In this document: piece by piece, positions 1-60,069 of the stretch
Layout: every line of letters begins with the position of its first letter
How positions within the stretch are numbered: position 1 is the stretch's first letter
DNA from: a virus
Direction: 5' to 3' (one strand)
Length of the DNA: 60,069 bases
IMG/VR virus record: IMGVR_UViG_3300042884_001023
Coordinates: 1 to 60,069 of that record
Program-made: the position numbers and the translations under genes
The notes under the pieces: model-generated
What the model was told of the DNA's origin: nothing
Seen by the model: only the letters and a program-made list of their open reading frames with translations
Database searches by the model: none

Positions 1-553
1 AATTGAATTCAGAAATTTCATCTTCTAAACCAACGAATTCATCTTCTTCTTCGTCCATTTCGACTTCATACATATTTTCGTATTGTTCTTCAGATTCACC
101 TAATTGGATCATGTAGTCATTATCACCGTCTTGAAGGTGGATATTTCCTCCCTCTTTTTTAACGATAATTCCATCTTCATCACCCATCGCTTTAAATACT
201 TTTAAAACTTCTTCATCTGAAGCACCTGTCATGTCGATTGTTTCGTCATCATCCATAGCCATTTCGTCATCATCCATAGCCACTTCATCATCGTCCATCA
301 TTTCATCATCATCCATAGCCATTTCATCATCATCCATAGCCACTTGATCATCATCCATCATGTCTTGATCGTCAACATCGACTTCATCATTCTCAACCTC
401 ATCTTCTTGTTCTTTCAGAGATTCTTTTACTAATTGTCTGATTTCTTCTGTCATTGTAGACTGAAGTATTCCTTTTGCATTTTCTTGTAGAGTTTCTTCC
501 AAATTTCTAATTTGAAAAAGAGCATCTTCTACTACATTTTTGTTATTTGCCAT
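1..553 (-). CDS. Acidic scaffold / prohead-core-like protein (partial, C-terminus off window)
   Basis: The reading frame starts at the ATG at 553 and runs off the left edge, so only about 184 residues are visible. The N-terminal 50 residues look helical (VVEDALFQIRNLEETLQ), followed by a very acidic stretch with tandem repeats of about eight residues of the type MDDDEVA/MDDDEMA between roughly 240 and 370. It lies directly downstream of the prohead protease in the transcribed direction, the place of the scaffold gene gp22 in T4-like phages. An acidic, helical, low-complexity protein there fits a prohead core scaffold that the protease would digest. The role is inferred from position and composition. 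A GATATTTAT motif lies about 30 bases upstream. Confidence 0.6.
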   Translation of the reverse strand, partial: MANNKNVVEDALFQIRNLEETLQENAKGILQSTMTEEIRQLVKESLKEQEDEVENDEVDVDDQDMMDDDQVAMDDDEMAMDDDEMMDDDEVAMDDDEMAMDDDETIDMTGASDEEVLKVFKAMGDEDGIIVKKEGGNIHLQDGDNDYMIQLGESEEQYENMYEVEMDEEEDEFVGLEDEISEFN

Positions 554-626
554 ACTTTTTATAAAATATTTTTCTAATAAATATCACAACAAATCAAAAA
601 AATTCATTTTTTAGATATTATGGCAC

Positions 627-660
627 AAAAAAAAGGGAAAAACTATTGTCTTTCCCCTTT
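627..660 (-). terminator. Rho-independent terminator
   Basis: On the minus strand a GGGGAAA/TTTCCC hairpin is followed by eight T. It lies between the 683-895 gene and the scaffold-like gene and should end or attenuate transcription from the head operon. Confidence 0.7.
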
Positions 661-682
661 TAAAATTTTATTCTTAGAAGTT

Positions 683-895
683 TTATCCTTCGATTACCTC
701 ATCGATTTTAGATTCAACGATAGCCGTAATTCTCCAATCCATAGAATAATTTTCGTAAACTTTTGTTACTTTCGCCTCAACATCGGTAGGTGAATAACCT
801 TTAACCAATTTCTCTTCTTTCATTTTTTTCACTTTTCCTGTGTTCTCATCAACCATATCAGTTGTGATTCTTGCTATAAAATACTTCTCATCCAT
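683..895 (-). CDS. Small DUF4494-like protein
   Basis: 70 residues. The pattern (YFIARI, a short charged turn, EEKLVKGYSPTDVEAKV, then WRITAIVES near the C-terminus) resembles the DUF4494 family of small proteins found in Bacteroidota and their phages, whose function is unknown. It sits between the protease and the scaffold-like gene, 7 bases after the protease stop, so it is probably cotranscribed with the head genes. The family match is from memory of the pattern. Confidence 0.6.
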   Translation of the reverse strand: MDEKYFIARITTDMVDENTGKVKKMKEEKLVKGYSPTDVEAKVTKVYENYSMDWRITAIVESKIDEVIEG

Positions 896-902
896 AATTT
901 TG

Positions 903-1631
903 TTATTTATCCAAATAATCGGATAATCTTTTCATTAAGTCAAGTGATTTAGAACCAGATTCACCAACATGTCGTTCAGCATTCATTTTTTTCTCCTCAT
1001 CAAGATTTTCTTCAAAGTTTAATCTTTCATTTGGTTCTTTAAAAAGATATGCTCCTGGTGTAGATGGTGAAGATACAAGGTCAAAACAAATTAATTCAAA
1101 ATCATCTTGAACTTCGTTTTGCTCACCAACTTTTTTAAGTGATCCCACACCACGAGAAGAAATACCTAAAGTAACTCCCTGACGAAGATAGTTTGCCGCT
1201 AAATCACCTTTAGTAGAAACAACACCTCTTTCATGAAACCCAGGACTTGTTAGTAATTTCAATTTACCTAACAATACAGGACCTTCCCACCATATATCAG
1301 TAATCATATGGGAAACTCTATCTAAGTCTATTAGAGAAGACTCAGGGTGGTTTAGTTCTGAAAGGGCGGTTCCTTTTTGAATCATCTTTTTATAATTCTC
1401 GGCTTCTCTTTTTAAAATCTTTTCAGGATAGATTCTTCCGTTTCTATTTGGGGTGTTATATTTTTGTAATACTGCATAAAACTCAAAAGGTTTTGAATGA
1501 TCCAACATATCACGATTCTCCCTTATCATAGATAAGTTTCTTCTTTCATTCGGATCAATATAACCCGCATCATACTCAACAAGAATTCCACGACCTGAAT
1601 CTCTTGGTCCTAATATTTTTAAATTGTCCAT
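903..1631 (-). CDS. Prohead core protease (T4 gp21-like)
   Basis: 242 residues, close to the usual length of T4-type prohead proteases. Characteristic segments are NRNGRIYPEKIL, ALSELNHPESS (candidate catalytic His), TLGISSRGVGS (candidate catalytic Ser) and SSPSTPGAYLF. The enzyme would assemble inside the prohead and cleave scaffold and cargo after hydrophobic-x-Glu. It lies upstream of the scaffold-like gene as in T4. This protease gives meaning to the hydrophobic-x-Glu junctions at the ends of the shared N-terminal tags elsewhere in the window. The C-terminal tail (GESGSKSLDLMKRLSDYL) may be removed on autoactivation. A GTATTTAT motif lies just upstream of the start. Confidence 0.9.
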   Translation of the reverse strand: MDNLKILGPRDSGRGILVEYDAGYIDPNERRNLSMIRENRDMLDHSKPFEFYAVLQKYNTPNRNGRIYPEKILKREAENYKKMIQKGTALSELNHPESSLIDLDRVSHMITDIWWEGPVLLGKLKLLTSPGFHERGVVSTKGDLAANYLRQGVTLGISSRGVGSLKKVGEQNEVQDDFELICFDLVSSPSTPGAYLFKEPNERLNFEENLDEEKKMNAERHVGESGSKSLDLMKRLSDYLDK

Positions 1632-1652
1632 TTAATATTTTCTTTATAAATA

Positions 1653-2120
1653 CTAATTAGTTTCAATTTCTTTTTTGATGGGTTTGATATTTCCTTTTTT
1701 TGTAAGGTAGAATTTGAAGTATTTGTTTTTATTCATTACGTCACCATATACTTCTTTAATTAGGGACTTGACGTATTTTTTTAATTTTGGTGATTTAAAA
1801 TCCATCGGTTCTAAAACAAATAAATTTATTTCTAAATTCATGAAGGATTTTTTTTGAAGTTGTATTCCACTTGTTCTTAAGTCTAAATCTACGATAAATT
1901 TTGTGTCAAAAACTTCTTTGTTTATGTTTTCTAAAATTGTGTGTTTTATTGATCTTGTCATATTTAAAACAACTCGATTCCAATTTTCAACTTCTTCTTT
2001 TGGTTCAACCCAACTTTGGATGTTTATAAAAATTGATTTTAAATTAGTGGAATCAATTGTTCCATAGTGTGATTTGAACGTTCTGTAACCGCTCAATTTG
2101 ATAGTTTTTCCTTTTTTCAT
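1653..2120 (-). CDS. Unknown protein in head operon
   Basis: 155 residues, basic, with no recognised domain. The N-terminus (MKKGKTIKLSGYRTFKSHYG) is lysine rich. The body alternates beta-like segments (FIVDLDLRTSG, LEINLFVLEP) and ends in KKGNIKPIKKEIETN. It lies between the protease and the 238-residue protein and is probably cotranscribed with them. Its place between portal and protease resembles that of the small prohead proteins gp67/gp68 of T4, but composition does not confirm this. Confidence 0.6.
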   Translation of the reverse strand: MKKGKTIKLSGYRTFKSHYGTIDSTNLKSIFINIQSWVEPKEEVENWNRVVLNMTRSIKHTILENINKEVFDTKFIVDLDLRTSGIQLQKKSFMNLEINLFVLEPMDFKSPKLKKYVKSLIKEVYGDVMNKNKYFKFYLTKKGNIKPIKKEIETN

Positions 2121-2202
2121 AGATTTTTTTCATACTCGAAATGTTTATTTTTAAACAATTGTAATAAATTATTATATTTATATCAACAAACTAAAAAAAC
2201 TT

Positions 2203-2391
2203 ATGTTAATTGTAGAAGTAAAAAAAGGTAATATTGAAAAGGCTTTAAAAGACCTTAAAGGAAAAGTTATTAAAACAAAACAAAATAGTGTTTTGTTTCA
2301 GAGAAAAGAATTTGTTAAACCTTCAGTAATTAAAAGGGAGGAAAACAAAAAGGCTGCTTATATTCAAAAAGTAAAATCCAAAAAGAATTAA
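2203..2391 (+). CDS. rpsU: Ribosomal protein bS21 homologue
   Basis: 62 residues. It follows the bS21 pattern: MLIVEVKKGNIEKALKDLK, a basic middle with Lys-Thr and Arg-Lys pairs, then RKEFVKPSVIKREENKKAAY and a lysine-rich tail. bS21 is a small-subunit protein next to the anti-Shine-Dalgarno end of 16S rRNA, and homologues are known from metagenomic phages. It is the only plus-strand gene in the first 11 kb. An ATATTTATA motif lies about 30 bases upstream. Its stop overlaps by four bases the end of the convergent 238-residue gene. The likely role is exchange into host ribosomes to shift initiation towards phage mRNAs. Confidence 0.85.
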   Translation: MLIVEVKKGNIEKALKDLKGKVIKTKQNSVLFQRKEFVKPSVIKREENKKAAYIQKVKSKKN

Positions 2392-3104
2392 AGTCCTTCG
2401 TTAAGTTGTTTTAACTTATAATAATTCAGTTCTGAAAATGATTCTGTTTGCAATCTTGTTAACACTTGATTTATAGTTGAGATTGTTTCAGAATCGGTTT
2501 CGTTATTTTTTTGATCTTCCAATTTTGAAATAACGTCTTCTTTTTGAGAGTTATAGTTTTCAATTAAAGTTTCTTTTGGGGTATTTAAAATCACTTTCAA
2601 TTCTTTTCTTTCTGATTCTGTTAGAGAAGAAATGAATTTAGATATGGTTTTGTTTGCCACAGAAACCATAGATTTTAATGGAACTTTTATCACCTCATCA
2701 GTTTTATTTTCTTTTTGAGTTAATCCCTCTAAAATCATTTTTTTACTTTTGATTTTATTTTCAAGAGTCAAAACACTTGTGGAAAATAAATTATCAATTT
2801 TTTCATAATTATTTTCACATTTCTGATGACCAGCCCAAGCATTTAATTCTCTTAAGTGTAGTGGGTTAACTTTGTTGATCAAATTTTCATAAGCCACGAT
2901 TGACTCATTTATGAATTCGTTTGCAACATTTTCTGAAAGTCCTTTTTTATTTGACAACTCATCATATAAGAAAAAAAGTTTTGCAATGTTTTTATTTTTC
3001 AAAACCAATTCTTCAAAAATAAAAATATTTTCTTTAAATGAATTTTTTTTGTATGACTCAACTAGTTGATTTTCTATTTTTGATTTTAATTCTCCGACTT
3101 TCAT
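2388..3104 (-). CDS. Unknown helical head-module protein
   Basis: 238 residues, rich in Lys, Glu, Asn and Ser, and predicted to be almost wholly helical, with no signal peptide or membrane segment. It lies between the portal-side genes and the protease, with a GATATTTAT motif upstream. The start at 3104 is the only one consistent with that motif. Helical proteins here in T4-like phages are often prohead-core components, but no motif supports a specific name. Confidence 0.6.
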   Translation of the reverse strand: MKVGELKSKIENQLVESYKKNSFKENIFIFEELVLKNKNIAKLFFLYDELSNKKGLSENVANEFINESIVAYENLINKVNPLHLRELNAWAGHQKCENNYEKIDNLFSTSVLTLENKIKSKKMILEGLTQKENKTDEVIKVPLKSMVSVANKTISKFISSLTESERKELKVILNTPKETLIENYNSQKEDVISKLEDQKNNETDSETISTINQVLTRLQTESFSELNYYKLKQLNEGL

Positions 3105-3126
3105 TTTTTTTGTTTTATAATAAATA

Positions 3127-3573
3127 TCAACTAAGTTTGTTTATTTCATCTATTTCCGTTTCAGCAGTTTCTTCATCAAATTCCTCTCGGTCAATCATTT
3201 CACCATTCCACCAATCGCCACCACCAAACCAAGAGATAAAATCATCAACATCATCCTCGTCATCTAAATAAGTTTCATGAGTATTTTTCCAATATTCTCT
3301 AATACTAATAGTAGCATATCTTTTTGTGATAATTTCGTATTCGTGTAATGTTGGTAATTTAAGTTCTTCTGTTAAAAAATTTGGATTTTCTCTATAAAGA
3401 GCGAAAATAAAATCAATATCTTGACCTCTATCCACCATTCCAATATCATCAAAAATTTCTTTTATAACTTTTTGGTTATGATATGAAATCAAACTTGTCT
3501 TATCGAGACTTTCATTCATTCTTTTTAGAATAAACTTTAAATTTTTTTGTGGTAGTTTTTCTAATTTACTCAT
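3127..3573 (-). CDS. Unknown acidic protein, paralogue of the 43.6 kb gene
   Basis: 148 residues. The middle (DFIFALYRENPNF, KLPTLHEYEI, then an Arg/Tyr-rich helix ending WKNTHETY) matches the 158-residue product of 43569-44045 (TFIIYILLENPEF, KRPKLRSYEI, then LNTYDSY). Both end in a very acidic tail with Trp residues, here FISWFGGGDWW. The two are clear paralogues of unknown function. This copy is 11 bases downstream of the portal frame, with CTAATATTTATTAAC directly before the ATG. Confidence 0.7.
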   Translation of the reverse strand: MSKLEKLPQKNLKFILKRMNESLDKTSLISYHNQKVIKEIFDDIGMVDRGQDIDFIFALYRENPNFLTEELKLPTLHEYEIITKRYATISIREYWKNTHETYLDDEDDVDDFISWFGGGDWWNGEMIDREEFDEETAETEIDEINKLS

Positions 3574-3584
3574 GTTAATAAATA

Positions 3585-5396
3585 TTAGTCACCAAGAAGT
3601 TTATTTAACTCATCTTCCATTAACCCTAAAGATCCATTAACTTTTTGAAAGTCCAAAAATTCATCTTCGTCAAAATCATCATTTAATGATTCTAATATTA
3701 ATTTATTTTTTTCTTTTCTATCTGAAGATTCAGGAATTGGTGGTGATCCACCCGCTTCAGGTCCTGGAGGTGGAGGTGGTGCTCCTCCTTCTGCCGGTGC
3801 TCCTCCTTCTGCTGGAGGTGCCCCTGCACCTGCGGTAGATCCTGTAACAGGTTTATATAACTTATCTACGGTGTTAAATATTCCTGTGCTTGTAATGATT
3901 GTTGCCGTATTATCTAACTCAGCAGAAACCGCTCTTTCCATTCTAATTTGTTGAAGTTCCAATTTGATTTCATCATCAGAGAACCCAAAGATATGTTTTT
4001 TAGCCCATGTTGCAGATGTTGGTTGAATTGATTTGGCAATTTCACCGACCATATCTTTATACAGAGTCACTTTTTCTTTCCAAACATCAATCATTAAAAG
4101 ATCCGCCTGTTTAGAAGGATTTGTAAGTTGTAAAGTAAAGTTTGATAACTCGTCTTCAAACCCCATCAAAAATAAGTGAATAATCGCAATTTTATTTAAC
4201 TCAGCCAATGCTGATTTTTGAATTCTATTAATCGTTCTTGCAAAACGAATATCCAATAATGATAAGTTTTTACCATCACCAACAGGTTCTTCAAAACCTA
4301 AATAAGCCTTAGGTATACGAAGTGCTGTAACAAGTTTCTTTTGAATATATTCAATATCTGCAATTTCAGATAAATTTGTTCCACCAGGTAAAGTATCAAT
4401 AGGACTTCCCTGTGTTGCATCACGAACAGGAATAAAATAATCTTGATCCACGGCCATTTGATTAAATCTTAAATCAACATTTCCTGTTTTTCTATCAACA
4501 ACTTGATCTCTTTTAAATTTGTTTGCAACCCTTTGAACGTAAGCTTCAACATCCTTGTCATCCATGTTTCCAACAAATACTTTAAATACCCTTCTTTCAG
4601 GGGCTCTTGATGTTCTATAGATTAACATCGCATCTTCAGCCAAAACTAATTGTTTCCAAATACGACGAGCTTTTTCTAACATTGAGGTTCCATAAGGAAG
4701 TTTTCTATCATCACCCAATAATCTAAAGTGTGCAACCTCCCAAGTGTTGAATTCAGCATCTCTTGCTTTCCATGCAAACTTTAAAGCCTTTCTATTGATG
4801 TTGATAGTCGCACTATAAGTTTTAGAATCAACACCCCTTTCAAGTCTTTCAATTTCAATATTTGGTAGTTGTAAACAACCAGTAACTCCTTTTTCGTGGT
4901 CTAATTTTAAATAAACAAAATTATCACCATACTTACACATGTTTCTAATCCACATTGGTAAGTTGGTGTTAATATCTAATACATTAACAAATAAATCAAC
5001 TAATATACTTTTAATTCTTTTTGACTCTGAATAAACCTGTAATATATAACCATTGGCATCAGGAGTTGTTGATTCCTCAGCGTAGATGTCCAAAGCCGTT
5101 GAGATCTCAGGAGTATATTCCATAGATTCATAATCATAAAACGCAGCCAATCTTGTTGGTTCATAATAAACCGCCTGTGTATATAGATTATTCTCAACTT
5201 TAGCCCAATTGGTGCTAAGATATAACGATTGTTGATTTTGTAACTTGGCTCTTTCGTATTCAGCCTTGTCTTGAGTTTTTAAAAGTTCTTTTTTATCTAA
5301 CTTGTAATCTGGTTGTCCTTGACCTAATGTTGAATCGGGTCCAAATGTCTTGGATAACCTTTGCCAAACCGTCAGATTTTGATTATTATTTTCCAT
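3585..5396 (-). CDS. Portal vertex protein (T4 gp20-like)
   Basis: 603 residues, near the size of T4-type portals. Recognisable segments include YYEPTRLAAFYDYESMEYTP, EISTALDIYAEEST, GDNFVYLKLD, LPYGTSMLEKARRIWKQL, MLIYRTSRAPERRVF, and FARTINRIQKSALAELNKI near residue 400. These follow the gp20 pattern of wing, stem and clip. The C-terminal 80 residues include a Gly/Ala/Pro-rich linker (GAPPAEGGAPAEGG) and an acidic end. Portals form the dodecameric DNA gate and nucleate prohead assembly. It lies downstream of the terminase, as in T4 (17-18-19-20), but without tail tube and sheath genes between. GAAATATTTATT precedes the start. Confidence 0.93.
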   Translation of the reverse strand: MENNNQNLTVWQRLSKTFGPDSTLGQGQPDYKLDKKELLKTQDKAEYERAKLQNQQSLYLSTNWAKVENNLYTQAVYYEPTRLAAFYDYESMEYTPEISTALDIYAEESTTPDANGYILQVYSESKRIKSILVDLFVNVLDINTNLPMWIRNMCKYGDNFVYLKLDHEKGVTGCLQLPNIEIERLERGVDSKTYSATININRKALKFAWKARDAEFNTWEVAHFRLLGDDRKLPYGTSMLEKARRIWKQLVLAEDAMLIYRTSRAPERRVFKVFVGNMDDKDVEAYVQRVANKFKRDQVVDRKTGNVDLRFNQMAVDQDYFIPVRDATQGSPIDTLPGGTNLSEIADIEYIQKKLVTALRIPKAYLGFEEPVGDGKNLSLLDIRFARTINRIQKSALAELNKIAIIHLFLMGFEDELSNFTLQLTNPSKQADLLMIDVWKEKVTLYKDMVGEIAKSIQPTSATWAKKHIFGFSDDEIKLELQQIRMERAVSAELDNTATIITSTGIFNTVDKLYKPVTGSTAGAGAPPAEGGAPAEGGAPPPPPGPEAGGSPPIPESSDRKEKNKLILESLNDDFDEDEFLDFQKVNGSLGLMEDELNKLLGD

Positions 5397-5448
5397 ATTA
5401 ATAATTTAACTATAGAAATAAATATTTCAATAGTTAATTATGGCACAA

Positions 5449-5814
5449 CTAATACATTAAGTATTCATTTGTATTAACAGATATGTAGGTATTGACACCT
5501 ACAATAATTGCATCTAATAACTCAGGTGTAGATGTAGAACTTGGTGTAGGTGTAGGTGTTGGAGTTGGGGTTCCAGTATTGGTTGGTGTTATTGTTGGGG
5601 TTACTGATGGTGTTACTGATGGTGTTATTGTTGGGGTTACACTTGGAGTGGGGGTTGGTGATGCGGGAATTGAATCAATAGTAGGTTCTGCAGGTCTACT
5701 TTTCATAGAAAAGGTATTTGGAAAAACTTTTTGACCAATAGTTTGTTGACCTTCGACAATTAATCTCGAACCATTTGCAATTCTTCCTGACCTTTTTCTA
5801 AAATCTAAACCCAT
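5449..5814 (-). CDS. Ser/Thr/Pro-repeat structural protein
   Basis: 121 residues from the ATG at 5814, which follows the terminase stop by two bases; an upstream ATG at 5844 would overlap the terminase. The N-terminus is basic (GLDFRKRSGRIANGS). The middle is a linker of Thr-Pro, Ser-Val and Thr-Ile repeats (for example TPSVTPSVTPTITP), followed by a hydrophobic end (ELLDAIIVGVNTYISV). The repeats suggest an extended stalk. Between terminase and portal it could be a neck, connector or capsid-decoration protein; the sequence gives no firm identity. Confidence 0.6.
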   Translation of the reverse strand: MGLDFRKRSGRIANGSRLIVEGQQTIGQKVFPNTFSMKSRPAEPTIDSIPASPTPTPSVTPTITPSVTPSVTPTITPTNTGTPTPTPTPTPSSTSTPELLDAIIVGVNTYISVNTNEYLMY

Positions 5815-5816
5815 CG

Positions 5817-7595
5817 TTATTTGATTAATCCTCCAAATAACCAACCATAAGTTTGATAATCATTTCTGGTTGGACCATTATTTTGTAATCCCGCTCTTTC
5901 CCTTAACATATTATCGTTAGGGATCACAGGGTTAAAGTGTGCTTCTTTTCCCACTGATTCGTTATTAACTACAGCCCAAGAGTCAATCATAGATTTCGCT
6001 TGTTCGGTTGCTTTTTCCAACTTTGAAAAAGATGCTTCGGCAATATAGATTGCCATAGAAATTCCCATAATCAAATCGTCATGTTGTCCTTTTTGATGAT
6101 CAGGTCTTCCATTAATATATACAAAAGTATTCATTTCATTATATAAACGAACACTTTTTAATTTAAATTTGTGTCTAACGGCCTCCTCAAAAGCCGCAAT
6201 AATTTGAACTCTTTTATTGTTAAAGTTTAACCCTGGTATTTTTTCCACAGAACTTTTGTTTGTTGACCACGGATTAAATGCGTCAACACCATCAACATAT
6301 AAACTTTTATAACCAAGTTCTTGCATTTTTCTAACCGTAGTGATTCCCATACCTCCAGTTATATCGACAACAACAAACGCATTATACATCATACCCCACT
6401 TATATGCAACTTCCGCTAAAGTATCAGGTGGTATTTTCCCAACATATTCCAATACTTGTTCTCTTTCATCAAAATCTATAATTTGAATTGACGAAAAGTC
6501 TTCACTATCACCACGGGAAACATCGACACCCATAATGTATTTATGACCTTCAACAGGTTCTTTCCAAATCCAAAGAGAATTACCCATTAATTTAGATGGT
6601 GGGTCTTGTAAAAAATTATTTTTAATATCTTCTAATTGTTTATTATCAAATACGTTGTCACCTGAACCTAAAAATTCACAATTTAACTCTTGGTTAATTT
6701 TTCTTTTATCATATTTAAGTTTTTTAACCATTTTTTCATACCAAGATGAACATGGTTTGTATCCTTGATTAAAGAAATGTTGTAACTCTTGATAATCTCT
6801 ACTATATGGATCTACATGTGCGAAAGATATATTCTTTGAGGTGTCAAAATCATCGATATTAAGTAAATAATGAATTAAATCGTCAGTTGGGACTAAATAA
6901 AGATCTTTTGCGTATCTTGGATCTCTATACCAATACATTTCAGAGATTTTAAAGTTATTCATCCCTTTTAATGACTGATCGTATATTTCATAATAAATTG
7001 GGTCGTATCCGTTTGGTGTAGAAACTACAATTACCTTACCCCCTGTGGATAAGGACGCCATACAAGCAGCCCAGAAATCACTATCAGCCTCAATAAACGC
7101 CGCCTCATCAAATACAAGAATCGTGGGGGTAAATCCACGAAGTGCATCTTTTGATGTTGCAACCGCCTTAACCTCAGATCCATTAGTTAGTTTGTAATGT
7201 CTTTGTGAGTTTTTTTCTGCCGCAAATCCTGCACCAACCCAACCAGGCCATTGATCAACAAAGGCTCTAATCTTATTTGCCATCTCCATTGACGTATCAA
7301 GTTTGTTGGCGATAATTAGAATTTTTTCAGGTTGAGTTTTTTTAGCGAAAACTAATCTTTTAGAAATCCAAGCCGCTGTTACAGTAGAAACTCCAGCCTG
7401 TCTATATTTTAATGCAATATTTTCTTCGTAATCTTCATAATCTTTTAAAAGAGAAATCTGATCAGGAAACAATTCTAACGGCACGTATTTAGACACCGTA
7501 TTATCGTATGTTTGTAAATACGTTCTAAGTGCGTATGGAGTATCACTCATACACTTAGCATATTCAATTAAAACTTGTTCTTTAGATAAACCCAT
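5817..7595 (-). CDS. Terminase large subunit (T4 gp17-like)
   Basis: 592 residues with the two expected parts. The ATPase half has KYRQAGVST near residues 63-71 as its Walker A variant, TILVFDEAAFIE as Walker B with the catalytic Glu, and VVSTPNG as the coupling motif. The nuclease half has IMGVDVSRGDSEDFS, VVVDITGGMG and QHDDLIMGISMAIY, carrying the acidic metal-binding residues of an RNase H fold. It would package DNA through the portal and cut concatemers. It is the upstream member of the terminase-linker-portal block, with GATATTTATAA before the start. Confidence 0.94.
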   Translation of the reverse strand: MGLSKEQVLIEYAKCMSDTPYALRTYLQTYDNTVSKYVPLELFPDQISLLKDYEDYEENIALKYRQAGVSTVTAAWISKRLVFAKKTQPEKILIIANKLDTSMEMANKIRAFVDQWPGWVGAGFAAEKNSQRHYKLTNGSEVKAVATSKDALRGFTPTILVFDEAAFIEADSDFWAACMASLSTGGKVIVVSTPNGYDPIYYEIYDQSLKGMNNFKISEMYWYRDPRYAKDLYLVPTDDLIHYLLNIDDFDTSKNISFAHVDPYSRDYQELQHFFNQGYKPCSSWYEKMVKKLKYDKRKINQELNCEFLGSGDNVFDNKQLEDIKNNFLQDPPSKLMGNSLWIWKEPVEGHKYIMGVDVSRGDSEDFSSIQIIDFDEREQVLEYVGKIPPDTLAEVAYKWGMMYNAFVVVDITGGMGITTVRKMQELGYKSLYVDGVDAFNPWSTNKSSVEKIPGLNFNNKRVQIIAAFEEAVRHKFKLKSVRLYNEMNTFVYINGRPDHQKGQHDDLIMGISMAIYIAEASFSKLEKATEQAKSMIDSWAVVNNESVGKEAHFNPVIPNDNMLRERAGLQNNGPTRNDYQTYGWLFGGLIK

Positions 7596-7627
7596 TTATT
7601 ATAAATATCAATTTGGGTTTTTTATTA

Positions 7628-8488
7628 TTATTTTGATGTTTTCCCTATTGAATATAATTTTCCGATTGGTAATTCCATAGGAGCTTCATCTGAAAACATA
7701 GTCATTTTCTTTGGTCTACGAATTATCATAGACTTAGATTTTTTCTTTAATGTTTCGATTAAATCTTTTTTTGACATTTTTGCGTCTATGTTTTCATCAA
7801 CAATTTGGGAAATTTTTTCTTCTAAAAATTTTTGTAAATTTTCTTTAGTTTCCTTTTTTTTGTATTTCACAGTTTTTTCGGGGTGTTTTTTTTCTGGCAT
7901 ATCTTTGTATTGTTTTTTTGACGTTGAGTCTGAAAACTCTTTTGCCATTTTACACCATTTACAGTTTTTAGAAGAACACTTATTACAACGAGCCCAAAAT
8001 AAACCTTGTTGTGCTTTAGATTCGAATTTTTCATTAATCTCAGATTCTGCCATACCCATCATTGATCTATCTTCACCTGAATCATCACCCATACCATCAT
8101 CTTGCATAGATGTTTCATCATGTGGTGCTTGTTGACCAGTATATTCTTGTGAAACGTCTTTTGAAAAAACATTTTGTGATGTTACTGAATCTTCTTCGTC
8201 TTCTCTAACCTCACCTTCGGTTGGTGTTGCTTTAATACCCGTTGCGGTTTTTTGTATAACCATTTTCTTTCCTGGAACTTCAGGAATTGTAGTTCCTTTT
8301 TCTAAATCAGAGTTAGGAATTTCATAAGTTGTGGTTACTTTTTGAGTTACAGCTTCTTTATTTTCCGACTTTTTCATCTTTTTAAACTTTTCGACTAATA
8401 GTCTAAATTGATTGTTGGACAATGAACTAATTGTTTTTGAAGACAGTCCATTCTCAATTAAAAATAAAATATTTTTTTTAGTTTTCAT
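7628..8488 (-). CDS. Unknown structural protein with Cys-rich centre
   Basis: 286 residues. The N-terminus resembles the window's tag sequences (KKNILFLIENGLSSKTI), followed by a disordered acidic stretch rich in Asp, Met and Gln. The centre holds KAQQGLFWARCNKCSSKNC with a further CKWCK, five cysteines that could bind zinc. A KAQQ-aromatic segment of this kind occurs in several phage structural proteins. The C-terminal part is basic and helical (DLIETLKKKSKSMIIRRPKK). It overlaps the next gene by 11 bases, implying translational coupling within the head operon. Confidence 0.6.
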   Translation of the reverse strand: MKTKKNILFLIENGLSSKTISSLSNNQFRLLVEKFKKMKKSENKEAVTQKVTTTYEIPNSDLEKGTTIPEVPGKKMVIQKTATGIKATPTEGEVREDEEDSVTSQNVFSKDVSQEYTGQQAPHDETSMQDDGMGDDSGEDRSMMGMAESEINEKFESKAQQGLFWARCNKCSSKNCKWCKMAKEFSDSTSKKQYKDMPEKKHPEKTVKYKKKETKENLQKFLEEKISQIVDENIDAKMSKKDLIETLKKKSKSMIIRRPKKMTMFSDEAPMELPIGKLYSIGKTSK

Positions 8489-8885
8489 AAACTACTTTTT
8501 TTTCAAACTCTAATACTATATCTCTTTCATATAGTTTGTTTTTTACTTCTTCTTCAGATTCTCCAAAATGAAAAACTAAACGTTTTACTAACGAGAAATC
8601 AATGTTATCGGTCTCAACCTCCCAACCCATCGCAATAACCCCATCCATAGAATCAATTAAAGAAAACACATCTGAATTTTGAACCAAATCAAAACTAACA
8701 TCTTCGTTAATTAATGTCCCAACCTTTTTAATGTATTCTAAATCAGGTGGTGATGGATAACCATTAGCAGGTTTTGATTCCCAATTTTCACCAAATACTT
8801 CTAAAGTATCTGAAAAAATAAATTCATAAATGTTATCACCTTTATAGTTAGGTCCCAATCCGTTAATATAAATCAATCGATTCAT
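8478..8885 (-). CDS. Unknown head-operon protein
   Basis: 135 residues, acidic. The sequence starts MNRLIYINGLGPNYKGDNIYEF, has FSDTLEVFGENW and a Trp/Met-rich patch (VIAMGWEVE), and ends in a charged helix. Start and stop both overlap neighbours by a few bases (ATGA-type junction upstream, 11 bases downstream), so the three genes from 10327 to 7628 are probably translated as a coupled set. No domain recognised. Its place suggests a virion or assembly role. Confidence 0.65.
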   Translation of the reverse strand: MNRLIYINGLGPNYKGDNIYEFIFSDTLEVFGENWESKPANGYPSPPDLEYIKKVGTLINEDVSFDLVQNSDVFSLIDSMDGVIAMGWEVETDNIDFSLVKRLVFHFGESEEEVKNKLYERDIVLEFEKKVVYEN

Positions 8886-10327
8886 ATAATCTCACCACTT
8901 TTAGTAATTTTAGTTTCGTTAATACCTTCTTTAAAAATTAAATTTCCTCTTGTTGATAAACCCATCAATTTTGTTCTTGGATTTTCTTTAATATATTCTA
9001 AAGCTACATCCAATTGATTTGATGATTCAGACAATCTAATAACATTTTGTTTATTTTGATTGTAATTTAAATTGGTTTTTTTTGTTTTAGATTCTTCGTA
9101 TCTGTTAATTTCAGTTTCTTCGTTTATAAAATATTTTGATAATACTTTATCTACTGTTGATTCACTAAAAGTTCCATGTTCAAATCTATCAACATTAGGA
9201 TAGTGTTTTCTACCTTTTCTTCTTTCTCTATGGTATTCATCATCCATATCAAAATCTTCTTCTTCATGTCTTAATTTTTTTGACATACCTGATGCCAAAG
9301 CACCTCCCATATAATCTTTAAGTGCTGTGCTAAAATCGTTATACCCTTCAGCCATTTCAGGTTCTTGTGGTGGTTCAGGAGCAACTTCCTCTTCATCAGA
9401 TTTTTCTTCAAAAGATACTTCTTCTTCCTCACTACCACCTTCTTCGTCTTCAACACCTTCTAATTTATTGATAATTTGTTCGATATCATCTTCATCTAAA
9501 ACATCAACATCAATTGCCGATAAAATAGAGTTAATAATGTATTTAATATCTTTTGGATCTAATTCTTTTTCTTCTTCGTAAGATCTAATTTTTTGGGCTA
9601 ATTTTCCCGTAAGAATTTGAATTCTTTTTAAATCCGAAACTTTCTTTTCTTTTGGTTTTTTTTCTACATCAATGTCAACTTCTTCCTCTTCAGATCCCAT
9701 TTCTGGCATTGGTGGCATTTCTTCTTCACCACCCATATCCGGCATTGGTGGTTCTTCTATAGGAGCACCGCCCATATCAGGCATTGGTGGTTCTTCTATA
9801 GGAACGCCTCCCATATCAGGAGCCGGTGTTTCACCCATATCAGGCATAGGTGCTGGTTCAGGAACAGGTGCTGGTTCAGGAGCAGGTGCAGGAGCGGGAG
9901 CTGGTTCAGGAGTTGCGGCGGCCGCAGGTTCTTCAGTTTTAGGTTTCTTACTTTTTAGTATGAACTTTTTTTTTTGCTCCCCTAAAAGTGGAGTTCCTTC
10001 CTCATTTTCAAAAAGAGTGTTGATTTCTTTTGTCATCAAATTCAATCTTTTTAATGCCTGAGAATATGAAGAATAATATTTTCTTTGTTTCATCGGCTCG
10101 ATATACTCCGTTTCAGATTCGTTAAGTGTTTTTTTAACAATATAACCTTGTCTTTCTTTAACGATTTCATAGGTATTACCATCGGCCAAACCAATTTTAT
10201 ATTCGCTTGATTGTGTTTCATTAACGTTTTGTGGAATATTTTCATTATAACGAGCAATTTCCATTATTCGTCTAATTTTATCCATTCCTTGAAGTTTCTC
10301 ACTTCCGATAGGTCTAAATCCTGCCAT
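8882..10327 (-). CDS. Large low-complexity structural protein
   Basis: 481 residues. The N-terminal 120 residues look folded (YKIGLADGNTYEIVKERQG). Then comes a Pro/Ala/Glu linker with EPAPAP repeats and copies of PPMPDMGG and GGxPIEE, an acidic region with helical segments (DLKRIQILTGKLAQKIRSYE), and a C-terminal part with FSESTVDKVLSKYFINEE. The last segment resembles the window's cleavage-tag style, ending Ile-Asn-Glu. Repeated linkers and acidic blocks fit a scaffold or internal head protein processed by the prohead protease. Two ATATTTAT motifs lie upstream. Confidence 0.65.
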   Translation of the reverse strand: MAGFRPIGSEKLQGMDKIRRIMEIARYNENIPQNVNETQSSEYKIGLADGNTYEIVKERQGYIVKKTLNESETEYIEPMKQRKYYSSYSQALKRLNLMTKEINTLFENEEGTPLLGEQKKKFILKSKKPKTEEPAAAATPEPAPAPAPAPEPAPVPEPAPMPDMGETPAPDMGGVPIEEPPMPDMGGAPIEEPPMPDMGGEEEMPPMPEMGSEEEEVDIDVEKKPKEKKVSDLKRIQILTGKLAQKIRSYEEEKELDPKDIKYIINSILSAIDVDVLDEDDIEQIINKLEGVEDEEGGSEEEEVSFEEKSDEEEVAPEPPQEPEMAEGYNDFSTALKDYMGGALASGMSKKLRHEEEDFDMDDEYHRERRKGRKHYPNVDRFEHGTFSESTVDKVLSKYFINEETEINRYEESKTKKTNLNYNQNKQNVIRLSESSNQLDVALEYIKENPRTKLMGLSTRGNLIFKEGINETKITKSGEII

Positions 10328-10403
10328 ATTTTATTTATTTAATGTGAGTTATTTTTTCTTAATAAATATACCGATAAATATAATTATTTCAATTAATGTT
10401 TTT

Positions 10404-11168
10404 TTATTGTTTCATGGATAGTTTTTTATCGATAATTTCGGTCGGTAATTCATACAATTTTTCAACATATCCGTTTCTTCTTAGTAATTTGAATACCAAA
10501 TTTTCTATCGACATTTCACCATTTTTTTCTAAACCACAGTTTCTGAAGTTTTTTAATTTTTCTTTGTATTTTTTTACAATACTTTTAATTTCTTCAGGAT
10601 CCTCATCTTCAATGTTATCAACAACACCATCGATAATTCTCATCCATTGTTTAGCCTTTTCTTTTATTAGTTCTTTATCAAGAGTTTCTTTACTTGTTTT
10701 TTTAGGTTCATTCATCCACATATCATAAAGAATAGAATAAATACCACTACTAAATGTTGTCTCGTCTTCTCTTTGAACGAAACATTCAACATCATACCCA
10801 AACATTTTAATATTGTGTCTTTGATTAAAGATCACTTTTTTCAAATCAAAAAATTCAAGGTATAAATCCCTACTATTTTCAGGAAACTGATTAAAGTTAA
10901 CCACGATGTGTAAATCAATATCAGAAAATTTTGACCAGTTATAATTAACTAAAGATCCGATCATAATAATATCTGTAACTATTACGTCAACACCTAAAAA
11001 GTCAATGAAGATATTTGCCGTTTCCAAAAGTTTTTCTCTAACTTCGGGTCTCATTTTCATTTTTTGACCTTCAGGATCACCCATGTATTTTTCATTTGGT
11101 AGATACCAAATCTTTGGGTTTAGTTCATCTTGAGATTCGAAACTTTTTAAAATATCTGAAGTATCCAT
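10404..11168 (-). CDS. Predicted nucleotidyltransferase (pol-beta superfamily)
   Basis: 254 residues. MIGSLVNYNWSKFSDIDLHI gives the superfamily signature: Gly-Ser at residues 71-72 and the two metal-binding aspartates D83 and D85. A third acidic residue may be in YDVECFV. The C-terminal 100 residues are helical. Enzymes with this fold transfer nucleotides to RNA, proteins or small molecules; similar stand-alone proteins occur in other T4-like phages without a known substrate. AAAGTATTTATC precedes the start. Confidence 0.8.
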   Translation of the reverse strand: MDTSDILKSFESQDELNPKIWYLPNEKYMGDPEGQKMKMRPEVREKLLETANIFIDFLGVDVIVTDIIMIGSLVNYNWSKFSDIDLHIVVNFNQFPENSRDLYLEFFDLKKVIFNQRHNIKMFGYDVECFVQREDETTFSSGIYSILYDMWMNEPKKTSKETLDKELIKEKAKQWMRIIDGVVDNIEDEDPEEIKSIVKKYKEKLKNFRNCGLEKNGEMSIENLVFKLLRRNGYVEKLYELPTEIIDKKLSMKQ

Positions 11169-11187
11169 ATAGATAAATACTTTCTAA

Positions 11188-11430
11188 TTATAGTTTCTTA
11201 TATGTGTGGGATTTAGAAATTTTTTTGTTGAAAAAATTCCCTTGTGATTCCGCCATTCTAAATTGAGTGTAAGTTTGATGTGGAACATCACTATATTCAT
11301 ATTTTACCCCATTCTTAAACTCTGCGATCATTTTTTTGGTTAATGTATCGTATTGTGTTCTCACAATATTTGATGATTGAACTTCATTTAAAATCGTAGT
11401 TCCGCTAATTATTTCACTTGTTATTGCCAT
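11188..11430 (-). CDS. KTSC-domain protein
   Basis: 80 residues. The second half fits the KTSC domain: Thr-Gln-Tyr-Asp-Thr-Leu, AEFKNGVKYEYSDVPHQTY, then SQGNFFNKKISKSHTYKKL. KTSC domains are small modules common in phages and sometimes fused to lysyl-tRNA synthetases; their function is unknown. It ends 20 bases upstream of the nucleotidyltransferase start, with CATATTTATT in its own leader. Confidence 0.8.
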   Translation of the reverse strand: MAITSEIISGTTILNEVQSSNIVRTQYDTLTKKMIAEFKNGVKYEYSDVPHQTYTQFRMAESQGNFFNKKISKSHTYKKL

Positions 11431-11460
11431 AATCTTTTTTATTTAAAAATAAATATGGTT

Positions 11461-11490
11461 AAAAAAAAATCCACCATAAAGGTGGATTTT
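11461..11490 (-). terminator. Terminator after the UVR-repeat gene
   Basis: A perfect AATCCACC/GGTGGATT stem is followed on the minus strand by a run of T. It separates the UVR-repeat gene from the KTSC gene. Confidence 0.8.
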
Positions 11491-11491
11491 G

Positions 11492-11854
11492 TTATTTAAG
11501 AGATTTTATTTTGTCTCGATATTCTATCGCCTTTTCAAAGTCTTGGTTTCGAATACATTCGTCCAACTTAAATTTTAACTTTGATAACTCTTCTTTGTTT
11601 TTTTCTAACTTTTTAATTTCATCTCTTAAATTTACAGCTTCCTCAAAATTTTCTTCCTTAATCGCCAAGTTTAATTTTTCTTTCAATACATATAATTCAT
11701 CTGACGGACTTGGGTTATTAAAATTTCTTGTCATATAAGACATAGAATACAAACCATCTGGTGATCTATAAGTATTTTTAGTCCAGTTTTTATCATCAAA
11801 TGATGAAGAAAAAAATTCATTAAATAATTTATCAAATTCGTTCCAATTAAACAT
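11492..11854 (-). CDS. Double UVR-repeat protein, candidate ClpC adaptor
   Basis: 120 residues. After a polar N-terminus with an Asn/Phe-rich start (FNWNEFDKLFNEFFSSSF), two tandem UVR-type helical hairpins follow: LKEKLNLAIKEENFEEAVNL and LDECIRNQDFEKAIEYRDKI. UVR motifs mediate contacts in UvrB/UvrC, in McsA and in the M-domain of ClpC. McsA has one UVR motif and zinc-binding CxxC pairs; this protein has two repeats and no cysteines, so it is not a simple McsA. It is divergent from the phage ClpC gene, whose M-domain also carries a UVR-like helix. I infer an adaptor or regulator of that ClpC or the host's. Confidence 0.75.
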   Translation of the reverse strand: MFNWNEFDKLFNEFFSSSFDDKNWTKNTYRSPDGLYSMSYMTRNFNNPSPSDELYVLKEKLNLAIKEENFEEAVNLRDEIKKLEKNKEELSKLKFKLDECIRNQDFEKAIEYRDKIKSLK

Positions 11855-11920
11855 TTTTTATTATTTTATAGGTTTATTTTGGTTTTTCTTATATGAAAAA
11901 TTATACCAATTAATATTATA

Positions 11921-11967
11921 TGACAAATTGTCAGTAAAACACAAATTTTTTATAAATCAAACTGACA
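11921..11967. promoter_or_regulatory. Palindromic operator candidate between UVR gene and clpC
   Basis: A perfect odd palindrome, TGACAAATTGTCA, occupies 11921-11933. Its right arm also pairs with a distant copy: TGTCAGT at 11929-11935 and ACTGACA at 11961-11967. It lies in the 169-base divergent region and could be a regulator site or an RNA hairpin. Confidence 0.4.
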
Positions 11968-12023
11968 TAAAGACAATATTGGACTTTTTATTTTATTAAT
12001 ATTATTATTTATCAAAAAAAGTT

Positions 12024-14063
12024 ATGTTAGAATTTATGGACGAAGGAAATGACAAATCAAAAAAGAAATCTGATAGCGGAACACCTGTATTAGATAATTT
12101 TAGTAAAGATTTAAATAAGTTGGCACAAGACGGGAAATTAGATCCTGTAATTGGAAGACAAAAAGAAATTTTTAGAATCGCTCAGATTTTATCTCGAAGA
12201 AAGAAAAATAACCCAATTATTATTGGTGAGCCAGGTGCAGGAAAGACAGCAATTGTGGAGGGTCTTGCAATGATGATTCACAACGGTGAATGTCCAAAAA
12301 ATTTAATGGATAAAAGAATTGTATCTTTAGATTTGAATTCATTAGTTGCAGGAACAAAATATAGAGGTCAATTCGAGGAACGAATGAAAGTTATTATCGA
12401 AGAGTTACAAGCAACCCCAAACATCATTTTATTTATTGATGAAATTCACACTATGGTTGGTGCAGGAAATAGTTCAGGTTCTTTAGATGCGTCAAACATT
12501 TTAAAACCAGCATTATCAAGAGGAGACATTCAATGTGTTGGAGCGACAACTTTGGATGAATATAGAAAACACTTTGAAAAAGATGGTGCGTTAGATCGAA
12601 GATTTCAAAAGGTTATTGTTGATCCATCTTCAAAAGAAGAAACATTTGAAATTTTAAAGATGAGTAAATCAAAATATGAAGATCACCACAAAGTGACTTA
12701 TGATGATAAAACTCTTTGGACATTTGTTGAGTTGGCTGATCGATATATTACAGATCGTGAGTTTCCTGATAAAGCGTTTGATATTTTGGATGAGGTTGGG
12801 TCAAGAATGCAAATTGACATCAAATTACCTGAAGAAATCGAAAAATTAAAGGACGAAGCAAACGCCATCAAACAAGAAAAAATGAATGTTATTAAACAAC
12901 AAAAATATGAGTTGGCCGCCGAGTTAAGAGATAGAGAACGTAATGTTTTATCAAAGTTGGATTTAGAAAAAAAGAAATTCGAAGAAAGTTTATTGAATAG
13001 TAAAAGAAGTATTCCTGAAGATTTAATTTATGAGGTTGTCTCCAATATGACCAAGATTCCAATTTCCAATATTAATTTGGACGAAAGAAATTCGCTAATC
13101 AACTTAAATGAAAGTTTAAATTCAAAGGTTATTGGTCAAGAAGAAGCAGTGAATAAAATTTCAAAAGCAATTAGAAGAAATAGAATTGGAATCAAAGATC
13201 CAAATAAACCAATCGGTTCATTTATCTTCTTGGGATCTACGGGTGTTGGTAAAACGTATTTGGCAAAACAATTGGCAAAAGAAATCTTTGGTAGTGAAGA
13301 TAATATGATTCGTGTAGATATGAGTGAATATCAAGAGAAACACACCATTTCTCGTTTGATTGGATCTCCTCCAGGATATGTTGGTCACGATGAAGGAGGT
13401 CAGTTAACCGAACAAGTTAAAAACAAACCTTACTCTGTTGTATTGTTCGATGAGATTGAGAAAGCTCACAAAGACATTTTCTCAACACTCCTCCAATTGT
13501 TAGATGATGGTCACATCACAGATTCTTTGGGTCGTAAAATCAACTTCAAAAATTGTTTAATTATTATGACCTCCAACATTGGAGTTAAAAAATTACAAGA
13601 CTTTGGAACTGGTATGGGATTCCAACCTCAAAAAAGTGATGTTGTTAAAGAAGAAGAAAAACAAGATGTATTGAAAAAAGAAATGAAAAAGTTTTTCTCA
13701 CCTGAGTTTTTGAATAGAATTGATGATGTTGTAATTTTTAACTCCTTAGAAAAACCACACATTGACGTTATTACCAAGTTAGAAATTGACAAATTATTAC
13801 AAAGAGTTTCAGAGAAAAAATACTATTTTTCTTATGACCAAGATTTAGTTGATTATTTGTCCAAAGTTGGATTTGACGAAACTTTTGGGGCAAGACCTAT
13901 CAAAAGAGCAATTCAAAATAAAATTGAAGATTTAATTTCCGAAAAAATCTTAATGATGGAAATTGAAGAAAACAAAGAATATGTTTTGAAGGTGGAAAAT
14001 GATGAGGTTATAATTTCTAATAAAGAAGAAAAAGTTAAAAGAACAAGAAAAAAGAAAGAATAA
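12024..14063 (+). CDS. clpC: ClpC-type AAA+ unfoldase lacking the N-domain
   Basis: 679 residues with two AAA+ modules. D1 has Walker A GEPGAGKT (residues 68-75) and Walker B LFIDEIHTMVG. A short M-domain with a UVR-like helix (KQQKYELAAELRDRE) marks it as ClpC rather than ClpA or ClpB. D2 has GSTGVGKTYLAK and VVLFDEIEKAH, and closes with the GARPIKRAIQ sensor region. After MTSNIG the loop TGMGFQPQ (near residue 530) aligns with the ClpP-docking VGF loop of ClpC, so it probably still feeds a ClpP. The double Clp-N domain of cellular ClpC is absent: the protein starts at D1. Substrate choice may therefore depend on another adaptor, such as the divergent UVR protein. Confidence 0.92.
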   Translation: MLEFMDEGNDKSKKKSDSGTPVLDNFSKDLNKLAQDGKLDPVIGRQKEIFRIAQILSRRKKNNPIIIGEPGAGKTAIVEGLAMMIHNGECPKNLMDKRIVSLDLNSLVAGTKYRGQFEERMKVIIEELQATPNIILFIDEIHTMVGAGNSSGSLDASNILKPALSRGDIQCVGATTLDEYRKHFEKDGALDRRFQKVIVDPSSKEETFEILKMSKSKYEDHHKVTYDDKTLWTFVELADRYITDREFPDKAFDILDEVGSRMQIDIKLPEEIEKLKDEANAIKQEKMNVIKQQKYELAAELRDRERNVLSKLDLEKKKFEESLLNSKRSIPEDLIYEVVSNMTKIPISNINLDERNSLINLNESLNSKVIGQEEAVNKISKAIRRNRIGIKDPNKPIGSFIFLGSTGVGKTYLAKQLAKEIFGSEDNMIRVDMSEYQEKHTISRLIGSPPGYVGHDEGGQLTEQVKNKPYSVVLFDEIEKAHKDIFSTLLQLLDDGHITDSLGRKINFKNCLIIMTSNIGVKKLQDFGTGMGFQPQKSDVVKEEEKQDVLKKEMKKFFSPEFLNRIDDVVIFNSLEKPHIDVITKLEIDKLLQRVSEKKYYFSYDQDLVDYLSKVGFDETFGARPIKRAIQNKIEDLISEKILMMEIEENKEYVLKVENDEVIISNKEEKVKRTRKKKE

Positions 14064-14064
14064 A

Positions 14065-14096
14065 TTTGATAAATTAAATTTTGTCGTGTATATTTG
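14065..14096 (+). promoter_or_regulatory. Bacteroidota-type promoter
   Basis: TTTG at 14065-14068, 20 bases of spacer, TATATTTG at 14089-14096. It would start transcription about 15 bases before the ATG at 14121. Confidence 0.7.
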
Positions 14097-14120
14097 TAGA
14101 AATAAATAAACATACAAGTA

Positions 14121-14543
14121 ATGAAAACACTTCTTTTATCTTTGGTTCTTTTTTTAAGTTTTTTGAGTTTTAGTCAAAAAATAGTAATTGAAATTTTTGA
14201 AAGACAAGAACTTGTTTCTTATAGAAACACAACTTTGGATTCTGTAATTATGAATCCTGATGTGGTTAATGATCTTGAGGTCACAAAAACAACATATGTC
14301 ATTGATTTAAATGAAAACACATCTTCTTACTTTGTTGATGGAGAATTTTTAAGTGTTTTACCTGTTGACGTAGTTCGTGCTGGTGATGGACTTTTTGTAG
14401 TAAAAATATTAGAAGAAGGATTTGATTACGGTTTAATTGTTAATATTGGAAATAATGGTGATAATGTTTTGTGGTATTGGAATACAGAACAAATGACCAC
14501 CGTTAAAAAAATGACAAAGTTTAATATTCTCAAATCTTTATAA
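14121..14543 (+). CDS. Small secreted protein
   Basis: 140 residues with a clear signal peptide (MKTLLLSLVLFLSFLSFSQ, cleavage likely after residue 18 or 19). The mature part is mixed alpha/beta (FERQELVSYRNTT, TSSYFVDGEFLSVLP, VWYWNTEQMTTV-like end) without a recognised domain. Its own host-type promoter and plus-strand position right after clpC suggest expression early in infection. An envelope or periplasmic role, such as exclusion of other phages, is possible but unsupported by motifs. Confidence 0.75.
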   Translation: MKTLLLSLVLFLSFLSFSQKIVIEIFERQELVSYRNTTLDSVIMNPDVVNDLEVTKTTYVIDLNENTSSYFVDGEFLSVLPVDVVRAGDGLFVVKILEEGFDYGLIVNIGNNGDNVLWYWNTEQMTTVKKMTKFNILKSL

Positions 14544-14545
14544 AA

Positions 14546-14576
14546 CAAAACCCCATCTTTTCAGGTGGGGTTTTTA
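14546..14576. terminator. Bidirectional terminator
   Basis: AACCCCA and TGGGGTT arms are flanked by A on the left and T on the right, between two convergent genes (14121-14543 plus, 14583-15110 minus), so it can serve both. Confidence 0.8.
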
Positions 14577-14582
14577 ATTTAA

Positions 14583-15110
14583 CTATTTTGGATTTTGAGT
14601 TGGTGTTGCATCATATGTGGTAACAGACCAAGTGGCGTATTTAACTTCACTACCTCCTGAAGTTAAGGTAACACTACCATATACGTCTTGACTATTTTGA
14701 GCTCCTTTTCCTACAAAATCTTTTAAATACGTATAGATAGGTTCGGTCACGGTAAATGTGCCTGAAATATTTCCTGTTGATGTGTCTTTTTTACTTCTAA
14801 CTTGAGTTGCGGAAATACTATTGATAAAAATTTTGTTTATTCCTGTATAATCATCAGTCGTAAAACTTTTACCTGTGGTGTCGTCAGGAGATTTAGTTGC
14901 GGTTACAAGATATTTTGCCGTTCCAACACTTAACATCGTAACTTTACCTGTTTTCGGATCTTTTTTTGTTGGTAAATAAATTGTTAAAGGTAATAGGTTT
15001 CTCATAGAGTCTTCCATCAACAAATGTTTTGATTTTTCTCCCATTCTTCTACTTTCTAACATCAAGTTTGCTTCTTGGATGTGTCTAATTTTACTATAAC
15101 TTCTATTCAT
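14583..15110 (-). CDS. Unknown protein with tag-like N-terminus
   Basis: 175 residues. The first 35 are charged and helical (SKIRHIQEANLMLESRRMGE, then KHLLMEDSM), with several hydrophobic-x-Glu sites of the kind a prohead protease could cut, for example HIQE and LLME. The rest is Thr/Ser-rich and beta-like (FTVTEPIYTYLKDFVG, DVYGSVTLTSGG), suggesting an immunoglobulin-like or adhesive fold. AAAGTATTTATT lies upstream, as for other late genes. A virion protein is inferred. Confidence 0.6.
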   Translation of the reverse strand: MNRSYSKIRHIQEANLMLESRRMGEKSKHLLMEDSMRNLLPLTIYLPTKKDPKTGKVTMLSVGTAKYLVTATKSPDDTTGKSFTTDDYTGINKIFINSISATQVRSKKDTSTGNISGTFTVTEPIYTYLKDFVGKGAQNSQDVYGSVTLTSGGSEVKYATWSVTTYDATPTQNPK

Positions 15111-15136
15111 GTCTTTATATTTTACATAATAAATAC

Positions 15137-15167
15137 TTTGTATTGTTAAAAAATAAATCTATATTTG
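15137..15167 (+). promoter_or_regulatory. Bacteroidota-type promoter
   Basis: TTTG at 15137-15140, exactly 19 bases, TATATTTG at 15160-15167. The predicted start point is only a few bases before the peptidase ATG at 15183. Confidence 0.8.
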
Positions 15168-15182
15168 TAAAAACAATTAAAA

Positions 15183-16214
15183 ATGAATCTAAATAAATTT
15201 AAAGAACTCTTATCTGTCCCAACCAAGACTTATGAGGAAATTAAAATGGTGGAGTATTTAATTTCTACCATTGGTGATATGGAAGGAGTTACTTTAATCT
15301 GTGACGGAAACCTTAACATATATGCAACCAAAGGAACATTGGATGAAGGTGAATTTTACCCAATGTTTATTTCTCACACCGACACGGTTCACGAACTGGT
15401 TGATGAAATAATTGTTAAAGAAGAATATCTTATTCGTCCATTTACATTTGGAAAAGATTTTGGAAGAGATCAAGTATTATGTTTAAAGGCATATGATAAA
15501 GACGATAACCCAACAGGAATTGGTGGTGATGACAAATGTGGAATTTATATTTGTTTGGAACTTCTTTCTCAATTAGATAAAGTTAAAGTTGCGTTTTTCG
15601 TATCAGAAGAAACAGGTTGTCATGGATCAAAATTGGTGGATAAAGAGTTTTTAAAAGATGTTGGTTATTGCGTCCAATATGACGCACCTGGTGATCATTT
15701 AATTTCACAGGCTTGCATGGGAACCACTTTATTTGATAAAGAAGGAGAGTTCTTCAATACCGCAATTCGATCAATCACAAAAGGTTTTGGTAATGAAATG
15801 ATGGTTCAGTCTCACCCATATACCGATATTATGATGATTAAACAACTATCTGATCTATCTTGTATCAATATGTCATGTGGTTATTATAATATGCACACAG
15901 CAAACGAATTTGTATGTATCGATGATGTAGAAAGAGCAATTGAAGCCGGAAAAAACATGGTTAAAGATCTTGGTTTGAAAAAATACGAATTCAAATACGA
16001 TGAACCAAAACCTGTTAAATCTTTATATAATTTTGATGATGTTGATGAAAGCCCATTTTATGATGAGGTTCATCAATTAACATCTATTGACATAATTGAA
16101 GAAAAAGATGGGTTTATAATTGCCGACATATACGATGAAAACCACTTTTATATTGATGATGAAGATGGGTTAAAATTATACAAGATTCTAAAAGATCGTT
16201 ATCGTCTTAATTGA
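15183..16214 (+). CDS. M20-type zinc peptidase (peptidase T-like)
   Basis: 343 residues. Metal-site motifs of the M20/M28 group appear in order: SHTDTVH (residues 64-70), GIGGDDKCGI (about 113-122, bridging Asp), VSEETGCHGS (about 138-147, catalytic Glu), and HTANEFVCIDDVE near residue 240 with the last metal His. Cellular homologues trim di- and tripeptides. The closing 50 residues (DDVDESPFYDEVHQL onward) are an acidic extension. Driven by a perfect host-type promoter, it may recycle peptides made by Clp-type proteases, including the phage ClpC nearby. Its end overlaps the convergent neighbour by 16 bases. Confidence 0.85.
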   Translation: MNLNKFKELLSVPTKTYEEIKMVEYLISTIGDMEGVTLICDGNLNIYATKGTLDEGEFYPMFISHTDTVHELVDEIIVKEEYLIRPFTFGKDFGRDQVLCLKAYDKDDNPTGIGGDDKCGIYICLELLSQLDKVKVAFFVSEETGCHGSKLVDKEFLKDVGYCVQYDAPGDHLISQACMGTTLFDKEGEFFNTAIRSITKGFGNEMMVQSHPYTDIMMIKQLSDLSCINMSCGYYNMHTANEFVCIDDVERAIEAGKNMVKDLGLKKYEFKYDEPKPVKSLYNFDDVDESPFYDEVHQLTSIDIIEEKDGFIIADIYDENHFYIDDEDGLKLYKILKDRYRLN

Positions 16215-17335
16215 CCTGGATCGATTCTAAACTCAGTTGGGTTGAATAAACCTGGCTGAGTTACCATTGCAATTACCTCATCAGCAGTTGCCAAACCATA
16301 TTTACGATCACCAAAATAACTACCTGAACCGATTAAATATTTTACCTTTAATGTTTCAGGATCAACTGACTCTACTTTTATAAATAAATTTTTTTGACCT
16401 GGAATCTCTCTTCTATAAAATAAATCCAAAGATGAGAGTTTATCCATAATTTTCACATATTCAGGAGAAAATTCTTCTTGTGCTATTTCTATATACTGAT
16501 CAATTAAATTAACCAATTTTTCACAAGACTCAGATTTAAACATTTCATTGTCCATTACATAATATTCCATTTCGTAATATTCAGGAAGACCGTGTCTAAA
16601 TTTTTTATCGATTTTTTGAATTAATACATCAAGGGCTTTCCCATCAAATTCACCATCTTCAACAAATAACTGAACCAGATTACCCCAACTTATAAAGTAT
16701 AATCCAAAACACCACTTACCCCATTTTTCAACTCCAAACTCACTAAGTGTATTACAATATTCTTTTTCAATCACTTCTTTAACCCCTGCATCAGTTGCAT
16801 TTGATTTAGCAGAACATATAATCTCATCCATATCATCACCAATACCTTTAAAATATTTGTCTAATATTGAAGTTATTTGACCTTCGTCATCAATTCTACT
16901 ACCGTCTTCTTTGATATTATCAACAAGGTTAGGTGCAATTATTTTAAGTAATTCTCTTAATCTGATTTTTGCTTCACTACAAAGATATCCTAAAGTATAT
17001 CCTTCACTCCAATCGTCGTATGCTCGATCTTGACACTCACTATAAAAATCATATTGACCATAATACATACGATCATAATTATTCGCATCCCACTCACCGT
17101 CAGTTCCTTCTTCAAATGTAGGATAATGAAAAAACTTTAAAAACTGTTCTAAATCATCAAAATCAAATAATAGACCATCAGGTTTAATCTGAACATGATT
17201 TAGTTTCAAGTCTTCGTAATTATCACTTTCAAATTCAACATCATCAGAAGATAACTTTCTTTTATTTAAAAGAAGGATTTTTTGAAAATCCGTCATTTCT
17301 GGAATATCATTTTCTATAAGAAGTCTTTTTTTCAT
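16199..17335 (-). CDS. Unknown 378-residue acidic protein
   Basis: The N-terminus MKKRLLIENDIPEMTDFQKI resembles the window's short tags (Leu-Ile-Glu). The remainder is rich in Asp, Glu, Tyr and Trp with no recognised fold; notable segments are YGQYDFYSECQDRAYDDW, YTLGYLCSEAKIRLRELL and WGKWCFGLYFISWGNLVQLF. ATATATTTATAAATA precedes the start, putting it with the late class. It could be packaged in the virion, but nothing identifies an activity. Confidence 0.6.
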   Translation of the reverse strand: MKKRLLIENDIPEMTDFQKILLLNKRKLSSDDVEFESDNYEDLKLNHVQIKPDGLLFDFDDLEQFLKFFHYPTFEEGTDGEWDANNYDRMYYGQYDFYSECQDRAYDDWSEGYTLGYLCSEAKIRLRELLKIIAPNLVDNIKEDGSRIDDEGQITSILDKYFKGIGDDMDEIICSAKSNATDAGVKEVIEKEYCNTLSEFGVEKWGKWCFGLYFISWGNLVQLFVEDGEFDGKALDVLIQKIDKKFRHGLPEYYEMEYYVMDNEMFKSESCEKLVNLIDQYIEIAQEEFSPEYVKIMDKLSSLDLFYRREIPGQKNLFIKVESVDPETLKVKYLIGSGSYFGDRKYGLATADEVIAMVTQPGLFNPTEFRIDPGQLRR

Positions 17336-17350
17336 ATATTTATAAATATA

Positions 17351-17381
17351 TTGTCAAAGTGAAATCTTTGTATTATATTTG
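17351..17381 (+). promoter_or_regulatory. tmRNA promoter
   Basis: TATATTTG at 17374-17381 with a TTGTC element about 20 bases upstream as a weaker -33 box. It lies 22 bases before the tmRNA 5' end. Confidence 0.6.
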
Positions 17382-17403
17382 TATTATAGTTCTTTGAAAA
17401 TAT

Positions 17404-17801
17404 GGGGGTGGTTTTGGATTTGACAGGCGTTGGCTGAGGAATAAGGGCACGTAGGGACTGAGTTAATCTCTTTAAAAACTGACTTAGAAAACAACTGGCA
17501 ATGTGCTAAACAAAATGGAAACTCTTGGATTAGTGAGAGGTTCTGAAGTTACTGTAGCTTAATTAGATACGGAAACGGGGGGTCGGTCAGACAGATAACC
17601 TAGCAACAGAAGTCGTTGATGAGTTGGTTTTCACTCTAAAAGAAAACAAAACGGGTATGGTTCCCCGTAAGAACTGTCACCGTCTCTGAGCGGTGTGAGA
17701 ACTCAGATATTTCGGAAGGTATGAAAAACCTTGACCTAAACGTGTAGTCCTTATCTGACAGGATGTTATGGACCGGAGTTCGACTCTCCGCACCTCCACC
17801 A
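17404..17801 (+). ncRNA. ssrA: Transfer-messenger RNA (tmRNA)
   Basis: 398 nucleotides. The 5' GGGGGTG (17404-17410) pairs with CACCTCC (17791-17797) to give a seven-base acceptor with a G3:U70 wobble, the alanine identity signal. The 5' side continues TTTTGGATTTGACAGG, typical of tmRNA. The 3' side has a T-arm (CGGAG-TTCGACT-CTCCG) and an encoded CCA. The best tag frame begins at GGC 17498, reads GNVLNK..., ends GSEVTVA, and stops at TAA 17561-17563, giving 21 codons. Bacteroidota tags usually start G-E-N-N and end A-L-A-A, so this tag is atypical. tmRNA rescues stalled ribosomes and marks the product for proteolysis. Confidence 0.93.
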
Positions 17802-17804
17802 ACT

Positions 17805-17832
17805 AAACCTCATCTTCGGATGGGGTTTTTTT
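17805..17832 (+). terminator. tmRNA terminator
   Basis: AACCTCATC and GATGGGGTT arms close on a TTCG tetraloop and are followed by seven T, four bases after the tmRNA CCA. Confidence 0.9.
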
Positions 17833-17852
17833 ATGCGGTAAAATTTAGAGCA

Positions 17853-17882
17853 CAAAAAAAGGGATCGATTCACATCGTCCCT
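17853..17882 (-). terminator. Terminator of the large minus-strand RNA
   Basis: On the minus strand GGGACGAT, a GTGA loop and ATCGATCCC form a hairpin with one bulge, followed by TTTTTTT. It faces the tmRNA terminator 20 bases away. Confidence 0.85.
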
Positions 17883-18846
17883 AATATTTTTACCGGTTTT
17901 AGCTCCATTCTATAAAAGAAATAAAAGGCTGAGATTACACCTATTTGTGAGAACCTTTAGAGTCATTATTGTTTCTACTCCTATCCACTTCCTTTTGAGA
18001 AGTATTTCTCAGTGACGGTCTTTTAGGTATACCACTCCTTGAGGTCTGAACTACTCTCATTCTACTTTAACTCTTTCCGAGGATGCCTCCCCAGTTCGTC
18101 CTTGCGGGATTAAAGGTTTTTCGAAAAATTACACATCGACTTGGGATCTTTGTGTGCAATGAACTGCTCATTACTATGTAGTCACCTTTCATTCAAACCT
18201 GACGGACACTTTTCCTTAATGTAATAATTATTTTTGGAAAATAACAACTTCCATAAGTTATGTGTCGTGGATTGTGAAAGTAGTGGTCCGTCACGGGCTT
18301 CGTTATCTTTTGAACAACGAAATACTCAACTACTCTCTGAAATGTCCCCATTTCCATACTTTAAGACTACTTCGAGATTAACCCCTTGGTAGGAGTTCAT
18401 CAAGGATAATGTCGGCACCACCCGTTTGTTATCATACCTTTCGGTTTTAAGTATCCTCTAATATTGGAACTCGCAATGAAAGTGCTGGAACACTTTGTTT
18501 TGCAAAATTCCTACGAGTTATTCCTATTGGTGTTCCCACCTCAACTTGACGACCCACATCGCCAAATCATCTAACCACTTTCTCTACAGCGTTGCCCTCG
18601 ATACTAAAGGTTAAACGGTATCCCGCTTGTATACTCGAGCTCCCGAAGAAGCCGCAAACTATCTAACACAAATAATTCACTTTATCCCACTTTCATGGTT
18701 TATTTTAATGGACCATATACTGCCCAATATCTTTATCATTCCAAGATGAAACATTCGTTTCAATTACACGTCAATTAATCTGACAAAACTTTTCCTGATT
18801 GGATAATCTATTTTTTCAAAGAACGATTCAGGACGTTTCCTGATTT
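17853..18846 (-). ncRNA. Large structured non-coding RNA (GOLLD/ROOL-like candidate)
   Basis: About 990 nucleotides with no coding frame of note, bounded by a host-type promoter and a terminator. It is visibly more GC-rich than the genes. Local hairpins can be read on the minus strand: TCAGGA/TCCTGA at the 5' end, TGAAAC/GTTTCA, ATGGT/ACCAT, AAAGTG/CACTTT, CCTTG/CAAGG, TCGTT/AACGA and TGAGAA/TTCTCA. A longer stem joins TGACGGAC (plus coordinates 18286-18293) to GTCCGTCA (18200-18207) and encloses TTTTCC/GGAAAA. Size, structure and position beside tmRNA and tRNAs match the ornate phage RNAs GOLLD and ROOL, but I cannot assign a family by eye. Confidence 0.8.
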
Positions 18847-18852
18847 GTTTTA

Positions 18853-18884
18853 CAAAGTTAAGAAGAATTTTTTAATTAGTCAAA
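18853..18884 (-). promoter_or_regulatory. Promoter of the large RNA
   Basis: On the minus strand TTTG (plus 18881-18884), 20 bases, TAACTTTG (plus 18853-18860). The start should lie near 18846, just before the first hairpin. Confidence 0.75.
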
Positions 18885-18947
18885 TTTTTCTTTTACTTTT
18901 TTTTTTAAGGTTTCCCTCAATTGTTTTACAAAAATAAAAACTTAATT

Positions 18948-19124
18948 TTAATTTGTCAAGTTTTTCACTTCAACTTTTTCAACATAAACATCATTTGTTC
19001 CATAAAAATCAGCTCTGATTTGTGCAAATGATAGATTAGATGTCCATAGTTGTTTTCCGTTTGCAATGTAAGAATACATCTCAATTACTTTCGGTTCATT
19101 TTCTTGGGTTAATTCTTCACTCAT
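18948..19124 (-). CDS. Small unknown protein
   Basis: 58 residues: MSEELTQENEPKVIEMYSYI, a central KQLWTSNLSFAQIRADFYG, and a basic end. Codon use and amino-acid composition look like a real gene, and it fills the gap between the large RNA promoter and the endolysin gene. No domain recognised. Confidence 0.6.
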   Translation of the reverse strand: MSEELTQENEPKVIEMYSYIANGKQLWTSNLSFAQIRADFYGTNDVYVEKVEVKNLTN

Positions 19125-19181
19125 ATTATTTAATTAATTACAAGTGAAATGATAAGTTAAATATAAATATTAGTCAAATAT

Positions 19182-19940
19182 TTAAAGTATTTTTTTCATA
19201 ATATCTTTTATTCTATCTACGTCTTCAGATAAACCAATCATATCAGCACTACTACTAACATAATCCTCCAACCCTTTCACATCTCCTTTACCAAGAGCAA
19301 CAATTGCATCCAAAGAAGAAAAAAATGGATCAAATTTCTTTTTTTTATCTTTACCATCAGTAGACGTATCTTTTTTATCTGTAGATTTTTCTTCTTTCTC
19401 TGTAGATGTTTCTTTTTTGTCGGAAGAAGTATCTACGGTCATTTTTCCTTTACAAAAACTATCACAATTTTTATCTCTATTTGATCCTGGTCCACAAAAT
19501 GTAAAATGCCAAGGTTCTGATTTTGCTTCACCCCAACACCAACCGTATTTAGTTCCATTTTCTCTAATCCAATTTTGAACATCTGACGGTGATATGTCGA
19601 TTGCTCTACCCCATCCATGATTAGATGTTCCTGGATATGCTGCAGGTGTCGATGAAGTTCCTTTTTTAACTCTTTTTCCTGTTGATTCATATTTACCCCA
19701 ATCAAAAATATTACATTGGATATTAAGAGGTCTGTATGCACCTCCCATTGAGATCTTACTTTTTAAATTACTTGGCATGTCATCAGTCATTTTAATGAAT
19801 GCATCGGCAGCTTCTTTAGCCAACACATTATTACCAATACCTATTGATTTTAAATTTGAACTACCTAAACAACCACTAACATCACTACCATATCCAGAAC
19901 AAGGGTTTGATGAACTACAAGCAGATTTTGAAACTTTCAT
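19182..19940 (-). CDS. M15-family peptidoglycan peptidase, likely endolysin
   Basis: 252 residues from the ATG at 19940. A start at 20021 is possible, but it overlaps the upstream gene, whereas 19940 follows GTATTTATTAAT. M15/VanY motifs are GGAYRP (R70), TSNHGWGRAIDI (H108, D115) and EPWHFTF (H145), the zinc ligands and catalytic environment of D-Ala-D-Ala or L-Ala-D-Glu peptidases. Cysteines are frequent (about ten). A linker of Lys/Thr/Ser-Asp repeats follows, then a short C-terminal domain ending DVDRIKDIMKKIL. It lies in a lysis-like block with the holin-like gene at 21.1-21.3 kb. Confidence 0.85.
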   Translation of the reverse strand: MKVSKSACSSSNPCSGYGSDVSGCLGSSNLKSIGIGNNVLAKEAADAFIKMTDDMPSNLKSKISMGGAYRPLNIQCNIFDWGKYESTGKRVKKGTSSTPAAYPGTSNHGWGRAIDISPSDVQNWIRENGTKYGWCWGEAKSEPWHFTFCGPGSNRDKNCDSFCKGKMTVDTSSDKKETSTEKEEKSTDKKDTSTDGKDKKKKFDPFFSSLDAIVALGKGDVKGLEDYVSSSADMIGLSEDVDRIKDIMKKIL

Positions 19941-19959
19941 ATTAATAAATACTTCTGTT

Positions 19960-20442
19960 TTATAAAAACCATTCGGGGATCTCTCTATTTTTCCATTTAG
20001 CAAAATCTTTCTTTGCTCCACGATAATAATTTCTATAAGATTCTATAACATCACCAACTTTATATTCGTCAGGCATCGCCTTAGGAGGTGTGGTGAAGTC
20101 TTTGTCACAGATATTTGGTAAATTTGTGATACACCACTCAATAACATCTTGAGATTTATGACGTTTTCCATAACGATACGTATATTCTTTACACAACTCC
20201 AAACCAAGATCACATAAATAAAGATAATTAGATAATGACTCACGAACCCATATGGCACAAGGATGATTTTTATGTGATAACTTATAGGGAACTTGGGGGG
20301 TAACTTGGGGGGTAACTTGGGGGGTCATATGATGAACTCCACATAAAAGTTGTGCGGTTTCCAATATCATTTTAACAACGTGTTTATCGCAATGATATTT
20401 TGCACATTTGTTGGTATCAAAATCTAAAAAGAAAATATTCAT
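19960..20442 (-). CDS. Conserved phage protein with MTPQV repeats
   Basis: 160 residues. The framework NIFFLDFDTNKCAKYHCDKH, VVKMILETAQLLC, SHKNHPCAIWVRESLSNYLYL and EYTYRYGKRHKS is one I recall from many phages, sometimes annotated as a DNA-repair glycosylase-like protein; I do not trust that label. Conserved Cys, His and Trp suggest an enzyme. Residues 39-51 are MTPQVTPQVTPQV, made by three 15-base direct repeats with C6 runs, apparently a lineage-specific insertion in a loop. Confidence 0.7.
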   Translation of the reverse strand: MNIFFLDFDTNKCAKYHCDKHVVKMILETAQLLCGVHHMTPQVTPQVTPQVPYKLSHKNHPCAIWVRESLSNYLYLCDLGLELCKEYTYRYGKRHKSQDVIEWCITNLPNICDKDFTTPPKAMPDEYKVGDVIESYRNYYRGAKKDFAKWKNREIPEWFL

Positions 20443-20465
20443 ACCGTAAAGATATGAAATATTAT

Positions 20466-21086
20466 TTACTTATTCAAATAACTCATTAAAACACCACCAA
20501 TAGAGGATGCATGAACTTGTAAATGTGTGATTTCCTCGATATCTAATTCTCTTGGTTCTTTCACATAATCGACAGATAGAACACCAATGAATTTTTCTTC
20601 GATTGTTTTAATTGCGAATAAATATGAAGACTTACATCCTGTTTCTTCTGCAATATATTTTAACCCAAAAGTTGGTATTTTTTCATCTGTAAAATTTGGT
20701 ATTTCAATAGCATCATTATTCAAAAGTTCATTAATAGATTTTGAAAATAAATTAACAGGAATATTTTTAAAATTAGATTGAACTGATGTTCCATATTGAC
20801 CTACGGTTTCATACATGATTGAAAACTTTGCCATTGATTTTCCTGTAGGGTAGAAATTACCTCCATTATGAAATTGAGAAACCCAAACTCTATCGGCATC
20901 AAATTCTTCTTTAATGTGTTCAATTTTTGAATTTATCAATTCACTAACCCTCAATGTATCCATCACCATATCAGGTTTATTTTTTTTTCTTTGATCTAAA
21001 TAATATTTAATTATCATGATACTGATGGGACCTAAAACACCACTTATAAAGGCCACCAAAACTGTTGAGAAATTATCCATATTCAA
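20466..21086 (-). CDS. Membrane-anchored GAF-like protein
   Basis: 206 residues. One N-terminal membrane segment (TVLVAFISGVLGPISIMII) is followed by a short basic stop (KYYLDQRKKNK) and a soluble domain reading VWVSQFHNGGNFYPTG, KSSYLFAIKTIEEKFIGVLS and HLQVHASSIGGVLMSYL, which resembles a GAF sensor fold. Proteins of this layout are frequent near lysis genes of Bacteroidota phages. It sits between the holin-like and endolysin genes, so timing or regulation of lysis is a reasonable guess. GAATATTTATTG precedes the start. Confidence 0.7.
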   Translation of the reverse strand: MNMDNFSTVLVAFISGVLGPISIMIIKYYLDQRKKNKPDMVMDTLRVSELINSKIEHIKEEFDADRVWVSQFHNGGNFYPTGKSMAKFSIMYETVGQYGTSVQSNFKNIPVNLFSKSINELLNNDAIEIPNFTDEKIPTFGLKYIAEETGCKSSYLFAIKTIEEKFIGVLSVDYVKEPRELDIEEITHLQVHASSIGGVLMSYLNK

Positions 21087-21102
21087 TAAATATTCTAAAA
21101 TG

Positions 21103-21133
21103 AAAAAAGCCCACCAAAGATGGGCTAAAAAAA
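21103..21133 (-). terminator. Terminator after the holin-like gene
   Basis: AGCCCA/TGGGCT stem with A/T runs on both sides, directly after the 21134-21307 stop. Confidence 0.75.
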
Positions 21134-21307
21134 TTATGCTTTATTTTTTACAATTATTGACCAAATCGCCCCTGACAATGCAGTAGCACCTCCGATGATT
21201 TCGGTAAGAATTGTTTCGTCAATTAAACCTTTTGTAATTAAAATACCACCTACAAAGGTTAAGGTATGTCTAACAATACCCATTAATTGTTCTTTAGATA
21301 ATTTCAT
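21134..21307 (-). CDS. Holin-like small membrane protein
   Basis: 57 residues: MKLSKEQLMGIVRHTLTFVG, a Gly/Ile-rich first segment (GGILITKGLI), a polar turn (DETILTE), then IIGGATALSGAIWSIIV and KNKA. Two glycine-rich membrane segments around a short acidic turn, an RH-LTFxGG motif and a WS near the basic C-terminus are typical of small phage holins. It is the first gene of a block leading to the GAF-like membrane protein and the M15 peptidase, which supports a lysis role. Confidence 0.7.
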   Translation of the reverse strand: MKLSKEQLMGIVRHTLTFVGGILITKGLIDETILTEIIGGATALSGAIWSIIVKNKA

Positions 21308-21360
21308 AATAAAATATTTTATGTTTATTTTACTATAAATAGTTTAAAATTGATCTAATT

Positions 21361-21392
21361 TTTGTTTCATTTGAAAAAATTGTATATATTTG
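21361..21392 (+). promoter_or_regulatory. Bacteroidota-type promoter
   Basis: TTTG at 21361-21364, 20 bases, TATATTTG at 21385-21392, upstream of the small lipoprotein gene. Confidence 0.75.
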
Positions 21393-21414
21393 TAGTCAAT
21401 AAACTTTAAATAAA

Positions 21415-21627
21415 ATGAAAAAAATATTCTTCTTAGTGTCTCTATCAGTGATTTTATTTTCTTGTAAAACTGCAGAAATGTATGAGTTAAGTGACGGTAC
21501 TTTTATCACTAAAAGAAAGGCAGATCGTATTTCAAAACGAATAATAAGACAAGAATTTAGAAAGTTATCTAAAACCGATAAAGAAAATGTTATGATGATA
21601 GTTGTTGATACAACAAACAGTAATTAA
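21415..21627 (+). CDS. Small lipoprotein
   Basis: 70 residues. Signal peptide MKKIFFLVSLSVILFS precedes a lipobox Cys at residue 17 (LFSC). The mature 54 residues are basic and helical (KRKADRISKRIIRQEFRKL), ending MMIVVDTTNSN. It is a lone plus-strand gene with a host-type promoter, the profile of an early membrane protein such as a superinfection-exclusion factor. That role is inferred. Confidence 0.75.
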   Translation: MKKIFFLVSLSVILFSCKTAEMYELSDGTFITKRKADRISKRIIRQEFRKLSKTDKENVMMIVVDTTNSN

Positions 21628-23169
21628 TTATTGTCCAAATGTTGATCTTGGTTTTAGTTCTGTTCCGTCCTCTGTATACCATGAAGATGATTTTCCTGGA
21701 CCACTAAAACCTATTCTATATTTAGAAAAGGTATCAAAAGTCATGTTCATAACTGTTCCGGTATTTTTACCAAGAACCCATTTTTCAATTTTTGAAATTT
21801 CACCATATGGTGGATAGACCGTCCTATTTACGGTTTTATAAACAACCTTTGGTCCTGACCAAATACAATAACCTCCGTAATTCGCTTTGTCTGTTGCAAC
21901 ACACCCTTCTTTGTAAATTTTTGCCGGAAGTTCGCCTTGTGTGTCTGTAGTTTGTTCATTATTAACACCGTATAGAGGATGTCTTACAGTCCATGAGTGT
22001 AAGCTGTTAGGATCTTCGGGATCACCTTGTGAGAAAAGAGATTTTTCACTAAAGTCAAATTGTTTTGTATCTTCATTATAATATAAATAACCTTCTTTAA
22101 GATCTGTAGGTTTTTTAATAAATTGTTCGTCAGGTAAAACGGCTTTTTGATCATTATTCTGTTGGGTAACATTTCCACAAACATCGATTGATAAAATATG
22201 TTTTAATGTAAAATCATCTCTATCTGTAATTGATGGGACACATCTTGGAAAATTAGGAAAAATAAAACCTCCTTTTGAAATTGTTATTTCAGGTGTTGAT
22301 GAGTGACATTTGGAATATTTACATTGTAAATAAATGTCTATCTTTTTTTTATCTTTTGATCCTTTTGCTATGGCGGTCGCTTGTTGTGGGCTAACAGTTA
22401 CAGTCCCTGTTCTACTACCTCCGTCATTAGCGTTATTTAGACTTACAGAACCAATTGGAACTTTGTTTAATAACACATTAAAATCTGCCTCATCACATTT
22501 GTGATTTCCTCTACATGGAAAGGCAGACGATGGGGTTTGATTATATGCAACTGTTATTGATAATCCCTCCAAACATTTTGCAGAAATAGCTCCATCATCT
22601 AATAAAAATTTAACTCTTACATATTGGTGTTCTGTAAATTTTTGATCTGTTTTTTTATCATTTTTTGGTGTGCCTTCACATTCAGGATCTTTACTATAAT
22701 TAGGACACCAATTAGGACCGCCAATTTTTGGAGGAGGAAAAGAAAAAATTGGTTTTTCTGGAATTAATTTTGCCGTAACCCATCCATCAAAAATTCCACT
22801 CAAATAATTATTGATTGATACCGCTCTTTTATTTGACAGTTGATAAGGTGGTAAAATAACACCTCCTTTTTCCGCATCGGCATTTGGCACTTTAGATTCA
22901 CTTGCGTCAATTTCAACGTAAACCAATTTTCCTTTATTTCCAGGTTCTTTTAATTTATTTGTTAACCAAGTTTTTGCATTGTTTAATTCAGTGGTTAAAA
23001 GAGATTTGTTAATATAATTAACACTATGGTATCCAGATTTAAATGTATTCGAAAAATCAATTTCGTATCCACCTCCATCGGTTTCCCCTTCAAGAAGAAG
23101 ACCATATAGTTTCATTATGTTTAACTTCTCTTCTTCGGTAATCAGTAATTTCCTATTACAACAACTCAT
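21628..23169 (-). CDS. Large EEEK-tagged virion protein with OmpA-like segment
   Basis: 513 residues. The N-terminus LLITEEEKLNIMKLYGLLLE shares the EEEK-x-x-I-x-x-LY tag with 57252-57761 and 31195-31833, and Leu-Leu-Glu before Gly is a candidate processing site. Residues 60-130 contain VEIDASESKVPNADAEKG and LSNKRAVSINNYL, like the second half of an OmpA peptidoglycan-binding fold. Cysteine pairs (CRGNHKCDEADF, CKYSKC) and beta-rich segments follow. It starts after CTATTTATATA. I infer a virion protein that contacts the cell wall. The sequence ends flush with the convergent lipoprotein gene. Confidence 0.65.
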   Translation of the reverse strand: MSCCNRKLLITEEEKLNIMKLYGLLLEGETDGGGYEIDFSNTFKSGYHSVNYINKSLLTTELNNAKTWLTNKLKEPGNKGKLVYVEIDASESKVPNADAEKGGVILPPYQLSNKRAVSINNYLSGIFDGWVTAKLIPEKPIFSFPPPKIGGPNWCPNYSKDPECEGTPKNDKKTDQKFTEHQYVRVKFLLDDGAISAKCLEGLSITVAYNQTPSSAFPCRGNHKCDEADFNVLLNKVPIGSVSLNNANDGGSRTGTVTVSPQQATAIAKGSKDKKKIDIYLQCKYSKCHSSTPEITISKGGFIFPNFPRCVPSITDRDDFTLKHILSIDVCGNVTQQNNDQKAVLPDEQFIKKPTDLKEGYLYYNEDTKQFDFSEKSLFSQGDPEDPNSLHSWTVRHPLYGVNNEQTTDTQGELPAKIYKEGCVATDKANYGGYCIWSGPKVVYKTVNRTVYPPYGEISKIEKWVLGKNTGTVMNMTFDTFSKYRIGFSGPGKSSSWYTEDGTELKPRSTFGQ

Positions 23170-23234
23170 ATATTTTTAATATATAAATAGTTAAAAAATT
23201 GAAAATAGGTTTCACCAACTTTTTATGAAAAAAA

Positions 23235-23336
23235 TTATTGGGACTTTGATTTCTCCTTGTCGGTCATGAATGAATATACAATTACGGAAAGTATGACTGC
23301 TGGCATTAAAAAGCCGGTTATGATGGTTGTGATCAT
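23235..23336 (-). CDS. Possible 33-residue membrane peptide
   Basis: MITTIITGFLMPAVILSVIV, then YSFMTDKEKSKSQ. One hydrophobic segment and a charged tail, without a clear promoter. It fills most of the 251-base gap between two genes. It may be a real small membrane protein or chance. Confidence 0.4.
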   Translation of the reverse strand: MITTIITGFLMPAVILSVIVYSFMTDKEKSKSQ

Positions 23337-23420
23337 GATTTATTGGTGTTTGTTATATGACGAAATATTATTAAAAAAAATGTTATAAATTATTATTTGA
23401 TGGTCAAATAAGAGCAAAAA

Positions 23421-23624
23421 CTATTTCTTATCTTTTTTTAACAAACTCATGATTCGAATCTCCCAACGTTCAATTGCAGGATATACAATCAAAAACCCTA
23501 AAATACCCAAACCGATTGTTACAAGAGAAATATCTTTTTGTGCATACATGGTTAAAAAATAACCACCCAACATAACTATAACTGTGGCAATTGTGCCGAT
23601 AAATAGACCTAATATTTTATTCAT
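23421..23624 (-). CDS. Small two-segment membrane protein
   Basis: 67 residues with two membrane segments (LGLFIGTIATVIVMLGGYFL and LVTIGLGILGFLIVYPAI) and a basic end (RIMSLLKKDKK). Its ATG lies two bases after the stop of the upstream gene, so the two are translated together. Unknown function; a holin or antiholin is possible. Confidence 0.6.
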   Translation of the reverse strand: MNKILGLFIGTIATVIVMLGGYFLTMYAQKDISLVTIGLGILGFLIVYPAIERWEIRIMSLLKKDKK

Positions 23625-23626
23625 AT

Positions 23627-23848
23627 TTACTTTTTAGACATTAATAATTCATTGATTCTTGCAACCGCCAGATCTTTGGTTTTAAACCCTTTTTCTTTAA
23701 GATTTTTTGCATGATAAATAACGTAATCTGTACTTGCAACTTGTGGTTTAGAATTTCGTTCTTTACTTGTTCTCATTGTATCTTTTGCGTAGATATCATA
23801 AAAACCCACTTTACAAATGTAACGTCCCTTAGTTTGTCCTTTACTCAT
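23627..23848 (-). CDS. Small basic unknown protein
   Basis: 73 residues, Lys/Arg-rich (MSKGQTKGRYICKVGFYDIY, then MRTSKERNSKPQ and a C-terminal helix DLAVARINELLMSKK). Could bind nucleic acid. Coupled to the downstream membrane-protein gene. Lies just after the tRNA-Asp gene in the transcribed direction. Confidence 0.6.
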   Translation of the reverse strand: MSKGQTKGRYICKVGFYDIYAKDTMRTSKERNSKPQVASTDYVIYHAKNLKEKGFKTKDLAVARINELLMSKK

Positions 23849-23881
23849 TTTTTCTCTTTTTTTTTAGTTAAACAATTTTAG

Positions 23882-23953
23882 CGGTCCATGCGAGAATCGA
23901 ACTCGCGGCTCATCCGTGACAGGGATGAATGTTAGCCACTACACCAATGGACC
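23882..23953 (-). tRNA. tRNA-Asp (GTC)
   Basis: Acceptor GGTCCAT/ATGGACC, anticodon stem TCATCC around loop CTGTCAC (anticodon GTC), T-arm GCGAG-TTCGATT-CTCGC. Discriminator G as expected for Asp. CCA is not encoded. Confidence 0.93.
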
Positions 23954-23958
23954 TATTT

Positions 23959-24237
23959 TTATATTAAAGCGTCCCATTCGGACACCACAAATTCAAGTTT
24001 TAAAAATCCCTCAACAGGAATGTAGGTTACTTGAAGACCTCCTGTTCCAATACTCATTTCACTTTGTATTGCTTCAGTTAAAAGTTGTCTTGCCTTTTCT
24101 CTAATCTCACCTTGACAAGGAATCTTTTCTTCGGCACCTATCCATTCCCAACGAAGAGCTTTCATGGTTTTATGAACTTTTTCAAAGTCAAACCAATCCA
24201 TTATATTATCTATCGCTTTTCTTTGTTCCTCTGTCAT
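23959..24237 (-). CDS. Unknown phage protein, possibly leaderless
   Basis: 92 residues. MTEEQRKAIDNIMDWFDFEK, then HKTMKALRWEWIG and a C-terminal beta-like part (GGLQVTYIPVEGFLKLEFVV). Small proteins with the MDWFDFEKVHKTMKAL/W pattern are, from memory, widespread in phages with unknown role. A TATATTTG box ends only about five bases before the ATG, so the mRNA would have almost no leader, as often in Bacteroidota. Confidence 0.7.
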   Translation of the reverse strand: MTEEQRKAIDNIMDWFDFEKVHKTMKALRWEWIGAEEKIPCQGEIREKARQLLTEAIQSEMSIGTGGLQVTYIPVEGFLKLEFVVSEWDALI

Positions 24238-24260
24238 AATACAAATATAAGAATAATTTT

Positions 24261-24530
24261 TTACAATTTCTGCACATGATCCATAATTTCTGTAACTTCT
24301 TCAGGATTTAAATAACCAATCACATCATTTGTTACAGGTGTCTTGTAAGTTATTTCACCTTTTTTATCTAAAACTGCAATTTCAAACAAACCATCTTTTC
24401 CACCATATGAATATGTATGAGAGATAACACTAACACCATAACCATTTTCAAAGATCATTCGAGAACGAACACCTGACATATATGGTTCATCTGATATTTT
24501 ATCAAATTCTAAATCTTCAAACTTTTTCAT
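24261..24530 (-). CDS. Unknown small protein
   Basis: 89 residues, mixed alpha/beta: EDLEFDKISDEPYMSGVRSR, VSVISHTYSYGGKDGLFEIAV, and an acidic C-terminal helix (PEEVTEIMDHVQKL). It lies just after tRNA-Glu in the transcribed direction and is probably carried on the tRNA transcript. Confidence 0.6.
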   Translation of the reverse strand: MKKFEDLEFDKISDEPYMSGVRSRMIFENGYGVSVISHTYSYGGKDGLFEIAVLDKKGEITYKTPVTNDVIGYLNPEEVTEIMDHVQKL

Positions 24531-24545
24531 AACTTACAATTTTTG

Positions 24546-24617
24546 TAGTCCCACGGGGAATCGAACCCCGCTTTCCAGGATGAAAACCTGGCGTCCTAAC
24601 CGATAGACGATGGGACC
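24546..24617 (-). tRNA. tRNA-Glu (TTC)
   Basis: Acceptor GGTCCCA/TGGGACT with a G1:U72 wobble, anticodon stem CCAGG/CCTGG around TTTTCAT (anticodon TTC), T-arm CGGGG-TTCGATT-CCCCG, discriminator A. Confidence 0.92.
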
Positions 24618-24624
24618 AAATAAG

Positions 24625-24697
24625 AGCGGAAGAAGAGACTCGAACTCTCAACAACCTGCTTGGAAGGCAGGAGCTCTACCAATTGAGCTACTTCCGC
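24625..24697 (-). tRNA. tRNA-Gly (TCC)
   Basis: Acceptor GCGGAAG/CTTCCGC, anticodon stem CCTGC/GCAGG around CTTCCAA (anticodon TCC), T-arm GAGAG-TTCGAGT-CTCTT, discriminator T. Confidence 0.93.
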
Positions 24698-24918
24698 AAG
24701 TCGTGACGAACTTGGGATCATCCGTCACATTTTTTACATGGAAGAGGGGATCAATCCTACTAACACCATGGGTTCATTTTATCAAGCGACTTTTCTCCTA
24801 AACGCTTCAGTTTTTATCGCCCTCAAACTGAATAAACGGCTCAATGCCTTGTGGACTCATTTTTAAGTGCTCTCCACTTCCATTCTTAAGCTGAACTCTA
24901 CTGCTAACACTCCCATAG
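24698..24918 (-). ncRNA. Structured spacer RNA between tRNA-Gly and tRNA-Thr
   Basis: 221 bases without a gene. Read on the minus strand it offers successive hairpins: AAGTG/CACTT, CAGTTT/AAACTG, AAGCG/CGCTT, CATGG/CCATG with an inner GGAT/ATCC, and GTGACG/CGTCAC. It is more GC-rich than the flanking protein genes. It may be an independent small RNA released during tRNA maturation. A frame of about 35 codons without a good start (ends FIQFEGDKN) also runs through it and could be chance or a gene remnant. Confidence 0.5.
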
Positions 24919-24992
24919 AGCCGATGGAGGGATTCGAACCCCCGACCAGCTGATTACAAATCAGCTGCTCTGGCCAACTGAGCTACATCGGC
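24919..24992 (-). tRNA. tRNA-Thr (TGT)
   Basis: Acceptor GCCGATG/CATCGGC, anticodon stem GCTGA/TCAGC around TTTGTAA (anticodon TGT), T-arm GGGGG-TTCGAAT-CCCTC. Confidence 0.93.
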
Positions 24993-24999
24993 TTTTTAG

Positions 25000-25073
<74 letters not shown>

Positions 25074-25217
25074 ATATTAATATTTAAAAGAATTTTGGTC
25101 AACCACTCGCATCCCACCAATTTATTGTATCAAACTTTCTGTAGTCTAAACGATTAAATCTCCTACTACTCATTTTCAACTCACTTGCCTAAGCCTTGTC
25201 CGTTGTAAATTCTTTTG
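25074..25217 (-). other. tRNA spacer with a 24-codon micro-frame
   Basis: 144 bases between tRNA-fMet and tRNA-Phe. A short frame from ATG 25173 to TGA 25099 encodes MSSRRFNRLDYRKFDTINWW plus DASG. Its composition (Arg, Tyr, Trp) is unlike random AT-rich sequence, but no promoter or binding site supports it. No tRNA found here. Confidence 0.35.
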
Positions 25218-25291
25218 TGGTATGGGAATGGAATCGAACCATCGGCACAAGGAGTTTCAATCCTTTGCTCTACCTACTGAGCTACCACACC
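25218..25291 (-). tRNA. tRNA-Phe (GAA)
   Basis: Acceptor GGTGTGG/CCATACC, anticodon stem AAGGA/TCCTT around TTGAAAC (anticodon GAA), T-loop TTCGATT, discriminator A. One extra C lies between T-stem and acceptor strand. Confidence 0.88.
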
Positions 25292-25470
25292 AATTATTTG
25301 TAATTAGTAGTTGACACACACTCTCGTTTCACCATCTTGTATCAACAGGTTAATGCACTTTACGAGTTTCCCTTTTCTTACAATCACAATATCTTAAATC
25401 AAAGAACTTTTTCCCTTTTGTGTGGGGGTGAGTCCACCATCACATTTTCTCACCCCCGTTGTTTGTTATA
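25292..25470 (-). other. Leader of the tRNA transcript
   Basis: No gene seen. The transcript should begin near 25464 and soon forms a strong GGGGGTGAG/CTCACCCCC hairpin (plus coordinates about 25424-25457), which could protect the 5' end. The rest is AT-rich with weak pairing. Confidence 0.5.
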
Positions 25471-25502
25471 CAAATATATGTAGTTTATTTTAAACTGACA
25501 AA
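25471..25502 (-). promoter_or_regulatory. Promoter of the five-tRNA cluster
   Basis: On the minus strand TTTG (plus 25499-25502), 20 bases, TATATTTG (plus 25471-25478). It drives Phe, fMet, Thr, Gly and Glu tRNAs and perhaps the protein genes beyond. Confidence 0.8.
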
Positions 25503-25536
25503 TCTTTTTGAAAAATATTTTATTTTTTTTTGATCG

Positions 25537-25992
25537 TCAACGACAGTGGTGATCTGCCGCTCTTGTTGCAATTTGATTGTCGGGTTTAATGTTTGTCTTG
25601 TAACCAAGAGACATTGCCCACCCAACAACCGGTTGAACAAGTTTAGAACTGAAGTGGTTTTCGTCTGAATTATAATCAAGATCAATTTCAACCTTAACCT
25701 TAACTTTTTGTGTTAACCATTCAGCGACTTCAATTGAATACTCGGCTTCATTCCATAACCTCGTCCACTTATTTTTTATCTTCTTCACTTTGTGTTTGTG
25801 ATAAATGTAGTGAACTCCCCTGTTTCCATATCTATAAGCAATTGCCGTCACATAAACGGTATTTCTTCTGTGGTTTTGCGAATCCGTTCCAATATGTATT
25901 TCGGTATAGGGACATTCTTGAAGGATGTCAATTGTGTGTTTTACGATATCAAAAATCGCATCCCCATCAACTTTTCTAAATACCCGATTCAT
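25537..25992 (-). CDS. YkuK/DUF458-type RNase H-like protein
   Basis: 151 residues. EIHIGTDSQNHRRNTVYVTA near the start gives the first acidic residue of a predicted RNase H-like fold, followed by AIAYRYGNRGVHYIYHKH, the helix EAEYSIEVAEWLT, and VEIDLDYN with further Asp residues. This pattern fits the YkuK (DUF458) family, predicted nucleases found in bacteria and phages. Its substrate is unknown. It ends just upstream of the tRNA-cluster promoter, so a link to tRNA or RNA processing is possible. Confidence 0.75.
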   Translation of the reverse strand: MNRVFRKVDGDAIFDIVKHTIDILQECPYTEIHIGTDSQNHRRNTVYVTAIAYRYGNRGVHYIYHKHKVKKIKNKWTRLWNEAEYSIEVAEWLTQKVKVKVEIDLDYNSDENHFSSKLVQPVVGWAMSLGYKTNIKPDNQIATRAADHHCR

Positions 25993-26014
25993 ATTATGTT
26001 TTGGGTAAGAATTG

Positions 26015-26398
26015 TCAAAATTTTATTATTACACCTGTTGTATGAAATATTTGACTATCACTTAATCCTGTTATAAATAGTCGTTGAAAAACTTTAACAT
26101 TTGGTGAAATATAAAATCTTGCTCGTATATCGTAGGATCCGGCAAAAATTATGTCGTTAATTGTTAGATCTGAAAATGTATCCATCGCAGGAATTCTTCT
26201 AAGTTTTGAACTCACCGATATTTGAAACTTATTATATTCCAATCTACAAACATAATCGTTCTTTGGTTTTAAAGTGAACTTACTAAAATTGTTTTTTGCA
26301 ATTCCTTCATAATCTATGGTGGAATAAGTTCTCATTAAAGGTTGAGAAAAAGTCACCTGATGGATCAGTAGTCCAAATAGTAAAATTAGTTTTTTCAT
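26015..26398 (-). CDS. Small secreted protein
   Basis: 127 residues from the ATG at 26398; the upstream ATG at 26422 would overlap the preceding gene and displace the signal peptide. Signal peptide MKKLILLFGLLIHQVTFSQ, then a beta-rich mature part (YVCRLEYNKFQISVSSKL, ARFYISPNVKVFQRLFI). No domain recognised. Envelope or surface function likely. Confidence 0.65.
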   Translation of the reverse strand: MKKLILLFGLLIHQVTFSQPLMRTYSTIDYEGIAKNNFSKFTLKPKNDYVCRLEYNKFQISVSSKLRRIPAMDTFSDLTINDIIFAGSYDIRARFYISPNVKVFQRLFITGLSDSQIFHTTGVIIKF

Positions 26399-26408
26399 AT
26401 TATATAGT

Positions 26409-26906
26409 TTATTTGATTTCAAATGCGCATCTCATAATTTTTTTGGTTTTAACGGCATCCTCAAAGTTTCCAATAACAACACCATCTTTGATTGTAAATG
26501 CGTGTTGTCTAACTAAAACAAAGAAAGTTCCTTTTGGGTTTTGTTTAATAAAGGTCCCAACGGTCATTTTTCTCAGTTTGGTTTCTCCTTTGATCGTTAC
26601 ATTATAAGATAAAGAATTAATTAATGTAGAACTTTTTCTAACACCAACAGGATAAACTTTTTTGTAGTTTACAGTCGTTCTATCGTCAGCCATTCTTACA
26701 AGCTTACTTACAGTTCCGTAAGTCCCTTTTTTTGGTTTTCTACCGAATTTTTCGGCAACATATTTGTGGGCTTTATCGTAAGAAATATCAAATGCCGATG
26801 CAAATGCTCTTACAACACAATCGTTATTTTCTGATTTTGCAATCACTGATTCTGAATATCCTTGGATTGCTTTTGATGTGGCTTCGTATGGTAGTTTGTT
26901 TTTCAT
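26409..26906 (-). CDS. Papain-like/C39-type cysteine peptidase candidate
   Basis: 165 residues from the ATG at 26906; the longer frame starts at TTG inside the promoter. ENNDCVVRAFASAFD gives a Cys (C30) at the head of a helix, and FVLVRQHAFTIKDGVVIGN gives a His (H135) and Asp/Asn, the layout of papain-like and C39-like folds. Such small proteins are common in phages; targets are unknown. TATCTTTG ends four bases before the ATG, so the mRNA is probably leaderless and under a host-type promoter. Confidence 0.65.
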   Translation of the reverse strand: MKNKLPYEATSKAIQGYSESVIAKSENNDCVVRAFASAFDISYDKAHKYVAEKFGRKPKKGTYGTVSKLVRMADDRTTVNYKKVYPVGVRKSSTLINSLSYNVTIKGETKLRKMTVGTFIKQNPKGTFFVLVRQHAFTIKDGVVIGNFEDAVKTKKIMRCAFEIK

Positions 26907-26934
26907 AATACAAAGATACAAAAATTATTTAATT

Positions 26935-26971
26935 AAAAAAAAAGTGTCAGAAAAATTACCAACACTTTTTT
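26935..26971. terminator. Terminator
   Basis: AAAAGTGT and ACACTTTT arms with A and T runs on the two sides, between the degenerate tRNA and the peptidase-like gene. Confidence 0.6.
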
Positions 26972-26981
26972 CAATTTTTAT

Positions 26982-27053
26982 AAGTCGTAAAAGGATTCGA
27001 ACCAATGACACATCCATAATACGGATTGCTCTAGCCATCTGAGCTACACGACT
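26982..27053 (-). tRNA. Degenerate tRNA or tRNA-like element
   Basis: Acceptor AGTCGTG/TACGACT pairs fully and the D-arm GCTCAGATGGCTAGAGC and T-loop TTCGAAT are canonical. However, the T-stem ATTGG/CCTTT has two mismatches, and the anticodon arm is two bases short: either ATCCG-TATTA-TGGAT with a five-base loop or ATCC-x-GTATTAT with anticodon ATT. An amino acid cannot be assigned. Confidence 0.6.
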
Positions 27054-27077
27054 TATAATATCTTATAATTTATTAAA

Positions 27078-27203
27078 CTATAAATTATTATTTTCAGATT
27101 GTAAAATTAATATATGTTCGTATTCTAACATTTCTTTTACGTATTGATTAAAATCTTCAGAGTTAATGAACTCTTCGTGTAACTGATAAAAAATTTCTTC
27201 CAT
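27078..27203 (-). CDS. 41-residue acidic protein
   Basis: MEEIFYQLHEEFINSEDFNQ, then YVKEMLEYEHILILQ and SENNNL. It is a predicted helical, acidic peptide between two tRNAs, with protein-like composition. No domain recognised. Confidence 0.5.
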   Translation of the reverse strand: MEEIFYQLHEEFINSEDFNQYVKEMLEYEHILILQSENNNL

Positions 27204-27216
27204 ATTTTTAAAGTTG

Positions 27217-27290
27217 TGATCCCGTTTGGATTCGAACCAAAGACCTACTGCTTAGAAGGCAGTTGCTCTATCCAGCTGAGCTACGGGACC
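27217..27290 (-). tRNA. tRNA-Arg (TCT)
   Basis: Acceptor GGTCCCG/CGGGATC with one G:U, anticodon stem ACTGC/GCAGT around CTTCTAA (anticodon TCT, reading AGA/AGG), T-arm TTTGG-TTCGAAT-CCAAA. AGA is the main Arg codon expected in this AT-rich genome. Confidence 0.93.
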
Positions 27291-27305
27291 ATATTTTACA
27301 TTTAG

Positions 27306-27390
27306 CAGAGGAGGAGGGATTCGAACCCCCGGATCTGTTAGGATCAACGGTTTTCAAGACCGCCTCATTCGACCGCTCTGACACTCCTCT
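27306..27390 (-). tRNA. tRNA-Ser (TGA)
   Basis: Acceptor AGAGGAG/CTCCTCT, anticodon stem GCGGT/ACCGT around CTTGAAA (anticodon TGA), a long variable arm with GATC/GATC pairing, T-arm GGGGG-TTCGAAT-CCCTC, discriminator G as required for Ser. Confidence 0.93.
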
Positions 27391-27425
27391 GTTTTTCAAA
27401 GAACAAATCGTTCTTTATAAATATA

Positions 27426-28190
27426 CTAATTGTTGTATAACATGTCAATCAATTCACGATCGATTGGTGCATATTCTGTAGTTGTTGTCCAACCTTGGTA
27501 GAAAATACTCTCAGGGTATTTGTATGAATCATTCAAAAGACCAAGAGATTGAGTTAATTCCTCACGTAGTAGGTGTTTTTGAGCATCAACATTTGTAGCT
27601 CGATAAATATCAACATACATGATACCGTAGTTACTTGGGTATACTTCAAAATAACCCCAATTATTATTCAAACGTGATGGATATACCACTTCATAGGTTT
27701 CTTTGAAGTCTTCATACCCACCTAAAAAGATGAAGAAATTGGCGTCACTTTTATTATTCACAATTTTAATATCGATTGGGTCGATTATGTCATTTAATTC
27801 AGAAATAATTCTTTTTAATTCAGAAGTTAAATTAGACACTTTAGATCCATCGACATAGATTTTCATGTCTTCAGTCCATTTAATTGGTGTTGATCTTTTA
27901 CCTGTAAACTCGGAATTAAATACGATGGTGTTGAAATATTCTATCGCTTCTTGAGAATGACTTACTTTATTTGGTTTTGAGTTTTCTTCTGAAGTTTCAG
28001 ATGATGTATTAGTTCCACCGCCGTTATTTGTGTTTTCTGAGGTTTCGTCATTCTTATTAACCAATAAGTGAGCTAATTCTTTTTCTGGATCATAATTAGG
28101 TAGATCGTCATTTTTCATTGAGAAGATCAAAATGAAAAATAATGCGATTGATACTAAACTAACAGAGATTTTTAAAAGTGGTGTTTTCAT
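27426..28190 (-). CDS. DUF2927-type secreted or anchored metallopeptidase-like protein
   Basis: 254 residues. One N-terminal membrane or signal segment (LKISVSLVSIALFFILIF), a disordered Asn/Ser/Glu linker to about residue 80, then a folded domain. HLLREELTQSLGLLNDS near residue 215 and YQGWTTTTEYAPIDRELIDM resemble DUF2927, a secreted family with a degenerate zinc-peptidase signature (Glu of REELTQ). A host-type promoter lies upstream: TTTG at 28242-28245, 19 bases, TATATTTG at 28215-28222, minus strand. It should act at the envelope early in infection; the substrate is unknown. Confidence 0.75.
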   Translation of the reverse strand: MKTPLLKISVSLVSIALFFILIFSMKNDDLPNYDPEKELAHLLVNKNDETSENTNNGGGTNTSSETSEENSKPNKVSHSQEAIEYFNTIVFNSEFTGKRSTPIKWTEDMKIYVDGSKVSNLTSELKRIISELNDIIDPIDIKIVNNKSDANFFIFLGGYEDFKETYEVVYPSRLNNNWGYFEVYPSNYGIMYVDIYRATNVDAQKHLLREELTQSLGLLNDSYKYPESIFYQGWTTTTEYAPIDRELIDMLYNN

Positions 28191-28267
28191 AGATGTTTTA
28201 TTTGTTTACTTCTACAAATATAGTAGTTTTATCTATTACACCAAAATTTTTTTAAACTTTTTTTAAA

Positions 28268-28897
28268 TTATTTTTCTGTTGGGGTATTTGAGTCACCCAT
28301 TCCGATTTTTGATTTAACGTTATTCATAATATCTTTATCAACTTTAAGGTTTTTGGTAATGTCTGAAGCTTTAGGTGCGTTTGCAGCCCCTTTAAATACG
28401 GTCATATCAATACCTCCCGCAAATTCTTTAACCAATGGACAAACTATATTTACCAATTTTTTTTGTAGTTTAAGATATAAATCAGTTTTTGTTGCCGCCT
28501 CAACCAAAAGTTCTTTAAGAGCTATGTGTATTAAACTATCAAAACCAGCACTTTTTCTCCATTGATCAATAAATGCTTCGATTAATGCTTTTGCTAATTG
28601 TGAAGTCAAATAGTCACAATCATTTAATAATTTATAATAATTTCTAAAAGGAACATTTGCCAATAAATTTTTGATTGCCAAAGCAATATACGAATCAGTT
28701 GGTATTCCTAATTTACCAACCAAATATTCAAATAACTGACCTTTTATTGTTTGTGTTGCTGCAGTCCCAAAGTTACTTAAAATAAACTTACCGACATCCC
28801 ATAGTTGATCCTCAACCAATAGTCGATCATAACCATTTTCAACCAATCTTAGTTTTTCATAAACTAAGTCTAAATATAAATTATCGATACTTTTCAT
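28268..28897 (-). CDS. Unknown helical protein, tag-like N-terminus
   Basis: 209 residues. The first 30 (YLDLVYEKLRLVENGYDRLL then VEDQ) are helical, with Leu-Val-Glu positions resembling the processing sites of the tagged set. The rest is helical and hydrophobic (AIKNLLANVPFRNYYKLLND, HIALKELLVEAATKT), ending in a Lys/Asn/Ser tail. It follows the 378-residue tagged gene by one base, so both are on one late transcript. Possible internal head protein. Confidence 0.6.
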   Translation of the reverse strand: MKSIDNLYLDLVYEKLRLVENGYDRLLVEDQLWDVGKFILSNFGTAATQTIKGQLFEYLVGKLGIPTDSYIALAIKNLLANVPFRNYYKLLNDCDYLTSQLAKALIEAFIDQWRKSAGFDSLIHIALKELLVEAATKTDLYLKLQKKLVNIVCPLVKEFAGGIDMTVFKGAANAPKASDITKNLKVDKDIMNNVKSKIGMGDSNTPTEK

Positions 28898-28898
28898 A

Positions 28899-30035
28899 TT
28901 AATATTTAAAAATTCTTTTAAACTCTTCGTTCAGGGCTTTTGAAACTCTTTTGTCAAGTGATTCTTTAATTGAATAGTCTTTTTGTGGTTCTGATGAAAC
29001 TTGTGTTCCTCTTTTAAGTGCTGCAACTAAATTAGCCAACCCAAATCTTGAAGTTCCATCAGTTAATAAATCTTCAAACTCGTCTTTTACTCCAATAGCA
29101 CCTCCTATATAATTTTTCTTTTGACATTGGATTGCTAAATATTTGTTTGCCCATAGATTTTGATAACATTCAGTAGTTGCAATTCCTTTTTCGTTTTTAC
29201 ACTTACTTAAAAGTTTTATAACATTTCTACAACTTTCTCTTTCAGGAACTGGTAATGTTCCTTCCATAGGATATACTCTTAAATTAGGTTCTTTAGTTGC
29301 CGCATCTCTAAGAGATGGATAATCAACCGCCAAATCTTTCAATAAAACACCTGTATTTGCCTCAGCACTATCGGGTGGTAAATTTTTTTCTAATCTAGTA
29401 AATTTCTGTTTATTTAAAAGCGCTTCAGTATCTCCTAAAACGTTTCTATTTGCATTCAAAAGACTAGTTTGAACCCAAACATATCCTGTTCCTTTATATC
29501 CTGGTATGATGTCGCTATAAGGTTTTTTTGTCCACTCACCCATATTACCCGTTGGTTCGAATTCCGCAGTTGTGTCCGCATTAGTTTTAAGATAGTCGTC
29601 TAATGCTCTTTTTTGTTCAGGAGTTAAAGTATCTTTACCTAATTGTGATAATTCTTGAATTGCATCACAATCAGATCCCCATCCTTTGTTGTATTTTGTT
29701 GGTTTAAATCCTGCTTTAAATGCGTATGATAAAAATTGTTTTTTCCCCATCTCAGTTTCTTTATCTTTCACACCAAAAAATACTAATCCCATACCATCTT
29801 CTCTTAAAGGTGTTGAGATATAAGCAACTTTATCTAAACCTGCCAATTCAGGTATTTTTGATATTTCAGAACTTGGGAAATCTTTAATAGTTCTACCCTT
29901 TACTAACGCAGAAAAAGTAGGACATGAATTTATACCTTTTTGTAAAATATCATACTGGTCATTATAATTTAAACCTAATGTTTTGGTTTCATCAGCTTCT
30001 TTAAGAAGTTTTCTTATCATTCTATCGATATCCAT
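28899..30035 (-). CDS. Tagged 378-residue protein
   Basis: The N-terminus IDRMIRKLLKEADE is a short tag of the Ile/Arg-rich type with Leu-Leu-Lys-Glu before Ala, a good match to the T4 prohead-protease consensus. The body has a Trp/Gly-rich region (GYKGTGYVWVQTSLLNANRN) and six or seven cysteines (CDAIQELS, SCRNVIKLLSKCKNEKG, CYQNLW, IQCQKK). A helical C-terminus (KALNEEFKRIFKY) repeats a tag-like motif. GGTATATTTATA lies upstream. No known domain; a packaged protein is inferred. Confidence 0.65.
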   Translation of the reverse strand: MDIDRMIRKLLKEADETKTLGLNYNDQYDILQKGINSCPTFSALVKGRTIKDFPSSEISKIPELAGLDKVAYISTPLREDGMGLVFFGVKDKETEMGKKQFLSYAFKAGFKPTKYNKGWGSDCDAIQELSQLGKDTLTPEQKRALDDYLKTNADTTAEFEPTGNMGEWTKKPYSDIIPGYKGTGYVWVQTSLLNANRNVLGDTEALLNKQKFTRLEKNLPPDSAEANTGVLLKDLAVDYPSLRDAATKEPNLRVYPMEGTLPVPERESCRNVIKLLSKCKNEKGIATTECYQNLWANKYLAIQCQKKNYIGGAIGVKDEFEDLLTDGTSRFGLANLVAALKRGTQVSSEPQKDYSIKESLDKRVSKALNEEFKRIFKY

Positions 30036-30087
30036 AATAGTTTTTTTTCTTTTTTTATATAATATAAATATACCGTAACAAGTAAAA

Positions 30088-30327
30088 TTATAAAAGTGTA
30101 TTTGCTTTACCTCTTGTTATTTTGTAAAGATCTTTCCATTTGGCTTTATAATCAATTTGGTTTGCAACACTTCTTGTTAATCCTGTCTCCCATTTTGTGA
30201 CCGTAGGATATGTAGTTCCACCACCTCCACCACCGGCAGCAGCGGCATCCTGTTCACCTAATTCTTTTTCTTCACCACTATTTATGGTATATCTTTTTAA
30301 TAAATAAATTATTTCGTCTAAGTCCAT
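30088..30327 (-). CDS. Small protein with poly-Ala/Gly linker
   Basis: 79 residues. MDLDEIIYLLKRYTINSGEE resembles the DIDRMIRKLLKE tag of the downstream gene, then DAAAAGGGGGG forms a linker, followed by TYPTVTKWETGLTRSVANQI and a basic end. The linker separates a targeting-like head from a small folded tail. GGTATTTATAA precedes the start. Unknown role. Confidence 0.6.
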   Translation of the reverse strand: MDLDEIIYLLKRYTINSGEEKELGEQDAAAAGGGGGGTTYPTVTKWETGLTRSVANQIDYKAKWKDLYKITRGKANTLL

Positions 30328-30342
30328 TTTTTTATAAATACC

Positions 30343-30373
30343 TTTGTAGAATGAAAAAAAAGATATATATTTG
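30343..30373 (+). promoter_or_regulatory. Bacteroidota-type promoter
   Basis: TTTG at 30343-30346, exactly 19 bases, TATATTTG at 30366-30373, upstream of the lipoprotein at 30391. Confidence 0.8.
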
Positions 30374-30390
30374 TTAAAACAATAAAGATT

Positions 30391-30894
30391 ATGAAAAACC
30401 TATTTTATTTTATCCTTTCAGTTCTAATACTTTCCTCTTGTGTTAAATACGGAGAGCCGGTTTCGTTAAGTTTAAGTGGTGAATATCGAATTGATAAAAT
30501 CACCTACGAAAATAAAGACAACTCAAATTTAAATCAGGTTTTTTACCCTGGTGATCTTTATGTTAATGAAAGTGAAACCAAACCTTTAGACACAATTGCG
30601 GTTGGTTTTACAAGACTTGCATTAGATTATGCGGTTATTTATTTTGATCCAATCGATGACCCATCAGCAGGATCAACAACATGGACAAAACAATACACAT
30701 ACATGGTTCAAGGACACAATAATGTTTATGATTTAGGATATATTGTATTCAACTACGATGGAACAAAAAGAGTTTGGAAAATAATTGATGATGGAATGGA
30801 GAGTTTGGTTATTCGAACTTCAGGAAGTTACGATTATGGAAATAATAATAGTGGTGAAACTACAACAATGTTTTTAACCCGAGTTGGTCCTTAA
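30391..30894 (+). CDS. Lipoprotein
   Basis: 167 residues. Signal MKNLFYFILSVLILSS with lipobox Cys at residue 17 (LSSC). The mature part is beta-rich (LSLSGEYRIDKITYENKDNS, TIAVGFTRLALDYAVIYFD, YMVQGHNNVYDLGYIVFNY), resembling a small lipocalin- or calycin-like barrel, though no family is recognised. It has a perfect host-type promoter. It would be displayed at the outer membrane of the infected cell. Its stop overlaps the convergent gene by four bases. Confidence 0.75.
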   Translation: MKNLFYFILSVLILSSCVKYGEPVSLSLSGEYRIDKITYENKDNSNLNQVFYPGDLYVNESETKPLDTIAVGFTRLALDYAVIYFDPIDDPSAGSTTWTKQYTYMVQGHNNVYDLGYIVFNYDGTKRVWKIIDDGMESLVIRTSGSYDYGNNNSGETTTMFLTRVGP

Positions 30895-31193
30895 ATCAAC
30901 TCGGGCTTTGGTAGTTTTTCTGGTTTAACAATGTAATACTCATTTAAAAATTCCATCAAGTTATCTTCATCGATACTTGCAGACTCATTCCAAAAAAAGT
31001 TTTCATCGTCATCTTCATCATCATCAAACTCAAAACTTTCTAAAACTAAATCATATCCGAAATCATCAACTTCAAGTAAGTCTATGTTATCAATCCTTAC
31101 TTCTTCTTCTGAATCTATTGTCAATCTAAATTGAACTTCTAAAATATTGGTGTCTTCGTGTAGGAAATAAAAAATTATTTCTTGAACTTCCAT
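30891..31193 (-). CDS. Small acidic protein
   Basis: 100 residues, rich in Asp, Glu and Phe (VEVQEIIFYF-like start, EFDDDEDDDENFFWNES centre), ending in VKPEKLPKPELI. It starts one base after the upstream EEEK-type gene, so the two are coupled. Acidity resembles DNA mimics, but many late proteins here are acidic, so that is weak. Confidence 0.6.
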   Translation of the reverse strand: MEVQEIIFYFLHEDTNILEVQFRLTIDSEEEVRIDNIDLLEVDDFGYDLVLESFEFDDDEDDDENFFWNESASIDEDNLMEFLNEYYIVKPEKLPKPELI

Positions 31194-31194
31194 T

Positions 31195-31833
31195 TTAATT
31201 ATACTTTTTAAACCTTTTGAACATGTCTAAAGATTCTTGAAGTTGCGAATAGAATTCAGGAAGAACATCTTCGTCAACATTTGAAATTATTTCTTCATTG
31301 TCAACTTTTTCGAAATCTTCCTCCATTTCAATAAATGGATCATCTTGCTCTGAATCTTCAAAATCATCGTCAAAAGTTTCGTTAATCTCTTCTGAGGAGT
31401 AATCTTCCAATTGGTCGATATCGTATTCATATTGGTCCTCATTTTGTTTCATGTCGTCCGCATAATTTCCGAAAGATTCATAATCAAACTCTTCTTCATT
31501 TGGTGAAGGATACACATCGTGCATAAATTGTGTATTTCTGTCTTCAGTGTCCATATAGGAATCAATATCTACCGTTCCGTTTTTTAAATCATATGGACCA
31601 TCACCAATTCTATCTAATGGAGATTCATTTATATTAATATTTGTATATTGTTTTACATTTCCTTTGTTAGAAACCGTTACTCCATTTTTATCGTTCGCAT
31701 AATCCTGAACATATAATGGATATTGGTTACTTTCTTGATTATATTTTGTCACATAACCATCATAAAGAGATTTATGTTGATCTAAAATATTAGATTTTTC
31801 TTCTTTTGTCATTTTGAAAAAGTATGCATTCAT
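31195..31833 (-). CDS. Acidic protein with EEK-type N-terminal tag
   Basis: 212 residues. KMTKEEKSNILDQHKSLYDG matches the EEEK-x-x-I-x-x-LY tag of 57252-57761 and 21628-23169. After a polar region (YPLYVQDYANDKNGVTVSN) comes a strongly acidic, Tyr-rich disordered part and a short basic end (SLDMFKRFKKYN). GAAATATTTATT precedes the start. Probably a packaged or prohead-core protein. Confidence 0.65.
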   Translation of the reverse strand: MNAYFFKMTKEEKSNILDQHKSLYDGYVTKYNQESNQYPLYVQDYANDKNGVTVSNKGNVKQYTNININESPLDRIGDGPYDLKNGTVDIDSYMDTEDRNTQFMHDVYPSPNEEEFDYESFGNYADDMKQNEDQYEYDIDQLEDYSSEEINETFDDDFEDSEQDDPFIEMEEDFEKVDNEEIISNVDEDVLPEFYSQLQESLDMFKRFKKYN

Positions 31834-31937
31834 AGTTTCTTTTTTTTAATAAATATTTCAGTTAGGTCAAATATTTTAAAAAATCGTATTAAAGTAATTT
31901 ATAATGATATTTATTTTATGAATACCAAACTATTACA

Positions 31938-32558
31938 ATGAAATTAGTCTTATCTGAATCTCAATATATTAATCTTTTAAAAGAGGAAAAAGAGGAAGAA
32001 ATATCTCAAACATTTTCCAATTCAAAAGACATTGCAAAGAAAATTGTGAGAGACGTAAAAAACCAACACGGAATTGATTTTACTTTTGCTCTAACTTGGG
32101 GTTCGGTTATTGGTGGTTTTGTTGGCCCTGTTTATAGATATATGGAAGGAACTTATACTAACTTAACTGAAGATGAAATATCTTTAATTTGTTTTGGTAT
32201 AATCTTAACTTTCTTTTCTGACAATAAAGAAAAATTAAAAAAAGTTTTAGAATTAATAAAAGAAAAAAAACTTGTTACTTTTTTTGATAGAGCTTTATTA
32301 AAAAGTTACGATTTAAGGGATGCATTTTTTGGGTTTTTAGAAAGTCTGAACATGACCTTTTCTAAAGTCTCTAATATGTTGGCATACACTTTTTTAGTTC
32401 CTTTAGTTCCATTAGTTAAAAATTTGGCAGATATGGATTTATCTACTGAACAAATGGAACTAGTTGTTATGGGAATAACTCACTATACAGGTGGTATAAT
32501 ATCGTCAAAGATAATATCTGAACTTTTAGAAAAAATGATTAAAAGATTTAGATCTTAG
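31938..32558 (+). CDS. Tagged membrane-active protein (plus strand)
   Basis: 206 residues. The N-terminus MKLVLSESQYINLLKEEKEE belongs to the KIIISE-Q-x-x-L tag group with Leu-Leu-Lys-Glu as candidate cleavage site. The body has three or four hydrophobic segments (FTFALTWGSVIGGFVGPVY, LICFGIILTFF, MLAYTFLVPLVPLV, LVVMGITHYTGGIISSKII), typical of membrane proteins. GATATTTATTTT precedes it. A packaged protein that inserts into the host membrane at entry is one reading. It ends overlapping the convergent zinc peptidase by 11 bases. Confidence 0.65.
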   Translation: MKLVLSESQYINLLKEEKEEEISQTFSNSKDIAKKIVRDVKNQHGIDFTFALTWGSVIGGFVGPVYRYMEGTYTNLTEDEISLICFGIILTFFSDNKEKLKKVLELIKEKKLVTFFDRALLKSYDLRDAFFGFLESLNMTFSKVSNMLAYTFLVPLVPLVKNLADMDLSTEQMELVVMGITHYTGGIISSKIISELLEKMIKRFRS

Positions 32559-33171
32559 AATTACGATCTAAAATCATTTGAATAATCTCCTCTTGTTCTT
32601 CTTTATTTAAATTGTGAATTTCTGTGTGAGTTGAAAACCAATTTCTAACTAATGTTTCAAATGGTCTTTTGGTTACATTTTTCATTCTTCTAAATCCTGC
32701 AACTTGTGCGTCAACTTCTTTTGGGTCAGAATAATATTCAAATGGCGGTAATTCTTCTTCATCTTCTTCATCACTAAAATAAAACATACCGGTTTCTTTC
32801 TGATATAGATGTCTCATTTCATGAGCAATCACCTCATTTAACTCACCAACCAAATCATATAACATAGTTGTTTTATTTTTTGGGTTATAAACTATTTTAA
32901 CTTCAATAACATTTTCGTTTCTTGCGAAATATGCGTTTACCAAAAAATTATCTAAATCAGGAAATTCTTCTATTGTAAGTTCAACCGAAACTGAAGTTTT
33001 TGGTGAAAAATATTCCATATGTTCTTCATCGTTGTTTGGTAAATCTTCAGGTAAATAAAATTCACCCTCATCATTAGATTTAAAAACGGTGATTATATCT
33101 CTTACAATTTGTCTTATAAGTTTAGTCTCTTCTGATTTTTCTATTAATAAAAGTTTTTTAATCTCGATCAT
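32548..33171 (-). CDS. Zincin-type metallopeptidase (HEMRH)
   Basis: 207 residues from the ATG at 33171, which follows GAAATATTTATC; a longer frame to 33258 lacks sense at its N-terminus. The zinc motif is VIAHEMRHLYQKETG (H117, E118, H121), with DPKEVDAQVAG downstream offering an acidic third ligand. Residues 1-35 (KKLLLIEKSEETKLIRQIV then RDIITVFK) look like a tag. It could be a packaged protease acting on host proteins or the cell wall. Confidence 0.75.
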   Translation of the reverse strand: MIEIKKLLLIEKSEETKLIRQIVRDIITVFKSNDEGEFYLPEDLPNNDEEHMEYFSPKTSVSVELTIEEFPDLDNFLVNAYFARNENVIEVKIVYNPKNKTTMLYDLVGELNEVIAHEMRHLYQKETGMFYFSDEEDEEELPPFEYYSDPKEVDAQVAGFRRMKNVTKRPFETLVRNWFSTHTEIHNLNKEEQEEIIQMILDRNSKI

Positions 33172-33229
33172 ATTGATAAATATTTCTTTATGTTGTATTA
33201 TTAGTTTAAATAAAAAGTAATTTAAGTAT

Positions 33230-34198
33230 ATGAAAAAAAAGTTTGATTTTGACAACATTACGTTGATCCCAAGTTATAGTTATGTGAATAGTAGAAGTGA
33301 GTGTGATACAACTTTAAAGTTTGGTCATTTGTATTTTAAATTACCAATCGTTCCTTCTAACATGGAAAGTATTATTGATTCAAACTTGGCAATCGACTTA
33401 GCCAAAAACGGATATTTTTATATCATGCACAGGTTCAACGTAAACCCTATTGAATTTACAACTCAAATGCATGATCTTGGGTTATATTCTTCAGTGTCTA
33501 TTGGTGTTAATGAAGACTCTTACGAATATATTGATCAATTTGTAGAGTTAGGTCTTTGTCCTGAATACATCACAATCGACATTGCACATGGTCATTGTGT
33601 AAAGATGAAAAAAATGGTAAAATACATCAAAGAAAATTTACCAAATACATTTTTAATTGGTGGAAATGTCTCTACACCAGATGCGGTGGAGGACTTACAA
33701 AAGTGGGGTTGTGATGCAATCAAATGTGGTATTGGTGGTGGATCGGTATGCACAACATACCATTCGACAGGTTTCGGAAATAGGGGGTGGCAAGCAAATA
33801 TGATTTTGGATTGTTCTAAAGTTGCTAAAGTTCCGATCATTGCCGATGGTTCTATTAAAGAACATTCGGACATTGTAAAAAGTTTAGTTTTAGGGGCGAC
33901 TATGGTTATGGTTGGTGGAATGTTGTCAGGATACCAAGAGTCACCAGGAGAGAAGGTTAAAAACTTAGTGGATGGTCTATGGTATAAGGAATTCTGGGGA
34001 AGTGCGTCTAACGCCCAATCAGGTAAAACGAATAGAATTGAGGGAATTAAAAAATTAGTCCCATTCAAGGATCATTCAATATTTACCAAACTAACTCAAA
34101 TTGAGGAATCTTTACAAAGTGCTATATCATATGCTGGTGGAAACCCGGCAAATTTAGATTCACTAACAGTGGTTGAGTATTGTGTTAAAATGAATTAA
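33230..34198 (+). CDS. guaC: GMP reductase / IMP dehydrogenase-family enzyme
   Basis: 322 residues, no CBS domain, matching GMP reductase better than IMPDH in length. Segments: FDFDNITLIPSYS, LPIVPSNMESIID, IDIAHGHCVKMKKMV, IGGNVSTPDAVEDL, and the catalytic loop CGIGGGSVCTTYHSTGFG, with the nucleophile Cys after Ser-Val. Then IIADGSIKEHSDIVKSLVLG and VMVGGMLSG bind the phosphate. GMP reductase deaminates GMP to IMP with NADPH, linking guanine to adenine nucleotides. In an AT-rich phage this may shift purine pools towards A. It diverges from the zinc peptidase. Confidence 0.88.
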   Translation: MKKKFDFDNITLIPSYSYVNSRSECDTTLKFGHLYFKLPIVPSNMESIIDSNLAIDLAKNGYFYIMHRFNVNPIEFTTQMHDLGLYSSVSIGVNEDSYEYIDQFVELGLCPEYITIDIAHGHCVKMKKMVKYIKENLPNTFLIGGNVSTPDAVEDLQKWGCDAIKCGIGGGSVCTTYHSTGFGNRGWQANMILDCSKVAKVPIIADGSIKEHSDIVKSLVLGATMVMVGGMLSGYQESPGEKVKNLVDGLWYKEFWGSASNAQSGKTNRIEGIKKLVPFKDHSIFTKLTQIEESLQSAISYAGGNPANLDSLTVVEYCVKMN

Positions 34199-35079
34199 TA
34201 TTCTTTTATTTTAATTCTTAGATCGCCAGTTCCTCTTTTAACTCTATGATAAGTTCCTTTTGGGATAAAAAGAACATCACCTTCTTTTAATATGGTGGGT
34301 AATTCATTATCGATTTGAAATTCCCACCCATTACTTTCTAAAATAGTGACTTCTCTATCTTGTTCATCAAAATGCCATTTCAGTTCATCTGTGTCTACAT
34401 TTGATTTAAAAGTTCTGAACTTGAAACCTTCTTTAATCTCTTGATCAAAAGGTAGTTCTTCATTATTTCTATTTCTTTTTGGTGGTAATGGTGGATCTAA
34501 AAAGAATTTTTCGTTTAACCAATGTCTTAATTCATTTTCAACAAAATAGTCAGGAACTATTTGATCGTCAGGTTGTTCACTTGCAAGTTCAGCAATGTAT
34601 TTTGCAAACTTAACTTTATATTTGTCATCTAACATCGTCATTAGACCATCTGATATAAAAAATATTTTAGATAATGGATCATCGGCATTTAACTCACCTT
34701 CAACAAGTTTGAATATTCTAAGAATTGTTTTACCCCACCATGTTTTATAGTTATCCGTTTCTTCCAATGTAGGTCTGAAAAGTTTGTTTACAACTCTAAT
34801 CCAAGTTGCACCAAAACCTGCCAGCGCTAATTGGGGAATGAACCAAGGTAGTAATCTTAAAAACCCCTTATACGCCCCCTCACCCATGTGAACACCAATT
34901 CTTTTCAATTTACCTTTTTCAACCATTTCTCTTAATTGACCAAAAGTAATTTGTCCTTGAGCGTCACATATCAATTTCGCTTTACAAACATTATCCATTG
35001 CAACAGATGATGCTTTGATTTCGACTTCATTTATCATCTGAGATAAATTCTTTCTTATTATGTGATCGATGTTTACCAA
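34195..35079 (-). CDS. Tagged protein with C-terminal cupin
   Basis: 294 residues. The N-terminus VNIDHIIRKNLSQMINEVE is a tag ending Met-Ile-Asn-Glu. The middle has a hydrophobic part (GFLRLLPWFIPQLALAGFGA). The last 75 residues form a cupin-like barrel: KWHFDEQDREVTILE, NGWEFQIDNELPTILKEGD and FIPKGTYHRVKRGTGDL, with His residues suited to metal binding. It starts within the last seven bases of the upstream tagged gene, so the two are coupled. Activity unknown. Confidence 0.7.
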   Translation of the reverse strand: MVNIDHIIRKNLSQMINEVEIKASSVAMDNVCKAKLICDAQGQITFGQLREMVEKGKLKRIGVHMGEGAYKGFLRLLPWFIPQLALAGFGATWIRVVNKLFRPTLEETDNYKTWWGKTILRIFKLVEGELNADDPLSKIFFISDGLMTMLDDKYKVKFAKYIAELASEQPDDQIVPDYFVENELRHWLNEKFFLDPPLPPKRNRNNEELPFDQEIKEGFKFRTFKSNVDTDELKWHFDEQDREVTILESNGWEFQIDNELPTILKEGDVLFIPKGTYHRVKRGTGDLRIKIKEY

Positions 35080-35687
35080 CTTCTTGATGATTTTAAACCT
35101 AATTTTTTTGCATATCTACCAACATTACAAGACCAATACCCTGCCGTAGTTCTATCTTTCTTCTGATCACATTTATGACGTGCCCTGAAAGATTTTGCTC
35201 TACCTTTATTAGCGTTTTTGATTCTCAAATTAGGATCTCCGAAAGTAACTTTTTTAATTGTCCCTTTTGGGGTTTTAACATAAACCGCGAATTTCTTAGG
35301 ACCACCTGGTGTTCTAAAAGGACTATTTAATTTAACATTTTTACCATGATGTTTTGCCTCATTTAAGTATTCAGTTTCTTCTAATGGAGCGTCTAAATAA
35401 ACTTTTTGACCATTCTCTAAAATAACAGATTCACCCAAATTTGAATTAACGATCCATTCATCTTCTTCGTTCAAATTTATTAAACCCATATGATATAACT
35501 CTCGAACCTCATTAATTAAATCAAAATAAGATTCCGAATATATTCTAAACACACTTTCATTTAAAGGTATTTTTTTTTCGATATGATACATTAAATTATC
35601 AGATACAAAAACACCTTCTTCCAACATCATTGGGTGGTTAGAATACTCATTCAAAACCCTTTTAATTACATTTTCTAAAATTCTCAT
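35073..35687 (-). CDS. Tagged protein with phage SFRARHKC domain
   Basis: 204 residues. RILENVIKRVLNEYS is a short tag with Leu-Asn-Glu before Tyr. The C-terminal 75 residues (KKFAVYVKTPKGTIKKVTFG, KSFRARHKCDQKKDRTTAGY, WSCNVGRYAKKLG) form a basic domain, from memory recurrent in T4-like and giant-phage proteins (DUF5872-like), with a Cys/His set that may bind metal or nucleic acid. The centre is acidic with several Glu-rich linkers. TAATATTTATAC precedes the start. Confidence 0.7.
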   Translation of the reverse strand: MRILENVIKRVLNEYSNHPMMLEEGVFVSDNLMYHIEKKIPLNESVFRIYSESYFDLINEVRELYHMGLINLNEEDEWIVNSNLGESVILENGQKVYLDAPLEETEYLNEAKHHGKNVKLNSPFRTPGGPKKFAVYVKTPKGTIKKVTFGDPNLRIKNANKGRAKSFRARHKCDQKKDRTTAGYWSCNVGRYAKKLGLKSSRSW

Positions 35688-35741
35688 ACTTAATGATATT
35701 TATTAGTATAAATATTAAAACTATTTCAAATTTTATAGATT

Positions 35742-36272
35742 ATGAAAATAAAAAAATTAACAGAAAGAGATATTAACAAAATTGTTAGATCTGTCCTTAG
35801 CGAACAAGAAATGTCTTCAAATTCAAAAAAGAAAGACAAAAAACCAAAATGTATTCCTGAAAACGTAATTCCGTTGGATGAAATTGTTGGCGGATCTTCA
35901 GAGTATTCAAAATATACGCCAGGAATCACTAAAAGAATTTCAGGTGTTAACTCAATGGTTGATACATTGGGTATTTTGAATAATCTTAGATTGTTTAAAG
36001 ACATTAAAGATGGTGGATCTCATTTGGCTTATGAAATGATGAATCATTTAAACAGATTTAGAAATAAAAATTTCTATGATGAGACTACAGGTGATTGTCA
36101 TAAGGCTATGGATAAGATAATTGAGTTATATAAAGAAAATGAACACGGAACGGAACTTGTTAAGGATATTGAGAAGGTATTGAACTTACAAACTAAAGAT
36201 GATGAATATACCCCATCTCCAAGAGCGAAAGAATATCTAAAACAATCAATAAACTTAGTTAAAGGTCTTTAA
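35742..36272 (+). CDS. Tagged protein (plus strand)
   Basis: 176 residues. KIKKLTERDINKIVRSVLSE is a family A tag with Val-Leu-Ser-Glu before Gln. It is divergent from the tagged gene at 35687 and shares the intergenic region, which carries a TATTTAT motif for each direction. The mature part is polar and helical (HLAYEMMNHLNRFRNKNFYD, HKAMDKIIELYKE) with no recognised domain. It shows that the tag is not restricted to one strand or operon. Confidence 0.7.
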   Translation: MKIKKLTERDINKIVRSVLSEQEMSSNSKKKDKKPKCIPENVIPLDEIVGGSSEYSKYTPGITKRISGVNSMVDTLGILNNLRLFKDIKDGGSHLAYEMMNHLNRFRNKNFYDETTGDCHKAMDKIIELYKENEHGTELVKDIEKVLNLQTKDDEYTPSPRAKEYLKQSINLVKGL

Positions 36273-36277
36273 TAGTT

Positions 36278-36406
36278 ATGGCAAAGAGTGTTGGAACTGT
36301 AAAATCAAACAAAATGACGTTTGGAAAGAAAACTGTTGGTAAAATTAAAAAGAAATATGGTCCAAAAGAACAGAGACCAAAAAAATACAAGGGTCAAGGT
36401 AGATAA
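36278..36406 (+). CDS. Small highly basic protein
   Basis: 42 residues: MAKSVGTVKSNKMTFGKKTV, then Lys-rich KIKKKYGPKEQRPKKYKGQG and R. About 17 basic residues and none acidic apart from one Glu. Similar short basic peptides with an RPKKYKGQGR-type end occur, as I recall, in other Bacteroidota phages. It may bind nucleic acid. Coupled to the next gene by two bases. Confidence 0.65.
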   Translation: MAKSVGTVKSNKMTFGKKTVGKIKKKYGPKEQRPKKYKGQGR

Positions 36407-36408
36407 TT

Positions 36409-36657
36409 ATGACAAAACTAAAAAAAATAACAAGTAGTTACTGGAAACCAACCCCAAAAAAGTGGAGAAAGTTGGGTGATACGTTTTTAGCGGTGTCTTC
36501 AGTGTTAGCAATTGGTGGTTTATGGCAGTTTGACAACCTAAAAGACATATTTACCGCTTTTGAGATCAAATCAATGATAGTTACTTCCATTGCACTTGGT
36601 GCATTAGGTAAGTTTTTAACTAACTTCTTTAAGGAAGAAACCCCTGAAAAGGAGTAA
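36409..36657 (+). CDS. Two-segment membrane protein, possible holin
   Basis: 82 residues. A basic, Trp-rich N-terminus (YWKPTPKKWRKLGDTFLAVS) leads into two membrane segments (AVSSVLAIGGLW and MIVTSIALGALGKFLTNFF) and a short acidic end. The WKPTPKKWRKxGD pattern is familiar from small membrane proteins of Bacteroidota phages, often annotated as holins. It ends a three-gene plus-strand operon and is followed by a terminator. Confidence 0.65.
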   Translation: MTKLKKITSSYWKPTPKKWRKLGDTFLAVSSVLAIGGLWQFDNLKDIFTAFEIKSMIVTSIALGALGKFLTNFFKEETPEKE

Positions 36658-36687
36658 TTTAGACCTAAATATACCTTATTTTAACGT

Positions 36688-36714
36688 AAAAACCCCCTAT
36701 TTTGGGGGTTTTTT
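36688..36714 (+). terminator. Rho-independent terminator
   Basis: AAAACCCCC and GGGGGTTTT arms around a short TATTTT loop, then T. Ends the 35742-36657 operon; symmetric enough to work for the minus strand too. Confidence 0.85.
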
Positions 36715-36738
36715 AGTGTCTAAAATGGTCAAATTTGA

Positions 36739-37032
36739 TTACTTTTTGTCAAATTTTTTAGCAATTTTACTCATTCTTTGGTTAAAATCGGTTATTTTAC
36801 CACCAAAACTACCCATTTGACCCCCAAAATTACCAATATTTTGATAAAAATCTTCTAAATTACCTAAATTTCCCATGTTTTCCATAAAATTTTGTGGATT
36901 TTGCATGTTTTTTAGGTCTTTTAGGGTAGAAAACAGTGATTTTCCGTATTTTTTCCACCAAATTATCATTAAAATGGTAAAAAATAGTATAGAAACACTA
37001 AAAACGAGTAAAGAAATAGATAAAAGTGTCAT
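36739..37032 (-). CDS. Membrane protein with Asn/Gly/Phe repeats
   Basis: 97 residues. One N-terminal membrane segment (LLSISLLVFSVSILFFTILM then IIWW), a basic turn, then a repetitive part with MENMGNLGNLEDFYQNIGNF and GGQMGSFGGK and a basic end. The Asn-Leu-Gly/Asn-Phe-Gly repeats are unusual. Unknown function; possibly an inner-membrane protein made during infection. Confidence 0.6.
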   Translation of the reverse strand: MTLLSISLLVFSVSILFFTILMIIWWKKYGKSLFSTLKDLKNMQNPQNFMENMGNLGNLEDFYQNIGNFGGQMGSFGGKITDFNQRMSKIAKKFDKK

Positions 37033-37077
37033 AATTTATGTGATTTTACTTAAAAATAGGTGTTATTTTTAATAAAA

Positions 37078-37734
37078 TCAATAAAAAGACTTAATATACC
37101 ACTGTAATATCTCTTTTGTAAGTCTATTTACCCTATTTGTTGCTGATTGGGGAGTAATTTCTTGATTTTTACGTTCCAAATCAGTAATTGCGGCCGAAAT
37201 CATGATATTTCTTACTTTTTCGCCCATATCTATGATTTTTTCGATTAATTCTTCGTCATTATCGTCTAAATCTCGTTGCATTCGGTATAAATCAAAGTAT
37301 TTTGTTAGATATTCCTTAGTTTGACCTAAAAATTGACCTGATTGTAGCATATTTACCACTCCTAAATCTCTAATTGCCATTAAAAAGTCTAAAACATACT
37401 GTAAATCAGCCTTTTTAAACAATTTTGACCACTCATGGTGTCTAATTAGATCATCTAAGTCAGTAAAACGGGCTTCTTGAAGGTTTTTTTGACTAAATTC
37501 AGGATCTAACATCCAAGTATCGCTCTGTGGGAGTAAAGATAAAGAAGAAATGACATTTTCATCGTCATCATACCATTCTACATCATACATATAGTCAAAT
37601 TCTGACCCAAAACTAGGTTGATGACCTATTTTTATGACCTTTCCTTTGGTTCCAGTGTCAATATCTTCACCTGGCATGTATATTAATATAATACGATCAC
37701 CTTCTTTTAACTTAGGATTTTGTTTTTTACTCAT
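37078..37734 (-). CDS. Unknown protein with SH3-like start
   Basis: 218 residues. The first 75 (LKEGDRIILIYMPGEDIDTG, TKGKVIKIGH, YDVEWYDDDENVISSLSLL) look like a KOW/SH3-type barrel. The remainder is helical (DLQYVLDFLMAIRDLGVVNM, RLTKEILQWYIKSFY). Similar small-barrel starts occur in phage late proteins. GAGATATTTATT precedes the start. No specific role can be given. Confidence 0.6.
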   Translation of the reverse strand: MSKKQNPKLKEGDRIILIYMPGEDIDTGTKGKVIKIGHQPSFGSEFDYMYDVEWYDDDENVISSLSLLPQSDTWMLDPEFSQKNLQEARFTDLDDLIRHHEWSKLFKKADLQYVLDFLMAIRDLGVVNMLQSGQFLGQTKEYLTKYFDLYRMQRDLDDNDEELIEKIIDMGEKVRNIMISAAITDLERKNQEITPQSATNRVNRLTKEILQWYIKSFY

Positions 37735-37749
37735 ATAAATAAATATCTC

Positions 37750-40203
37750 TTATCTAATAAGTGTTAAACTTCCTATAAACTCTTTAATTTCATCAGTTTT
37801 AGGAGTTTTAAACTTTAATTTCCAAGTATATACCCCATCTTGACACATAATTGTGTTAAATGTCCCATCCCAACCTGTATTTGGGTTGTAAGATTCCCAA
37901 ATTACTTGTCCCCAACGGTTATATATGTAAAAACTATAGTTAAAAATATCCACACCACTTGTAATTATGGGTTTAAATGTGTTATTTCTTTCATCACCAT
38001 TAGGTGTAAAGGCATTTGGTATGTAAAATATCTCATTTGGACACAATTCTAACGTTACAACGAAGTTTTGGGGGTTAGAAACACACCCATTGTCCCATCT
38101 AACCACTTGAAATTGGAATATTCCGTCTTGATCCCATGTAATACTTAAAGTTTGACCAATTGTCGTGTCTCCAAATGAATACCATTCGTTATATCCACCA
38201 CTTACTGATACCGCATCAAAGATATCTGTGATAGTATCCCCTTGACATATCTCATGATACTCGTCATTTTCACCAACAACACCATTTACAACAGGAGTTA
38301 GTAATGGTCTTGGATAAACTTGAACCAAAATGTTCGTATTAAACCAACAACCTGACTGAGTATATGTATAATCTACCTGATCTAACCCGATAAATCCGTT
38401 ATCAGGACAATATTGATTATTCCAAACGTTTAAACCACTGAATATTCCACCTACAGGAGTGGCATTTAGGTTAATACAGTTGTCGTATTCGCAAAAAGGA
38501 CCAACTTGTGTGATTACAGGAAGAATATCTAACACAACTATGTTAAAAGTTTGTGGTAATGACTGACATCCCACTTGATTTACACCAATAACTGATAATG
38601 CGTTGTTATATAAACCACCATTTACTCCTGTAACATCCAAATTTATTTGATTTGTTCCTTGACCTGACGTGATATTCCCAATTCCGTTAGTCCATACATA
38701 GTTTAGACCAGGAAAAACACTGGAAACGTTGTATAAATTGGTTGTGGAGTTATAACAAACGGTGTCTAAACCCGTAATTGGGTTGATTGTTACTTGTGGG
38801 GGATCAACAAGTGTAACATTTTGTGTTGCAGGACAGTTATTTGCGTCATAAACCGTGACAGAATAATTTCCTGAACATAAATTAGTTGCCGTTTGTGTTG
38901 TTTGATTATTATTCCACATAAAAGTGTAAGGAGAAATACCATCAATTGGATTTACCGTTGCTGATCCATCACAATATCCATAACAAACAGGATTAGTAGG
39001 TGTAATTGTTGGTTGTTGTAAAGGTGACGGGTTGTTTAATGTAGAAGTTCCATTATAACTACAACCTGTAGCGTCTGTTAAAGTGAAAGTATAAGTTCCT
39101 GAACATAAATTGTTTAACGTTAAAGTATTTCCACCGTTATTCCAACTAATATTAAATGGTTGAGTTCCACCAATAGGAGTAACCACAATAGATCCATTAC
39201 AACCATTATTACAAAGTGGATCTGTTGGTGTAATAGTAGGAACAGGTAAGTTAGGTGTGGGAACAACATGTATTGTATCAGGACCTAAACCAACACCTTG
39301 TTGATTACAAACGGACCAACCAGCATTACAAGTGGGATATACAGGTTGACAAGTATAATAAGCACCACCTAAAGGAGGTGTGACAGTAATTGTTAAACCA
39401 GTTCCAATTGGATTTGGGTTTCCTACTTGAAACCATGTATAAATTGGTTGAATTGGTGGTCCTGAAGGTGTATATCGTCTTGCATCATTCACCGCAGTCC
39501 ATTGAGTAGAATTTCGACCTGCAACTGTTACCGCTTGAGTTCCTGTAGGATTATGAATACCTTGAACTGCAGTTCCTCCTGCCCATTGAGGACAATTTGG
39601 TTTATTTGCAATATAGTTTTCGATTACATTTGTGGATTCGTATAATACAATATGAAAAGTTCCTTGTAAATTGGTGCAAGAAAACATAGGAACACCAATC
39701 CAACTAACCACTAACTTTCTACATGGGGCAACTCCTTGAACTTGGTATCTAACTTGACCACCAACCCCAGGATTCCAATCTTGCCATGGACCCATAATAC
39801 AATTTTTAGGAACTGCACCATTTACAGTCGGTATTGCTAAAGATGTAAAGGTTCCAGGTTGAGCTCCTGCCCCTAAAGAAACCCACCCATTTGACCCAAT
39901 TCTAAATTGTGTAAATGTTTGACCATAATAACAGAATGTAAAACCAATGTTAAATACGTTTGATTGAACGTCATCACCCAACGTAACTAAAGTTCCAAGA
40001 TTTGTTTGTGGAACATAAGTAATTTGTGATACCGTGTAGTTTGATGTTCCATTTGGGTTTGATCCTTGACCACATTGTGACAGATCGGCAGTTAAAGTGG
40101 TTTGTGTGACACCACAAGGAAGATTCAAGTCAGGTCCGATAAAAGGACAATACTGAGAATAGATAAAAAGGGGAAATAAAAATAAAATTAGTAATTGTTT
40201 CAT
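37750..40203 (-). CDS. Large T9SS-type secreted protein (SprB-like repeats, gliding-motility CTD)
   Basis: 817 residues. Signal peptide MKQLLILFLFPLFIYSQ, then a Cys-rich beta domain (YGQTFTQFRIGSNGWVSLG; GPWQDWNPG; TFHIVLYE), and from about residue 325 tandem SprB-like repeats (DPLCNNGCNGSIVVTPIGGT; NLCSGTYTFTLTDATGC; NPVCYGYCDGSATVNPI). The last 95 residues, NEIFYIPNAFTPNGDERNNT, FYIYNRWGQVIWES, GVYTWKLKFKT, form the gliding-motility-associated C-terminal domain, the type B sorting signal of the type IX secretion system. The gene thus encodes a host-style surface adhesin, probably acquired from a host. It may coat infected cells. No TATTTAT motif directly upstream. Confidence 0.88.
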   Translation of the reverse strand: MKQLLILFLFPLFIYSQYCPFIGPDLNLPCGVTQTTLTADLSQCGQGSNPNGTSNYTVSQITYVPQTNLGTLVTLGDDVQSNVFNIGFTFCYYGQTFTQFRIGSNGWVSLGAGAQPGTFTSLAIPTVNGAVPKNCIMGPWQDWNPGVGGQVRYQVQGVAPCRKLVVSWIGVPMFSCTNLQGTFHIVLYESTNVIENYIANKPNCPQWAGGTAVQGIHNPTGTQAVTVAGRNSTQWTAVNDARRYTPSGPPIQPIYTWFQVGNPNPIGTGLTITVTPPLGGAYYTCQPVYPTCNAGWSVCNQQGVGLGPDTIHVVPTPNLPVPTITPTDPLCNNGCNGSIVVTPIGGTQPFNISWNNGGNTLTLNNLCSGTYTFTLTDATGCSYNGTSTLNNPSPLQQPTITPTNPVCYGYCDGSATVNPIDGISPYTFMWNNNQTTQTATNLCSGNYSVTVYDANNCPATQNVTLVDPPQVTINPITGLDTVCYNSTTNLYNVSSVFPGLNYVWTNGIGNITSGQGTNQINLDVTGVNGGLYNNALSVIGVNQVGCQSLPQTFNIVVLDILPVITQVGPFCEYDNCINLNATPVGGIFSGLNVWNNQYCPDNGFIGLDQVDYTYTQSGCWFNTNILVQVYPRPLLTPVVNGVVGENDEYHEICQGDTITDIFDAVSVSGGYNEWYSFGDTTIGQTLSITWDQDGIFQFQVVRWDNGCVSNPQNFVVTLELCPNEIFYIPNAFTPNGDERNNTFKPIITSGVDIFNYSFYIYNRWGQVIWESYNPNTGWDGTFNTIMCQDGVYTWKLKFKTPKTDEIKEFIGSLTLIR

Positions 40204-40270
40204 ATTAAAAATACGTTATTAAGTTTAGTAAGTTGTTTTAAAATGTTAAATGAAAATCCACAAATACTAA

Positions 40271-40453
40271 TTACTTGGATTTCCACTCGAGGTAAATGGT
40301 ATGAAAAACCATTAAATTAATCAACACGCAAAATAAAATTTCTAAAATCCAATGCCAATCAACTTGAGTAACACCCATGTGAATTCCAAACCACATAAAT
40401 GATCCGTATTTGTTCATTAACGTAATATATAGATATTTTAAAAAATCTTTCAT
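40271..40453 (-). CDS. Small membrane protein
   Basis: 60 residues with a hydrophobic C-terminal half (WILEILFCVLINLMVFHTIY) and a Trp-rich start (KYGSFMWFGIHMGVTQVDWH). Unknown. Encoded upstream of the T9SS-type protein on the same strand. Confidence 0.55.
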   Translation of the reverse strand: MKDFLKYLYITLMNKYGSFMWFGIHMGVTQVDWHWILEILFCVLINLMVFHTIYLEWKSK

Positions 40454-40521
40454 TTTAATATAAATATTGTTTTACTATTTTGTTTTAAATCGTTAGGTTT
40501 ATTCACAAATTATTATTTATT

Positions 40522-40947
40522 ATGAAAAAAGTAGAATTAAACAGCACCGTGACTGTAAATTACACGGGAAGATTAGAAAATGGAAATGTTTTTGATTCTT
40601 CACTAAACGAAGGTCGTGAACCATTATCTGCAACATTAGGTCAAGGTTCTTTGATTCCAGGTTTTGAAAAAGGATTACTTGGTATGACTGAAGGTGAAAC
40701 TAAAACAATTACAATTCCTTTTTCTGACGGGTATGGAGATGTTAATCCTGATTTAATCGCTGAAGTCCCAAAAGATAGAGCACCTGAAGGTGTTACAGAA
40801 GGACAGATGCTTCAAACCATGACTAATCAAGGACCATTAAATGTTATTGTAAAAGAAATCAAAGAAGAAAGTTTAGTTATTGATGGTAACCATCCATTAG
40901 CGGGTAAAGATTTAATTTTTGATTTAGAGTTAATTTCTGTGGAATAA
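40522..40947 (+). CDS. slyD: SlyD-type FKBP peptidyl-prolyl isomerase
   Basis: 141 residues. VNYTGRLENGNVFDSSLNEG, PLSATLGQGSLIPGFEKGLL and GMTEGETKTITIPFSDGYG give the FKBP half. The insert-in-flap domain (NPDLIAEVPKDRAPEGVTEG to VIDGNHPLAGKDLIFDLEL) is that of SlyD, including NHPLAGK. The His/Cys-rich metal tail of E. coli SlyD is missing. It combines prolyl isomerase and chaperone activity and may help folding of phage proteins. A TATTTAT motif lies directly before the ATG. Confidence 0.93.
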   Translation: MKKVELNSTVTVNYTGRLENGNVFDSSLNEGREPLSATLGQGSLIPGFEKGLLGMTEGETKTITIPFSDGYGDVNPDLIAEVPKDRAPEGVTEGQMLQTMTNQGPLNVIVKEIKEESLVIDGNHPLAGKDLIFDLELISVE

Positions 40948-41000
40948 TTTTTTATTGTCAAATAAAATATTATATTTGTAGAAATGTAATAAAAAAACAA

Positions 41001-41354
41001 ATGGACATTAGAAACAAAATTCAAAAGGAAGCCGATCTATATAAAGATTTACCTGAAGATGAATTAAAAAAGGTAATTAAAAAATATAAGTTTTTGTCAA
41101 AATCAAATTCTGATATTGTTAATTTTTTATTTAGTTTAACATGCTTTGGGATTCCTTATTTTATTTTTTTAGGAGTTTCGAAAATGTCTATTATTATTTT
41201 CTTAATAGTTCACCTTTTATTTTTTTGGGAATACTTACACAAGTATAAAAAATTTAAATTGGTTAGTGATGAGGACAAAAAAGAAATCGATGACATCATT
41301 TTAATTTTAGAAGATGATTTAAAAGGTAAATCAAACAAAAAACCCCTCGAGTAA
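41001..41354 (+). CDS. Membrane protein
   Basis: 117 residues. A helical charged start (YKDLPEDELKKVIKKYKFLS), two membrane segments (IVNFLFSLTCFGIPYFIFLG; IIIFLIVHLLFFWEYL), and a charged end. TATATTTG at 40971-40978 sits 22 bases upstream, so it is in the host-promoter class, with a weak -33 element. Unknown function. Confidence 0.65.
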   Translation: MDIRNKIQKEADLYKDLPEDELKKVIKKYKFLSKSNSDIVNFLFSLTCFGIPYFIFLGVSKMSIIIFLIVHLLFFWEYLHKYKKFKLVSDEDKKEIDDIILILEDDLKGKSNKKPLE

Positions 41355-41370
41355 TCAAGGGGTTTTTTTA
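41336..41370. terminator. Bidirectional terminator
   Basis: AACCCCT and AGGGGTT arms with A and T runs, between convergent genes. Confidence 0.85.
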
Positions 41371-41387
41371 TTTAAGTTATTATTTTT

Positions 41388-42044
41388 TTAATATCTTCTG
41401 TATTTTCTTCTTAAATAATTCTCTTTTTGAATTTCTTTTTCTTCATCTTCTCCCTGTTGTTGAGCGATACCATTTAAAGCTAATCCAAGTCCTGCAACAA
41501 CTTCTAACAAACCAACATTCGGAGCATATTCACCAAAAGCCGCTTGTATAGCGTCGTGAAGTTCAATAAATGACGGACCCCAATCAGTATATGTTGTTCC
41601 TTGAGACATCAAAGTTAAAAGTCCCGCGGCAAGTAATCCTGCCCCACCAATCATTTTACCTCTTTTTCTCATTTTAGAACTTCTTGCATCAAGACCTTCA
41701 CCCATTTCATCTTTAGAAACACTTCCAACTTCATCAAATACTTCATCAACAAAATCATCAAATAGAATTTCTTCACCTGATCTTCTTTCTTTTGATCTAA
41801 TCATGTTTTCAACCCTTTCTAAGTTTTGTATCATAGTCATAAGGTCATCAGAAGATAACTGTCTAAACTCGTCACCTAATTCTTTCTTAACAACATTTTG
41901 GATTTTATCAACAACGTCTTCTTCACCCATTTCCATGTCCATTTCTTCGTCCATTTGAATATTCATTTCTTCTTGAGTTTCCATAACAATTCTTCGAATT
42001 AATGAATGAAACTCTGATTCTGTAAGTCTAATTTTTCTTCCCAT
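41388..42044 (-). CDS. Tagged protein with membrane segment
   Basis: 218 residues. RKIRLTESEFHSLIRRIVME is a family A tag ending Ile-Val-Met-Glu. An acidic part follows (IQMDEEMDMEMGEEDVVDKI), then a basic turn (SKMRKRGKMIGGAGLLAAGL) with a Gly/Ala-rich membrane segment, and a second hydrophobic helix (VGLLEVVAGLGLALNGIA). It ends KENYLRRKYRRY, much like the SERYFRRKRRY end of the tagged protein at 55656. AAATATTTATAAATA precedes the start. Possibly packaged and membrane-active on entry. Confidence 0.68.
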   Translation of the reverse strand: MGRKIRLTESEFHSLIRRIVMETQEEMNIQMDEEMDMEMGEEDVVDKIQNVVKKELGDEFRQLSSDDLMTMIQNLERVENMIRSKERRSGEEILFDDFVDEVFDEVGSVSKDEMGEGLDARSSKMRKRGKMIGGAGLLAAGLLTLMSQGTTYTDWGPSFIELHDAIQAAFGEYAPNVGLLEVVAGLGLALNGIAQQQGEDEEKEIQKENYLRRKYRRY

Positions 42045-42091
42045 TTTTTTTAATTTTATTTATAAATATTTAGTTTTTTAAAAAAACTCTT

Positions 42092-42841
42092 TTATTTGAT
42101 GATTTTATCACTCATAGGTAATTTTAAACCTTTGGTTTTACCCCAATTATAGATTACTTTTTTAAGTTCACTAACAAGTTCAGTTGGTAACTTTGTGCAA
42201 ACTCTTGATTCAGATGTTCTATATGGGGGTGGAATTATTTTTTTTCTTTCAGGAAATTTTTTATCGTAAAGTTTAGGTGAAGTTCTTGTGTTATCACCAA
42301 TATCTCCTTTCGGGTCTACAAACATAGTTCCTTGACCTAAAATATCTATTGTAACATTTTGATTTTCAGCTTTATCAGAGTCTGACACACTGGCTCTTCC
42401 TTTAACGAATGTTATTTTATTTAATCCTAATGTTTTTAAATAATTGATTAAATTATCTCTTCTTTTTTCTGCAAGTTGTGTATTTTTTTCTCTCGCTTGT
42501 GAAGAACTGGCAGGAAAACTACCCCAAGCTGTGTTTGATGCACTACCATTAACAGTTGCGGTTCCTCCACCTCTATTATTAAAATCTTTCAAATCGGAAA
42601 CAATTTTTTTAATTTGGGCGGCATCCTTGTTTATTTCAGATTCACCCAATTTGAAGTTTTCCTTACCTTTGGCAGAAAGTGTTGTTGCGACTTCTCTACC
42701 TTTTTTTCTTTCCCAAGATGCGGTGTTAACATTTTGCGCATTTATATCTGTTTGTCGAGATAGTGGAATAATTGGTTCCTCCATCAAGTTTCTAACAATT
42801 CTATCTAATTGTTTTTCAGTTAAAATTACCTTGTGATTCAT
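42092..42841 (-). CDS. Tagged protein with OmpA-like domain
   Basis: 249 residues. KVILTEKQLDRIVRNLMEE is a family A tag ending Leu-Met-Glu. Residues 55-175 follow the OmpA C-terminal layout: NFKLGESEINKDAAQIKKIV, GGGTATVNGSASNTAWGSF, NTQLAEKRRDNLINYLKTLG and ENQNVTIDILGQ. That fold binds the diaminopimelate of peptidoglycan. The remainder is Pro/Arg-rich and basic. A packaged protein that holds the cell wall during entry, or a baseplate component, is plausible. GTATTTATAAATA lies upstream. Confidence 0.72.
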   Translation of the reverse strand: MNHKVILTEKQLDRIVRNLMEEPIIPLSRQTDINAQNVNTASWERKKGREVATTLSAKGKENFKLGESEINKDAAQIKKIVSDLKDFNNRGGGTATVNGSASNTAWGSFPASSSQAREKNTQLAEKRRDNLINYLKTLGLNKITFVKGRASVSDSDKAENQNVTIDILGQGTMFVDPKGDIGDNTRTSPKLYDKKFPERKKIIPPPYRTSESRVCTKLPTELVSELKKVIYNWGKTKGLKLPMSDKIIK

Positions 42842-42871
42842 ATACTTTTTATTTATAAATACTTTAATAAA

Positions 42872-43210
42872 TTACTTTTTTACAAAACAAAATGGTTTTC
42901 CATCTTTTATTATTGTAATACCAAGTTCGTCAGAAGGTGCGTTAGGGTCAAATGTTAAATCAACGCTGTTAATTCTTTTACTTGATTCGTCTTTTAAAGA
43001 ATGAGTGTTAAATGAAATCATATTCAAATCCGACTTTAAAAGTGCTGAAAAACAATCAGGAAGTATGTTAGGATCAGGTATAGGTCGTCTGTAATCCATT
43101 TTATCGGGCTGAACACCTGGTAGGTTAGAAAATTCCATTTCATTCACCAGTTGTCCTCTTTTGTAGTCAAGAAGATATTTGATTTGATCTAATTGTTCTT
43201 GGATATTCAT
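42872..43210 (-). CDS. Small protein with tag-like start
   Basis: 112 residues from the ATG at 43210; a start at 43225 would overlap the upstream gene and the GATATTTATTTAT motif. NIQEQLDQIKYLLDYKRGQL then VNE resembles the EEEK-type tags in position and ends Leu-Val-Asn-Glu before Met. The mature part has a Pro-rich segment (DYRRPIPDPNILPD) and a beta-like end (LGITIIKDGKPFCFVKK). Unknown activity. Confidence 0.6.
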   Translation of the reverse strand: MNIQEQLDQIKYLLDYKRGQLVNEMEFSNLPGVQPDKMDYRRPIPDPNILPDCFSALLKSDLNMISFNTHSLKDESSKRINSVDLTFDPNAPSDELGITIIKDGKPFCFVKK

Positions 43211-43221
43211 ATAAATAAATA

Positions 43222-43536
43222 TCACAAAAGTAGATCTTCTAAAAAGTCGATATACTCAACTCCTTTGAAAATCATTTCTTCTGAATATCTTTCTCTAACC
43301 CAATTTGAAAATTGTTTGATAAATTCGTCACGATGGAGTGGAATGAAAGATGAAAACTCAACTTCCATTTCTCTTAAAGTTTTAACTTCTTTAGTGGAGG
43401 GGTAATAAACAATCTGAGGTTTTAGTTGATCATCAACAGTGTAAAATATAAAAACCATTTTACCAAAGAATTTTGATTCTACGGGAATTAACTCACCATA
43501 GACCAAATCAAATAGTTTCATACTTGCCTTTTTCAT
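43222..43536 (-). CDS. Unknown small protein
   Basis: 104 residues from the ATG at 43536; the ATG at 43521, preceded by AAAAAGG, is an alternative. It contains LVYGELIPVESKFFGKMVFI, a PSTKEVKTLREMEVEF beta-like middle and an acidic C-terminal helix. TATATTTG at 43543-43550 puts it under a host-type promoter with almost no leader, unlike the tagged genes around it. Confidence 0.55.
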   Translation of the reverse strand: MKKASMKLFDLVYGELIPVESKFFGKMVFIFYTVDDQLKPQIVYYPSTKEVKTLREMEVEFSSFIPLHRDEFIKQFSNWVRERYSEEMIFKGVEYIDFLEDLLL

Positions 43537-43568
43537 CAAAAACAAATATATAATAAAAAAATTAAAAA

Positions 43569-44045
43569 TTAAACTACTTTAATATCATCAATCCAATCAT
43601 CAATCCAATCAGAATCGATTTCTTCTGAATTGATTTCTTCACCATTATACGGTTCATAAGAACCATCAGATTGCATTTGTTGTAACATACTTTTTGTCAC
43701 AGGAATATAACTATCATATGTGTTTAGATAAGTGTCCTGAATTCTTGCATTTCTTTCGTAAGTATGCATAATTTCATAACTTCTCAACTTAGGTCTTTTG
43801 ATTGGTTCAGTTGCGAATTCAGGATTTTCAAGTAGAATATAAATAATAAAAGTAACATCCTCAAACTCAGATCCTAACCCATAAGTTTCTAATTCTGATT
43901 CAATTGGTCCGTAAGCCTCGGTGAAATACTCTTCATAATCCTCAAGTAGATCATCTAAAGTCACTCCTTCACTTTCTAATGACTCAACTATACTAAATAA
44001 AATTGGTCTTAGTGCTTTATCGGGATATTGTTCTATTTTTCTCAT
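43569..44045 (-). CDS. Acidic protein, paralogue of the 3.1 kb head gene
   Basis: 158 residues. TFIIYILLENPEFATEPIKR, PKLRSYEIMHTYER and TYLNTYDSY line up with the corresponding parts of the 148-residue product of 3127-3573. The N-terminal half is more acidic than its paralogue (LDDLLEDYEEYFTEAYGPIE), and the C-terminus WIDDWIDDIKVV is again acidic with Trp. It overlaps the upstream gene by four bases. Duplicate copies in the head block and in the cargo region suggest a virion role. Confidence 0.65.
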   Translation of the reverse strand: MRKIEQYPDKALRPILFSIVESLESEGVTLDDLLEDYEEYFTEAYGPIESELETYGLGSEFEDVTFIIYILLENPEFATEPIKRPKLRSYEIMHTYERNARIQDTYLNTYDSYIPVTKSMLQQMQSDGSYEPYNGEEINSEEIDSDWIDDWIDDIKVV

Positions 44046-44443
44046 AAATCAACATTAATATTTTTAATTTTTTCGTCATATTCCTCACTAAATTGTATTT
44101 TAACAATTTTAATTCCAACATATTCATCACCAAAAAAATACGACAGTTCTTCACCAATTAAATAAGTCAAATGATTATTTAATCTATAATCTTTATCTAA
44201 ATTATTTTTTAATGCTTTAAACACATGAAAAATTTTTGTAGCCCTTTCATCACCATCAATAATTTCAACTAACACGTCTAAATAATCATAGTATTCACCA
44301 ACAGAAATCATTTTTCTTTGACCTGTTATTACAAATTGAAATTGAAAGTTTATTTTAAGGTCAGTGACAATATCTCCGTCATAATCAAATACCATGTCTT
44401 TGATCACATTATTTATTCTTTCTATGTGTTTTTCTGAAATCAT
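44042..44443 (-). CDS. Unknown protein
   Basis: 133 residues. ISEKHIERINNVIKDMVFDY resembles the short tags. Beta-rich centre (DLKINFQFQFVITGQRKMIS, YYDYLDVLVEIIDGDER), then a helical part and HLTYLIGEELSYFFGDEYVG. It is coupled to both neighbours (four-base overlap downstream, four-base gap upstream). No domain recognised. Confidence 0.6.
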   Translation of the reverse strand: MISEKHIERINNVIKDMVFDYDGDIVTDLKINFQFQFVITGQRKMISVGEYYDYLDVLVEIIDGDERATKIFHVFKALKNNLDKDYRLNNHLTYLIGEELSYFFGDEYVGIKIVKIQFSEEYDEKIKNINVDL

Positions 44444-44447
44444 TTAT

Positions 44448-45305
44448 CTAAATTCTATCTTTATAATATTTTAATAGATTTTCAATTGGTTCAATTAACA
44501 ATTTTGGATAATCATTATTTAAAAAATCAACCAGTTCTGAAATGGACTCAAAACTTTGTGGTGTATAACTTGTTTGAAAACTTTGGTTGTCATAACGATC
44601 ATAATATTCACCAGACTCCTTATCTTCAAAATACGAACCCTCAACAGGTGTTTTACAATCACCATTCCAATAAGGTGTTGAAAAACCAACTAATTTGTAA
44701 CTTGGGTCATGATATACAAAAGTAGTATAACCACCAAAACCATCCCATGAGAACTCTAAATCTGCAGACGTGTTTTCAAAACTATACTTCTTATTTACTA
44801 AATCAGTGTGACTAAAAAGCATAGATACAAGTTGATAAGCAAAACCACAATCAATATGTATTTTTTTATCTTTTAATAGAAAAATTATTTGTTCTAAACT
44901 TAAACCCGTCAGATCTGAAATCTCATAGAAATCCATACCGTCATTCCACATCTTATAAATGAGGTTTGAGTTCTTTTCGTATTTTGATTCAGTTATAGTT
45001 TTTTCTAAACGAGACATAAAGTAGTCCCTAATCTTCGTGTAATATTCATTTGTAATATACCTTTGAAGTTGGTTTCTTAGTGTAACTTTTTCATCTCCGG
45101 TAAGTCTTGTTTTATTTGCAAGTTGATTTGCTAATTTCATAACAACGGTACTTTCAAAAGAACCATAAAGTCTTTTTTCTAAAGGAGATGGATTGCTCCC
45201 TTGTAAATATTCATAAACCATGTCCATAGTTGGATCTATCAATCTTTTGACTTCGCTCATTCGTCTAATAAGACCAAGTTGATTTTCTGAGATTATGATT
45301 TTCAT
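44448..45305 (-). CDS. Tagged 285-residue protein
   Basis: KIIISENQLGLIRRMSEVKR is a family C tag with Met-Ser-Glu before Val. The next 150 residues are helical (LEKRLYGSFESTVVMKLANQ, EYYTKIRDYFMSRLEKTITE), with an HTH-like stretch (FYEISDLTGLSLEQIIFLLK). The second half is Tyr/Asp/Gly-rich (GFGGYTTFVYHDPSYKLVGF). It overlaps the downstream tagged gene by four bases. A DNA-binding cargo protein is possible; otherwise unknown. Confidence 0.65.
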   Translation of the reverse strand: MKIIISENQLGLIRRMSEVKRLIDPTMDMVYEYLQGSNPSPLEKRLYGSFESTVVMKLANQLANKTRLTGDEKVTLRNQLQRYITNEYYTKIRDYFMSRLEKTITESKYEKNSNLIYKMWNDGMDFYEISDLTGLSLEQIIFLLKDKKIHIDCGFAYQLVSMLFSHTDLVNKKYSFENTSADLEFSWDGFGGYTTFVYHDPSYKLVGFSTPYWNGDCKTPVEGSYFEDKESGEYYDRYDNQSFQTSYTPQSFESISELVDFLNNDYPKLLIEPIENLLKYYKDRI

Positions 45306-45700
45306 GGTTTATAGATTCTCATTTGAAATTTTGGACCCATTTCAAATTTTATATTTAATCCTGATTCTTCGATAATCCCATTAATTTTTTCGGCATATTT
45401 TTCTAAAACTTCAACACCTTTATCATACTCATCTCTCCAAAGGTATGGGTCCGAAAACATTGGGTGTAATACTAATGAACCATCATCTTCATTATAGTGA
45501 AAGTCCAAACCACCGAAAGTAAAAAAAAAATTTTGAAAATCGGGAAATAAAAAACTTGGAGAAAGTCTTCTTAATTCAAACCATATTTTTTCCCAGTCTT
45601 TTACTGATAATTTGTCATTAGAAAAATTATCCATTTCTAAAATAATTTTTTTAACGATTTTTGTTAAATCATTTTCATTAAGTTTAATTATTTTTTTCAT
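45302..45700 (-). CDS. Tagged protein
   Basis: 132 residues. KKIIKLNENDLTKIVKKIIL then Glu is a family A variant with Ile-Leu-Glu before Met. The mature part is compact and aromatic (WEKIWFELRRLSPSFLFPDF, FFTFGGLDFHYNEDDGS, LVLHPMFSDPYLW), suggesting a small alpha/beta domain of unknown type. Cotranscribed with tagged genes on both sides. Confidence 0.68.
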   Translation of the reverse strand: MKKIIKLNENDLTKIVKKIILEMDNFSNDKLSVKDWEKIWFELRRLSPSFLFPDFQNFFFTFGGLDFHYNEDDGSLVLHPMFSDPYLWRDEYDKGVEVLEKYAEKINGIIEESGLNIKFEMGPKFQMRIYKP

Positions 45701-45707
45701 GATTGGA

Positions 45708-46061
45708 TTAATAATCTTTAAGTCTTTTTAAATTGTATAATTCATTTTGTATTAATCTATCGGCGTATTGAATAACTTGTTGAGTTCTGTTAAACATAAT
45801 TTTTATGTTGTCTTTTTTTTCTTTTTCTATTGACGAAGACTCAACCTTATCTTTTAATTTTTGTAATTTTTTTTCTATCTTTGCATTACTAACAATTTCT
45901 TTTTCCATTTCTTCTAAGATATATTCTAGTTCTGTAAGATATTTTGTATAATAATATCCTTTACCTCTAAAAAATCCTTTAACACCTTCCCATGTGGATC
46001 CTTCGTTAACTTCTTCTGAAATTACTCTTCTTACTATTTTTTTTATTTCTGAATCTTTCAT
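45708..46061 (-). CDS. Tagged helical protein
   Basis: 117 residues. KDSEIKKIVRRVISEEVNEG is a shortened family A tag, keeping IVRRVISE. The rest is almost entirely coiled-coil helix (YLTELEYILEEMEKEIVSNA; KIEKKLQKLKDKVES). It starts two bases before the stop-start junction with the 472-residue tagged gene, so the pair is translated together. It may accompany that larger protein as a chaperone or immunity-like partner, which is inference from context only. Confidence 0.65.
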   Translation of the reverse strand: MKDSEIKKIVRRVISEEVNEGSTWEGVKGFFRGKGYYYTKYLTELEYILEEMEKEIVSNAKIEKKLQKLKDKVESSSIEKEKKDNIKIMFNRTQQVIQYADRLIQNELYNLKRLKDY

Positions 46062-46063
46062 TT

Positions 46064-47482
46064 TTATACTTTGTTTAATTTATTTTGTAAATCTAAGGAA
46101 TTAGGAATATTTTTAGTTTTTAAAAGTTCCGCCAATTTTCTTGCGGTTACTCTATCCATTTTTCCTATCGAAGATGTGAGTTTATTATCGTTTTGGAATT
46201 TTGTTAATTGTTCCTTTGTTTCAGGACCAAATTTACCATCTGCACCTGCCCTAACTAATTTATAACCCAACAACTCAAGAGCATTTTGAAAGTCAGTTAC
46301 GTTTGTTGACACATTATAAGTTCCTGCATCTCCTTCGTAATCTGCGACTTCTTCCATAAGATAATCTAGAGATTCTTTAGAAGTTTGAGCCGGATCTAAA
46401 TCCTTGAGTTGATCTAATTTTTTATAGTCAATATCTGATCCGTCAGGTGTTATTACATCAAAAAATCTTTTTATAAACAATGGAACTAAAGTTCCCGCAC
46501 CTCTTCTTAACCATGGTGCACCAACAGCCCTTGATACAAATGTTGACACAGGAACCATCATTTGATTACCGTTTTTGAACATAACTAAAACACCATTGTC
46601 AGAAACTTTCATAACTTTTGCCGTTGTGGTAGCACCTTTCTTAGACATATATCTGTAAGAAAAACCAGGAGCAAATCCAGCCTTTCTCAATATTTTACCT
46701 CCTTGAGACATTTTTGGTATTTTTTGAAAAAACTTTTTGGCCGCTTGAAGTGCAACATTTGTTACAGTGCCTTTAGCAATTTTTTGACCAACTTTTTGAC
46801 CAACTTTTTTGGTGGCTTGTTTACCGGCTTTAGTTAATGGTGCCAAAATTTTTCTAATTCTACTAGTAAACGCTTGAAAGAACTTGGAAATTTTTCCTGA
46901 AAACTTACCTAATATTTTTTTTGCTAATGGAGATTTTAATGCTTTGTTAATTGCTGATGGTATTTTTAAAAGAATTGTGTCCAAAATCCCCCCAATAATT
47001 TTTAACCCTTTTACGACCGCCTTAGACGCAAAACCCGCACCCGTTTTAATTGCTCTTTTCAAAGGAGTTGCAAGTGTTTGTAATGGACCAGGAAGAACAA
47101 CAAATGCAAATGTAATTGCTGCCATTAAATAAAGTTTGTCTTGTTCAGGTCCAGTTTTAAATTGAGCTTCGATTACATAACTCAACGCATTCAATGTATC
47201 GATAATTGCTCCTGATCCTGGAGGCCCTACAAAATCGGCAGCAACAGATAAAACATCGGCACCTGTATGTAAAATATCACTCAAAGACCAACCTTCAGAT
47301 ATCGGAATTAGATCACCCGTTTGCGAATCATATAAGTTATTGTCGTATACAATATATTTATAGTCTTCGCTAATTATACATTCTTTTAATTTCTCTAAAG
47401 GTCTTTTTTCTTCTTTAATTAAATCAAATGAATTATTTATTAACAATCTGAGTTGGTTTTCAGTAATAATAATGTTTTTCAT
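46064..47482 (-). CDS. Tagged toxin-like protein with peptidoglycan-binding domain
   Basis: 472 residues. KNIIITENQLRLLINNSFDL with LIKEE following is a family C tag. Residues 60-140 are hydrophobic and glycine-rich (LSDILHTGADVLSVAADFVG; AAITFAFVVLPG), in the style of pore-forming or polymorphic-toxin leader regions. A long basic helical part follows (KKILGKFSGKISKFFQAFTS; KKVGQKVGQKIAKG), then a beta domain (KVSDNGVLVMFKNGNQMMV). The last 75 residues fit PG_binding_1: FQNALELLGYKLVRAGADGK, FGPETKEQLTKFQ. A packaged or tail-borne effector that crosses the envelope is plausible. GTAATATTTATA lies upstream. Confidence 0.72.
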   Translation of the reverse strand: MKNIIITENQLRLLINNSFDLIKEEKRPLEKLKECIISEDYKYIVYDNNLYDSQTGDLIPISEGWSLSDILHTGADVLSVAADFVGPPGSGAIIDTLNALSYVIEAQFKTGPEQDKLYLMAAITFAFVVLPGPLQTLATPLKRAIKTGAGFASKAVVKGLKIIGGILDTILLKIPSAINKALKSPLAKKILGKFSGKISKFFQAFTSRIRKILAPLTKAGKQATKKVGQKVGQKIAKGTVTNVALQAAKKFFQKIPKMSQGGKILRKAGFAPGFSYRYMSKKGATTTAKVMKVSDNGVLVMFKNGNQMMVPVSTFVSRAVGAPWLRRGAGTLVPLFIKRFFDVITPDGSDIDYKKLDQLKDLDPAQTSKESLDYLMEEVADYEGDAGTYNVSTNVTDFQNALELLGYKLVRAGADGKFGPETKEQLTKFQNDNKLTSSIGKMDRVTARKLAELLKTKNIPNSLDLQNKLNKV

Positions 47483-47513
47483 TTTTAATATTTTTATATA
47501 AATATTACCAAAA

Positions 47514-47544
47514 ATAAAAAACCCACTTTTTTAAGTGGGTTATT
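47514..47544 (-). terminator. Terminator
   Basis: AACCCACTT/AAGTGGGTT stem with five T on the minus strand, after the 47551-47721 gene. Confidence 0.8.
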
Positions 47545-47550
47545 AAAGGA

Positions 47551-47721
47551 TTAAACAAAAAACTTTAATAAAAGATTTTTTATTTCAACAAAAACAAATG
47601 GAAATTGACTATAAAGAAGGTAAAGTCCAACTATTAATAGTATGACACCAAAAAACTTTTTGATAATGTATCTTACAATAAGGATTGAAAGAATTGCTAA
47701 AATGATAAGAGTGATTGACAT
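47551..47721 (-). CDS. Small membrane protein
   Basis: 56 residues from the ATG at 47721. Almost wholly hydrophobic: SITLIILAILSILIVRYIIK, then FFGVILLIVGLYLLYSQFPF. TTTG (plus 47768-47771), 20 bases and TATATTTG (plus 47740-47747) give a good host-type promoter close to the start; the ATG at 47742 lies inside it. Unknown. Confidence 0.6.
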   Translation of the reverse strand: MSITLIILAILSILIVRYIIKKFFGVILLIVGLYLLYSQFPFVFVEIKNLLLKFFV

Positions 47722-47784
47722 TGTATAAATTTTATTATACAAATATAGGTTTTTAATTTTGATTATCCAAATTAAAAATCAATT

Positions 47785-48240
47785 TTATGGTTTAGACATA
47801 AAATCAAGTGCTGATGTAGATTTACTCATATTAAATTCAAAATAACTATTGGTGCAATATGACTCATTAATTCGAATTTTTAACTTGGAACATTTTTTAA
47901 ACCAATTAACGGTTTCATATTCCTCATTCAATAAATCGGCAGTAAAGAATACAATATCATTTGAACTACTGGTAACCCCAATTCCACTAGCCTTATAAAC
48001 TTCCTCACCAAGTTGAAAAACAAAATCGTAAGATACTTGGTCATCACAAAAATAACCACCTTTTACGTAGAACGCGATTTTTCCATCAACATTTTCCAGT
48101 TTTAAATATGCACCTGTTGGGTTGTCTGTGTAAGCGATTTTATATGGATCATCGAATCCATCGGTAATTGTTTTATAAACCCACTGTGCTGAAAGGTTTA
48201 AAGAGATAAATAAACTAAAGATAAAGATAACTGTTTTCAT
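47785..48240 (-). CDS. Secreted protein
   Basis: 151 residues. Signal peptide MKTVIFIFSLFISLNLSAQ, then a beta-rich domain (WVYKTITDGFDDPYKIAYTD; GAYLKLENVDGKIAFYVKGG; VSYDFVFQLGEEVYKASG), ending in a Cys-containing segment (KCSKLKIRINESYC). Similar small exported proteins are frequent in flavobacteria, so host origin is plausible. No named domain. Confidence 0.7.
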   Translation of the reverse strand: MKTVIFIFSLFISLNLSAQWVYKTITDGFDDPYKIAYTDNPTGAYLKLENVDGKIAFYVKGGYFCDDQVSYDFVFQLGEEVYKASGIGVTSSSNDIVFFTADLLNEEYETVNWFKKCSKLKIRINESYCTNSYFEFNMSKSTSALDFMSKP

Positions 48241-48265
48241 AAATATTTTTTTTTAAAAGTATACA

Positions 48266-48300
48266 TAAAAAAAATCCCCCAATCAATAGAAAGGGGGTTA
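48266..48300 (-). terminator. Terminator
   Basis: TCCCCC/GGGGG hairpin with eight T on the minus strand, after the tagged 90-residue gene. Confidence 0.75.
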
Positions 48301-48323
48301 ATTTTTTTTGTGTGAAAATAAAA

Positions 48324-48596
48324 TTAATGATTTGACATCCAATTACCCTCACGACCACCACGAACAGCCTTACCTCTGTATCTCGTTTTAGTCATACATC
48401 CTCTTTTCTTGGTTCTTGTTCTTCCACCTGGAGGGTAATTTTCAGGAAAACATTTCATATCTTCTTTGGCTATGTCCTCAACGTTAACCACAAATTCTTG
48501 ATCTACCTCATCGGTAGCCCCTGATTCCATCTCCATAATTGTTCGTCTAACAATACGAGTTAGGTCTGCTTCTGTTAATCTAATTACTTTTTTCAT
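48324..48596 (-). CDS. Small tagged basic protein
   Basis: 90 residues. KKVIRLTEADLTRIVRRTIM then Glu is a family A tag with Ile-Met-Glu. The remaining 65 residues turn from acidic to strongly basic (GGRTRTKKRGCMTKTRYRGK, AVRGGREGNW). A basic tail suits binding to packaged DNA, as for T4 internal proteins. It follows the 142-residue gene by six bases and shares its transcript. Confidence 0.7.
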   Translation of the reverse strand: MKKVIRLTEADLTRIVRRTIMEMESGATDEVDQEFVVNVEDIAKEDMKCFPENYPPGGRTRTKKRGCMTKTRYRGKAVRGGREGNWMSNH

Positions 48597-48602
48597 AATT
48601 TT

Positions 48603-49031
48603 TTAATATAAAGGAAATACATTATCACCGTTTGTTGAATCAACTGCGATGTATCCAACATTTTCCACCGTATAAATATATAATGGTGGATAATGAACGG
48701 AATAAAGTGGAGCTCTTAACAAAACAACTGACCATCGTCCTGTGTATCCTGCTTTAATTAAATATTGTTCAGACTCTTCTTGTGTCATTTGAAGTGGGGG
48801 ATGAATTACTAAATCATCCAAATAAGGACTATCAACAGTTTGAACTGATACTTTCCCATGACTTGTGCAATTAACCATGATGGTTGCGTATTCATCATTT
48901 CCTCTAAAAATACAATGAATGAAACTTAAATCGTGTGGTGAAGACCCCTGATAAAGTTTTGCCATTTTTGTCATACCAAGTGCAGTTTCCCAACACTTGT
49001 TTAACATTTCATTAAAATTTAATTTTTCCAT
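48603..49031 (-). CDS. Unknown protein
   Basis: 142 residues. EKLNFNEMLNKCWETALGMT, DLSFIHCIFRGNDEYATIMV, GRWSVVLLRAPLYSVHYPPL and AVDSTNGDNVFPLY: a compact alpha/beta protein with Cys and Tyr/Pro-rich strands, reminiscent of papain-like folds (Cys, later His, then Asp) but too uncertain to call. Lies upstream of the tagged basic protein. Confidence 0.6.
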   Translation of the reverse strand: MEKLNFNEMLNKCWETALGMTKMAKLYQGSSPHDLSFIHCIFRGNDEYATIMVNCTSHGKVSVQTVDSPYLDDLVIHPPLQMTQEESEQYLIKAGYTGRWSVVLLRAPLYSVHYPPLYIYTVENVGYIAVDSTNGDNVFPLY

Positions 49032-49044
49032 TTCTTAATTTAAT

Positions 49045-49224
49045 TTACAATCTTGATGCACTCACCATGATTTGATTTAGTCGAGATTCAAGATCACGAA
49101 TTTCATTAATTTGATTTTGATTTAAATTTATAGATTCTCCCCTAATAGATGAAATTCTATTTTGAATTTTTGTGTATTCGAACATAAGTTGATTATACAC
49201 TTTTGCTTTTTCTTCGTTATTCAT
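49045..49224 (-). CDS. Small helical protein
   Basis: 59 residues: MNNEEKAKVYNQLMFEYTKI, QNRISSIRGESINLNQNQIN, EIRDLESRLNQIMVSASRL. Predicted coiled coil of two helices, with GTATATTTATTTTT directly upstream. It heads the operon with the two genes below it. Function unknown. Confidence 0.6.
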   Translation of the reverse strand: MNNEEKAKVYNQLMFEYTKIQNRISSIRGESINLNQNQINEIRDLESRLNQIMVSASRL

Positions 49225-49270
49225 AAAAATAAATATACGACAAAACTTATTTTTATGTATATCAAATTAA

Positions 49271-49525
49271 TTATATGAAAGTTTGTGCGTCAGAAAAAGA
49301 ATTGGGGTCTATAAACTCGGACTCCAAATAATCAATAACATCCCTTAAAGCTCTTGCCTGATCTTTAGGGTTCTCTTCTGCTCTAATAGATAAAGCAACA
49401 CCACCAGCCAATACAGACCTAATCATATCACGATCCATAGATTGCGGAGCAAGAATATTAAATAAAAAATTATTATCATCTTCTATGGTTACCTCTACGG
49501 AAACCTTTAATTTAGTTTCTTCCAT
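49271..49525 (-). CDS. Unknown small protein
   Basis: 84 residues. A beta start (KLKVSVEVTIEDDNNFLFNI), then MDRDMIRSVLAGGVALSIRA and an acidic helical end. Small proteins with an RSVLAGG-V-L centre occur in phages, but no role is known. It starts five bases after the upstream gene stop. Confidence 0.6.
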   Translation of the reverse strand: MEETKLKVSVEVTIEDDNNFLFNILAPQSMDRDMIRSVLAGGVALSIRAEENPKDQARALRDVIDYLESEFIDPNSFSDAQTFI

Positions 49526-49530
49526 TTTTA

Positions 49531-50091
49531 TTAATAATTGGGGTTAAATTCACCTTGATATTGGCGTTTATGATTTTCATTTTTCCAATACCTTTCCCAA
49601 CATTCAAAAGATGGAATATCATAAAATCGTGCGGTATGATTTATTTGATCGGGATTAAAGTGAGGTATGAAAGTGATCATCAGGTGTTTATTAATATCAG
49701 GAATAAACGACTCAATTTCATTATAAATCATTTCCATATTAATACTATTTTTATAGGTTGTTGTTCTATAAACAGGTTCAAAAGTCATGGGATTATAAAT
49801 TGGTTGTCCTATAACATCAAATATTACCAATTCCATGTAGGTGTGACCATACCAGTAAGGTCTTTGTTCTTTTAGGTCTCTATTTTTAATATGAATATCA
49901 AATCTTAAATCAGGGTATGAACTCTCAATAAATTCACCAAGAAGTTTTAGATATTTGTCTCTAATCAAAAATAATACCTTAGTATCCTCTTCTCTTTGTT
50001 TAAATTGGGAGTAAGAGGTGATAGGTCGGTTTAACATTTCATTTATGAAATCGTCATTTTGTCGTAATTTCTTAAGTTGATCGTGACTCAT
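49531..50091 (-). CDS. Unknown protein
   Basis: 186 residues from the ATG at 50091; a longer frame to 50127 runs into the terminator. SHDQLKKLRQNDDFINEMLN, a charged helix, RPYWYGHTYMELVIFDVIGQ, MITFIPHFNPDQINHTARFY and a Trp-rich end (CWERYWKNENHKRQYQG). No recognised domain. Probably cotranscribed with the 84-residue gene. Confidence 0.6.
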   Translation of the reverse strand: MSHDQLKKLRQNDDFINEMLNRPITSYSQFKQREEDTKVLFLIRDKYLKLLGEFIESSYPDLRFDIHIKNRDLKEQRPYWYGHTYMELVIFDVIGQPIYNPMTFEPVYRTTTYKNSINMEMIYNEIESFIPDINKHLMITFIPHFNPDQINHTARFYDIPSFECWERYWKNENHKRQYQGEFNPNY

Positions 50092-50106
50092 AAAAAAAAA
50101 TATAGA

Positions 50107-50144
50107 CAAAAAAAATCCCCCAGTCAAAAGAAAGGGGGGGGTTT
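50107..50144 (-). terminator. Terminator
   Basis: CCCCC/GGGGG hairpin with eight T on the minus strand, after the tagged 112-residue gene. Confidence 0.75.
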
Positions 50145-50165
50145 AATAAATATTGTTTAAAATTA

Positions 50166-50504
50166 TTAATTGGTATGTTCATTTAAAAATGAAATAAAGT
50201 TAGAAACGCAATCACTTGCATATTCCTCCATATCAAAGTAATCCTCATCAGACATTTCATCGTGACTACTTTCTTCTAAAAACCTTCCCATGTGATTTTT
50301 CAAATCAGAAAGAATTTCTTTGGCATCATCAAGGCCCAATGAACCATTTTTTTTAACCATTTGTTTTACCTCATCTTGATACTCCTCACATATATCATCA
50401 ATATCATTTTTTAATTCCTCAAGTTCATCACCATTAGATTCTTTAATAATTCGTTTAACAATTCTTGTTAAATCTCTTTCTGTTAATCTAACCACTTTTT
50501 TCAT
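50166..50504 (-). CDS. Tagged acidic protein
   Basis: 112 residues. KKVVRLTERDLTRIVKRIIK then Glu is a family A tag with Ile-Lys-Glu before Ser. The mature part is acidic and helical (ELEELKNDIDDICEEYQDEV; DEMSDEDYFDMEEYASDCV). A TTATAAATA sequence, identical in form to the T4 late promoter, lies 13 bases upstream, inside the end of the upstream tagged gene. Part of three tagged genes in tandem. Confidence 0.7.
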   Translation of the reverse strand: MKKVVRLTERDLTRIVKRIIKESNGDELEELKNDIDDICEEYQDEVKQMVKKNGSLGLDDAKEILSDLKNHMGRFLEESSHDEMSDEDYFDMEEYASDCVSNFISFLNEHTN

Positions 50505-50516
50505 AATAATTTTTAT

Positions 50517-50864
50517 TTATAATGTTTTATCACCTTTTAAGGCGTTATGTAAAGTTATTTTTCCGTTTTCAAATTTCCACGATCCGTTTATACCTGTATC
50601 TTTAGGATTGTAAGGGTTATTATTAACCCATAAACTATCTCTTTCTTCGGGATGAAAAAACGACCCTTCAGTTTTAGTGCATTTTAAAAGTGTTCTATTG
50701 CTAGAGTAAGTTCTAAAACTTCCTTTATTTTTTGTGATACATTTTTTTTGAAATTCGTCATAACCTTTTGGTTTTCCTCCAACGGCCATATCACTTTCTT
50801 CATTTAAAACTTGTTTAACAATTTGAATCAAATCTGATTCTGTAAGTCTAACTATTTTTTTCAT
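50517..50864 (-). CDS. Tagged protein
   Basis: 115 residues. KKIVRLTESDLIQIVKQVLN then Glu is a family A tag with Val-Leu-Asn-Glu before Glu. The mature part (GGKPKGYDEFQKKCITKNKG; FRTYSSNRTLLKCTKTEGSF; NPKDTGINGSWKFENGKITL) has two cysteines and a beta-rich, lipocalin-like C-terminal pattern (GSWKFENGKITLHN). The same end pattern is seen in other small phage proteins of unknown role. Middle gene of three. Confidence 0.7.
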   Translation of the reverse strand: MKKIVRLTESDLIQIVKQVLNEESDMAVGGKPKGYDEFQKKCITKNKGSFRTYSSNRTLLKCTKTEGSFFHPEERDSLWVNNNPYNPKDTGINGSWKFENGKITLHNALKGDKTL

Positions 50865-50886
50865 TTGTATTTTCTACAATATTAAT

Positions 50887-51237
50887 TTAGTCAGTTATTG
50901 CGTTTCTAACCATTCTTTTATATTGGCTAACAGTGCCTTCCAATTGACCCATTTTACTTGTTAACTGTCTAACAAGATCAGAGATATCAGATGGAGTCCT
51001 TTTTCCTTGATCAAAAATATCTGAAATTGAGCCCCTTCTAAGATGCATTCTTATTGAGTTATCAAGTTCTTCTCTAATATTTTTAATTCTTTTATATTCT
51101 TGGTCCATAGTATCACCGTAGTGAACCAACTTACTGTGGATACTTTGTGAGGTATAATCATCAATTGGTTGTTCATTAATAACTCGTTTAACAATACGAG
51201 ATAAATCACTTTCTGTTAATTTAACAATTTTTTTCAT
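50887..51237 (-). CDS. Tagged helical protein
   Basis: 116 residues. KKIVKLTESDLSRIVKRVIN then Glu is a textbook family A tag with Ile-Asn-Glu before Gln. The rest is helical and charged (YGDTMDQEYKRIKNIREELD; LVRQLTSKMGQLEGTVSQYK). ATATATTTATAAATA precedes the start. First gene of a tandem set of three tagged genes. Confidence 0.72.
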   Translation of the reverse strand: MKKIVKLTESDLSRIVKRVINEQPIDDYTSQSIHSKLVHYGDTMDQEYKRIKNIREELDNSIRMHLRRGSISDIFDQGKRTPSDISDLVRQLTSKMGQLEGTVSQYKRMVRNAITD

Positions 51238-51270
51238 GACATTTTTTATTTATAAATATATGATTGATAC

Positions 51271-51303
51271 AAAAAAAAATCCACCAGTCAAAAGAGTAGG
51301 GGA
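51271..51303 (-). terminator. Weak terminator
   Basis: A run of nine T on the minus strand follows an imperfect CC/GG-rich hairpin, in the same position and style as the other cassette terminators. Confidence 0.5.
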
Positions 51304-51304
51304 A

Positions 51305-51709
51305 TTACATTTTATTCTTTTTATTCTTTTTCACATTAAAGTTATATTTTTTACTACCATCAACACCCTTAGTAGTTTCGGGATAGAAAAACTCAATACA
51401 ATCAATGTCAAGTCCCGTCTTTTCATTAACATAAGAAAGAACGGTTTTAGAAAATAATTTTTTTCTTGTTGCGGCTTTTGGTATAAAGTCATTTATTTCT
51501 TCATCAGTAGAACCTATGACATACATATCTTTTTTACATCCACGGGCTCTTCCGTGTTTGGTATAAACATAAAAAATTTCATCACCCTCATTTGATAGTA
51601 TCTCAATCAAATCAATATTCCACCTATATGAAATTTTTGGACCATATAATGTATCCAATAACTTATAAATAAGTCTCTTATATTGTGATTTGGTTATTTC
51701 TACTAACAT
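51305..51709 (-). CDS. Protein with family C-like tag
   Basis: 134 residues. LVEITKSQYKRLIYKLLDTL is a divergent family C tag (compare KIIISERQYKLLTE) without a clear Glu cleavage site. The mature part is basic (KHGRARGCKKDMYVIGSTDE; KAATRKKLFSKTVLSYVNEK) and ends in a Lys/Asn tail. It is four bases from the upstream gene. Nucleic-acid binding is possible from its charge. Confidence 0.6.
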   Translation of the reverse strand: MLVEITKSQYKRLIYKLLDTLYGPKISYRWNIDLIEILSNEGDEIFYVYTKHGRARGCKKDMYVIGSTDEEINDFIPKAATRKKLFSKTVLSYVNEKTGLDIDCIEFFYPETTKGVDGSKKYNFNVKKNKKNKM

Positions 51710-51713
51710 AATT

Positions 51714-52160
51714 TTATAACAACTTTCTAATGATTCTTTTAATTATAGATTCATCAATCACACTTTCACCTTTTCTTTTTTCATCATAACCATAGACAGT
51801 TGTATAAACACTAAATGGTAGATCCTCCAAATACTCAAGATAAAAATCATCTCTAAATTCTTGAATATACCAAATGTCGTCATCATAATCACTTTCGACC
51901 CAATTATGATAATAGTCATCACCATTTTTTGTTATAGAATCAATAATAATATCCATATCACCAACAGCATCTATTCCTTTACCAATAACACTTCTAACAA
52001 CGACATGAAATTTAAATTCATAAATAACATCTTTCGTAACATAGTCATACCCATCCCAACCATCATGTTCAGTATCTTTGAGCGTCATTTCAAACTCCTT
52101 GTTCTCAAAGAGTTTCTTTAACATATTTTTTAGTTTTTCATTTCCAATATTTATTTTCAT
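51714..52160 (-). CDS. Acidic protein with tag-like N- and C-termini
   Basis: 148 residues. KINIGNEKLKNMLKKLFENK is a tag-like start (Leu-Phe-Glu). The middle is acidic and aromatic (KDTEHDGWDGYDYVTKDVIY; DDIWYIQEFRDDFYLEYLED). The last residues, VIDESIIKRIIRKLL, look like the family A tag placed at the C-terminus. It overlaps the upstream gene by four bases. Confidence 0.62.
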   Translation of the reverse strand: MKINIGNEKLKNMLKKLFENKEFEMTLKDTEHDGWDGYDYVTKDVIYEFKFHVVVRSVIGKGIDAVGDMDIIIDSITKNGDDYYHNWVESDYDDDIWYIQEFRDDFYLEYLEDLPFSVYTTVYGYDEKRKGESVIDESIIKRIIRKLL

Positions 52161-52489
52161 GCGTCAACAAAATTAAACACCCAAACTGCGGTCCATTTAC
52201 CATCTTTCTTTGGGAATAATGACTCAAACATCTCATCAATATCATTTGTTATGGGTGAGTTATCTGATTCTCCATCATGAAATGATTGTTCATGATCATT
52301 TGTTTTGATATTAAACCTATACAACGGAACCTTATATGATTCTGGATGTCTAAACATAAATGGTTCAACTTTAACACCATCGATCCCTTCATACCAAGGA
52401 TATTCAGATAAAACATTATCAATATATTTTTCAAATACTTTAATCTTTCTAAGAGATTCAACTTGATCTTCTGTAATTATTATTTTCAT
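52157..52489 (-). CDS. Tagged protein
   Basis: 110 residues. KIIITEDQVESLRKIKVFEK is a family C tag with a possible Val-Phe-Glu site. The mature part is aromatic (YIDNVLSEYPWYEGIDGVKV; EPFMFRHPESYKVPLYRFNI) and ends DGKWTAVWVFNFVDA. Four-base overlaps on both sides place it in a coupled run of four cargo genes. Confidence 0.65.
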   Translation of the reverse strand: MKIIITEDQVESLRKIKVFEKYIDNVLSEYPWYEGIDGVKVEPFMFRHPESYKVPLYRFNIKTNDHEQSFHDGESDNSPITNDIDEMFESLFPKKDGKWTAVWVFNFVDA

Positions 52490-52896
52490 AAAAATAAATG
52501 AAATCCTCCGTTTAATATTTGTTCAACATCTTGATCATACTTCTCATTGAACCAATCTACTACCATTTTTTTATCAGGAATAAAGTCCATAATTGTGTTA
52601 TATATATCTTCTCTAATATATAAACTTTTTGGATGATGAACAGGTCTTATTCTACTTTGTGGATCATCTGAATCCCAGTAGGAACTTTTAAATGGTTCTA
52701 CAACTCTAAAGACCATTTTTTTTAGATCAGGTTTTTTTAGATCAGAGGTATAATACCCAACACTAGTTTTATGAACAGTTCTATTGTCTCTAATAACCAT
52801 AGATTCCAAATTATCTAAGTCCAAGTCAGAAAACATGGAATCAAAGAATTTTTCAATAAGTGTTTCGTTAATAATTCTTTTAATTATATGGTCCAT
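52486..52896 (-). CDS. Tagged protein
   Basis: 136 residues. DHIIKRIINETLIEKFF is a minimal tag, keeping IIKRIINE with Ile-Asn-Glu before Thr. The mature part contains MVIRDNRTVHKTSVGYYTSD, KMVFRVVEPFKSSYWDSDDP and PVHHPKSLYIREDIYNTIMD, an alpha/beta domain with two adjacent His. CTATTTATTATT lies directly before the ATG. First gene of the coupled run down to 51305. Confidence 0.66.
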   Translation of the reverse strand: MDHIIKRIINETLIEKFFDSMFSDLDLDNLESMVIRDNRTVHKTSVGYYTSDLKKPDLKKMVFRVVEPFKSSYWDSDDPQSRIRPVHHPKSLYIREDIYNTIMDFIPDKKMVVDWFNEKYDQDVEQILNGGFHLFL

Positions 52897-52920
52897 AATA
52901 ATAAATAGTTTATAAAAAGA

Positions 52921-53448
52921 TTATAGTTCAGGGATGACCTCAAACTCAATCCATTTTTCAAATTCATCATATAAGGGACCCATTTCTTCTTTTAAGGATA
53001 AATAATCATCATCGTCTGATAACATTCCAAAATCAATGTCTTTTAAATCACCATAATTATCGACAGAAATATAACCAGACCATTCTTGATCATCCCACTC
53101 AACATCATACATATATTCCGTAAAGTCTTTATATTGTCTTGGTTTCACGGATGAATATAATTGAATTGACGATCCGTCACTTAAAGTTTTTTCAAATTCA
53201 ACATTTGATGTATTAATAGATGGTGAAACATCTGACATTAAATCTGAACTAAAATCTTTAGTCTTTTTAGGTTCAAATGGAGTCTTTTTATCGGTTTTTA
53301 ACCACTCGCTATAATTTTTTAATAATTCTTTTTCATCGTTATTTAAATTATTAAAACCAACGGAAGATATTTTATCTATTATCGAGTCAATTTCGGGGAT
53401 ATTCTCAGTTAAAAGTTTATATTGTCTTTCAGATATAATTATTTTCAT
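52921..53448 (-). CDS. Tagged acidic protein
   Basis: 175 residues. KIIISERQYKLLTENIPEID is a family C tag with Leu-Leu-Thr-Glu before Asn. A helical polar part follows (IDKISSVGFNNLNNDEKELL), then a beta-rich acidic end (DGSSIQLYSSVKPRQYKDFT; WDDQEWSGYISVDNYGDLKD). CTATTTATAATT precedes the ATG and a terminator follows the upstream gene, so it is an independent cassette. Confidence 0.66.
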   Translation of the reverse strand: MKIIISERQYKLLTENIPEIDSIIDKISSVGFNNLNNDEKELLKNYSEWLKTDKKTPFEPKKTKDFSSDLMSDVSPSINTSNVEFEKTLSDGSSIQLYSSVKPRQYKDFTEYMYDVEWDDQEWSGYISVDNYGDLKDIDFGMLSDDDDYLSLKEEMGPLYDEFEKWIEFEVIPEL

Positions 53449-53470
53449 AATTATAAATAGTTTATAAAAT

Positions 53471-53500
53471 AAAAAACCCCACCTGTGAAGATGGGGGTTT
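53471..53500 (-). terminator. Cassette terminator
   Basis: AACCCCA and TGGGGGTT arms with six T on the minus strand, between the 53520 and 53448 genes. Confidence 0.85.
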
Positions 53501-53519
53501 CTAATGTATAATCTTTATT

Positions 53520-53936
53520 TTAAAATCTTGCCCAACCTTTTGGTAAATAATCATCTTCAGAATTTTTTTCTGTTGCGAAAACAGGAACCTCATAAACTTC
53601 GTTATAACCAATACTAACTTCATCAACACCTTTTTTATTTATCACCTGAACCATTTGATAAAATAACTCTTTAACTTGATCATAATTTAAATTGACGGTA
53701 TTTCCTTTAACCTCTAAAGTAACTCCGTTTTCATTTTCGTATGCATCATATAAATCATTAAAAATCGAAACAATTTTTGGATCACCATCAAAATCGTCAA
53801 TTTCAGATTTGGCATTTTCGATTCTTTTATCGCTTGGTGCTCCAGAAAACAATCTGTCCCAATTTTTTGCTTCATTAATAACTCGTTCAACAATACGAGT
53901 TAAATCTGATTCTGTAAGTTTAATAATTTTTTTCAT
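53520..53936 (-). CDS. Tagged protein
   Basis: 138 residues. KKIIKLTESDLTRIVERVIN then Glu is a family A tag with Ile-Asn-Glu before Ala, the best match to the T4 cleavage consensus in the set. The mature part is small and acidic (KIVSIFNDLYDAYENENGVT; LEVKGNTVNLNYDQVKELFY), with a beta-beta-alpha look. It starts eight bases downstream of a family B tagged gene, linking the two families on one transcript. Confidence 0.72.
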   Translation of the reverse strand: MKKIIKLTESDLTRIVERVINEAKNWDRLFSGAPSDKRIENAKSEIDDFDGDPKIVSIFNDLYDAYENENGVTLEVKGNTVNLNYDQVKELFYQMVQVINKKGVDEVSIGYNEVYEVPVFATEKNSEDDYLPKGWARF

Positions 53937-53944
53937 AGTTTTTT

Positions 53945-54301
53945 TTATTTAGACAGTTTAGAACAACCAGAATATTTTACTCCGATTTTTTCATTTTTAT
54001 CGTAATACCAAGATGAACATTCAAGATCTTCATTTTTGGTATAATCTCTAATCATTAATGTATCACCCAACTTGTCGTTTTCCATTTCAATTTTATAAAC
54101 CTTGTCCCCTCCAGCACTTCGTTCCTTCATGTTAATAAACATAGGAACATTATTTTCTTTTACACTTTCCCATCCGTGTTTACTTAATAATTTCTTTTTA
54201 TCAAACAAACCTTGATCTGAAGTTTCTTCGGATTCAAAAATCAATGGTCTAACATTTCCCATTTGTGATTCCAATAATTGTTTAAATCTATTTAATTTCA
54301 T
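53945..54301 (-). CDS. Family B tagged protein
   Basis: 118 residues from the ATG at 54301; longer frames run into the upstream gene. KLNRFKQLLESQMGNVRPLI then FES is a family B tag. The mature part (WESVKENNVPMFINMKERSA; GDKVYKIEMENDKLGDTLMI; CSSWYYDKNEKIGVKYSGCS) is beta-rich, with a Cys pair and a lipocalin-like pattern. AATTTATTATTATG is a weak form of the upstream motif. Confidence 0.7.
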   Translation of the reverse strand: MKLNRFKQLLESQMGNVRPLIFESEETSDQGLFDKKKLLSKHGWESVKENNVPMFINMKERSAGGDKVYKIEMENDKLGDTLMIRDYTKNEDLECSSWYYDKNEKIGVKYSGCSKLSK

Positions 54302-54311
54302 AATAATAAAT

Positions 54312-54656
54312 TTAATTAGATCCTTTATAATTTTTTCTTGGTTCCATTTTTTCATAATATCCTTCTTTAGAACCTTTCCAATCCCAAGGAAGATCGTTAT
54401 CCATATTGTATTGCAACTTTTCGTCAGATATTCCTTTAAGTTTTCTTTTTATTTTTTCAATCATTGATTCTTTTTTATCTTCTTTTATTTCTTGATTAGT
54501 TTTAGTCCCACCACTTACTTGATTAGTTTTAGTCCCACCACTTACTTGATTAGTTTTAGTCCCACCTGTCATTTGTTCTGAGAAGTCTTCAGTTATCAAT
54601 GGTCTAACATTTCCCATTTGTGATTCCAATAATTGTTTAAATCTATTTAATTCCAT
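54312..54656 (-). CDS. Family B tagged protein with GGTKTNQVS repeats
   Basis: 114 residues from the ATG at 54656, preceded by ATATATTTATTG. ELNRFKQLLESQMGNVRPLI then TED is a family B tag with Leu-Ile-Thr-Glu before Asp. Next come three copies of a nine-residue unit, GGTKTNQVS, coded by 27-base direct repeats, then a basic helical part (KKESMIEKIKRKLKGISDEK). The repeats probably act as a variable linker. The tag is nearly identical in DNA to that of the next gene downstream, suggesting recent duplication. Confidence 0.7.
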   Translation of the reverse strand: MELNRFKQLLESQMGNVRPLITEDFSEQMTGGTKTNQVSGGTKTNQVSGGTKTNQEIKEDKKESMIEKIKRKLKGISDEKLQYNMDNDLPWDWKGSKEGYYEKMEPRKNYKGSN

Positions 54657-54677
54657 AACAATAAATATATGATAAAA

Positions 54678-54708
54678 CAAAAAACCCCACCTATGAAGAT
54701 GAGGATTT
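54678..54708 (-). terminator. Cassette terminator (imperfect)
   Basis: CCCCACCT pairs imperfectly with GATGAGG, with six T on the minus strand, after the 54711 gene. Confidence 0.6.
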
Positions 54709-54710
54709 AA

Positions 54711-55241
54711 TTATATTGATTTAGGATCGGCAGCAACTTGTGGTTGATCGGGTTGTTTGGTTGGTTCTTTATAACAATCAGGAGTGGCGGTACACTTAAC
54801 GGAGTCACATGTATAAGTGTTTTTGAAGTTTAGTCTTGTGTATGCCGGTTTTTTATTTTCATCATCACCCCCCGCCTTAAGAGTTGCAACACATCCTTCA
54901 GGTAAAACTAAATTTCCACCAGACCTTTTATAAGTTACGGGTATTTTTCTATTTTGATCGTCAAATTTTTGACAAGCACTTGTTATAGATAAAGTTGTCC
55001 CATTAACACCATTTTTATGGGTAACAGGTTGATTGTTTGATCTATGTCCATAAACATCCTTATATTTCTCAGTAACCAAAGTGGCAACCCCATTTTTGTC
55101 TATAGATAAAGATTGTATTCTATCTGTATGATCATAAGGTTTACATGCTGTTGACATACTATCCTCATCATCTTCTTTTATTAATGGTTTTACATTCCCC
55201 ATTGAGGATTCCAATAATTGTTTAAATCTGTATATGTCCAT
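54711..55241 (-). CDS. Family B tagged protein, Cys-rich
   Basis: 176 residues from the ATG at 55241. DIYRFKQLLESSMGNVKPLI then KED is a family B tag with Leu-Ile-Lys-Glu. The mature part is beta-rich and has seven or so Cys (TACKPYDHTDRIQ; LSITSACQKFDDQNRK; GCVATLKAGGDDENK; CDSVKCTATPDC), unusual for a cytoplasmic protein and pointing to action outside the cytoplasm or metal binding. GTATTTATAATT lies upstream. Confidence 0.7.
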   Translation of the reverse strand: MDIYRFKQLLESSMGNVKPLIKEDDEDSMSTACKPYDHTDRIQSLSIDKNGVATLVTEKYKDVYGHRSNNQPVTHKNGVNGTTLSITSACQKFDDQNRKIPVTYKRSGGNLVLPEGCVATLKAGGDDENKKPAYTRLNFKNTYTCDSVKCTATPDCYKEPTKQPDQPQVAADPKSI

Positions 55242-55271
55242 AATTATTTTAATTATAAATACTATATAAAA

Positions 55272-55302
55272 CAAAAAACCCCCAACTTACGAAGGGGGAT
55301 TT
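55272..55302 (-). terminator. Cassette terminator
   Basis: CCCCC/GGGGG hairpin with six T on the minus strand, after the 55310 gene. Confidence 0.75.
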
Positions 55303-55309
55303 AAAATTA

Positions 55310-55573
55310 CTAAGAGTGTTCCTCAACATAAAAGGTTGTTTCCTCATTAGATATGTCCTCATCAACTGGTGATTGATCGGAACACTCCTCACCCAATGAA
55401 GAATAGATTCCATCTTCAGTTGGTTTCATATCCCAAATGTTTTCATCAATATAATTTGAGATTTGATCTTCGTCCATCCCTTCCAATTCAGGATAGTTGT
55501 CGGTGTCAATAATAACTTCTTCACGAGTAAGGGTTGTCGTGAAAGTTTCTTCTAAATAAATTTTAATTTTCAT
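55310..55573 (-). CDS. Small acidic protein (untagged)
   Basis: 87 residues. KIKIYLEETFTTTLTREEVI, then a Asp/Glu-rich body (DEDQISNYIDENIWDMKPTE) with a Cys. It lacks the tags of its neighbours, but has its own terminator and TTTATTTATCC element. Its strong acidity could mimic DNA, which is only a suggestion. Confidence 0.6.
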   Translation of the reverse strand: MKIKIYLEETFTTTLTREEVIIDTDNYPELEGMDEDQISNYIDENIWDMKPTEDGIYSSLGEECSDQSPVDEDISNEETTFYVEEHS

Positions 55574-55617
55574 AACATTTTTTTAGAAAGGATAAATAAA
55601 ATATTTTGTTTTGTCAA

Positions 55618-55652
55618 ATAAAAAACCCCACTTATGATGAGGTGGGGGTTTA
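55618..55652 (-). terminator. Cassette terminator
   Basis: AACCCCAC/GTGGGGGTT stem with a run of T on the minus strand, after the tagged 198-residue gene. Confidence 0.85.
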
Positions 55653-55655
55653 ATT

Positions 55656-56252
55656 TTAATATCTTCTTTTTCTTCTAAAATATCTTTCAGATAACTGTTC
55701 CTCTTCTTTTTGTTGGTATTCACCATCAGTTGCAACAATTTCGAAATAATCTCTATGATCCACTTCTCCAACATCAAAAGAATCAAACTTTGAGTAAGAT
55801 CCTCCAGGTGAAACACAATAATTTCTTTTGTGTTTATCTTGTTTATCAAAACTTTCTTCAGGTCTAAGATCGTCTCTAGTTAAAAAAATTGGTGGATTGT
55901 AGTTATCTTCAGCTCTACCTATTGCATCATAACCAAAACATCTATAAACAGAAACTGTAATTTCATTATGTTGTGGTCTGTATTCAGCATAGAAAAAATC
56001 CCTACTATTATCTCTCATAATATAAGGTCCATACCCAATTTTTTTTCCTCCATCATTAGCCTCTAATGTTACTGTTGAGCCCATAGGTGTATGACCTTTT
56101 AAATTATCATCCGTCATTTCCTCAAGACGTTCTTCCCAACCAGGTAAGAATTTAATTTCAATTTTTTTTGGTTTAGATTCGTTACTTTCTCTAATAATTC
56201 GTTTAACAAGACGAGTTAAATCAGATTCAGTTAATCTTATAATTCTTTTCAT
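55656..56252 (-). CDS. Tagged protein with RRY-type C-terminus
   Basis: 198 residues. KRIIRLTESDLTRLVKRIIR then Glu is a family A tag with Ile-Arg-Glu before Ser. The mature part is beta-rich and polar (GSTVTLEANDGGKKIGYGPY; AEYRPQHNEITVSVYRCFGY; CVSPGGSYSKFDSFDVGEVD). The C-terminus SERYFRRKRRY echoes the KENYLRRKYRRY end of the tagged 41388-42044 protein. It starts six bases after the upstream tagged gene. Confidence 0.72.
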   Translation of the reverse strand: MKRIIRLTESDLTRLVKRIIRESNESKPKKIEIKFLPGWEERLEEMTDDNLKGHTPMGSTVTLEANDGGKKIGYGPYIMRDNSRDFFYAEYRPQHNEITVSVYRCFGYDAIGRAEDNYNPPIFLTRDDLRPEESFDKQDKHKRNYCVSPGGSYSKFDSFDVGEVDHRDYFEIVATDGEYQQKEEEQLSERYFRRKRRY

Positions 56253-56258
56253 AATTTC

Positions 56259-56729
56259 TTATTGATTTAATAATTCTTTTATTCCGTCTAATAGTCCGGT
56301 CAGATTATTAAAAGATCCGGAAAACCCATAACCATCACCACCACAACTAAATTCAAAAATGACTTCGTAATCAAAACTATTCTCACCTTCGGTTCTTCTT
56401 TCATACATATCAAATTCGTCTGGAATACTTGTTGTATCACTATCCATACGGCTTTGAGTAAAATCATCAGCAATAGATGTGGCATTTTCTTCTGACTTAC
56501 CATAAGATAAAAGACTATTATATACAAGATTATTTATAATATTTGGTAAAGTGCTTTCACTACCGTAGGAGTAGTTATCTTCAATTTTTTCATCCAAATA
56601 ACTTTCCAGTTCATCAACCGAGGTATCATCAGTTACAACAAACTCTTGAGATTCTTCATCCGATTCACTAATAACTCGTCTAACAATTCTTGTTAAATCT
56701 GATTCTGTAAGTCTTATAATTTTTTTCAT
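56259..56729 (-). CDS. Tagged acidic protein
   Basis: 156 residues. KKIIRLTESDLTRIVRRVIS then Glu is a family A tag with Ile-Ser-Glu before Ser. The mature part is acidic (EFVVTDDTSVDELESYLDEK; NATSIADDFTQSRMDSDTTS) with a beta end (SFDYEVIFEFSCGGDGYGFS). Middle gene of three tagged genes in tandem from 57088 to 55656. Confidence 0.72.
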   Translation of the reverse strand: MKKIIRLTESDLTRIVRRVISESDEESQEFVVTDDTSVDELESYLDEKIEDNYSYGSESTLPNIINNLVYNSLLSYGKSEENATSIADDFTQSRMDSDTTSIPDEFDMYERRTEGENSFDYEVIFEFSCGGDGYGFSGSFNNLTGLLDGIKELLNQ

Positions 56730-56740
56730 AATATATTTTT

Positions 56741-57088
56741 TTAATAACCTTTACTGAATCCTGTCGCAAAACGACTTAAAGGACTATCAATTATACCTGG
56801 AACGGCCCCATATCCTTCGTTGTTTTCATCAACAACCACAAACATAATATCATTATCAGGATTTTCATTATAAAGATTTTCAGCGTGTCTTAAAGCAGAT
56901 CCTCTATGTTCAAATGTTTTACCATCGGTTTCTTCAGAATATTGTTTAATTGCATCATCAACATCATTAGTTTCGTCGTAAACTTGTTTCGATAATAAAA
57001 CAACTCTATATTCTTTTTTTGATTCAGTAATTACTCGTTTAACAAGACGAGTTAAATCTGACTCGGTAAGTCTAACAATTCTTTTCAT
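56741..57088 (-). CDS. Tagged protein
   Basis: 115 residues. KRIVRLTESDLTRLVKRVIT then Glu is a family A tag with Ile-Thr-Glu before Ser. The mature 90 residues look like a small alpha/beta fold (YRVVLLSKQVYDETNDVDDA; FEHRGSALRHAENLYNENPD; IMFVVVDENNEGYGAVPG). GATATATTTATAA lies upstream. First of three tandem tagged genes. Confidence 0.72.
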   Translation of the reverse strand: MKRIVRLTESDLTRLVKRVITESKKEYRVVLLSKQVYDETNDVDDAIKQYSEETDGKTFEHRGSALRHAENLYNENPDNDIMFVVVDENNEGYGAVPGIIDSPLSRFATGFSKGY

Positions 57089-57165
57089 ATTAAATTATTT
57101 TATTATAAATATATCAATCGACACCTTTTTCTGAATGGATCATTAAATAAGTTATTATATAAAAC

Positions 57166-57240
57166 AAAATAAAACCCGAAGGGTTCGGTCGGTCGATTTT
57201 TTCCGACGAAGTCGGGTTTCGGTTTCCGGCCCCCCACAAA
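57166..57240 (-). terminator. GC-rich terminator block
   Basis: On the minus strand AACCC-TTCG-GGGTT-like arms (AACCCTTCGGGTT) are followed by TTATTTT. A second hairpin, CCGACTTCGTCGG, lies just upstream, and the outer AAACCCGA and TCGGGTTT can pair instead, giving alternative folds. It is far more GC-rich than its surroundings and ends the 57252 gene transcript. Confidence 0.7.
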
Positions 57241-57251
57241 AAGGAAGAAAA

Positions 57252-57761
57252 TTAGAATTTAACCTTAGATTTGATTGACTCAAGACTTTTTCCTTTGGTC
57301 TCAATCCATTTGTTTTGACCTTTTTTAGAATAATAATATTTTCCCCCACTTAATTTATAATCATATGAAGAATCATTAGTGGTGTTTATTTTTTCCTCAG
57401 TAGAAGTTTGTTTTCCCGTAATTAGATCATGAAGTTTTTTAATATTTTCCGAACCATTAGCAACAACTTGACCATCATCCCCATCCCCACAATATCCATC
57501 CCCCGTTTTGCAAACCCAAACAGGAACACCCTTTTCTTCCATAAACTTTTTTAAAGTATCATTATAATCCTTATCATTCCAATTACCTGTCTTAGCAGAA
57601 GATAGATTAAGTTTATAATAGTTATTTAAAAACTGGGCATATGTTTTTGTTGTTTGTGCTTTAGGTGAAGAAAGAGCTTGTGATGTTAGCGGATCCCCAA
57701 CTTTCTCATACAAACCAAGTATTCTACTTTTTTCTTCTTCGGTGATGATAAATTTCTTCAT
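57252..57761 (-). CDS. EEEK-tagged protein
   Basis: 169 residues. KKFIITEEEKSRILGLYEKV is the type form of the EEEK-x-x-I-x-x-LY tag. A polar helical part follows (YAQFLNNYYKLNLSSAKTGN), then GVPVWVCKTGDGYCGDGDDG with two cysteines, and a basic end (YSKKGQNKWIETKGKSLESI). The YSKKGQNKWIETKG end recalls small repeat modules of phage and secreted proteins. CTATTTATTGTT precedes the ATG. Confidence 0.7.
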   Translation of the reverse strand: MKKFIITEEEKSRILGLYEKVGDPLTSQALSSPKAQTTKTYAQFLNNYYKLNLSSAKTGNWNDKDYNDTLKKFMEEKGVPVWVCKTGDGYCGDGDDGQVVANGSENIKKLHDLITGKQTSTEEKINTTNDSSYDYKLSGGKYYYSKKGQNKWIETKGKSLESIKSKVKF

Positions 57762-57845
57762 AACAATAAATAGTTAGTATTTTCTAAAATTTTTTCCAGA
57801 AATTTTTTTTCAGTATTTGACTATAATTGAAATGGGGGTCATGTT

Positions 57846-58259
57846 TTAGAAATCCTCTTCTTTAAAATACAAATCAATAATATTTGAAAATCTTAAACCC
57901 ATTACATCAATACCAAGTCTTTCGGGAATTTCATTTTCAATAAAGATATTTCCTTTCTCATCAATAAACTTCTCATGATCCCCCATATCTAAATAAAGAT
58001 ATTCGTATCCGTCAAGTTCAAAAAGATACATAGGTCCAAATTTATTTAAATAACGATTAATCATTCCATTAGCAAAATGTCTATCAAATTCCATTGGAAC
58101 ATCATATGTTGAGGTTATTTGTTCGATTTTACCTGTGAAATCAATACCCATAAGATTGGTTAAGAACTTCTTGTTTTTTTCTAACATAGAGTCATTTTCA
58201 CTAATCACTCGTTTAACGATATTAGTTAGATCAGATTCAGTAAGTCTAATGATTTTCAT
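57846..58259 (-). CDS. Tagged protein
   Basis: 137 residues. KIIRLTESDLTNIVKRVISE is a family A tag with Ile-Ser-Glu before Asn. The mature part is folded-looking (KFLTNLMGIDFTGKIEQITS; RYLNKFGPMYLFELDGYEYL; LDMGDHEKFIDEKGNIFIEN). ATATATTTATCTAAT precedes it and a terminator lies upstream, so it is a self-contained cassette. Confidence 0.72.
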   Translation of the reverse strand: MKIIRLTESDLTNIVKRVISENDSMLEKNKKFLTNLMGIDFTGKIEQITSTYDVPMEFDRHFANGMINRYLNKFGPMYLFELDGYEYLYLDMGDHEKFIDEKGNIFIENEIPERLGIDVMGLRFSNIIDLYFKEEDF

Positions 58260-58282
58260 ATTAGATAAATATATTGGAAAAC

Positions 58283-58311
58283 AAAAAACCCCACTGATGA
58301 GGTGGGGGTTT
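58283..58311 (-). terminator. Cassette terminator
   Basis: AACCCCAC/GTGGGGGTT stem, TGAT loop, six T on the minus strand, after the 58335 gene. Confidence 0.88.
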
Positions 58312-58334
58312 CATATATAGTTCTTTATTTTTTT

Positions 58335-58655
58335 TTAAGATAGTTCTTCGTCCGTGAATTCCCCCATATAACTTTTCCCACTAGGTAGTTCAGCTCTAAC
58401 TTGATATATGAAATTATTATTGTCATGATCAAACATAACATTTACAACTTCACCTTCTTTTCCATATCTATTGATTGTTACAATATCCCCTTCGTTAAAA
58501 TTACTCTCAGGAATTCTTCTATCTCTAAGTGGGTTTTCCCCACCTCTCATACCTTTATCATATTTAACCACATTTGGTGAGAAGTCTCTTTCATTAATTA
58601 CTCGTCTAACAATTCTTGTTAAATCTCTTTCTGTTAATCTAATTACTTTTTTCAT
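58335..58655 (-). CDS. Tagged protein with KOW/SH3-like barrel
   Basis: 106 residues. KKVIRLTERDLTRIVRRVIN then Glu is a family A tag with Ile-Asn-Glu before Arg. The mature part includes FNEGDIVTINRYGKEGEVVN and VMFDHDNNNFIYQVRAELPS, the pattern of a small KOW/SH3-type barrel. GATATATTTATATG lies upstream. Possibly nucleic-acid or protein binding. Confidence 0.72.
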   Translation of the reverse strand: MKKVIRLTERDLTRIVRRVINERDFSPNVVKYDKGMRGGENPLRDRRIPESNFNEGDIVTINRYGKEGEVVNVMFDHDNNNFIYQVRAELPSGKSYMGEFTDEELS

Positions 58656-58692
58656 AATACAATTCTTTTTTCATATAAATATATCATAAAAC

Positions 58693-58720
58693 AAAAAACC
58701 CCTCCGTTGAAGGAAGGGGA
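58693..58720 (-). terminator. Cassette terminator
   Basis: CCCCTCC and GGAAGGGG arms with six T on the minus strand, after the 58752 gene. Confidence 0.75.
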
Positions 58721-58751
58721 TATAAATTTTAATTATCCTTTTTTATTTTTA

Positions 58752-59075
58752 TTAAAAGAAAGATACAACACCTGTATTTTTGTCATACTCAAATCTTCCA
58801 TACTCTTTTGTAGGATGTAATGGACGATTATTAATATCAAAAGTGCAATATGGTTTTAAGTTTCCACTAGTCACAAGACCGAACTGTATTTGTGTCTTAT
58901 CATCAGTTATATACCATCTATCATTAGGATGTGATTCTTTTACTCTTGGGGTCATACAAGTCATTTCATCTTTAGTTAGAATAAAATCTTTTTCTGAATC
59001 AGGTGATTCTTTAATTAATGGTTTGACATTTCCCATTGTTGATTCTAATAATTGTTTAAATCTATTTAGTTCCAT
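58752..59075 (-). CDS. Family B tagged protein
   Basis: 107 residues from the ATG at 59075, after GTATATTTATTAC; the longer frame to 59132 overlaps that element. ELNRFKQLLESTMGNVKPLI then KES is a family B tag with Leu-Ile-Lys-Glu before Ser. The mature 80 residues are beta-rich with two cysteines (DEMTCMTPRVKESHPNDRWY; QFGLVTSGNLKPYCTFDINN). First cassette of the cargo region in the transcribed direction. Confidence 0.72.
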   Translation of the reverse strand: MELNRFKQLLESTMGNVKPLIKESPDSEKDFILTKDEMTCMTPRVKESHPNDRWYITDDKTQIQFGLVTSGNLKPYCTFDINNRPLHPTKEYGRFEYDKNTGVVSFF

Positions 59076-59337
59076 AATATATTCTTTAGTAATAAATATA
59101 CCCACCATTATAAGTGGAGGAAATAGTTCCAAATTTTTCCCAAAAATTTTTCTGGAAATTTTTTACGAATACTTTATAGAGGGGATTGAACCCCCCTTTC
59201 ACCCGTCAAAATGTCATATATGGGGGGGATACGGTAGGGGGGAGGGGGCTAATAACACCATTACCCCCCATGCCAATAGTGAAGGGAGGGAGTGGTTTGT
59301 TAATAACTTTAATTGACAATTAAGTGATCCGTTATTT
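59076..59337. other. Non-coding stretch with G-rich tracts
   Basis: No credible gene. Plus-strand runs of seven, six and five G occur within 59222-59248, with further G runs in 59281-59291, and opposite-strand C runs at 59191-59196 and 59264-59269. Such clusters are rare in this AT-rich sequence and could form a quadruplex. Confidence 0.5.
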
Positions 59338-59440
59338 GATCATCTCATTTTTTTTCACTACCTTTGTATTGTAACCTTCATTAACGAGGGGGACCGAGTA
59401 GACTCCATCCTGCCTTATAGTTTAGAAACATACAAGCATA
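59335..59440 (+). ncRNA. Promoter-driven small RNA candidate 1
   Basis: TTTG (near 59335-59338), 20 bases and TACCTTTG (59359-59366) form a good host-type promoter. No gene follows. The predicted RNA contains GACTCCATCCTGC at 59401-59413, almost identical to a box in the second candidate 320 bases downstream. Confidence 0.5.
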
Positions 59441-59447
59441 AAAAAAT

Positions 59448-59580
59448 TCCCCACCTATTAGAAAGAGATTAGATTAAGAACCCCTCGTTAGAAGTTCGTA
59501 TGTCTTATTTGTTTTAAACCTCATCTTATTCTTTACGTGTCACTTGGATCACTGAATAACTAATTCCCAACCGTGGGGAA
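59448..59580. other. Long-range complementary arms
   Basis: TTCCCCAC at 59448-59455 and GTGGGGAA at 59573-59580 are perfect complements 117 bases apart, enclosing an AT-rich region without a gene. On the minus strand the second arm is followed by TTTTTTT. This may be a small minus-strand RNA with its terminator, or chance. Confidence 0.35.
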
Positions 59581-59633
59581 AATAAGATTCTTATTATAAA
59601 TATATTATTCTTTTAAAAAAGATCAATGGTTTA

Positions 59634-59760
59634 TTTGTTTATGTCAAATATAATTTCTATCTTTGTATTGACGGTTGAGGGATCAGAGTCGGGTTCGAAG
59701 GGATGTCTTTCGCAGAGGGTGGACTCCAACCTGCACTAATATATTATTATTGATTCCCCC
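59634..59760 (+). ncRNA. Promoter-driven small RNA candidate 2
   Basis: TTTG, 20 bases and TATCTTTG (59658-59665) make a strong host-type promoter. The RNA from about 59672 can fold with GGTTG/CAACC stacked on GAGTC/GACTC and an inner CGAA/TTCG hairpin. GACTCCAACCTGC (59722-59734) matches candidate 1. It could be a leader of the small gene at 59809. Confidence 0.5.
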
Positions 59761-59808
59761 AATATTTAATTTGGTGGTGTGAAATATTATTCTTATATTT
59801 ATATTATT

Positions 59809-59976
59809 ATGATTGATATTCTATATTACTTGGGGATTGTTGTCTCCATCTTTTTAGTCCCCCTTTTTATTGGAATGATCTTTTCCATTGTTATGGTTTC
59901 CAAGTTCCCCAACTCAAAGGTTTCACTATGGTTGAAAAAACATATTGTTACCGATGAAGATCTTGAACCCTTCTAA
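59809..59976 (+). CDS. Small membrane protein
   Basis: 55 residues from the ATG at 59809, after TATATTTATATTATT; an in-frame ATG at 59779 lies before this motif. IDILYYLGIVVSIFLVPLFI plus GMIFSIVMV forms one long or two short membrane segments, followed by a charged end (WLKKHIVTDEDLEPF). Unknown function. Confidence 0.6.
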   Translation: MIDILYYLGIVVSIFLVPLFIGMIFSIVMVSKFPNSKVSLWLKKHIVTDEDLEPF

Positions 59977-60067
59977 GTGAATGATCACGTATTAACTTAT
60001 TAACCGTCATTAAATCGTCATCACTTAATGGGGAGTTGGAATGAATATACTCTATAATGTCCCCCAT
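59948..60067 (-). CDS. Short frame at the right edge, possibly the end of a longer gene
   Basis: 39 residues if it starts at the ATG at 60067: GDIIEYIHSNSPLSDDDLMT, then VNKLIRDHSLRRVQDLHR. Composition is protein-like, but the frame may continue beyond the window. It overlaps the end of the convergent membrane-protein gene by 29 bases. Confidence 0.4.
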   Translation of the reverse strand: MGDIIEYIHSNSPLSDDDLMTVNKLIRDHSLRRVQDLHR

Positions 60068-60069
60068 AT

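Follow-up and report, generated by a model that had tools for sequence, protein, structure and literature searches.

Organization of the locus

The stretch of DNA analysed here (the window; 60,069 nucleotides) is a 60 kb virus record from IMG/VR. It encodes a large terminase recognised by PHROGs, with hundreds of relatives in IMG/VR; among named phages, the closest sequences (mostly T4-type, including Flavobacterium phage immuto and cyanophages) show only 23-27% identity. Given this distance, the host was deduced from the type of promoter found at the locus; the window derives from an uncultured lake phage with a T4-type terminase, whose host is probably a member of the Bacteroidota. Its minus strand carries a non-coding transcription unit, delineated by an ORF scan, a promoter and a terminator, which converges with a tmRNA gene:

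18853-18884, minus: Bacteroidota-type promoter TTTGACTAATTAAAAAATTCTTCTTAACTTTG (-33 TTTG, -7 TAACTTTG; pattern TTTG-N20-TAACTTTG)
18846-17854, minus: non-coding transcription unit
18828-18843, minus: leader hairpin TCAGGAAACGTCCTGA, an inverted repeat just past the inferred start
18814-18824, minus: boxA-like element GTTCTTTGAAA before GOLLD, outside the folded domains (no consensus pairs there)
18338-18720, minus: GOLLD 5' domain (111 pairs in 20 helices; includes a conserved GAAA hairpin loop)
17926-18337, minus: GOLLD 3' domain (Rfam RF02032, model 1-416, 314.8 bits, E 2.6e-89)
18286-18292, minus: pseudoknot 5' arm GACGGAC
18208-18285, minus: variable A/U-rich loop between the pseudoknot arms, from the alignment
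18201-18207, minus: pseudoknot 3' arm GTCCGTC
about 17854-17882, minus: intrinsic terminator GGGACGATGTGAATCGATCCC-TTTTTTT (stem with one bulge)
17404-17801, plus: tmRNA (RF00023, 108.4 bits)
17389-17399, plus: boxA-like element in the tmRNA leader, exact GTTCTTTGAAA
23881-27390: nine-tRNA array headed by tRNA-Ser, about 5 kb from GOLLD
27394-27404, minus: boxA-like element before this tRNA-Ser, exact GTTCTTTGAAA

The ORF listing of the window has no entry reaching 80 aa from 17335 to 19182, and the longest ATG frame within 17853-18846 is 54 aa. A protein-coding reading is accordingly eliminated, and the original prediction of a gene-free region, through which no conserved frame should run, holds. 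The elevated GC content that it described is likewise real (38.3% in the RNA region versus 31.1% in the window and 23.9% directly upstream), and the region folds with a minimum free energy of -261.4 kcal/mol, versus -234.5 +/- 8.8 in 20 shuffles (z = -3.06). It had further suggested that the RNA might be a member of the GOLLD or ROOL type or a new class of similar size, to be decided by covariance models. The GOLLD model is matched over its whole length, at about twice its gathering cut-off of 150 bits; in contrast, the ROOL model (RF03087), which as a control detected the ROOL locus of L. salivarius, gave no match in the GOLLD region up to E = 1. The guess of membership was therefore right, with the combination of a full GOLLD match and no ROOL match excluding ROOL or a new class. 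Matches to the BTnc231, MPMV packaging and permuted-tmRNA models each fell under their own Rfam cut-off and were discarded. We conclude that the window RNA is very probably a complete GOLLD gene. The computation shows its membership in this family, selection for RNA structure on both of its domains, and the anatomy of its leader.

Conserved structure of the two domains

Rfam RF02032 covers the 3' domain of GOLLD only, without the 5' half. From an alignment of 73 distinct phage 5' halves we obtained a structure with 20 covariation-supported helices, in which 85 of the 111 predicted pairs display compensatory changes, these homologues coming from related phages, so that the counts do not amount to independent events. 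The covariation that had been predicted among homologues is thus present. Overall, 96.4% of the pair cells in this alignment are paired and the covariation score is 0.514, versus 81.1% and 0.213 in a shuffle control (0 of 500 shuffles reach the observed values) and 36-40% and 0.07-0.12 when the partners are slid. As the structure was derived from the same 73 sequences, the comparison with slid partners is biased in its favour, but such bias alone could not produce a difference of this size. The folded domain starts near 18720, and alignment columns 1-192, corresponding to the leader, contain no consensus pairs. All 73 of these 5' halves share an unvarying GAAA hairpin loop, which resembles, by sequence only, L11a, the conserved non-interacting GAAA loop of GOLLD. 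The 5' core of the window RNA can also be aligned with a megaphage GOLLD. A 5'-end pattern, GTTCTTTGAA followed by ATTATCCNTTCAG, recurs in at least 120 viral contigs, with the GOLLD 3' domain 449-514 nt downstream in all 65 of the examined loci that have enough downstream DNA.

Within the 3' part, an eight-base long-range stem had been predicted between TGACGGAC (18293-18286) and GTCCGTCA (18207-18200) of the minus strand. Seven of these pairs are kept across 76 sequences, covarying or invariant and mostly with changes on both sides (the 18290/18203 pair varies between C-G, U-A and G-C), whereas the outermost U-A (18293/18200) is neither kept nor covarying and falls away from the proposed stem. 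Since this stem and the outer helix of the Rfam structure cross each other, the stem constitutes a pseudoknot. The variable A/U-rich loop closed by it appears to match, in its position, the linker that is disordered inside the solved cage (PMC12286853). The L21a loop of GOLLD, which makes the symmetric kissing contact B8, is reported to alternate between self-complementary dinucleotides (PMC12286853). Among the 74 copies having an L21a-like loop, the dinucleotide is GC in 65, AU in three and CG (within UCGA) in six, and none of the 74 has a non-self-complementary core; these changes represent few independent events, but they run in the direction predicted by B8.

Transcription signals

The predicted TTTG-N20 promoter is indeed present and places the transcription start, we infer, near 18846. 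Most relatives keep it, some 490-530 nt ahead of the 3' domain, and a relaxed regular expression finds it in most of 80 loci; a sigma-70 scan gave matches near background level. The inverted repeat of the leader hairpin is kept by variants in many loci and is missing in some. At the other end of the unit, the terminator, also foreseen in the original prediction, consists of a bulged hairpin and seven U and is kept in relatives with variation.

A boxA-like element in the leader

Between the leader hairpin and the folded RNA lies GTTCTTTGAAA, which starts about 29 nt past the -7 box. Only three exact copies exist in the window: one before GOLLD, one before the tmRNA and one where the tRNA array begins. 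When one mismatch is allowed its count in the window is at chance level, and the evidence for the element hence rests on the positions of the copies and on the relatives. In 26 of 26 distinct GOLLD loci, fetched by a 3'-domain pattern or by terminase and not by the motif, GTTCTTTGAA is invariant between promoter and folded RNA; the loci found by the 5'-end pattern (at least 120 contigs), having been selected with the motif, were left out of this evidence. A relaxed form, GTT[CA][TA]TT[GA]A, is found within 60 nt in all 43 distinct tmRNA leaders of related contigs, as against 14 of 1668 ORF upstream regions (0.8%) and about 1.1% of random 60-mers. It is situated at -14 to -53 relative to the tmRNA start, about 14-16 nt before most tmRNAs; among tRNAs it precedes, within 70 nt, 12 of the 88 first ones and 2 of the 119 internal ones.

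Compared with the gammaproteobacterial boxA consensus GYTCTTTAANA (PMC5725501), GTTCTTTGAAA shows one difference, A to G at position 8. Some related tmRNA leaders read GTTCTTTAACA, an exact match to this gammaproteobacterial form (PMC5725501). The boxA of the E. coli rRNA leader is GCTCTTTAACA. In the one Bacteroidota 16S leader read, that of a freshwater Chryseobacterium, GATCATTGAAAT stands downstream of the promoter, and the element there differs (GATCATTGA). The forms GTTCTTTGA or GTTCATTGA, if they do occur in Bacteroidota 16S leaders, would favour a boxA identity. In light of the consensus matches, the 16S leaders and the placement before GOLLD, tmRNA and tRNA heads, we propose that the conserved leader element is a fairly probable boxA, that is, a putative NusB-S10 site.

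With the patterns used, no such element was found near the GOLLDs within tRNA arrays of Acinetobacter, Streptococcus and roseobacter phages (several of them directly behind a tRNA), in the GOLLD of megaphage LR756502, which directly follows a tRNA, or in the ROOL of L. salivarius; it is present in the GOLLD of megaphage LR745206. Its absence from the array GOLLDs indicates that boxA is not a family trait, and a general GOLLD/ROOL feature was rejected on the same loci. This pattern of presence and absence fits a role in transcription where GOLLD forms its own unit. No earlier mention of boxA in GOLLD or ROOL was found in the literature searched, which is no proof of absence; the novelty seemingly lies in the leader, with its likeness to the host rRNA "boxA" and its sharing by the tmRNA and tRNA cluster of the same phage. 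At the start of some phage tRNA arrays (L174, L223, L225, L171) stands GTTCTTTGACATATTGGTAA; this conserved leader is longer and may represent a fuller boxA/boxC-like region.

Gene neighborhood and distribution

The tmRNA neighbour of the original prediction is corroborated by RF00023. ARAGORN misses this gene, and the tmRNAs of the same phage group are easily overlooked in annotation. The location in a viral record, with an adjoining tmRNA and nine tRNAs about 5 kb off, agrees with the occurrence of GOLLDs in phages or prophages near tRNA genes. A tmRNA was found in the fetched DNA of 32 of the 73 distinct GOLLD loci, in all 32 downstream and convergent at 115-3483 nt, and a tRNA-Met follows GOLLD at 10-18 nt in 13 loci and lies just upstream of it in five. 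In the roseobacter phages DSS3_MAL1 and MD18 the tmRNA again adjoins GOLLD, but on the same strand and with a tRNA-Arg inside the linker, so the tmRNA neighbourhood recurs in distant phages. The GOLLDs of these two phages (L255 1370-2307 and L256 1366-2459, respectively) are unannotated in their records.

GOLLD is present in at least 15 of 50 records with related terminases, a lower bound since most of these are fragments. Further Rfam matches occur in tRNA arrays of Acinetobacter, roseobacter (DSS3_MAL1, MD18) and Streptococcus phages. The uncultured megaphages LR745206 (635 kb) and LR756502 (642 kb), whose records have no annotation at all, encode full GOLLD RNAs beside tRNAs (287 and 275 bits). 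A supposed GOLLD in a Campylobacterales genome (L125) was a chance pattern match with no family match.

The env-38 GOLLD forms a homo-oligomeric hollow RNA cage, a 14-mer by cryo-EM (PMC12286853). The window RNA shares with it the 3' domain spanning the whole model, a separately folding 5' domain, the variable A/U-rich linker, a self-complementary L21a-like loop, and a phage genome with tRNAs in the neighbourhood. It differs in its own promoter and boxA-like leader, its own terminator, the convergent tmRNA, a linker without a tRNA, and a 5' part (transcript start to 18338) of about 510 nt versus 420 nt. ROOL is also a large phage- or plasmid-borne RNA, which forms an 8-mer cage, but its sequence and secondary structure are different. 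With the E. coli rrn boxA leader (PMC5725501), the locus has in common the succession of a promoter, a boxA-like sequence and a long untranslated structured RNA; however, the copy in the window, a putative Nus site with the G at position 8, drives a phage RNA.

Functional implications and alternative explanations

We propose that the phage would transcribe an untranslated RNA of about 0.99 kb from its own host-type promoter, and that the boxA-like leader would recruit NusB/S10 (NusE) of the host, in the manner of rRNA operons. RNA polymerase might then resist Rho termination while the RNA folds co-transcriptionally. The finished RNA would go on to form a hollow, symmetric cage resembling the solved GOLLD 14-mer and enclosing the A/U-rich linker. 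We regard cage assembly of the window RNA as quite likely, and the borrowing of host Nus/boxA machinery to complete a long untranslated RNA as reasonably probable. According to work cited in PMC12286853, GOLLD levels increase during lysis, and the RNA pulls ribosomes down with it. A cargo of RNA or of something ribosome-related is a tentative guess. The leader in common with the tmRNA and some tRNA arrays suggests that GOLLD would belong to a stable-RNA set, probably one that acts late in infection on translation or on the management of ribosomes. On balance, we favour the view that a widespread group of uncultured phages makes GOLLD, tmRNA and some tRNA arrays subject to a boxA leader of the host rRNA type. 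In such a phage 'stable-RNA regulon', the antitermination and folding complex formed by host Nus factors would be borrowed to build an RNA nanocage.

The main competing explanation accepts GOLLD but takes the GTTCTTTGAA leader as something other than boxA: a DNA-level element, such as an initial-transcribed-region part of the promoter or the site of a phage regulator, or a processing or stability tag of stable RNAs. The closeness of the element to promoters in all classes, as before most tmRNAs, would suit such a role. However, we regard this explanation as rather unlikely, since the leader matches boxA consensus forms, its distance to the tmRNA start varies, and it stands before GOLLD, tmRNA and some tRNA arrays, not before ORFs. 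The identity of the RNA is much less in doubt. Decay is known from copies of non-coding RNAs in prophages and arrays, but a non-functional remnant is very improbable here, as promoter, terminator, helices and pseudoknot are intact and covariation is maintained. Slighter still is the chance that the RNA is a ROOL, or belongs to an undescribed class of large ornate RNAs, and only resembles GOLLD: the 5' half does lie outside the Rfam model and the length is unlike that of the solved env-38 RNA, but the strength of the full-length match, the lack of a ROOL match and the alignment of the 5' core with a megaphage GOLLD oppose it.

We regard the window GOLLD as a newly identified, complete representative of an established family; its leader and its neighbourhood may be novel features. 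GOLLD RNAs are among the largest structured RNAs of bacteria and phages, and full-length versions with a well-supported 5' domain are common in a group of lake phages, for which the present work supplies the deep 5'-domain alignment missing from Rfam. The ties to tmRNA and to a boxA-like leader would link GOLLD to host transcription antitermination and to translation.

The tmRNA tags of this phage group

Bacterial tmRNA tags usually end in -AA, and the ending bears on recognition by Clp protease. The tmRNA frame of the window (17503-17562) reads ...NKMETLGLVRGSEVTVA-stop; of the tags read in relatives, about 50 close with -VTVA, -VSVA or -VAVA and a single one with -AAVAA. At 12024-14063 on the plus strand, at a distance of 3.3 kb from the tmRNA, lies the gene for a ClpA/ClpB-like double AAA+ protein (PHROG 'ATP-dependent protease', 800 bits). 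Possibly, the phage supplies its own Clp ATPase alongside an unusual tmRNA tag.
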